Shown here: positions 1-34,324 of the stretch, one piece after another
How positions within the stretch are numbered: the first letter of the stretch is position 1
Layout: the number at the start of each line of letters is the position of its first letter
Source: Gammaproteobacteria bacterium
Lineage (GTDB): Bacteria; Pseudomonadota; Gammaproteobacteria; Tethybacterales; Persebacteraceae
Direction: 5' to 3'
DNA: 34,324 nt
NCBI GenBank assembly: GCA_020027345.1
Contig: JAHRAH010000049.1
Coordinates: 1-34,324 of the forward strand
Made by a program: the position numbers and the translations under genes
Notes under the pieces: model-generated
The model's input: only the letters and a program-made list of their open reading frames with translations
What the model was told of the DNA's origin: nothing
Databases searched by the model: none

Positions 1-93
1 CAAGCAAAGGTGCGCGAAGCCGAAAACTTCCTCAACCGCCGCCCGCGCCCCTCCATGAACTACCAAACCTCCAACCATATGTTCTTCGCGTAA
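1..93 (+). CDS. C-terminal end of an unidentified CDS (QAKVREAENFLNRRPRPSMNYQTSNHMFFA*), truncated by window edge
   Basis: Open frame 1 from the edge to TAA at 91-93; too short to identify. Confidence 0.4.
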   Translation, partial: QAKVREAENFLNRRPRPSMNYQTSNHMFFA

Positions 94-615
94 AATCCTT
101 TTGTTGCATTTCGGACTTTAATGTGCAGTCCTTTGGTGAGCAAGATGATTGAGACCTGGGGCGGCAAGCCGGTGTTTATCGCGCCCAAGGAGGTTTTTCA
201 ATCCGCCGAGCGCGGCGTTGTGGACGGAATCAACATGGGCGTCGCCACTTACAGTTCGTGGAAGTTGTGGGGCGTGATGCCCTATATGGTAAACGCCAAT
301 CTGTTTTACGGCAACATCATTTATATGATGAACAAGGAAAAGTTTGACGCTTTGTCCGCCGCCGACCAAAAAGCGCTTGCGGAAGCGGCGCGCGAATCCG
401 AAGAGTGGCTCAAACCCCGTTACGAACAATGGATTAATGAACGCGTTGGCGACGCCGTGATGAAAGGCGGCGGCGCTGCGGTTTCCATTTCCGCGAAAGA
501 ACGCGCCCGCCTGATAAGCAGCGTGCAAGCGGAATGGGACAAAGAAGTAGACCAAGGTTGCGGCGGAGATTTGGCGGAAAAGATTCGCGGGCTCTACCGC
601 CGTCACGGCGCGTAA
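94..615 (+). pseudogene. N-terminally truncated TRAP transporter solute-binding protein (DctP family)
   Basis: FRTLMCSPLVSKMIETWGGKPVFIAPKEVFQSAERGVVDGINMG... matches the C-terminal half of DctP proteins. Homology-like residues (FRTL) continue upstream of the first ATG (121) to a stop at 91-93. No signal peptide or N-terminal lobe. Followed by dctQ and dctM. Confidence 0.7.
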
Positions 616-651
616 TCGCGGGGTTCATCCGACGCCCGCCGGCGGCGCGGC

Positions 652-1155
652 GTGAAAAAGGCGATTGTTCGCGCCCGCCGCTTTGTCGGCGCGCTGGGAT
701 ATGCGGCGATGGCGGCCGGCGCCGTTGTTGTTCTCGCGCTGGCGGCGTGGGTTTCCTACGGTGTTGTTATGCGCTATGTCTTCCGCTCGCCGGACGCGGT
801 AGTCACCGAGGCGACGGCGCTTTTGCTTTTTCCGGTCGCATTTGCCGGGCTTGCTTACGCTCTGGAAATGGACGCATACCCGCGCGTGACCGTGCTGGTT
901 GACAAACTGCCGCCGCGCGCCGCGCAGTTCTTGGAAGGCGCGTGCCGACTGATGATGTCGGCAGTGGGTGGTTTTTTTGCGCTGGCGGCTTCGCAAGCGG
1001 CGGTGCGCGATTTTCATTCGGGCGCGGCTTCGGAAATTCTGCTTTGGCCGCGCTGGATTTTCTGGACGCCTTCCGCCGCCGCGCTTTGGCTTTTCGCTTT
1101 ATTGGCCGCGCTGCATTTTGCCGAAACACTGGCGGGCGCGAAAGAAAAACAATAA
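652..1155 (+). CDS. TRAP transporter small permease (DctQ)
   Basis: 167 aa, four hydrophobic segments, GTG start, located between DctP-like and DctM-like ORFs. Confidence 0.85.
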   Translation: MKKAIVRARRFVGALGYAAMAAGAVVVLALAAWVSYGVVMRYVFRSPDAVVTEATALLLFPVAFAGLAYALEMDAYPRVTVLVDKLPPRAAQFLEGACRLMMSAVGGFFALAASQAAVRDFHSGAASEILLWPRWIFWTPSAAALWLFALLAALHFAETLAGAKEKQ

Positions 1156-1160
1156 CCGCA

Positions 1161-2459
1161 ATGGAATGGTATGTCGTTGGCGCCGGATTGCTTTCGCTGC
1201 TGGTGTTTTTTATTCTCGCGGGGTTGCCGGTGCCTTTTGCGCTTGCGGCGGCGGCGCTTCCGTTTTTGTGGAACATACAGGGCGTGCCGACTTCGCTTGT
1301 GGCGAGCGCGTTGAAATTGTGGGGCGTCTGGGTGGATTACATTTTGCTGGCGGTGCCGTTGTTTGTTTTTCTCGGCGAATTAATCGGGCGCTCCTCCATC
1401 GGCCCGAATTTATATTTGGTAATGCATCAGCAGCGCGCGCGCGGCTCGGCGGCGTACGGTTCCATCGGCGCTTGCGCGGGCTTTGGCGCGGTTTGCGGCT
1501 CTTCCATGGTCGGTGCGCTCACCATCGGCGGCATCGCCCTGCCCGAAATGTTGAAACTCGGATACGACAAGCGGCTGGCAAGCGGGGTGCTGGCGGCGGG
1601 CGGGACATTGTCGGTGTTAATTCCGCCCAGTTTGATAATGCTTTTTTACGGCATTGTCACCGACAGCCCCATCGGTGAATTGTTTATTGCCGGCATTGTT
1701 CCGGGTTTGATTTTGACGGCGCTTTTTGTTTTGGTCGTCGTTGTTTGGAACAAAATGCAGCCCGGCGCCGTGCCGGAAAGCGGCGGCGGAAGGCGGGTGC
1801 CGCTTGCCAAAGCCGCGTCTTCCATCGGCTCTATTGCGGCAATCGGGGCGGTCATTACCGTTTCCATATATTTCGGCGTCGCCACCCCGACGGAAGCGGC
1901 GGCGATTGCAGTGTTGCTGACGACTGCGCTTGCTTTCGCTTTTGGCGGACTCACTGTGCGCGCTTTTTGGAGCGCACTGGCGGCGACTATGCGCACAATG
2001 GGATTTCTCGGGCTGCTTTTGTCGGCGGGGGTTTTGTTCGGATTTGTGCTGGCGTATTACCGCGTGCCGCAGGAATTCACGGCGGCATTTTTGTCCCTGG
2101 AATTATCGCCATTTGCGGTGCTGGCTTTTGTCATCGTTTTTTACATTGCGCTGGGAATGTTTTTGGAACCGGTGTCAATGACTTTCATCACTCTGCCGAC
2201 ATTGTTTCCGCTGGTTCACGCCGCCGGCTTTAATCCGGTGTGGTTTGGCGTTTTGTATACGATAACGATGGAGATTGCGGTTCTCACTCCGCCGGTCGGT
2301 TTGAATTTGTATGTCATACAAGGCGTCGCGCGCAAGGATGTTTCCATCGGCGATGTCATCCGCGGCTGTCTGCCGTTTATCGGCGCGCTAACGGTTTTGA
2401 TTTTTCTGCTTGTTGCCGAACCGGAAATAGCGCTGTGGCTGCCGGAGTTTTTGCGGTGA
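1161..2459 (+). CDS. TRAP transporter large permease (DctM)
   Basis: In-frame ATG at 1161 inside ORF 942..2459; polytopic; CGSSMVGALTIGGIALPEMLKLGYDKRLASGVLAAGGTLSVLIPPS is a typical DctM motif. Confidence 0.92.
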   Translation: MEWYVVGAGLLSLLVFFILAGLPVPFALAAAALPFLWNIQGVPTSLVASALKLWGVWVDYILLAVPLFVFLGELIGRSSIGPNLYLVMHQQRARGSAAYGSIGACAGFGAVCGSSMVGALTIGGIALPEMLKLGYDKRLASGVLAAGGTLSVLIPPSLIMLFYGIVTDSPIGELFIAGIVPGLILTALFVLVVVVWNKMQPGAVPESGGGRRVPLAKAASSIGSIAAIGAVITVSIYFGVATPTEAAAIAVLLTTALAFAFGGLTVRAFWSALAATMRTMGFLGLLLSAGVLFGFVLAYYRVPQEFTAAFLSLELSPFAVLAFVIVFYIALGMFLEPVSMTFITLPTLFPLVHAAGFNPVWFGVLYTITMEIAVLTPPVGLNLYVIQGVARKDVSIGDVIRGCLPFIGALTVLIFLLVAEPEIALWLPEFLR

Positions 2460-3220
2460 CTTTGCCGTATGTCCGCAAAAGCGGCGGGGGGATTCCGCTG
2501 GTTTTAGTTCACGGTTACCTGGGCGGCGGCGCGCAATGGCGCGGACAAATGCGCGCGTTTAAGGGAATGCGCGTTGTCGCTCCGTGCTTGCCGGGCTTTG
2601 GCGAAAGCGCGCGCTTGCCGGCGCCAAAGACCGTCGGCGGCTTTGCCCGGGCGGTGTTGAATTTACTGCAGCGCGAAAACATTCCGCGCTTTTTTCTTCT
2701 CGGACATTCCATGGGCGGAATGATTGCACAAGAGATTGCGCGCATTGCGCCGGAAAAAGTCGGCGCATTAATTCTTTACGCAACCGGCGCGCTCGGCGCT
2801 TTGCCGGGGCGCTTTGAAACGATGGAAGAATCGCGGCGGCGGCTTTTGGAAGAAGGCGCGCAAAAAGCCGCGGCGCGCATTCCGGCGAAGTGGCTGGCGC
2901 GGGGAAAAAACGCCGGGCGCAATTACCGCCTTGCCGTTTGCCTTGCCCGGCGCGCGGATGTTTCCGCGCATCTGGCGGGACTGGCGGCGATGCAGGCGTG
3001 GGACGGACGCCGCGCATTGCGGCGCATCGGCTGCCCGGTTTTAATTGTCTGGGGCGATTTGGACCAATCGTACCGCCGCGAACAAATTGATTTTTTGCAC
3101 AACAACATTCCCCGCGCCGAACTTGCAGTTATTGCGGGCGCGAGTCATCTGGCGCATTTGGAAAAGCCGCGACAATTCAACGCCGCCGTCAGGAAATTTA
3201 TCGCCCGGCAAAACATTTAA
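2456..3220 (+). CDS. alpha/beta-fold hydrolase
   Basis: GTG start overlaps the dctM stop; LVLVHGYLGGG, nucleophile elbow GHSMGG, GDLDQ and GASHLAHLE (Ser/Asp/His triad). Confidence 0.88.
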   Translation: MTLPYVRKSGGGIPLVLVHGYLGGGAQWRGQMRAFKGMRVVAPCLPGFGESARLPAPKTVGGFARAVLNLLQRENIPRFFLLGHSMGGMIAQEIARIAPEKVGALILYATGALGALPGRFETMEESRRRLLEEGAQKAAARIPAKWLARGKNAGRNYRLAVCLARRADVSAHLAGLAAMQAWDGRRALRRIGCPVLIVWGDLDQSYRREQIDFLHNNIPRAELAVIAGASHLAHLEKPRQFNAAVRKFIARQNI

Positions 3221-3300
3221 CGCCGGGTATTGCATCACCGTCGCCGCCGCTCCGGCGAAGAAAGCGAAATAGGACATATAGGTCTTACAGGTCTTATAAC

Positions 3301-3344
3301 AATTTGCCGGATTTCCGCCTTTGGACAAAATGCGGGAATGACGC
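3301..3344 (-). repeat. dRS3-like inverted repeat unit (spacer type B)
   Basis: AATTTGCCGGATTTCCGCCTTTGGACAAAATGCGGGAATGACGCC; same family as the arrays at 31-32.8 kb; lies between convergent genes. Confidence 0.75.
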
Positions 3345-3348
3345 CGGA

Positions 3349-4653
3349 CTACTTAAGCAAAACCAGGGAAAACCAGGGGATGTATGCGAGGAGCATTGCC
3401 ACGAGCAGCATTGCGAAGACGAAAGGGGCGGCGTAGCGCGCGACTTTCAGTATCGGCTCGCCGGTGATGCCGGTGATGACGAACAGATTCAGCCCTATCG
3501 GCGGCGTGATAAAGCCGATGCCCAGCGCCGTCACCATCATCACGCAAAAATGCTCGTCCTCCATTCCTATCTCGCGCGCCAGAGGAAAAAGCACCGGCGC
3601 GATGAGGACGATGTTCGGCACCGCCTCCATCACGCAGCCGGCGATGATAAAAACGGCAAGCATCAGCGCTATCAAAACCGCCGCGTTGTCCGTCAGCGCC
3701 AGCAATTGTTCTATCGCGTATTGCGGAACGCTCAGCGCGCCCAGCGCCTCGGCGAGCGGCAACGAAAGGGCGACGGTCGGGAGTATCACGCCGTTTACTT
3801 TCGCCGAGGAAGCCAGCATCGGCGGGATGTCGGCGGGGCGCAGCGTCCCGCGCCAAAAGCCGACGGCAATCGTCGTCACCACCGCCACCGCCGCCGCTTC
3901 CGTCGGCGTGAAAATCCCCGAATATATCCCCCCCAAAATAATAAACGGCACCAGCAGCGCAAAGCGCGCGTCCCACACCGCAGCCAGCCAGCGCCGCAAG
4001 TGAAACCCCGCGCCGGCGTTTTCATAACCGGCGACGCGGTTGAGAACCGCGTTCGTCAACATTATCGCGGCGAGCACCATCACTCCCGGAATAATCGCCG
4101 CGGTAAAAAGCGTCCCCGCCGGCACGCCGAGAACCAACCCGATGACGATGTAGGCGATGGACGGCGGAATCAAAATGCCGGTGCAGGAACCCGACGCGAC
4201 CAGCGCCGAGGCGTAGGCGCGGGGATAACCGGCGGCGGTGAGCCGCCCGATGGTCATCCGTCCCAAAGCCGCGCAACCGGCGGCGTCCGAGCCGGAAATG
4301 CAGGAAAAAAAGCCGCAGCCCAAAACGGTGGAGCCGCCAAAGCCGGCGCGAAAACCGCCCGCCGTCGCTTCGGCGACATTCAGCAGTTTGTCGGACAAGC
4401 CCGTGCGCACCAAAGCGTCCCCCGTCAGAATAAAAAGCGGAATGGCGATGAGCGCGAACGCGTCAACGCCCTCAAACAGCGCCTCGCCGATGAGCGAAAG
4501 CGGCAGCGCCTCGGTGAGCAAAAGCAGCAGCGAAACGCCAATCCCCATCGCCACCCACATCGGAATGCCCAAACCGAGCAGCACGACTATAAGCAGCAAC
4601 GGTCCCGCTATGTCCCAGCCCCATTCCACGGCGGCTTCGGGGCGGGAGAACAT
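3349..4653 (-). CDS. TRAP transporter large permease (DctM)
   Basis: 434 aa polytopic; GSTVLGCGFFSCISGSDAAGCAALGRMTIGRL...GTGILIPPSIAYIVIG-type DctM signature. Confidence 0.92.
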   Translation of the reverse strand: MFSRPEAAVEWGWDIAGPLLLIVVLLGLGIPMWVAMGIGVSLLLLLTEALPLSLIGEALFEGVDAFALIAIPLFILTGDALVRTGLSDKLLNVAEATAGGFRAGFGGSTVLGCGFFSCISGSDAAGCAALGRMTIGRLTAAGYPRAYASALVASGSCTGILIPPSIAYIVIGLVLGVPAGTLFTAAIIPGVMVLAAIMLTNAVLNRVAGYENAGAGFHLRRWLAAVWDARFALLVPFIILGGIYSGIFTPTEAAAVAVVTTIAVGFWRGTLRPADIPPMLASSAKVNGVILPTVALSLPLAEALGALSVPQYAIEQLLALTDNAAVLIALMLAVFIIAGCVMEAVPNIVLIAPVLFPLAREIGMEDEHFCVMMVTALGIGFITPPIGLNLFVITGITGEPILKVARYAAPFVFAMLLVAMLLAYIPWFSLVLLK

Positions 4654-4656
4654 TTG

Positions 4657-5202
4657 TCAGTCCCTCCCGGAATCGGCGTCGGCGTCGGCGAACATCGCCT
4701 TGCCGGAATAGGGCTCGCGCCCGGCGCGCAAATCGGCAAAATCGCGCGCCGCGGACACGGCAAGGCGCATCACAATCAGCAAAAAACCCAGCGGCACGGC
4801 GGCGGTAAACCACGCCCGGTTGACGCGCAAGCCGCTCGTCAGCGAATCAAACTTGATGGAAGTCCAAACCGATTCCAGCGAATAGCGCAGCGCCACAAGC
4901 GCGAACAAACACGCGGCGACTTCGCCGAACAAATACAGCGCCGCTTTCGCCCGCGCCGGCAAAAACTGAAATATCACGCCGATGCGAATGTGCGTGCGCT
5001 CCCGCACCGCCGCCGCCGCGCCTATCCACACCAAATATACGAAGGCGTAGCGCGCCGTTTCCTCCCCCCAAACCGAGGAATAGGAAAAAACAAAACGGCG
5101 CACGACCTCGGCAAAAACAACCGCGACAATATATGCGTAAAGAACCAAAAGCGCCGGGCGCTCCCAGTCGCGGCGGAAGAATGCCGCCAGCCGCCCCGTC
5201 AT
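4657..5202 (-). CDS. TRAP transporter small permease (DctQ)
   Basis: Internal ATG at 5202 (MTGRLAAFFRRDWERPALLVLYAYIVAVVFAEVVRRFVF); the longer ORF (to 5391) would overlap the dctP coding region. Confidence 0.85.
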   Translation of the reverse strand: MTGRLAAFFRRDWERPALLVLYAYIVAVVFAEVVRRFVFSYSSVWGEETARYAFVYLVWIGAAAAVRERTHIRIGVIFQFLPARAKAALYLFGEVAACLFALVALRYSLESVWTSIKFDSLTSGLRVNRAWFTAAVPLGFLLIVMRLAVSAARDFADLRAGREPYSGKAMFADADADSGRD

Positions 5203-5251
5203 CGTCCCCGCCTTCCCCTTCGCAACTGTCGCCGCCGCCAGCGGCGGGCGC

Positions 5252-6391
5252 TCAGATGGAATCCACGATGTATCGTCCGGGCGCCGGAGTTTCGGCGGCG
5301 GCGAGCATCTTCTCAAAAGCCGCGGCCGAACCCAGCGCGGTTTCCTTAAACGAATCCCACTCCGCGCGCTGATGCCCGCCGAGTTGGACAAACTCCGCCA
5401 TCGCGCCGCTTTCCAGGGAATGGATTTTCACGCCCGCCTGCCGCATTTCGTCGGCGGCGTAGGCGAAGGATGCCGGCACCGTCGCCAGATTTTGCCGGAA
5501 TGTGATGTCCGACGCTTCCTCCACCGCGTCCTGCAATTTCGGCGGCAGCGATTGAAACCATTCCAGATTGCAACTGTAAACCTGCCCGCCGTGAACGCTT
5601 TGCGCGAGCGTGATGTGGTCCAGAATGTCGGCAAAGCCGAAAGCGTACAGTCCCCCGACGACGGGATCCAGCGCGTCGGCGACGCCCTGTTTGATGGCGG
5701 CGGGCGTCTCCCCCCATGCGACCGGAGTCGGATTCGCGCCCAGCAAACGGTAAAACTGCTGCAGCGTTTTGGAACCGGGCACGCGGAATTTAATCCCCTT
5801 CATATCGGCGGGCGAGAGAATCGCCGGCGCACCCTTGCGCACGGAAAAAGTGCGCGCCGAAATGCTGGTATACCAAAGCGCCTTGAACCCGCTTTTGGCG
5901 ATGGCGGGGTCTATCGCGTTTTTCCACGCGTCGGATGTCACCAGATTCACAAACCGCTGATTGGTCGCGCACCAGTAGGGAATGTTGACGATGTCCACCG
6001 CCGGCGCGAAGGGCGCGAAGTTGGAGATGGAATGCTGCGCGACTTGAATGACGCCTTGCTGCACTTTGTTCGCGAGTTTCTTCCCCGCGCCGAGTTTGCG
6101 CGCCGCGGCGAGGTTGACATAAATCTCGCCGCCGGAGATGTTTTGCACATTCTCCTTGAAGTGCGCCTGCATAATCGGGTAGTAACGCGAGGCGCCGACG
6201 ATGTAGGCGGTCGCAAAAATCATCTCGTGCTTCGCCTCTTTTTTGCGCCGCGCCTCTTCCTTCGCCGTCTGCGCCAGCGCGCCCTGCGTCAGCGCCCCGC
6301 CCGCAGCGGCGACAGCCGCCGCCGTAAAGCCAAAGCGCGCCGCGCCGCCGATAAAGCGCCGCCGATTCTCGTCAATGTGGTTTTCGCTCAT
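5252..6391 (-). CDS. TRAP transporter solute-binding protein (DctP family), probable Tat signal
   Basis: 379 aa; N-terminus NRRRFIGGAARFGFTAAAVAAAGGALTQGALAQ; GIKFRVPGSKTLQQFYRLLGANPTPVAWGETPAAIKQGVADALD is a DctP signature. Confidence 0.92.
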   Translation of the reverse strand: MSENHIDENRRRFIGGAARFGFTAAAVAAAGGALTQGALAQTAKEEARRKKEAKHEMIFATAYIVGASRYYPIMQAHFKENVQNISGGEIYVNLAAARKLGAGKKLANKVQQGVIQVAQHSISNFAPFAPAVDIVNIPYWCATNQRFVNLVTSDAWKNAIDPAIAKSGFKALWYTSISARTFSVRKGAPAILSPADMKGIKFRVPGSKTLQQFYRLLGANPTPVAWGETPAAIKQGVADALDPVVGGLYAFGFADILDHITLAQSVHGGQVYSCNLEWFQSLPPKLQDAVEEASDITFRQNLATVPASFAYAADEMRQAGVKIHSLESGAMAEFVQLGGHQRAEWDSFKETALGSAAAFEKMLAAAETPAPGRYIVDSI

Positions 6392-6621
6392 CGCGGTCCT
6401 CCTGTTTTTTTCAGTGTGTCACTTTTCGCCCGCTCCGCGCGGATGGCCGCGGCGACGGCGCAAGCGACAGCCGCGAGCAAAAGAAAAAACTCGGGGACGC
6501 CGTCCAAGGGCGCGGCCGTGCCGGTGCCGCTCCACAAACGGTATTTGCCAACGCAAACATTTCCGGCAAAAACCAGCAGCAACAGCAGCGAAGCGGCGGC
6601 GAAGCGGCGGCGGGACTTCAT
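6388..6621 (-). CDS. small two-TM membrane protein encoded in a TRAP/sulfatase operon
   Basis: 77 aa; ATGA overlaps with both the upstream betC stop and the downstream dctP start; two hydrophobic segments. Confidence 0.65.
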   Translation of the reverse strand: MKSRRRFAAASLLLLLVFAGNVCVGKYRLWSGTGTAAPLDGVPEFFLLLAAVACAVAAAIRAERAKSDTLKKTGGPR

Positions 6622-8195
6622 TTTTCGGCGTCCGGCATCGCCGGCGCAACAAACGGAAACCGCGCGCGCGCTTTGGTGTCGGCGACATGCGCGCCGCGCA
6701 CATAACGCTTGTCGTCGCCCTCCCGCGCGATGTAAACATATTCCGGCATCCCCCCGGTAACGCGGTGAATGAAAAGCCGCCGCCGCTGACTGTCGGCAAC
6801 CCGCGCGCGAACTTCGCCGATGTCCCAGCCGTCGCGCGCAATCCCCGCCAACTCGTCGGCGGCGATTTTGTGCGCGGCGTCCTCCGCCAGATTGTTTTGT
6901 TCCAGCGGGTCTTTTTCCATGTCAAACAGCAGCCGGTCTTCGCCTTCCAAATCCATAAACTTCCAGCGTCCCCGGCGCACCATCCGGCTCGGCCCCGTGG
7001 AACCGTCCGCGGAATACTCGCCGATGACAGTGTCGCGCCATTGTCCCCCGCCGCCGTTCGCAAAAAGCGAAGCGAAACTCGCGCCGTCGGCCGGCGCGCG
7101 CAAATCGCAGCCGCCGGCAATCTCCAAAATAGTCGGCATCAAATCGGCGAGCGAAACATTTTCTTTCACCCGCCGCGACTGTTGTTTTCCGGGAAGGCGA
7201 ATCAAAAGCGGCACCCGCGCCGACCACTCAAAAAAATGCTGCTTGTACCACATTCCGCGCTCGCCCATCATATCGCCGTGGTCGGCGGTGAACACTACCG
7301 CGGTGTTGTCGGCGAGTCCCGCATCTTCCAGCGCGCGCAAAAGCCGCCCGACTTTGTCGTCTATGCACGAAATCATCCCGTAATACCCGCGCCGCGCGCG
7401 CCGAATATCCTCCTCCGTCACAGTAAACAAATGCCGCCCGTGACAGTAATACAAATTGCGCGAGAGTATGTCCCGCTTTTCCGGCGGCAAATCGGGCGCG
7501 GCGGGCATGTCAATTTCGCCGTCGCCGTAACGGTTCCAGAATTCCTCGCCGATGACAAAAGGCGAATGCGGCTGCGTAAAGGAAACCGTGAGAAAAAACG
7601 GCGACCCGCCGCTGCGGCGCGCGGTGTCGTATATTTCCCTTATGCCGTTGTATTCCACTTCGTCGTCAAAATCCATTTGCAAAGTGCGCTTGCACGGTCC
7701 CGATTCAATCACCGGCGCCATCGTCAGATTGGTCGGGCGAAACTCGCGCCCCTTGCTCCAATCCACTGTCGTGGCGAAATTTGCCGTGTAGATGTCGGTC
7801 GTCAGACGGCGTTCGTAACCGTGTAATTGGTCGGGCCCGACAAAATGCATTTTGCCGCACAATGTCGCGCTGAATCCCAAATCGCGCAGGTAATGCGCCA
7901 GCGTCGGCGTTTCCGAAGAAAAGGAACTGGCGTTGTCAAAACAATCCAGCGCATGCGCCAGCCGTCCCGTGTGCAAAACCGCCCGCGAAGGCGCGCATAT
8001 CGGAAAATTACAATAAGCGTTTTCAAAAACCGCGCTTTGTTCGGCGAGCGCGCAAAGATTCGGCGCGCGCACGACCGGATGCCCGTAACAAGGAAGCGCC
8101 GCCGCCGCCATCTGGTCGGCCATAATCAAAAGAATGTTCGGGCGCGCAAAAGGCACGGCGGCGATTGTATCACCATTCCCCGCCCGCGCGGTCAT
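6618..8195 (-). CDS. betC: choline-sulfatase (type I sulfatase)
   Basis: RPNILLIMADQMAAAALPCYGHPVV, CAPSR formylglycine motif, GKMHFVGPDQLHGYERRLTTDIY are typical of choline-sulfatase. Start is uncertain (ATG 8195 or GTG 8156). Confidence 0.88.
   Translation of the reverse strand: MTARAGNGDTIAAVPFARPNILLIMADQMAAAALPCYGHPVVRAPNLCALAEQSAVFENAYCNFPICAPSRAVLHTGRLAHALDCFDNASSFSSETPTLAHYLRDLGFSATLCGKMHFVGPDQLHGYERRLTTDIYTANFATTVDWSKGREFRPTNLTMAPVIESGPCKRTLQMDFDDEVEYNGIREIYDTARRSGGSPFFLTVSFTQPHSPFVIGEEFWNRYGDGEIDMPAAPDLPPEKRDILSRNLYYCHGRHLFTVTEEDIRRARRGYYGMISCIDDKVGRLLRALEDAGLADNTAVVFTADHGDMMGERGMWYKQHFFEWSARVPLLIRLPGKQQSRRVKENVSLADLMPTILEIAGGCDLRAPADGASFASLFANGGGGQWRDTVIGEYSADGSTGPSRMVRRGRWKFMDLEGEDRLLFDMEKDPLEQNNLAEDAAHKIAADELAGIARDGWDIGEVRARVADSQRRRLFIHRVTGGMPEYVYIAREGDDKRYVRGAHVADTKARARFPFVAPAMPDAEK
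8164..8172 (-). promoter_or_regulatory. putative extended -10 (TGATACAAT) for betC
   Basis: Same TGNTACAAT word lies upstream of both antitoxin genes; no clear -35. Confidence 0.4.
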
Positions 8196-8247
8196 TTCCG
8201 CAAAAGGGGGGAATGGGGGAAAACCGGCAACCCGCGCCGAGGGGGAG

Positions 8248-11175
8248 TCAATCGCCGCCGCGTATTTCCGAGATGATATTCGCCATCGTTTCGTCGTTCA
8301 ATTTTTTCCGGAACACAATCCGGGCGCCGGGAAAGCGGGCGTCGACCGCCTCAAAAAATTTCCGGGCGCATTCCATCTTTTTCTTTTCCCGCTCGCGCGC
8401 GTCGCGGTCAAAGTCGTCGTATCCCTTGGTTTCCACCACGAGATAGAGACGGCTGCTTTCGCCGCCGCAAACAACAAAGGCAAAGTCCGGGCTGTATTCG
8501 CCAATTGGCGTTTTAATCCCCACCCTCGGCAGTTTGGCATACACGGTCACGGCGTTCACGCCGCTTTCCTCAATGGTTTTCTTTTCTATGCCGCTGTCGT
8601 AGCCGGTGACATTTTCGTAGAGCGATTTTCCCCGGGCGGCGTCGTTTTCAATCTCAGAGATTTGCAGCAGATGCCGCCCCAGCAGTCCGGCGTCTATCGC
8701 TTCCCGCGGCCCGCCTTCGCCGTCGGTCAGCGAAGTGGATTTAATCCGGGTTTCAATGATGTCGTAGCCGATTTTTTGCATAACCATTCCGTGCGCCGTT
8801 TCCGTGCAAATGCGGGCGATTTCCCGCGCCGCCTGTTTGGGGTTGATTTTTATGGATTCAAATTTCCCCCCGTCCATTTTGCGCAGAATCTTCGCAAGCG
8901 TCCGGCGCGTCAGTTTCGTCATTCCCGCCAACTCCCCCATAAATTCGCCGAAAGTCGCGACGCCGCCCAAGGCGCCCGCGCCCTGGTATTCGGTTTCGTG
9001 AACAATCATGTTTTTGACCGATTCCGCCATTGCGCTCCTGTCAATCCGAATCCGGACGGACGCGACATTGAGATTTTTGTTAATGGCGGCGGCGGCTTGC
9101 TTAATCAATTCGGGCGTGTTGATTTCGTATTTAATCACCGCCTCGCTGTTGATGCGCGCCCACGCATCCTTGAATTTGGCGAAGTTCGCCTTGTTTATTT
9201 TCGCCTGTTCGCGGCTTTGCGCGGCGGATTTGATTTTGCTTTTCACCTCGTATATTTCCGCCATAAACCGCAGCAATTTTTCGGCGCCCGCGCCCGCGGT
9301 TTTCGCCAGCGCGATAATTTCCGCCTTGGCGCGCGCAAACTCATCCGGGCCGGAAACGACGACGGCGTTGTAATCGTCGTCGCTTGTTATTAAGCCGAGC
9401 TCCGTCAGCCCTTCAATCAAACGGTTCGCCGATTTTTGGCTCGGGCAAATGCCGCAATCTATAAGCCGCCGGTTGGAGAATCCCCGCGCCCCCGCGGACA
9501 AACTCGCGTCGTCAATGTTTTCCTGTATGCCGCGGACAAAGTCCTCCTCGCTGCCGGGGACGATGACATCCAAAACGCTTTCCGCCGTCAGGCGGCGCCC
9601 GTCCTGATTGACCGGCAGCCGCAGCCCCCTGCCGATTTGCTGCAGTTTGGTTATTTCCGAATTGCTCGGCGCGAGTTTGGCGAGCGTGAAAATGTTGGGG
9701 TTGTCCCATCCTTCGCGCAGCGCCCACTTGGAAAAGATAAACCGCCGCGGCTCGCTGAAACGCAGCAACTTTTCCTTGTTGCGAAGAATCAGGTCAATCT
9801 CCTCTTCGTTGTCCTTCGCCTTGTTGGATTTGGCGAAGTAGCCGCCGCGCACTTCGGCGCCGCGCGACGATTCCAGATATTTCCGGTAATCCGCGCTCAA
9901 ACCGCCCCGCGAAAGAACGGCGGCGCGTTCTTTGTCGTAAAGGGCGTCAAAGGTTTGCGCCAATTCGCCGGCGGCGTTGCTGTCCGTCAAATACGCGCCG
10001 ACGCTGTCTATAAAAAAAAGCGAAAGCGCTTTCATCCCCGCGTCAAAAAGCGCCGGCTCTTTTTGCAAATGCCGCCTTATCGCGGCTTGCAATATCGCCT
10101 TGCGCGCCTCGCCCTTCAATTCGGAGCAGGAATCTTCCGCGCCGAAGGGCAGGGCGTAACCGTTGTCAAAACGGATTTCGCTTTTGGTTATTTTTTCCAC
10201 CACATAACCGTTCAGCGCGCCCGCGCCAAGTTTTTCGCCGAGATTGTCGCCCTCGCGCGCGGCGCAGGAATTTTCGGAAGCGCAACCGTCGGCGCGGCTG
10301 GAATACACAATTTCGGCGGAATAGTTTCCGCAGATTCCCGTCCTGCCTTTGTATTTAAGCGAATCGTCGGCGGTCAGCGAGACGCTGCTGACGGTGATGG
10401 ATTTGACAAGCCCCTCGCGGAAGGCGGAGGCGCTGTCCATCGCATACACCAGATTGCGCAGGTCGTCCTTTTTGAATGTCGCGCCGTAGCGCAGAACGAT
10501 TTGCGCGTTAAACTGCGGCAGATGCTTTTTCGTTTTTTCCCCGCCGGCGCGGTGCGGCTCGTCAATGATAATCACCGGGCGAATCTTGCCGATTGCCTCC
10601 ATATAACTGCGGGAGCCGTCCAGCAGACCTCTTTCCAACTTCTTTTTATGGATAATGTTGCCGACTTTGTTAAACGAGGCGAAAGTGGCGACCAGCACGC
10701 TAATCTTTTTGTTGCTCGCGCCGACAAAAGCGGCGGCGGCCGACTCGCTGTAATTGTGCGCCGAAAGCGCCGCGCCGTAGCGGGCGAAAAACGGGCGGGT
10801 GATTTCAAGATTCTTCATCGCCCCCGCCCGAATGGCGTTGGAAGGCACCAGAATCACAAACTTGGACAATCCGTATTCCCGGTTAAGCCGGTAGACGGTG
10901 TCAATGAAAGTGAATGTTTTGCCGGTGCCGGTTTCCATCACCACATCCAGATTCAGCGGCCTGCCGCCCCGCTGCGGGTCAACCTCTCCATGGCTTTCTA
11001 TATTGTTCATTTCGCGCACGGCGCGGATGCGCTCCGCCGTTTGCGCGTAATCGCAAACGGGATTGCCCAATGCCGGCGCGTTTGCGTTGACGGCAAATTC
11101 GCAGCCGGCGAAAACGCCAACGACGCTTTGCGCCGCCCGCGCTTGATAATCCAGATTTTCAAAATGCAGCTTCAC
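8248..11175 (-). CDS. type III restriction enzyme, Res subunit (helicase plus nuclease)
   Basis: 975 aa; METGTGKTFTFIDTVYRL (Walker A), IIDEPHR (motif II), QQIGRGLRLP (motif VI), C-terminal PDFAFVV...LVVETKG (PD-ExK). Confidence 0.93.
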   Translation of the reverse strand: MKLHFENLDYQARAAQSVVGVFAGCEFAVNANAPALGNPVCDYAQTAERIRAVREMNNIESHGEVDPQRGGRPLNLDVVMETGTGKTFTFIDTVYRLNREYGLSKFVILVPSNAIRAGAMKNLEITRPFFARYGAALSAHNYSESAAAAFVGASNKKISVLVATFASFNKVGNIIHKKKLERGLLDGSRSYMEAIGKIRPVIIIDEPHRAGGEKTKKHLPQFNAQIVLRYGATFKKDDLRNLVYAMDSASAFREGLVKSITVSSVSLTADDSLKYKGRTGICGNYSAEIVYSSRADGCASENSCAAREGDNLGEKLGAGALNGYVVEKITKSEIRFDNGYALPFGAEDSCSELKGEARKAILQAAIRRHLQKEPALFDAGMKALSLFFIDSVGAYLTDSNAAGELAQTFDALYDKERAAVLSRGGLSADYRKYLESSRGAEVRGGYFAKSNKAKDNEEEIDLILRNKEKLLRFSEPRRFIFSKWALREGWDNPNIFTLAKLAPSNSEITKLQQIGRGLRLPVNQDGRRLTAESVLDVIVPGSEEDFVRGIQENIDDASLSAGARGFSNRRLIDCGICPSQKSANRLIEGLTELGLITSDDDYNAVVVSGPDEFARAKAEIIALAKTAGAGAEKLLRFMAEIYEVKSKIKSAAQSREQAKINKANFAKFKDAWARINSEAVIKYEINTPELIKQAAAAINKNLNVASVRIRIDRSAMAESVKNMIVHETEYQGAGALGGVATFGEFMGELAGMTKLTRRTLAKILRKMDGGKFESIKINPKQAAREIARICTETAHGMVMQKIGYDIIETRIKSTSLTDGEGGPREAIDAGLLGRHLLQISEIENDAARGKSLYENVTGYDSGIEKKTIEESGVNAVTVYAKLPRVGIKTPIGEYSPDFAFVVCGGESSRLYLVVETKGYDDFDRDAREREKKKMECARKFFEAVDARFPGARIVFRKKLNDETMANIISEIRGGD

Positions 11176-13052
11176 CGCGTCCGCCCCTTCACCGCGACTT
11201 TGTTCTTGCCCGCGACATTCGCCTGCAATTCCAGAATGAAACGGTCGCTCTTAATCCGCGCGTCGTAAACGCACACGCGGTTAATCCGGCTTTCCTGCAG
11301 CAGGCGGTATTTTTCCTTCGGGGAAAACTCGCCGAGAACAAACAAAACGCCGCCCGCTTCATACAATGCGCCGGCAATGTGCGTTTTCACCGCCGCGTCC
11401 AGCGGGATTCCCTCGCCGAGCATCAGGTTGCAAAGCAGCGTGTCATCGTCGTGCGGCGAATCCAATTCCAATTTCGCAATGTCGTCCTGCCCGACTTCGC
11501 CGAGCGGACGGACATACATTTCATTGCCGGCGTCTTCGGCTATCTCAAAAACGCGGAAGCCGGTGTCGGGCGGCTCCTTGCCCCCGGCAAGATTGCCGTT
11601 TTTGCTTTTCCACTCCTCCCGCACTTGCTTGCCCGCGCGGCGCAACCGTTCGGCGGCAATCTCAAAAATGGTCGGCTCCTTGCCGAGTTCGTTTTGGACA
11701 AAATCGCGCGCCGTCTTGTTGGTCTTGGGGTCAATCATCTCGGGCAACTGCACCAAAATAAACTTCCGCCCGCCGCCGTCGGCGGCGTTCAGCCGCATGA
11801 CGGCGTGGCCGGTCGTCGCCGAACCGGCGAAGAAATCAAGGACGAAGCCGTCCTTGTTTCCTATGGAAGAGAGAATTCTCTCCATTAATTCCACCGGTTT
11901 GGGGTAGTCAAAAACGGAGAAGTCCAATTTCTCCAAATCTTCCTGCCCGTGGTTGTTGAGCACCCCCTGGATGATGGAGTACATTTTTTTTCGCGAGCCC
12001 TTCTCTACCAATTCGGCGATAAAATGCATCCCGTTTTTCTGCCTGCGCAGAATGTATTCCCCCGCGTCTATGCGGTCCTGTATTTCCCTGACTTGCTCCG
12101 GGTTCTTGTATTTTTCCAATTCCTCATAATAGCACCGGCGCTCTACGCCCTTTTCATATCTCCCGAATTTCTTTCGGACAACATCGTCGTCAACGAAAAA
12201 TGTGCGCCCGTCTTTCTCAAGGATTTTGTCCTTGGAAAAACGGCCGTTGCCGATTTCCTCGCCCCGGTAATCCAAAATCGGGTTTATGTCCTTTTGATAA
12301 ACCAAAATGTAATCATGCCCGGTCACGATTCCTTTGGCTGCGCCGCCGCCGCTTGCGCGCTGCCAAATGATAGTGTTGACAAAATTGCTTTCGCCGAAAA
12401 TTTCGTCGCAGAGCATTTTGAGCGCCGCCATTTCGTTGTCGTCAATGGAGATAAAAATGACGCCGTCGGCGGCGAGCAGGTCTTTCGCCAGCAACAGGCG
12501 GGGATACATAAAATTCAGCCAGCCGCTGTGCGTCGCCGCGCCGGCGATGTTTTTAACATGCTCTTTTTGTTCGGGGCCGTATCCCAGTTCGTCCAGCACT
12601 TTCTCCTGACTCTGCGTGTAGTTGTCGTTGTATACAAATTCGCCGCTCTTCGTGTTGTAGGGCGGGTCAATGTATATCACCTTGACGCGCTCAAAGTAGT
12701 TGAGCCGCAGCAGTTTCAGCGCGTCCAGGTTGTCGCCCTTGATGAGGATGTTGCCGGTGTTGTCAAAGCCGGCGCTTTCGGCGCGCAGCGGCTTAAGGAT
12801 TTTGTCGTTGGGCGCGTAGGCGTTGTGAAAGGCCTCCTTTTTCCCCACCCAGCGCAGTTCAAAGCCCTCGTTGACGACCTCCCAGTTTTTGGGCGAAAGC
12901 ATCCCCTGCAGCCGCGTTTGGTCCACGACAAAGCCGCCCGCTTTCGGCTGCAGCACGCCCGGAAAGTGCCTTTGGAATATTTTCCTCAGTTCGTCCCCCT
13001 TGCCGCTTTGCGGGATGACCGGCTGCCTCGTTTGTTTTTTTTCTTCGCTCAT
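11172..13052 (-). CDS. type III DNA methyltransferase, Mod subunit
   Basis: Internal ATG at 13052 (MSEEKKQTRQPV...); VIYIDPPYNTKSGEF (DPPY) precedes LDFFAGSATTGHAV (beta-class order); 4 bp overlap with res. Confidence 0.93.
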   Translation of the reverse strand: MSEEKKQTRQPVIPQSGKGDELRKIFQRHFPGVLQPKAGGFVVDQTRLQGMLSPKNWEVVNEGFELRWVGKKEAFHNAYAPNDKILKPLRAESAGFDNTGNILIKGDNLDALKLLRLNYFERVKVIYIDPPYNTKSGEFVYNDNYTQSQEKVLDELGYGPEQKEHVKNIAGAATHSGWLNFMYPRLLLAKDLLAADGVIFISIDDNEMAALKMLCDEIFGESNFVNTIIWQRASGGGAAKGIVTGHDYILVYQKDINPILDYRGEEIGNGRFSKDKILEKDGRTFFVDDDVVRKKFGRYEKGVERRCYYEELEKYKNPEQVREIQDRIDAGEYILRRQKNGMHFIAELVEKGSRKKMYSIIQGVLNNHGQEDLEKLDFSVFDYPKPVELMERILSSIGNKDGFVLDFFAGSATTGHAVMRLNAADGGGRKFILVQLPEMIDPKTNKTARDFVQNELGKEPTIFEIAAERLRRAGKQVREEWKSKNGNLAGGKEPPDTGFRVFEIAEDAGNEMYVRPLGEVGQDDIAKLELDSPHDDDTLLCNLMLGEGIPLDAAVKTHIAGALYEAGGVLFVLGEFSPKEKYRLLQESRINRVCVYDARIKSDRFILELQANVAGKNKVAVKGRTR

Positions 13053-13086
13053 TTGTCTTTTCCGCGCATCCTTGCCGGGCGGGGGG

Positions 13087-13092
13087 ATTATA
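13087..13092 (-). promoter_or_regulatory. putative -10 (TATAAT) for mod
   Basis: Perfect TATAAT on the minus strand 35 bp upstream of the mod ATG; -35 weak. Confidence 0.4.
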
Positions 13093-13171
13093 CGCCATTG
13101 CCGTCTCAACCGGCAGTCCCCGTCCCGTCCAAAGCGCCTGCGGGTCGGGGGGCGGAATTTTCGGGGGATTG

Positions 13172-13180
13172 TGTTATACT
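13172..13180 (+). promoter_or_regulatory. putative extended -10 (TGTTATACT) for nusA operon
   Basis: Extended -10-like element 118 bp upstream of the nusA ATG. Confidence 0.4.
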
Positions 13181-13297
13181 CTTTTGCTGTCCGGGCGCGG
13201 CGGCGGCGCGGGCGCGTTTTGGTTGCGGTAACGCCGGGCGCTGCTCGCCGGGCGCGGCGGATTTTTGTGCGAACGACAGGCGGAACGGAAAACGACA

Positions 13298-15100
13298 ATG
13301 GCCCTTACGGACAGCGAACTGCTGACCTACATTCAATCCATCGCGCGCGAGAAGGACATTCCTTTTCCGACGGTGATTAAGATCTTCGGCGACGCGCTGG
13401 CGCAGTCGCTGAAAAGCCGCGCGCGCGAGTTTAACGAAGCCGGCTTTCGCGTGGAAATCAACCCCGAAACGGGCGCGATTAGCGCGCGCCGCTTTTGGCG
13501 CGTGCTCGCCGAGGACGAAGTTTTGGAGCATCCGGAGCGCGAACTGATGCTGGAACGCGCCCGCGACCGCGAGCCGGCGGCGCAGCCCGGCGACGAAATC
13601 TTTGAGCCCATCCCCAACGCCGACGCGCAGTTTTTCCTGCGCGCCGGAGTGCAGCGGACGAAGCAGTTTCTGAACATCCACCTGCGCGAGGAAGAACGCC
13701 GCCGCCTGCTGAGCGAACTTCTGGAGCGCCGCGAAGACCTCGTCAGCGGGCAGGTGCTGCGCCTTTTGCGCAACACCGGCGACGCCATCGTGGAAGTTAT
13801 GCGCGTGGAATGCCGCCTCGCCAAGCGCGACATGATTCCCTACGAGTCCATCAAGCCCGGCGACCGCATACAGGCGCTCATCAAGAATATGGATGCCCTC
13901 AGTTTGGAGCCGCCCGAAGAAGAGCAGCGCGGCGAAATGCGCGGCGAGCGCGACAAGGAAGGGCGCGTGCGCCATCCGGTGTTGCTGACGCGCACGAGCC
14001 CGGAGTTTCTCATTCGCCTGTTTCAGCGCGTCGTCCCGGAGATAGAAAAGGGCATTTTGGAAATCGTAAACGCCGTGCGCAGCCCCGGCAACCGCGCGAA
14101 GATTGCGGTGCGCTCGCACGACCAGCGCGTGGACCCCGTCGGCACTTGCGTCGGCATTCGCGGCTCGCGCGTGCAGCAGGTTACGAACGAACTCAACGGC
14201 GAGCGCATTGACATCATCCCCTGGGACGAGGACGACGGCAGGTTTGTCCTCAACGCCCTTTCGCCGGCGGAAGTTTCCAAAGTGCATATTGACCGCGAAA
14301 AACATTCCATGGACATACTCGTGGAACCCGAACTCCTCGCGCAGGCGATTGGCAAGACCGGCGTCAACGCCCGTCTCGCCTCGGCGCTCACGCAGTGGCG
14401 GCTGAACCTGCGCGCGCCGGAGGAATATCAGGCGGCGGCGGAAGAAGAACTCGCCGGCAAAAGCGAAGTGCTGGCGAAGGCGCTGGATTTGGATGTCAAT
14501 GTTTCGCGCGTTTTGTGCGAGGAGGGTTTTGAAACTCTCGCGCATGTCGCCTACGCGCCGCCTTCCGACCTTTTGGAAATAGACGGCTTCACCCCGGAGA
14601 TGGTGGAAGAAATGCAAAACCGCGCGCGCGAAGTCGCCGCCCGCGAGGAAAAAGCGCTGACGGAAAAAGTCGGAAAGATGGACGGCGAGCTCGTAACTCT
14701 TTTCGGCGAGCACGGCGGCGAGCGGCTGCGGCAGTTGGCGGCGGCGGACATCACGACGCTTTTGCAGTTTTCCGACCTCGCGATTGACGACCTTTTGGAA
14801 ATCGCCGAAATGCCCGAAGAAGAAGCGGGCGCGCTCATTATGGAAGCGCGCAAAATACTGGAAGCCAAAGTCGCGGAAATGGACGAACTGCTCGCGCGCG
14901 CTTTCGGCGAACAGGGCGAGGAACCGTTGCTGCGCCTTGCGGCGGCGGGCGTGCGCACGCTTTCGCAGTTTTGCGAAATGCCGGCGGGGGACATTTCGCA
15001 AATTACCGAAATGCCCGAGGAAGAAACGAACGCGCGCATTGCGCAGGCGCAAAAGATTCTCGCCGCGGCGGCAAAAGCAAGCGCGGCGGGCGCCGAATAA
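13298..15100 (+). CDS. nusA: transcription termination/antitermination protein NusA
   Basis: VEINPETG N-terminal domain, S1 region (VSGQVLRL), KH region (VDPVGTCVGIRGSRVQQVTNELNGERIDIIPWDED), C-terminal HhH-like repeats. Confidence 0.97.
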   Translation: MALTDSELLTYIQSIAREKDIPFPTVIKIFGDALAQSLKSRAREFNEAGFRVEINPETGAISARRFWRVLAEDEVLEHPERELMLERARDREPAAQPGDEIFEPIPNADAQFFLRAGVQRTKQFLNIHLREEERRRLLSELLERREDLVSGQVLRLLRNTGDAIVEVMRVECRLAKRDMIPYESIKPGDRIQALIKNMDALSLEPPEEEQRGEMRGERDKEGRVRHPVLLTRTSPEFLIRLFQRVVPEIEKGILEIVNAVRSPGNRAKIAVRSHDQRVDPVGTCVGIRGSRVQQVTNELNGERIDIIPWDEDDGRFVLNALSPAEVSKVHIDREKHSMDILVEPELLAQAIGKTGVNARLASALTQWRLNLRAPEEYQAAAEEELAGKSEVLAKALDLDVNVSRVLCEEGFETLAHVAYAPPSDLLEIDGFTPEMVEEMQNRAREVAAREEKALTEKVGKMDGELVTLFGEHGGERLRQLAAADITTLLQFSDLAIDDLLEIAEMPEEEAGALIMEARKILEAKVAEMDELLARAFGEQGEEPLLRLAAAGVRTLSQFCEMPAGDISQITEMPEEETNARIAQAQKILAAAAKASAAGAE

Positions 15101-15115
15101 AACGCGGGGACGGCA

Positions 15116-17611
15116 ATGACGACGACCGTGGACATCGCGCGCAAATACAACAAAACCGACGAGGAAGTCGCGGCCGCGCTCAAAGCGATTCAGGTCAAGC
15201 GCGTCTCCGTCGGCGCGCGCATTGAGCCGGCGGTGGAACAGCAACTGGACATTTACTGGCGCAAGCAAAGCGCCCCCGGCAAAAAAACAAAAGAAAAAAA
15301 AGCGCAGCCGCTCGGGCGCACCCGCACTATCGGCCGCACCGAAATCAGCGAACGCCCGCGCCGCGCGATTAGCATCCCCCGCCCGCCGCAACCGTCCCCG
15401 CAACCGGAAACGATAACGCGGCCGCCTGCGGAAGAAATACAACCCCCCGCAGCCGCCGAACCAATTGCGGAACAACCGGAAATGCAAACGCCGCAACAGT
15501 CGGCGGAGACAGTCGCAACCGCGGCCGCGGAAACAACGCCGGCGACGACGGAAACAAAACCCCCGCCGGAAACGACAACGCAATCCGCGGAAGAAACGGC
15601 CGCGGCAACGACACCGTCAACGCAAACGCCGGAAGCCGCAACGGTCGCGCAGCCGCTTGCGGAAACAACGGCGGCGGCGCAGCCGGAGAAAAAAAGCAAA
15701 GCGCGCGGCGGCACAATCAAAATGGACAAGGAAGCGCTCCTCAAATGGGAGCGCGAACGCAAGCGCCGCGAAAAAGCGAAAAAGCACGGCAAGCCGCCCG
15801 CGCAAAGCGGGCACAGATTCACAAAGCCCGCGGAGAAAGTCGCCCGCAAAATTGCGATACCGAAAACAATCACCGTCGCGCAACTCGCCTTGCGCGTTTC
15901 GCTCAAAGCCGCCGTTTTAATTGGGGAACTGAAATCGCAGGGTGCATCGGTCGACGAAGAAAACGCGGCCGAACAATCGCTGGACCGCGACACCGCCTTT
16001 CTCATCGTGGAAGGGCTGGGACACGAACCCTTTGACGCGCCCGAAGACGACATTGAACTCGCCCTCGCCCGCGGCGAAGAAGGCGAAGCCGAAGCCGAAC
16101 GCAAGCCGCGCCCGCCGGTCGTTACCGTGATGGGGCATGTCGACCACGGCAAAACTTCGCTGCTGGATTTCATACGCAAAACAAAAATAGCCGAAGGCGA
16201 AGCCGGCGGAATAACGCAGCACATCAACGCTTATCAAACAAGCACCGCGAAAGGCGTAGTTACTTTCATAGACACGCCGGGGCATGAGTTATTCAGCGAA
16301 ATACGCTCGCGCGGCGCGCGGGTAACGGACATCGTCGTGCTTGTCGTCGCCGCCGACGACGGCGTGCGCCCGCAAACGATTGAAGCGATACATCACGCGC
16401 AGGCGGCGGGCGCGAAAATAATAGTCGCCGCGAACAAAATGGACAAGCCGCAGGCGGACGCGGAAAAAGTGAAAAAAGAACTGAGCCAAAACAATGTTCT
16501 CACCGAGGACTGGGGCGGCGAAGTGCAGTTTGTTCCGGTTTCGGCGCTCACCGGAAAAGGAGTGGACGATTTGCTGGAAGCGATCAGTTTGCAGGCGTCG
16601 GTGATGGAAATAAGCGCGGCCGAAAAAGCCCCCGCGCGCGGCGTCGTCATTGAATCGCGGCTGGACAAAGGGCGCGGCGTGGTCGTCCCGCTGATAATCA
16701 CCGAGGGGATTTTGTCGCGCGGCGACATTGTCGTTTGCGGTTCCGAAAGCGGAAGAATACGCACGATAACAAACTTCGCCGGAAAAACAGTGGACGAAGC
16801 GCGCCCCTCCGACCCCGTGGAAATACAGGGGCTTTCCGGCATTCCGGAAACCGGTTCGGAATTGGTGACAGTCGGCGACGAGCGCAAAGCGCGCGAGATA
16901 GCCGAAGCGCGGCGCGACAAATTCCGCGCCGGCCGTCTCGCTTCGCTCGCGCCCGATTTTGCCGACGCCGAAGAACGAATGGCGGCGGACGACGAGCCGC
17001 GCATTTTGCCGGTTATCGTGCGCGCCGATGTCAACGGTTCGCGCGAGGCGCTTTCGCTCGCGCTGGAAACGGTCGCGGGGAAAAATATGCAAATGAAAGT
17101 CATACACAGCGGCGTCGGCGCGGTTAACGAATCGGATGTGCATCTCGCGCAGGCGAGCGGCGCGATTGTCGTCGGCTTTAATGTGCGCCCCGACGCGAAA
17201 ACGCGCAAACTCGCCGAAGCGCGCGCCGTCAAAATACTTTCCGGGCGCGTCATTTACGATTTGCTGGAGGAAATAAAAGACCTCGCCCTCGCCCGGCTGG
17301 GCAAGGCGACGGAAGAGGAAATCATCGGCGCCGCCGAAGTCAAAAAGGTTTTCTCCATCGGCAAAGTCGGCAATATCGCCGGCTGCGTCGTTACCGACGG
17401 CATCGTCCGCGCCGACGCCCGCGCGCGCATTATGCGCGACGGCGCAGTGGTTTTTGAAGGTGGCGTGGATTCCCTGCGACACTTTAAGGATGCGGTCGCC
17501 GAAGTGCGCGCCGGAGACGAATGCGGAATCGGCGTGCGCAAATTCAACGATGTGAAAATCGGCGATGTCATTGAACTCGTGCGCGTCGTGGAAGTCGCCG
17601 CGCAACTGTGA
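15116..17611 (+). CDS. infB: translation initiation factor IF-2
   Basis: [55 protein letters not shown]-terminal IF2 domains. Confidence 0.98.
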
Positions 17612-17621
17612 GCGCCGCCCC

Positions 17622-17966
17622 GTGCCGGGAAAAAGTTACCCCCGCCGCTACCGGCTGGAAGCGCTGGTTTTGCAGGAACTTTCGGCGCTGCTCTCGCCCG
17701 CTTTCGCCGGCGAACTGCTGACCGTCCGCAGCGTCGCGCTCAGCCGCGATTTCGGAACGGCGACGGTTTTTTACGGAGTCGCGCCGGGCGCCGATTCCGC
17801 CGCCGCGCAAAAAAAACTGGAACTCCTCGCGGCGAAATGCAGGCGCGACCTCGCCCGCCGCCTGAATATGCGGCGCACCCCCGCGCTTGTTTTCTCGCCC
17901 GACGCCGAAGGCATCGCCGCCGACCGCCTGCGCGATTTTCTGGAAAAAGTAAATGACGCAAACTGA
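17622..17966 (+). CDS. rbfA: 30S ribosome-binding factor A
   Basis: GTG start VPGKSYPRRYRLEALVLQELSALLS...RRDLARRLNMRRTPALVFSPD; canonical position between infB and truB. Confidence 0.9.
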   Translation: MPGKSYPRRYRLEALVLQELSALLSPAFAGELLTVRSVALSRDFGTATVFYGVAPGADSAAAQKKLELLAAKCRRDLARRLNMRRTPALVFSPDAEGIAADRLRDFLEKVNDAN

Positions 17967-18951
17967 CATTGACGGCGTTTTGCCGCTCGTCAAGCCGCGC
18001 GGGATATCCTCGGCGAAAGCCGCCGCGCAAATTAAAAAGATGTTCGGCGCGCGCAAAGCCGGGCACGGCGGCGCGCTGGACCCGCTCGCAGACGGACTCT
18101 TAATCGTCCTGCTCGGAGAAGCGACCGCCTTCGCGCAATTTGTTTTGGGCGCGGAAAAAACATATACCGCAACAGTCGCCTTCGGCGCGCAAACCGAAAC
18201 AGACGACAGTGAAGGAAACATTGTTTTCGCCGCGCCGCCGCCCGCCGATTTGCGCGAAAGGGCGCGCGGATTGCTGCCGCAATTTACCGGCGACATTATG
18301 CAAACCGCCCCGCGCTTTTCCGCGCTCAAAGAAAAAGGCGAGCCGGCCTACAAACGCGCGCGAAAAGGATTGTCCGTCAGCGAAAAAACAAGAAAACTAT
18401 ATGTGCGCGAAATCACGGTAACAAACGCGGATGCCGACGACGGCAATGGCGGCGACAGTGCCGCCGTTCCTTTGCAAAAAATGGAGTTTCGCATTTGCGC
18501 GCAAAGCGGTTTTTATGTGCGCGCTTTCGCCCGCGATTTGGGAAAGGCAATCGGCTGCGGCGCGCATTTGTCGTCGCTGACGCGCACGGCGAGCGGCTCT
18601 TTTACGATGGAAAAAGCCGCGCATTTGCATTCCCTCGCAAACGACGAGGCGCGCATAAAACATTTGCTGCCGGCGGAAGCTGCGCTTATGCGCTTTCCGC
18701 GCCGCGAACTTGCGCCCGCGCAAATCGCGCGAATGGGATGCGGACAAACGGCGCACTGCAACGGCGACGGCGAAAACAAAAACGAAAACAACAACAGCGG
18801 CGATAACGACAGCGGCAACGAAGAAAAAATGATGCGGGTGTATTCCCCGGCGGGGAAGTTTGCCGGAATTGCCCGCGGCGCAAACGGTCATTTGCGCCCT
18901 TTGCGTTTTTTGCGATGGACAAGAACGGAGACGGAAAATGGAAGCGGATAA
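17953..18951 (+). CDS. truB: tRNA pseudouridine(55) synthase TruB
   Basis: DGVLPLVKPRGISSAKAAAQIKKMFGARKAGHGGALDPLADGLLIVLLGEATAFAQ; overlaps rbfA. Confidence 0.96.
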   Translation: MTQTDIDGVLPLVKPRGISSAKAAAQIKKMFGARKAGHGGALDPLADGLLIVLLGEATAFAQFVLGAEKTYTATVAFGAQTETDDSEGNIVFAAPPPADLRERARGLLPQFTGDIMQTAPRFSALKEKGEPAYKRARKGLSVSEKTRKLYVREITVTNADADDGNGGDSAAVPLQKMEFRICAQSGFYVRAFARDLGKAIGCGAHLSSLTRTASGSFTMEKAAHLHSLANDEARIKHLLPAEAALMRFPRRELAPAQIARMGCGQTAHCNGDGENKNENNNSGDNDSGNEEKMMRVYSPAGKFAGIARGANGHLRPLRFLRWTRTETENGSG

Positions 18952-19855
18952 AGCGGAAAAACTTGTGGAAAAACTCGCCTTTTCGGCGCTCGCCGAACAG
19001 CGCGCGCGGCGGCGCTGGGGCGTGTTTTTCAAACTTTTGTTTTTTGCCTATGTCGGCGCGTTCGCGCTGCTCGCCTATTTCTCCCCGCCGCGCGGCGGGC
19101 TGGCGGGCGTCGGCGAACACGCGGCCGTCATTGAAGTTACCGGCGAAATCAAAGCCGGCGGCGCGGCGAGCGCCGCCGTCGTCAACAACAACCTGCGCCG
19201 CGCCTTCGCAAACAAAAAAGCGAAAGGAATCATCCTGCGCATAAATTCCCCCGGCGGCAGCCCCGTGGAATCCGGCCGCATCTACAAAGAACTGCGCCGC
19301 CTGCGCGCGCTGCATCCGGAGAAAAAAGCGTACGCCGTCATCGGCGATTACGGCGCCTCCGGCGGATACTACATCGCCGCCGCGGCCGACGAAATATACG
19401 CCGACGAAAGCAGTTTGCTCGGCTCCATCGGCGTCGTCTATTCCGGCTTCGGCTTCACCGGCGCGATGGAAAAACTCGGAGTGGAACGGCGCGTCTACAC
19501 CGCCGGCGAGGACAAAACAATGCTGGATCCTTTTCTGCCGCGAGACGAAAAAGATATTCGCCGCCTGCGCGAAATACTTTCCTCCATACGCGAAACATTT
19601 GTCGCCGCCGTGCGCAAAGGGCGCGGCGAGCGGCTTTCCGCCGAGAGCGAAATATTCACCGGCGCGATCTTTGACGGCAAGCGCGCAGTGCAGCTCGGCC
19701 TCGCCGACGGCGTCGGCGACGATTTGTATGTCGGCCGCGAAATTATCGGCGTAAAAAAACTCGTAACCTACGACGAAGGCGCAAAAGACGACTGGCAATC
19801 CCTGGCCCGCAAACTAATAAGCGGAACCCAAGCCCCCGCCATTTTCATCCGCTAA
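18938..19855 (+). CDS. sppA: signal peptide peptidase SppA / S49-family protease
   Basis: Internal ATG at 18938; single N-terminal TM; ILRINSPGGSPVESGRIYKEL, YGASGGYYIAAAADEIYADESSLLGSIGV. Confidence 0.92.
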   Translation: MEADKAEKLVEKLAFSALAEQRARRRWGVFFKLLFFAYVGAFALLAYFSPPRGGLAGVGEHAAVIEVTGEIKAGGAASAAVVNNNLRRAFANKKAKGIILRINSPGGSPVESGRIYKELRRLRALHPEKKAYAVIGDYGASGGYYIAAAADEIYADESSLLGSIGVVYSGFGFTGAMEKLGVERRVYTAGEDKTMLDPFLPRDEKDIRRLREILSSIRETFVAAVRKGRGERLSAESEIFTGAIFDGKRAVQLGLADGVGDDLYVGREIIGVKKLVTYDEGAKDDWQSLARKLISGTQAPAIFIR

Positions 19856-19874
19856 CCAAACCGTCATTCCCGTT

Positions 19875-19915
19875 AATTTGCCGGATTCCCGCCTCCGGGA
19901 AATATGCGGGAATGA
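19875..19915 (-). repeat. dRS3-like inverted repeat unit (spacer type B) between convergent sppA and xsc
   Basis: AATTTGCCGGATTCCCGCCTCCGGGAAATATGCGGGAATGAC. Confidence 0.8.
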
Positions 19916-19930
19916 CAGTTGCGGCGGCGT

Positions 19931-21718
19931 TCAGGAAAACTGCTTGTATTTTTGGAGGAGGCGGTGCGGGGGTTTCAGGGCGTCGCGGCGGAAGGGGTCG
20001 CCGAGTTCGCGCGTGCATATCAGTTCCAGAATGGTCGTGCGCCCGGGGGTGTCCTTCCCGCCTTTTTGCGCGTCGCACGCTTTTTCCAGCGCTTCGCCGA
20101 CTTCGTCCAGATTTTCTATCCGCTGCGCGTGCGCGCCCATCGCTTTGGCGATGTCGGTGAAGTTCGCCGCGGTTTTTTCGTTTTCGCCCAGGTTCACGCC
20201 CAAAAAGCGGTTGCCGTAAAAATCCACCTGGTTCTTTTTTTCCGCGCCCCACTGGCGGTTGTGAAAAACGACAACCGTGACCGGTATGTTCTCGCGCACG
20301 CAGGTGAGGATTTCGCCGAAACTCATCCCCCATGCGCCGTCGCCGACATACGCGACGGCGGGGCGGTTCGGCGCGGCGAGTTTTGCGCCGATGATCGTGG
20401 GGAACGCATAACCGCAGTTGCCGAAACTCATCGCCGCGAAAAAACTGTTCGGATGGCGAAAGCGCAAATAACTGTTCGCGACCGAGCAGATGTTGCCGAT
20501 GTCGGTGCTCACCATCGCGTTGTCGGGCATCGCTTTTTCCAGCGCGCGCAAAACTTCGCGCGGGTGCATTCCTTTCACCTTGTCCGCTTTTTCCGTTTCG
20601 CGGCTCCATTTGTCTTTTTCGCTCGCCCATTCGTTGAGTTCGTCCTCCCACTTTTGTTTTTCCTCTTTGATTGCGCGGGCGCGCTCTTCTTTGCTTGCGT
20701 CGCAGGCGAGGGCGCCGATTTTTTCCAGCCGCGCGAGCAGCGCCGCCGCCGCCGCCGCCGCGTCGCCGCAAACGGGGACGGTCACCGGGCGCGTCAGCCC
20801 CAGCATACGGTGGTCGACATCCACCTGAATAATCTTCGCCCCTTTCGGCCAGTATTCCAAACCGTGCTGCGGCAGAGTCCCGAAAGGCCCCAGCCGCGAA
20901 CCCAAAGCCAAAACGACATCGGCGCGCGAGAGGAGTTTCATCCCCGCTTTGGAACCCTGATAGCCGAGCGGACCCGCCCAGAGCGGATGATTGCACGGGA
21001 AGGAATCGTTATGCAAATAACTGTTGACGACCGGGCAGCCCAAACGCTCGGCGAGCGCTTTGCAGTTTTTCACGCCGCCGGAAAAAAGCGCGCCGCCGCC
21101 GGAGATGATGACCGGAAACTTCGCCGCCGCCAGCAGTTTCGCCGCTTCGTCCAGCGATTCCTCGCCGCCGGCGGCGCGCGTGAGTTTGCGCGGCTGCGGG
21201 ATTTCGTAATCCGCCTCGCCGTAGAAAAAATCGCGCGGGATGTTCAACTGCGCCGGCCCCCGTTCCGCCATCGCGTATTCAAAACAGCGCGAGGTGATTT
21301 CCGCCATTCGCTCGGAACGATTGACATGCCCCTGAAACTTTGTGATGCGCGAGAAAATCGGCAGTTGTTCGGTTTCCTGAAAACCGCCCAGCCCCAGCCC
21401 CATGCTGCCGGTCTCCGGCGTGATGGCGACGACCGGCGTGTGCGCCCAATAGGCGGCGGCGACGGCGGTGACGAAGTTTGTGATGCCGGGTCCGTTTTGC
21501 GCGATGCAAACGCCGTGCTTGCCGCCGGCGCGCGAGTAACCGTCCGCCATGTGCGCCGCGCCCTGCTCGTGGACGGTGGGGATAAAGCGTATTCCCGCCG
21601 CCGGGAAGATGTCCAGCGCGTCCATATAGGCGGAGCCGACAATGCCGAAAACATCGGTAACGCCGTAAGCGGCGAGGGTTTCCACCAGCGCCTCGCTGGG
21701 TGTCATTCGTGTTGCCAT
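19931..21718 (-). CDS. xsc: sulfoacetaldehyde acetyltransferase (ThDP enzyme)
   Basis: MTPSEALVETLAAYGVTDVFGIVGSAYMDALDIFPAAGIRFIPTVHEQGAAHMADGYSR...TGSMGLGLGGFQETEQLPIF; characteristic of Xsc. Confidence 0.95.
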   Translation of the reverse strand: MATRMTPSEALVETLAAYGVTDVFGIVGSAYMDALDIFPAAGIRFIPTVHEQGAAHMADGYSRAGGKHGVCIAQNGPGITNFVTAVAAAYWAHTPVVAITPETGSMGLGLGGFQETEQLPIFSRITKFQGHVNRSERMAEITSRCFEYAMAERGPAQLNIPRDFFYGEADYEIPQPRKLTRAAGGEESLDEAAKLLAAAKFPVIISGGGALFSGGVKNCKALAERLGCPVVNSYLHNDSFPCNHPLWAGPLGYQGSKAGMKLLSRADVVLALGSRLGPFGTLPQHGLEYWPKGAKIIQVDVDHRMLGLTRPVTVPVCGDAAAAAAALLARLEKIGALACDASKEERARAIKEEKQKWEDELNEWASEKDKWSRETEKADKVKGMHPREVLRALEKAMPDNAMVSTDIGNICSVANSYLRFRHPNSFFAAMSFGNCGYAFPTIIGAKLAAPNRPAVAYVGDGAWGMSFGEILTCVRENIPVTVVVFHNRQWGAEKKNQVDFYGNRFLGVNLGENEKTAANFTDIAKAMGAHAQRIENLDEVGEALEKACDAQKGGKDTPGRTTILELICTRELGDPFRRDALKPPHRLLQKYKQFS

Positions 21719-21824
21719 AACTGCTTCCGCTCCTTCTTCAAGAAAAAACCCCGCCCCGCGGCGGACAAGGCGGAATTCTACACCATCCCCGCCCCGCCGC
21801 CGCCCGCCCGCAGCGAATAAAGCG

Positions 21825-22259
21825 TTATAAGTTTATGCCCGCAAATAAGCGCGCAACCGCGGACGGCGACAGCACCGTTACGCCGCGAAACTCGCCGACC
21901 GCCAAAACTTGACGGTCGCCGGAAACAAGATACCGCGCCCCCAACGCGACGGCGCATTCCACAAATTTTTCGTCGTCGGCGTCGCCCGGAACGCACCCGG
22001 GCAAAAGCGGAGGATGGGGATGAATATTAGCGGGGTTCAACATTTTTTCGCGGTCGCTTTCAATCAGTCGCATCATCGCCGCATCGCCGCCGAAATGCCG
22101 GGCGAATGTCCTGCGGTATTCCCGCAAAATGTCCGGCGACAGGCAAAGTTCCGCCGCGCCTTTGCGCCAAAGAGCAATCGCTTGCGCCGAAACGCCGTCC
22201 GGACTGTAATACGCCGACACCCAGACATTGGTGTCAATCACCGCCCGCGGGCGGTTCAC
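21825..22259 (-). CDS. PIN-family toxin 1 (putative toxin-antitoxin toxin)
   Basis: RAVIDTNVWVSAYYSPDG...CLSPDILREYRRTF...DADDEKFVECAVALGARYLVSGDRQVL: PIN acidic residues. Likely GTG start overlaps the antitoxin stop. Confidence 0.85.
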   Translation of the reverse strand: MNRPRAVIDTNVWVSAYYSPDGVSAQAIALWRKGAAELCLSPDILREYRRTFARHFGGDAAMMRLIESDREKMLNPANIHPHPPLLPGCVPGDADDEKFVECAVALGARYLVSGDRQVLAVGEFRGVTVLSPSAVARLFAGINL

Positions 22260-22744
22260 TCGCGCGGCTCTTCGCGCGCGAAAGCCGGCAAGGGGCCGAC
22301 AAGCCGCCCCTCTCGCTTCATTCGCCGGAGATCTTCGGCAGTTATCCCCATCATCTCCCACGACATTTTTTCACGCTTGCCATTGTCCTCTTTGGCAAGT
22401 TGACGGCGGATGTCGGCGATGGTCGCGTTGTATTCCGTTTCGGACGGGCCGCCGGCTTCTTCCATCTCGCGCCAAAACTCATCGCAGTCGCGCCGCGCTT
22501 CGGGCGAAAGTGCGGGCTTTTCTTCCCCGCTCCGAATGCGGCGGCGCCGGGCGTTTTCCGCCTTATAGTCAGCTTTGCTCATGCCGAGCCGCTCTTGAAG
22601 ATCCTTTTTGTGAACGCGCCAATACGCCTCTTCGTACAATTGCTCGGCAGTAAACGCTTTCTGCGGCGCGGACTCCGTCCGCCCTTTCGCCCCCCGCCGC
22701 GCCTTGACGACCGCCCCGCCCAAAGTGGAAACGCTTTTCTTCAC
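22256..22744 (-). CDS. antitoxin 1 partner of PIN toxin (163 aa)
   Basis: GTG start VKKSVSTLGGAVVKARR preceded by GGAGG; 4 bp overlap with the toxin; N-terminus identical to antitoxin 2. Confidence 0.65.
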   Translation of the reverse strand: MKKSVSTLGGAVVKARRGAKGRTESAPQKAFTAEQLYEEAYWRVHKKDLQERLGMSKADYKAENARRRRIRSGEEKPALSPEARRDCDEFWREMEEAGGPSETEYNATIADIRRQLAKEDNGKREKMSWEMMGITAEDLRRMKREGRLVGPLPAFAREEPRE

Positions 22745-22772
22745 CGCCGCAAAAACCTCCGTAATCGGAATA

Positions 22773-22781
22773 ATTGTATCA
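22773..22781 (-). promoter_or_regulatory. putative extended -10 (TGATACAAT) of TA cassette 1, its TGA being the toxin-2 stop codon
   Basis: Minus-strand TGATACAAT; SD GGAGG and GTG follow. Confidence 0.4.
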
Positions 22782-23210
22782 CGCCGAAAACACCCGCACA
22801 AACTCCGAGGGGCGCAACGCCGTGATCCCGCCGGGAACATTCGCCGCCAACAAATGACTGTCGCCGGAAACAAGATACCGCGCCCCCGCCGCGACGGCGC
22901 ATTCCACAAATTTTTCGTCGTCGGCGTCGCCCGGAACGCACCCGGGAATCCTCGGCGGATTTTCGGAAAAAGCGCATTTGCGCCGCATCAGCGCAATTTC
23001 GCCGTCAATTTCCCGCACGGTCATTCCCCGCTTGCCGAGAACGCGAAGGAAAGCGCGGCGGTATTCTTGCAACACTCCCGGCGAAAGGCACATTTCAACG
23101 CTCCCGCCGCGCCAGAGCCCGACCGCCTTCGCCGGCGGACCGGAAGGACTCCAATAGGACGACACCAAAACATTGGTGTCAAAAACCGCGCGCGAAAGGC
23201 GGGCTTTCAC
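22779..23210 (-). CDS. PIN-family toxin 2
   Basis: RAVFDTNVLVSSYWSPSGPPAKAVGLWRGGSVEMCLSPGVLQEYRRAFLRVLG...DADDEKFVECAVAAGARYLVSGDSHLL; paralogous to toxin 1. Confidence 0.85.
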   Translation of the reverse strand: MKARLSRAVFDTNVLVSSYWSPSGPPAKAVGLWRGGSVEMCLSPGVLQEYRRAFLRVLGKRGMTVREIDGEIALMRRKCAFSENPPRIPGCVPGDADDEKFVECAVAAGARYLVSGDSHLLAANVPGGITALRPSEFVRVFSA

Positions 23211-23449
23211 GCCCGCTTTTCAGATTTTCCGTGTTCGTTCTCTTCCCGCAATTCGCGCCGGACTTCGCTGATTTCGCGCGCAATGTCGGATTCGGTAACA
23301 CCCGCTTCGCGCAAAATCCTGCGCGCCTTGCGCGCAAACGCTTCGCTTTGGCGTTTTTCCGCCGCAGTCAGGAATGTCGTCCCGCCGCGCGCCTTCGTCC
23401 GCCGCGCCTTGACGACCGCCCCGCCCAAAGTGGAAACGCTTTTTTTCAC
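23207..23449 (-). CDS. antitoxin 2 partner of PIN toxin (80 aa)
   Basis: GTG start, SD GGAGG upstream, KKSVSTLGGAVVKARR head, VTESDIAREISEVRRELREE; 4 bp overlap with toxin 2. Confidence 0.7.
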   Translation of the reverse strand: MKKSVSTLGGAVVKARRTKARGGTTFLTAAEKRQSEAFARKARRILREAGVTESDIAREISEVRRELREENEHGKSEKRA

Positions 23450-23478
23450 CGCCGCAAAATCCTCCGCAATCGGGGGGA

Positions 23479-23487
23479 TTGTAACAC
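23479..23487 (-). promoter_or_regulatory. putative extended -10 (TGTTACAAT) of TA cassette 2
   Basis: Minus-strand TGTTACAAT about 30 bp upstream of the antitoxin GTG. Confidence 0.4.
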
Positions 23488-23498
23488 GGCGGGAACGG

Positions 23499-24317
23499 TT
23501 ACGCCGATTCTTTCCGGAGAATCATACGCGCTTCCAGTTTGCGCATTCCGGCGTCAATGCTTGCGCCGATGACGCCGATGGCGATGATGCCGATGAAAAC
23601 CAACTCCGTGTTCAGGGTTTTGCCGGCGGAAGTAATCATAACGCCAATGCCGGCGGCGGGATCCAGCAGCACTTCGCCGTAAATTACAACCGCCCAGCAG
23701 CAGCCCATCACCCCGCGCATTCCCGCGAAAATCCCCGGCGGCAACATCTTCGCCAGCGCCCGCAGTTTGGAAGGGGCGGCGCGAAATTCGGAAAAGGAAA
23801 TTCCCCGCGCGCCGGAATGCGCCGCCCGCATTATCATCCACAGCGACGCCACAAAACACGGCGCAATAATAAACGGAACAACGGTTGCAAGATTCAAAAC
23901 ACTGTCCGCTCCCAGCCAAACGGGCGCAAAGAAACCGGCGCAAATAACCGGAATAAAAATCCAAACACCGTGCGCGCGCAAAAATTTCGCGGGGCGCGCA
24001 ACCTTCGCGGCGACGGTATCAAAAAAGCCGCCCCCGATTCCGGAAAACCCCAAACACAGCCCGGCGAAAATCCCCGGCGCGCAACCAAGCGCAAAAAGCG
24101 CCAGCGTCCGCAACAAACTCGCGCCCGAATGCGCCAACAACCCGCCCTCGGAAAAAGCGGCAAAGAATCCGCGGAGAACACCCAGCGGCGAAGGCAAAAA
24201 AGGCGGACCCGCCCATTCCAAAGAAACCGCCGCCTGCCACAAAACGACGACAGCAACGACACTAACGACGACGCTTTTTATTTTCTTTGCGCCGCCGTTT
24301 TCGCCGCGGCCGGCCAC
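23499..24317 (-). CDS. ABC transporter permease, divergent TauC/SsuC-like (second permease)
   Basis: 272 aa polytopic; WAGPPFLPSPLGVLRGF and C-terminus GIGVMITSAGKTLNTELVFIGIIAIGVIGASIDAGMRKLEARMI, alignable to the adjacent permease. Confidence 0.82.
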   Translation of the reverse strand: MAGRGENGGAKKIKSVVVSVVAVVVLWQAAVSLEWAGPPFLPSPLGVLRGFFAAFSEGGLLAHSGASLLRTLALFALGCAPGIFAGLCLGFSGIGGGFFDTVAAKVARPAKFLRAHGVWIFIPVICAGFFAPVWLGADSVLNLATVVPFIIAPCFVASLWMIMRAAHSGARGISFSEFRAAPSKLRALAKMLPPGIFAGMRGVMGCCWAVVIYGEVLLDPAAGIGVMITSAGKTLNTELVFIGIIAIGVIGASIDAGMRKLEARMILRKESA

Positions 24318-24321
24318 GCGC

Positions 24322-25170
24322 CTAGGCCTTCCCTTTCCAGGGAATCATCTTCGCTTCCAGTTTGCGCATTCCGACATCAATAATCGCGCCGATGATGCCG
24401 ATGATGATGATGCCGACAAAGACCAGCGCCGTTTCCAGATACTTGCCGGCGACGGTTATCATAAAGCCGATGCCGGCGTCGGCGCCGACCAATTCGGCGG
24501 CGACCAAAGTCCCCCAGCAAACGCCCATCGCCACGCGCATTCCGGTGAAAATCTCCGGCAAAGCGTTCGGCAAAATCACCTTCGTCAACACCTGCTTTTT
24601 GGACGCACCCAGCGTGTACGCCGCATGAATCTTGGAAAGCCGAATGCTCTGCACGCCGGAGCGCGCCGCCAGCACCATCACCCACAGCGCCGCCAGAAAC
24701 AGCAAAAATATTTTGGAGGCGTCGCCGATGCCCAGCCAGATGATGGAAAGCGGAATCAACGCCAGCGGCGGTATCGGGCGCATAAACTCCACAATCGGGT
24801 CAAAATACCCGCGCGTGATTTTGGAAAGCCCCATGGAAAAACCCATCGGAATGCCGACAAGGCAGCCGAGAACAAAGCCCGTCAGCAGCCGGTACAAACT
24901 GATGGCGAGATGCTCCCACAGCGTGGAGCCGCGAAAGCCATCCGTCGCCACCATCTTGAACTGCCCCAGCACATCCAGCGGCGAGGGCAGAAAAATCGGA
25001 TTCGCGAGTTCCGCCGCCACCGCCGCGCTCCACACGGCGAGAATGACAACGATGGAAACGATGCTCCAAAAAAGCCCGCCCTTCGCCGCCTCCGGATCGC
25101 CGAACGAAACCGACTTGCGCGCTTCCATGCCGGTTTTGACAAGCCCCAGTTTTGCCAGCAGTTTGTTCAC
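24322..25170 (-). CDS. tauC: taurine/sulfonate-type ABC transporter permease
   Basis: 282 aa; NPIFLPSPLDVLGQFKMVATDGFRGSTLWEHLAISLYRLLTGF...EFMRPIPPLALIPLSIIWLGIGDASKIFLLFL. Confidence 0.88.
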   Translation of the reverse strand: MNKLLAKLGLVKTGMEARKSVSFGDPEAAKGGLFWSIVSIVVILAVWSAAVAAELANPIFLPSPLDVLGQFKMVATDGFRGSTLWEHLAISLYRLLTGFVLGCLVGIPMGFSMGLSKITRGYFDPIVEFMRPIPPLALIPLSIIWLGIGDASKIFLLFLAALWVMVLAARSGVQSIRLSKIHAAYTLGASKKQVLTKVILPNALPEIFTGMRVAMGVCWGTLVAAELVGADAGIGFMITVAGKYLETALVFVGIIIIGIIGAIIDVGMRKLEAKMIPWKGKA

Positions 25171-26099
25171 AACCCGCCGCCTTCCTTGCCGCCGACGCCC
25201 GCCGCGTGTTCGCCCTGCTTTTCGCCGCCGCCCGGCGGAGCGCCGCCCATGTCGTCGGCGAGTTCCGCCTTGCCCATAATGTCCTCTTCCATCTCCCAGA
25301 TGAGAGTCAGAATCTCCTCGCGCTTTTCGGTGAACTCGTCCGTCACCTTGATGTCGCGCAAACTTTCCGCCAGCCCCCGCCGCGCAAACGGCAGCCGGTA
25401 TTCCTTGTGAATCCGCCCCGGGCGCGGCGCCATCACAAAAACGCGCTCGCCCAGAAAAAGCGCCTCCTCCACGCTGTGCGTTATCAGCGCGATGGTCTTG
25501 CCGGTCTCGTTCCAGATTTTGAGAATCAGCCCCTGCATTTTCTCGCGCGTCAGCGCGTCCAGCGCGCCCAGCGGCTCGTCCATCAGAATCAAATCCGGCT
25601 CGTTCGCAAGGCAGCGCGCCAAAGCCACCCGCTGCTGCATCCCCCCGGACAACTCATAAATCGCCTTTTCGCCGAAGCCCTTCAAGCCCACCGTCTGCAG
25701 ATAACGCTCCACGACTCCGTTTATCTCGCGTTGCGCGACGCCCTTCATTTTCGGCCCGAAGCCGATGTTCTCCGCCACCGTCATCCACTCAAAGAGCGCG
25801 CCCTGCTGAAAAACCATCCCCCGTTCGGGTCCGGGGCCGGTGATGAGTTTGTCCACTTTCGCGCGGTCGGGGCCGGGGCCCGAAATCTCCCCGGCGCCGA
25901 ACACCGCCTTGCCCGAAGTCGGAGACAGAAATCCGGCGACGATGTTCAGCAGCGTCGTTTTGCCGCAACCGGAAGGGCCCAATACCGTGAGAATCTCCCC
26001 CGGCTTGAGGTCAAAGGTCACATCCTTAAGCGCCTCCACCTCGCCGCCGCCGGGGAGTTGATAAATCATCCCCACGCGGTCAATGGTCAGTCCCGGCAT
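25167..26099 (-). CDS. tauB: taurine/sulfonate-type ABC transporter ATP-binding protein
   Basis: [27 protein letters not shown]; Walker [48 protein letters not shown]. Confidence 0.92.
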
Positions 26100-26142
26100 T
26101 GCGCCGCTCCTTTCCCCTCTCAGACGGTTGCGCCCGCCGCCG

Positions 26143-27168
26143 TTACTTGACCTGCTCCAAATACGAAGTATCAATCACGGTGCCGTAGTCGGCAAGCGCC
26201 TTCGGCATCACGCCCTGCTCCACGAAGAAATCAGCGGCTTTTTTGGTGAATTCCTGCACCTTGCCGCCCATCCACGCCGGGGAGAGTTGCGCGCCTTTGG
26301 AGGGAAAGGAGAAAGTCCCCTGCGCGCCCAAATAGTTTTTGACGCCGTCCTCGTCCATTCCCGCCGCTTTGGCGAGTTTCCCCCAGTATTTGTTCTTGTC
26401 GCCGCCGAATTTGGTGTTCCAATCCTCGGTGCCTTGCAGAAACTTCACCAACTGCCCGGAGTTGTTCTTGGCGAAGTCGTCCGTCACCGAGATGACATCA
26501 AAGGTGAAAATGCCAATGTTCTCCTGCTGCGAGCCGGTCATGATGACCTGCCCCTGCGCCTTCATCTTGTCCAGCGGGCCGCCGAAAGCGCAGCCGACAT
26601 CAACCTGCCCGGTGAGGAACGCCGCCGCAGCGTCGTTGCCGCCGCTGACGGGGACGATGCTCACATCGCTCGCGCTCAGCCCGTAGTAGGCGAGCGTTTT
26701 CAGCAGTTTGAAGTGCGTAACATTGCCGACCGGCGTGGCGATTTTCTTGCCTTTCAGCGAAGCCGCCGTGCTCGCCGCCGTGCTGCGGTCCAGCGCCGAC
26801 TTTTTGTGGACGACGCAATTGTCCGCCTCGGCGTAGGCGACGGCGATGCCGACCATCTTAATCGGCAGCCCCTTGCTCGCGGCGACGATGAACGGTATCA
26901 GCCCCTGCGAATAGGAAATGTCAATGCTGCCGCCCGCCATCGCGGTGGACATATCGTTGCCGCTGCCGAAGGACTTCCAGTTGACTTCGGCGCCCAGGTC
27001 CTTGTCAAAGGTCTTCTCCACCTGCCCGATTTGGTTCGGCGTCGGCCACTCCAAGAAGTAGGCGACATTGACCTCGTCGGCGGCTTGGGCGACCGCGGCA
27101 AGCGGCGCCGAGCAAGCAACGGCAAGCGCGGCGGCGGCGCGGATGATGTGATTCAGCGGTTGTTTCAT
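26143..27168 (-). CDS. tauA: taurine-type ABC transporter substrate-binding protein
   Basis: Signal peptide; ADEVNVAYFLEWPTPNQIGQVEKTFDKDLGAEVNWKSFGSGNDMSTAMAGGSIDISYSQGLIPFIVAASKGLPIKMVGIAVAY; heads the tauBC operon. Confidence 0.9.
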   Translation of the reverse strand: MKQPLNHIIRAAAALAVACSAPLAAVAQAADEVNVAYFLEWPTPNQIGQVEKTFDKDLGAEVNWKSFGSGNDMSTAMAGGSIDISYSQGLIPFIVAASKGLPIKMVGIAVAYAEADNCVVHKKSALDRSTAASTAASLKGKKIATPVGNVTHFKLLKTLAYYGLSASDVSIVPVSGGNDAAAAFLTGQVDVGCAFGGPLDKMKAQGQVIMTGSQQENIGIFTFDVISVTDDFAKNNSGQLVKFLQGTEDWNTKFGGDKNKYWGKLAKAAGMDEDGVKNYLGAQGTFSFPSKGAQLSPAWMGGKVQEFTKKAADFFVEQGVMPKALADYGTVIDTSYLEQVK

Positions 27169-27304
27169 TGTGATTCTCCCCTCGGAAAACTCCCGGGCAA
27201 TCCCCGGCAAACCCTTAATTACCACAAAAAACCCCAATTGTCAAAATTTTTTTTTGCCCTCCTTTTTGCCTCCTTTTCGCCCCCCTGCCCTGCCCGCCAT
27301 TTTT

Positions 27305-27555
27305 ATTAACTCCCCCCCGCCGTTTGCGGGGGGGTCCGTAAAAGTCAACCCCCCCCCCATCTCCGATGGGGGGGGTTGGGGGGGGGAAACCACAAATCCC
27401 GCCGACGCGAATTCCCCCCCCACACCCCCCCCATCAAAGATGGGGGGGGAGTTAAAGGCCGACAGTAACGGTCACCCTCCCACCCCGGAGCATTCCCCGC
27501 CGACTTCGTCGTCGGGGAATGCTCCGACCCCCCCCCGCAAGCGGCGGGGGGTATG
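27305..27555. repeat. cluster of C/G-homopolymer hairpins
   Basis: 27312-27334 C7GC..GCG7; 27349-27386 C10ATC-TCC-GATG8TTG9; 27425-27449 C8ATC-AAA-GATG8 (perfect); 27486-27526 19-bp arms with 1 mismatch and TTC loop; 27528-27551 C9GC..GCG6. Confidence 0.85.
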
Positions 27556-27573
27556 GTTAATTCGCAAGCGAGT

Positions 27574-27601
27574 TTGCATAGCGGCGCGTTTGTGGTATAA
27601 G
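27574..27601 (+). promoter_or_regulatory. putative sigma70-type promoter TTGCAT-N16-TATAAG of the amino-acid ABC operon
   Basis: Hexamers read directly; located 49 bp upstream of the ATG at 27650. Confidence 0.5.
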
Positions 27602-27649
27602 TTTGACCCCGCGCCGCCCGGCGCAACAAGAACGAAAGAGGAACCCCGA

Positions 27650-28483
27650 ATGAACAAAACGACCGCAATCACCGTCGCCGCCGCTTTCGCGCTGGCCTTT
27701 GCGCCGGCCGCCGCCGCCGCCGAATGCAAGAACGAAGTGTGGAACAAAGTGCAAAAGCGCGGCAAACTCGTCGTCGGCGTCAAGCCCGACTACAAACCGT
27801 GGGGCTACCGCAGCGAGAGCGGCGAACTCGTGGGGATGGAAATTGACCTCGCCAAAGACGCCGCCGCAAAAATGGGCGTGGAAGTGGAGCTCGTCCCCGT
27901 GCAGTCCTCCAACCGGATGCAGTTCTTGGAGCAGGGCAAGATCGACCTGATGATTGCGACGATGTCCGACCGCGCCGACCGCCGCAAAATCACCGGCATA
28001 GTCGGCCCCAATTACTACACTTCCGGCACCAACCTCCTCGCGCCGAAAGCGCTGAAACTGCGCGACTGGGAACAGTTGCGCGGCAAACCGGTTTGCGGCA
28101 AGCAGGGCGCCTTCTACAACCAAATCGTGGAGCAGCGTTACGGCGCGCAAGTGGTCGCCTTCACCGGCAACGCCGAAGCGAAACAGGCGCTGCGCGACAA
28201 AAAATGCATCGCATTCGTCTACGACGACAGCAGCATCGTCGCCGACCTCGCTTCCGGCGACTGGGGCGAATACGAAATGCCGATGGCGACCGAGGACGAC
28301 AATCCCTGGGCGCTTGCCGTCCCCCTCGCCGAGCGCGACTGCGTCTTCGGGCGGTTTATGTCCGGGATGATATACAACTGGCACCGCGACGGCACGCTGG
28401 CGGAGCTGGAAGAGAAATGGGGCATTCAGCCGACGACATTCCTGCGCGGGCAAAAAGAACGCTTCGCGGACTGGATTAAGTAA
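27650..28483 (+). CDS. polar amino-acid ABC transporter substrate-binding protein
   Basis: Signal peptide; KRGKLVVGVKPDYKPWGYRSESGELVGMEIDLAKDAAAKMGVEVELVPVQSSNRMQFLEQGKIDLMIATMSDRADRRK; SBP family 3. Confidence 0.92.
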   Translation: MNKTTAITVAAAFALAFAPAAAAAECKNEVWNKVQKRGKLVVGVKPDYKPWGYRSESGELVGMEIDLAKDAAAKMGVEVELVPVQSSNRMQFLEQGKIDLMIATMSDRADRRKITGIVGPNYYTSGTNLLAPKALKLRDWEQLRGKPVCGKQGAFYNQIVEQRYGAQVVAFTGNAEAKQALRDKKCIAFVYDDSSIVADLASGDWGEYEMPMATEDDNPWALAVPLAERDCVFGRFMSGMIYNWHRDGTLAELEEKWGIQPTTFLRGQKERFADWIK

Positions 28484-28546
28484 CGGCGCCCGCCTGCCGC
28501 GCATTTTGCGCCGGGCGCGGGTGCGGAGCGCGCGGCGGCGGCAACG

Positions 28547-29302
28547 GTGATTGACGCCGCCGCCGCCTTTTTCCGCCAACTGGCGGAGGAGTATCCCTCG
28601 TGGAACTTCATCTTCCTTTACGAAAAATCGCAATGGGAGAAAGTCGTCGGCGGCTTTTGGATGACGGTGAAACTCTCCGCTGTTTGCGTCGTGTTCAGCG
28701 TCGTCATCGGCGGCGTCGGCGCGGGGATGCAGCGCGCCAAAAACGCGGCGCTGCGCGCGGGCGTCGCCTCCTACATTCAGTTCTTCCGCAACACGCCGCC
28801 GTTTGTGCAGTTGCTCTTTTTTTATTTTGCGCTCGGGCAGTTTACGCCGACATACTCCCCCGACGGCTGGCTGGAAATACCGGTAATATCCAATGTCGGC
28901 TGGGCGGTCATTTCGCTTTCCTTTTTCGCCGGCGCGTTCAATGTGGAAATCTTTCGCGCCGGCGCCGAGGCGGTGCCGAAATCCACCGAAGAAGCGGCCG
29001 AGTCGCTGGGCTTTACGCGCCTGCAAACCTACGGTTATGTCGTTTTGCCGCTCGCCTTTCGCGCCTCGCTGCCGGCGCTCAACAACAACCTCGTCAATCT
29101 GGTAAAAACGACGACGCAGGCATTTGTTATCGCCGTGCCGGAACTGCTGTATCAGTCGCAAACGATTTGGAACGATTATCCTTCGGCGCAAAACCCGATG
29201 ATGCTCACGCTTTTTCTTTCGTATCTGGCGCTGGTTTCCGTCGTCATTTTGGGAATGAACAAGTGGGAGCGGACGATGCGCATTCCCGGTTACGGCGAAT
29301 GA
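28547..29302 (+). CDS. polar amino-acid ABC transporter permease 1
   Basis: QFFRNTPPFVQLLFFYFALGQ, FFAGAFNVEIFRAGAEAVPKSTEEAAESLGFTRLQTYGYVVLP (HisM/GlnP type). Confidence 0.92.
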   Translation: MIDAAAAFFRQLAEEYPSWNFIFLYEKSQWEKVVGGFWMTVKLSAVCVVFSVVIGGVGAGMQRAKNAALRAGVASYIQFFRNTPPFVQLLFFYFALGQFTPTYSPDGWLEIPVISNVGWAVISLSFFAGAFNVEIFRAGAEAVPKSTEEAAESLGFTRLQTYGYVVLPLAFRASLPALNNNLVNLVKTTTQAFVIAVPELLYQSQTIWNDYPSAQNPMMLTLFLSYLALVSVVILGMNKWERTMRIPGYGE

Positions 29303-30171
29303 AAATAAAACCGATGACGGTTATGCTGCCGTTTCGCATTGCGCGGGATGACGATGCCGGTTGCGGCGGGGGACTGTGCCGTCGCATTGCCGCGATGCCG
29401 CCGAAGACGGTGATACTCCTCGCATTCATCGTCGCCGCGCTTTTGGTTTTTTCCGCAACGGCGCAGGAAGAAAGCGGCGGCGGCAACAACGCATTCGCCG
29501 CGCTTTGGCGCTGGATGCCGTTTCTCCTGCTGCACGGTTTCGCGTTCACCATTCTCATCAGTTTTCTGACGATGATGCTGGGGACGGTGAGCGGCGTTCT
29601 CCTGGGCGTCGGGCAGTTCTCGCGCAACCGTCCCCTCGCAAAAGCGTGCTGGTTTGTCACGCAGGTGTTTCGCAATTCGCCGTGGCTGGTTTTGCTTTTT
29701 ATTGTTATGCTCTCGCTGCCTTTTGAGATTCGCATCGGCGAAAGCATCGTCCCCGTCCCCGATTGGCTGAAAGCCGTCTTCGGGCTGGCGCTGCCGGTGA
29801 TGGCGAACATTTCCGAAGTCGTGCGCGGCGCCGTCAATTCCGTCCCGACGGGGCAGTGGGAGGCGGCGGAAAGTTTGGCCTTCGGGCGCCGCCAAACTTT
29901 TTTCCAAATCATTCTGCCGCAGTGTTTTAAGCGGATGATACCGCCGTGGATGAATTGGTATGCAATTCTGACAATGGCGACGCCCATCGTTTCCATTCTC
30001 GGCGTGGAAGAAGTTCTCAATCTCGCGCGGCAGGCGATTGAAGCGGAAAACAACCGCCCCGAATTGCTGGTGCCGTTTTACGGTTTCGTGCTGCTTGTTT
30101 TTTTCGCCTACTGCTATCCCGTCGCCCGCCTCACCGTGCGCTTGGAACGGCGCTTTGCGGTAAACCTGTGA
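29299..30171 (+). CDS. polar amino-acid ABC transporter permease 2
   Basis: ATG 29299 overlapping the upstream stop; FRNSPWLVLLFIVML, ANISEVVRGAVNSVPTGQWEAAESLAFGRRQTFFQIILPQ. Confidence 0.92.
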   Translation: MKIKPMTVMLPFRIARDDDAGCGGGLCRRIAAMPPKTVILLAFIVAALLVFSATAQEESGGGNNAFAALWRWMPFLLLHGFAFTILISFLTMMLGTVSGVLLGVGQFSRNRPLAKACWFVTQVFRNSPWLVLLFIVMLSLPFEIRIGESIVPVPDWLKAVFGLALPVMANISEVVRGAVNSVPTGQWEAAESLAFGRRQTFFQIILPQCFKRMIPPWMNWYAILTMATPIVSILGVEEVLNLARQAIEAENNRPELLVPFYGFVLLVFFAYCYPVARLTVRLERRFAVNL

Positions 30172-30178
30172 GGAACAA

Positions 30179-30937
30179 ATGAACGCGAAAGTTTTGTGGA
30201 CGCCCGACATGCCGATGGTTTCCGCGAAGGATGTGCATAAATCCTTCGGCGAGCTGGAAGTGCTGCGCGGCGTTTCCATGGATGTGATGAAGGGCGAATG
30301 CGTCTGCATCATCGGTCCCTCCGGTTCGGGAAAGTCCACATTCATTCGCTGCATCAACGCGCTCAACGACATTCAGCGCGGCTCCATCACCGTGGAAGGA
30401 ATGCGGGTGGACGACCCCGCGCTGGACAAACTCGCGCTGCGCAAAAAAGTGGGGATGGTCTTCCAGCAGTATAATTTGTTCCCGCACAAAACCGCGCTGG
30501 AAAACATTATGATGGCGCCGCTCAAAGTCCTGCGGCAGGAAAAAGCCGAAGCCGAAAAGAACGCGCGCGCGCTCATAAAAAAAGTGCGCCTGCAGGGAAA
30601 GGAAAACAACTATCCCGGCGAACTCTCCGGCGGGCAGCAGCAGCGCGTCGCCATCGCCCGCTCGCTGGCGATGCGCCCCGATGTGATGCTCTTTGACGAA
30701 GTTACCGCCGCATTGGACCCGGAAACGGTGAAGGAAGTGCTGGCGGCCATACGCGAACTCGCGCACGAGGGAATGACATGCATTCTGGTAACGCACGAAA
30801 TGGGCTTCGCCCGCGAAGTCGCCAACCACATATATTTCACCGACCGCGGAATCATCGTGGAACACGCCCCCCCCGATGAATTCTTCACCCAGGCAAAAGA
30901 CCCCCGCACCCGCCAATTCCTCAGCCAAATTTTATAA
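30179..30937 (+). CDS. polar amino-acid ABC transporter ATP-binding protein
   Basis: GPSGSGKST, VFQQYNLFPHKTALENIMMAPLKV, ELSGGQQQRVAIARSLAMRPDVMLFDEVTAALDPE. Confidence 0.95.
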   Translation: MNAKVLWTPDMPMVSAKDVHKSFGELEVLRGVSMDVMKGECVCIIGPSGSGKSTFIRCINALNDIQRGSITVEGMRVDDPALDKLALRKKVGMVFQQYNLFPHKTALENIMMAPLKVLRQEKAEAEKNARALIKKVRLQGKENNYPGELSGGQQQRVAIARSLAMRPDVMLFDEVTAALDPETVKEVLAAIRELAHEGMTCILVTHEMGFAREVANHIYFTDRGIIVEHAPPDEFFTQAKDPRTRQFLSQIL

Positions 30938-30938
30938 T

Positions 30939-30974
30939 TCCCCCCTCCATCTCCGATGGGGGGACTGGGGGGTA
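30939..30974. repeat. C/G hairpin element related to that at 27349-27386
   Basis: TCCCCCCTCCATCTCCGATGGGGGGACTGGGGGG vs C10ATCTCCGATG8TTG9. Confidence 0.75.
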
Positions 30975-30996
30975 ATCCGGCAAATCAACCACTATT

Positions 30997-31180
30997 GCGT
31001 CATTCCCGCACTCCCCCAAAAAAGCGGGAATCATTCCGCGTCATTCCCGCACTCCTCCAAAAGGCGGGAATCCAGCGAATTACCCCCCTCGCGTCATTCC
31101 CGCACTCCCCCAAAAAGGCGGGAATCCAGCAAATTGCGTCATTCCCGCACTCCCCCAAAAAAGCGGGAATCCAGCGAATT
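30997..31180 (+). repeat. array of four dRS3-like inverted-repeat units upstream of the GIY-YIG gene
   Basis: Units begin at 30997, 31038, 31091, 31136: GCGTCATTCCCGC-ACTCCYCCAAAA(A)-RGCGGGAATCCAGCRAATT; 8-bp perfect arms ATTCCCGC/GCGGGAAT. Confidence 0.92.
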
Positions 31181-31199
31181 TTTAGAATACAATAACCAA

Positions 31200-31493
31200 A
31201 TGCGCGAGGGACAGCCGGCGGTTTACATAATGGCGAGCGGGCGCAACGGCACCTTGTATACCGGCGTAACAAGCGATTTGCCCCGGCGGGTCTGGCAGCA
31301 CAAAAACGGCGAAACCGGCGGCTTTGTGCAAAAACACGGAATTAAAATACTCGTGCATTACGAGTTGTTTGATTATATGCCCGCCGCCATTGAACGCGAA
31401 AAACGGATAAAAAAATGGCGCCGGCAATGGAAAGTCCGGCTTATAGAAAAAAACAATCCCCATTGGCTGGACTTGTACGGCGGGATTGTTTAA
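31200..31493 (+). CDS. standalone GIY-YIG domain endonuclease (97 aa)
   Basis: MREGQPAVYIMASGRNGTLYTGVTSDLPRRVWQHKNGETGGFVQKHGIKILVHYELFDYMPAAIEREKRIKKWRRQWKVRLIEKNNPHWLDLY: GIY (VYI), YIG (YTG), Arg, and Glu in AIEREKRIKKW. Confidence 0.92.
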   Translation: MREGQPAVYIMASGRNGTLYTGVTSDLPRRVWQHKNGETGGFVQKHGIKILVHYELFDYMPAAIEREKRIKKWRRQWKVRLIEKNNPHWLDLYGGIV

Positions 31494-31497
31494 GCAC

Positions 31498-31875
31498 CAT
31501 TCCCGCGCTTCTTTAATTTGCTGGATTCCCGCCTCTGGAAAAAATGCGGGAATGACGCAGGGAGGATTCCCGCCCCCCGAAAATGCAGGAATCCCCTTAA
31601 CGCGCCATTCCCGCACCCCTCCAAAAAGGCGGGAATCCAGCAAATTGCGTCATTCCCGCACTCCTCCAAAAGGCGGGAATCCAGCAAATCAAACCCCCTT
31701 GCGTCATTCCCGCACCCGACGCCATCCCCGCATTGCGTCATTCCCGCACTCCACCAAAAAGGCGGGAATCATTCCGCGTCATTCCCGCACTCCCCCAAAA
31801 AGGCGGGAATCCAGCGAATTAACACTCTTGCGTCATTCCCGCACTCCTCCAAAAAGGCGGGAATCCAGCAAATCA
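31498..31875. repeat. array of dRS3-like inverted-repeat units downstream of the GIY-YIG gene, mixed orientation
   Basis: Inverted unit 31515-31558 plus a variant to ~31592; direct units starting at about 31602, 31646, 31701 (truncated), 31734, 31776, 31830. Confidence 0.9.
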
Positions 31876-31929
31876 AACAACCGCCACAACAACCGTGACC
31901 ACTATCCGAACCCAAAACGGCACACGCTT
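31830..31929 (+). repeat. 100 bp direct repeat, copy 1
   Basis: GCGTCATTCCCGCACTCCTCCAAAAAGGCGGGAATCCAGCAAATCAAACAACCGCCACAACAACCGTGACCACTATCCGAACCCAAAACGGCACACGCTT; one mismatch to copy 2. Confidence 0.92.
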
Positions 31930-31977
31930 GCTCACTATCTACAACTACTCCCCACACGCCAGCCGCTATAACCCGCA

Positions 31978-32596
31978 GTGCATACCAGCCCATCCAACCG
32001 AGTATCCCCGGAACAACACCCACAATTACAACACCCCCCATTCGCAATTAACACCGGAATCGCTTCCGTGCGCCCCCCGCTTTTCTTTAAGCGCCTGCAA
32101 CCCGAGCGAAATTGGTTTGACACCGCGACCTCCTTAGGCGTGTGGCACTCGTGGAAGGAATTTGCCGTCTACTACGAAAACGCCCGCCGCTGGAATCTTA
32201 TGTCCCCCGAGTGGTTGCGCTTCCGGGAATGGTTTCTAACTTACTTACTGCCGATGGCGGTGGAACCCCGGCAGATTTGTCACCCCGACGAACCCGACCG
32301 GCGATGTAAATGGCGACGAAATGTGCGCCCTCTGCTTTGCCGCCTTTGACAGGGCAGGATACTTTACCGGCGATTCCCAAATCGGCGAACCCCCCGACTG
32401 GTGCCAATACGGCGTAACCCCCGAAGGCAACTGGGCCGCCCTCTGCTTTAATCCATTTTCTGTCATTCCCGCATTCTCCAAAAAGCGGGAATCCAGCAAA
32501 TTCCACCGCTGCGACTCCTGCAACGACGGAATCCTCCGCTACTCCAACAACCCCAACCTCGCCATCATCCCCGCACCCGACGCCATCCCCGCATAG
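31978..32596 (+). pseudogene. frame-broken Cys-rich ORF of unknown function (ORF 31978..32349 and ORF 32321..32596)
   Basis: WFDTATSLGVWHSWKEFAVYYENARRWNLMSPEWLRFREWFLT in frame 1 would continue into YCRWRWNPGRFVTPTNPTGDVNGDEMCALCFAAFDRAGYFTG...WCQYGVTPEGNWAALCFNPF in frame 2 if one ACTT is removed at 32238-32248; 3' part carries an in-frame repeat insertion followed by RCDSC. Confidence 0.4.
32460..32502 (+). repeat. dRS3-like repeat unit inside the Cys-rich ORF
   Basis: TGTCATTCCCGCATTCTCCAAAAAGCGGGAATCCAGCAAATT. Confidence 0.85.
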
Positions 32597-32803
32597 CGTC
32601 ATTCCCGCACTCCAAAATTAACCCTCTTGCGTCATTCCCGCACTCCTCCAAAAAGGCGGGAATGACGCAGGGGGGGGGGATTCCCGCCTCCGGAAAAAAT
32701 GCGGGAATGACGCAGGGGGGGGATTCCCGTCCCCCGAAAATGCGGGCATCCACTTAAAGCGTCATTCCCGCACTCTTCCAAAAAGGCGGGAATCCAGCAA
32801 ATC
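32596..32803. repeat. third cluster of dRS3-like units, mixed orientation, with G-runs
   Basis: Direct units at about 32596 (truncated), 32629 and 32759; inverted units in GATTCCCGCCTCCGGAAAAAATGCGGGAATGACGC and GATTCCCGTCCCCCGAAAATGCGGGCATC. Confidence 0.9.
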
Positions 32804-32858
32804 AAACAACCGCCACAACAACCGTGACCACTATCCGAACCCAAAACGGCACACGCTT
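32759..32858 (+). repeat. 100 bp direct repeat, copy 2
   Basis: Identical to 31830-31929 except CTTC for CTCC. Confidence 0.92.
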
Positions 32859-32942
32859 ACGCATTCGCCATCATTCCCGCCCCCGACGCCATCATTCCCA
32901 CCTCCGACGCCATTCTCGCCGCCACTGACGACGCCTGATTTA

Positions 32943-33996
32943 TTACGGGACCGAAACTCGCACTCTCGCAATTATTCCATCATCCGTCAAGGATGCACTC
33001 CGAACAATAAAGGTGTTATTCTGAGCTCCGGGAAAACCCACAATCGGAAAAGCATACCCCGGACAACGAAGTTCGGTCGCATCCGTTATATTACATAACC
33101 CGCCATTGAGAATAAGCAAAGCAATCATTCCCGCGTCATTATGAGTGGAAAACGCTAAATCCAGCGGCGTAGCGCCCGCATTATTCATTGCATTAATGCG
33201 CGCTCCTTCCTCCAACAAGACCGACAATCCTGCAGTAATACCAGACGAATCTGGATCACTCCGTGCAAAGTAATGAATTGGCATGTCGCCGTTACTGTCC
33301 GCTGCATTAATGCTCGCTCCCGCACTTAGCAAAATCGTCATAACAGTAAACTGAAAGTGAAACCCAACCGCCACCATTAGAGGCGTATAACCATGTGAAA
33401 CCGCAAAAATTCTACTGTGCGATGTCATATTAACATTCGCGCCGGCCGAAAGAACTGCAGTGATTATAGAAACATTATTAAACCCAATTGCATTAAGCAG
33501 CGGCGTAGCGCCGTCACTATCCTTCACATTAACACTCGCCCCCGCCGACAGCAATGCCGTTGCTGACCTATACCTCGTTCACATCAGCGCCCGAAGCGGC
33601 GAACATCGTAACCGTCGCCAAATCCATCGCATACAGCGAAGCAAGCCGGGCGGCGATGGAATCCGCGCCCTCCAAACCAAAAGCGGCGCAACCATTCTGA
33701 ATACTGCAAGAATCCAATCCCCGCAAAGTAACAAAAGCCATCCCCGTCGCATTGACATGCCGGGGCGTAAAAGTCCCGCTTTCCAAAGTGCCGGTAACGG
33801 CAAAAACAGTCGCCGTCATCGTCCCCGCTTGCGTCCCCTTGTAAATGAGATAGCCGTCGGCGGACAGCGAAACAAGCGAGGAGGGCTCCGCCGTAAGCGT
33901 AATCGTAACTTCCTGCGCATCGGCGGCGTTTGTCACAGCAAGCCCCGCCCCCGCAAAGAAGAGGGAAGCGCAAAAACGAAGGAAATTCTTTGTCAT
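32943..33996 (-). pseudogene. secreted ankyrin-repeat protein gene interrupted by a frame change
   Basis: 5' part 33568..33996: signal peptide MTKNFLRFCASLFFAGAGLAVTNAADA, ends at ...ASGADVNEV*. 3' part 32943..~33560 in another frame: LLSAGASVNVKDSDGATPLLNAIG...LLSAGASINAADSNGDMPIHYFA...LLEEGARINAMNNAGATPLDLAF. Confidence 0.75.
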
Positions 33997-34092
33997 CAGT
34001 GTCCTTTTCCCGCCCCCAAACGAAAGCAATGACGGCATTATACGCAAAAAATCCCAAAAAAACCCCTCCCCGCAAAAAAAATCCGCCCACCG

Positions 34093-34324
34093 TCATCCCC
34101 TCGTCATTCCGGCGAAAGCCGGGAATCCATAAGCCGCCCGCGAAAACCGCAAATCCCCGAACCCGCCACTGTCCCCAATCCCCCTATGGATTCCCGCCTT
34201 CGTGTTGGGTTCCGCATTGTTGTGTTGGTTTTGCAGGAGTTCCACGGGGGCTTTCCAGCCGAGGCGTTTTTGCCTTGTGTGGTTATAGGCGAACACCACC
34301 CGGGCAATGAAGCCGTTGCGCGCG
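34093..34324 (-). mobile_element. C-terminal end of a probable DDE/rve-type transposase, running off the window edge
   Basis: RNGFIARVVFAYNHTRQKRLGWKAPVELLQ resembles the terminal YNHxRxxxxLGxKxPxE motif of IS transposases; the tail after it appears repeat-derived (YGFPAFAGMTRG). Confidence 0.55.
34102..34130. repeat. short inverted repeat variant (GTCATTCCGGCGAAAGCCGGGAATCCA)
   Basis: Arms ATTCCGGC/GCCGGGAAT; related to the dRS3-like family. Confidence 0.6.

Follow-up and report, generated by a model that had tools for sequence, protein, structure and literature searches.

At positions 31200..31493 (+) of the window, the 34,324-nt stretch of DNA analysed here, lies a gene for a standalone 97-aa GIY-YIG nuclease of the Ssn type. 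The protein matches PF01541 (GIY-YIG; E = 1.2e-13, 51.6 bits against a cut-off of 22.6), and this domain, together with the active-site residues (two Tyr, Arg, Glu, Asn), places it in the GIY-YIG superfamily. Y9, Y20, G22, R30, H34, E67, and N86 are invariant across 43 homologs. The predicted structure is confident (pLDDT 92.4), and among PDB entries it comes closest to 1zg2 and 1ywl, both UPF0213 proteins, with a weaker resemblance to Slx1 and to the GIY-YIG domain of UvrC. A longer ORF (30876-31493) owes its extra length to read-through of the repeats. The nuclease had no match in the PADLOC defence libraries or among 50,697 phage records, and its PHROGs matches were marginal only. Beside the REP-rich region that surrounds the gene lie an ankyrin-repeat protein gene and an adjoining ORF without a Pfam match (32943-33554 and 33568-34047, both −).

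The window contains 15 matches to the motif ATTCCCGC-N(3-20)-GCGGGAAT, compared with 0 across 100 dinucleotide shuffles of the same sequence, and 14 of the 15 fall within 31002-32793. Units are laid out as GCGTC-ATTCCCGC-loop-GCGGGAAT-CCAGC. Four of them, all CGTC-REP units with long loops, stand in direct orientation upstream of the gene, at 30997..31036 (+; tail CATTC, not CCAGC), 31038..31076 (+), 31091..31130 (+), and 31136..31175 (+), and the first complete unit downstream is inverted (31520..31558, −), forming an inverted pair around the gene with the fourth upstream unit. The first-pass annotation had described the GIY-YIG gene as bracketed by this motif at 20 bp on each side; the bracketing, order, and inversion hold, and the distances become about 24 bp from the fourth unit to the ATG and about 27 bp from the stop codon to the inverted unit, with a degenerate half-unit (31498-31506) standing before the latter. 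Direct units then follow at 31602..31641 (+; tag CGCC), 31647..31685 (+), 31735..31774 (+; tail CATTC), 31776..31815 (+), and 31830..31869 (+). This second array is real but longer than the first-pass annotation had it, as the cluster continues in a second patch at 32460..32798 that includes a palindrome with GTC tags at both ends (32629-32668). One further long-loop unit stands alone elsewhere in the window (19880..19918, −). When folded as ssDNA, units of all three local variants give the expected 7-8 bp hairpin, with a DNA hairpin energy of −7.6 kcal/mol (z = −3.7) for the fourth upstream unit. A near-perfect 105-bp duplication (97%; 31830-31934 and 32759-32863) contains a REP unit and its flank.

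The likeness to Neisseria dRS3 repeats proposed in the first-pass annotation is borne out by the CGTC tag, the AT-starting 8-bp stem, and the CCA tail of the CGTC REP superfamily, to which the dRS3 repeats belong as its Neisseria representatives (Di Nocera et al. 2013, PMC3733652). The repeats fit the superfamily definition of a CGTC or TGTC tag, a stem of 8-9 bp starting with AT, and a CCA tail, and they share with the published family, alongside these features and its 8-bp stem, an arrangement mostly in head-to-head pairs. They differ from it in their direct tandem arrays and in the loop, which measures 12-14 nt in the window units, whereas 4-5 nt is usual in CGTC REPs, with exceptions noted (PMC3733652). 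No dedicated transposase was found in association with CGTC REPs in that study, whereas the window repeats have a linked nuclease gene.

Unit statistics were drawn from a 305-kb sample of the genome containing 90 units, among which 33 are CGTC long-loop, 27 TGTC short-loop, and 15 CGTC short-loop; the loop is 4 nt long in 49/90. Across the assembly (2.36 Mb in 194 contigs, 86.5% complete), we found 637 strict motif matches (332 forward, 305 reverse; control 0) and about 616 tagged units, or approximately one per 3.8 kb. Among 150 sampled genomes of its class, this genome has the highest REP load, and the runner-up holds 119 units.

A homolog in N. gonorrhoeae shares 54% identity over residues 5-97 of the window protein, and its gene, which we take to be the Ssn gene itself, sits in a dRS3 array (many copies). 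The Ssn family, reportedly described from Neisseria meningitidis in Nature Communications in 2025, is said to comprise site-specific single-stranded GIY-YIG nucleases with a repeated target (NTS), which reportedly cut ssDNA at such repeats and modulate transformation. The window system shares with Ssn a small standalone GIY-YIG protein with full-length homology to the Neisseria protein, a gene linked to its own repeated palindrome, which would here be the target, and a repeat that varies with the nuclease. It differs in its 12-14 nt loop, in having three paralogs and three repeat variants in one genome, and in its very high repeat number. The window pair most likely belongs to the nuclease-repeat kind already described in Neisseria. 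A full-text search of a limited literature collection returned no paper tying GIY-YIG proteins to dRS3, REPs, or Ssn.

Mapping the units against the nuclease paralogs, as the first-pass annotation had suggested, placed each of the three close nuclease copies of this genome amid a different REP variant. Around the window copy these are CGTC long-loop units, around the copy on contig C141 CGTC units with GTTCCCGC and a GAAA loop, and around the copy on contig C171 TGTC units with a GAAA loop; the C141 and C171 proteins are 61-65% identical to the window protein. Such one-variant surroundings are not by themselves proof of specificity, because neighbouring REPs are usually of one variant genome-wide (20 of 25 close REP pairs away from nuclease genes). 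Three paralogs in another genome (G045) lie beside three different, unrelated palindromes.

The linkage of gene and repeat crosses phyla. We examined 80 homologous loci on contigs labelled Proteobacteria (several classes), Nitrospirales, Planctomycetota, Desulfobacterales, Leptolyngbya (cyanobacterium), Anaerolineae, Elusimicrobia, and others, where TTCCC...GGGAA palindromes reach 6.1 per kb at ≤100 bp from the homologs and 0.04-0.10 per kb past 1 kb. A tagged REP, defined as a GTC-tagged 8-bp hairpin of any stem with a CCA or CTA tail ≤250 bp from the gene, is present at 76/80 loci vs 17/532 displaced control positions, and an inverted flank match of ≥14 nt at 46/78 loci vs 0/262 displaced positions. 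Homologs without repeats nearby, which the first-pass annotation had named as an outcome that would speak against its proposal, are accordingly few. Where the ATTCCCGC stem is missing, the locus mostly carries ATCCCCGC, ATTCCGGC, ATGCCCGC, ATTCCTGC, or a similar stem, each with its matching partner. The stems covary between loci, with compensatory changes in 28 cells compared with 5.0 in shuffles (0/500), in units picked for stem pairing with ≤1 mismatch, which inflates the percentage paired.

The sister GIY-YIG family UPF0213 (YhbQ-type), to which the two nearest solved structures belong, has the same fold and size as the window protein and was separated from Ssn-like proteins by score (full-length matches weaker than ~1e-12, compared with below 1e-25). 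Unlike window-type genes, UPF0213 genes have no link to hairpin repeats: hairpins stand beside 2/17 UPF0213-type controls, compared with 72/80 and 24/30 Ssn-like genes. These comparisons bear on whether REPs simply pile up in permissive intergenic regions where a small non-essential gene survives. The REP density of the genome and the decayed appearance of the region past the gene would fit such an origin, but the linkage is seen again in genomes with few REPs, palindrome density drops ~100-fold within 1 kb of the gene, and both the displaced-position control and the missing linkage around related GIY-YIG genes contradict it, making chance or context a highly improbable explanation. On a Planktothrix plasmid (L165), an Ssn-like gene has MmeI-type restriction genes on one side and DISARM genes on the other; the repeats that flank it are of the TGTCATTCTGAGTGAAACGAAGAATCTC type, a different family that likewise starts with TGTCATTC.

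Among the 150 genomes of the class, a GTCATTCCYGC-type REP occurs in 19/31 Ssn-positive and 15/119 Ssn-negative genomes (odds ratio 11, p = 1e-7, Fisher test with phylogeny ignored), and in several of the Ssn-positive genomes that lack this pattern, the gene adjoins a different stem type. Equal repeat density in genomes lacking the gene, also named beforehand as an adverse outcome, is therefore mostly not what we see, but 6-25 units are present in each of seven genomes (G013, G068, G079, G080, G111, G137, and G150) where no Ssn-like gene was detected. The presence of Y1_Tnp in REP-rich genomes without Ssn favours an alternative in which a Y1 (IS200/RAYT-like) transposase mobilises the REPs, as thought for GTAG REPs, and the GIY-YIG protein is either a passenger or a genome-defence enzyme that restrains or removes REP hairpins. 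Y1_Tnp is found in 29/34 REP-pattern genomes vs 68/116 genomes without the pattern, and the sole Y1_Tnp gene of the window genome (G000 contig C83:918-1259; L163:500-1700), located on a contig other than the window's, is bordered by longer repeats, each of which includes a long-loop REP. However, Y1_Tnp is widespread (97/150 genomes) and tracks the REPs less specifically than Ssn does, and one genome (G059) combines 119 REP units and an Ssn-like gene with no Y1_Tnp. A passenger nuclease would also leave the 76/80 linkage and the variant matching unexplained, and CGTC REPs had no associated transposase in the survey of Di Nocera et al. 2013 (PMC3733652). RAYT/GTAG-REP systems resemble the window system in that copies of a dispersed palindrome flank a gene whose product presumably processes them, but they pair a Y1 HUH transposase with a GTAG tag, whereas the window pairs a GIY-YIG nuclease with a CGTC tag, and the window locus has no Y1 transposase gene flanked by GTAG REPs. 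On this evidence, we regard mobilisation by the Y1 transposase as improbable.

Gene and repeats are present or absent together at conserved sites. On Sphingobium plasmids, several strains carry REP-gene-inverted REP in the gap between fnrL and a response regulator gene. The corresponding gap of TomTYG64 and TomTYG74 contains a single palindrome, GTC-tagged at each end, which looks as though the gene and both inner half-REPs had been removed or never inserted, and two further strains have unrelated sequence there. The double-tagged palindrome of the window resembles the Sphingobium one. A conserved gap in the genus of G155 is occupied by REPs-gene-REPs in three genomes (a stretch of ~760 bp in G155 itself), whereas it contains one short palindrome in G169 and G170 and none in G166. 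In a tree of nine genomes of this genus, the three occupied ones form one clade (support 0.99) and the gene is missing at the site in the other six, although across the other side of the gap the sequence is not conserved in the three most distant of these. Gain is therefore the simpler history, and the REP-nuclease-REP unit was probably gained whole in this genus. The first-pass annotation had proposed a self-contained unit, and occupied and unoccupied versions of conserved sites agree with this.

Other genomes show related behaviour. In G031, three REP-truncated gene-REP elements of 342-378 bp (L193, L194, and L195) are 99.4-99.7% identical and lie in different places; the element looks like a miniature mobile element. 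Among the three copies in G088, homology is confined to the gene, 36-87 bp 5' of it, and the stretch through the end of the 3' REP. Outside their REPs, two of the three G031 elements end in imperfect inverted repeats of ~27 bp. No empty site was seen between the two genomes compared in the genus of G026, and the comparison of Rhizobium plasmids gave no clean empty site.

A host function offers another account of these units. The nuclease would act on ssDNA entering the cell in natural transformation, with the repeats labelling self DNA or fixing recombination ends, and the unit would persist because of this function and not by being selfish. Neisseria Ssn reportedly acts on repeated sites and modulates transformation, and five Xanthomonadaceae loci stand beside type IV pilus genes, four between pilB and pilC (L072, L084, L087, and L100) and one after pilB on a contig that ends soon after (L113). 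This pil location may, however, reflect one old insertion that was vertically inherited; the window gene has no competence genes in its vicinity, and the patchy distribution, together with the cassette-like gain, points to behaviour that is selfish at least in part. A role in transformation is thus possible, but the less likely account.

The gene nearly always adjoins its own version of the repeat and can appear or vanish with it, and for this reason nuclease and repeat very probably work as a pair. A nuclease that recognises this repeat family had been put forward in the first-pass annotation, and the proposal has gained from the linkage to tagged REPs, the variant-matched paralogs, and the gonococcal homolog in its dRS3 array. 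Judged from sequence comparison, we consider it likely that the locus encodes an Ssn-type, REP-specific nuclease with the flanking CGTC REPs as its cognate target, gained and lost as a cassette. The enzyme would recognise the unpaired GTC tag and the hairpin of the repeat when it is single-stranded, during replication or DNA uptake, and would then cut it, each paralog being tuned to its own REP variant. Gene and flanking REPs would form a small cassette that comes and goes as one, and the hundreds of gene-less REPs in the genome would be its non-coding relatives. Cleavage, strand preference, and a causal role in repeat spread are what we infer from these patterns.

More tentatively, the GIY-YIG nuclease could be what moves CGTC REPs, for which a dedicated mobiliser had seemed to be lacking, an idea that we put forward as doubtful. 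The gene with its inverted REP pair would then be autonomous and gene-less REP dimers would be non-autonomous derivatives, with a cut of the extruded hairpin driving insertion or homing.

New here are the long-loop variant, the genome with three paralogs, the control family, and the polarised whole-unit gain. Hairpin-specific single-strand nucleases are of practical use as well, and three nucleases with three repeat variants in one cell provide a natural set for studying specificity. CGTC REPs are widespread, and the 2013 study did not settle their means of spreading because it linked no transposase to them; a nuclease tied to repeat variants across phyla, together with polarised gain, offers a concrete candidate for the spread of these REPs.
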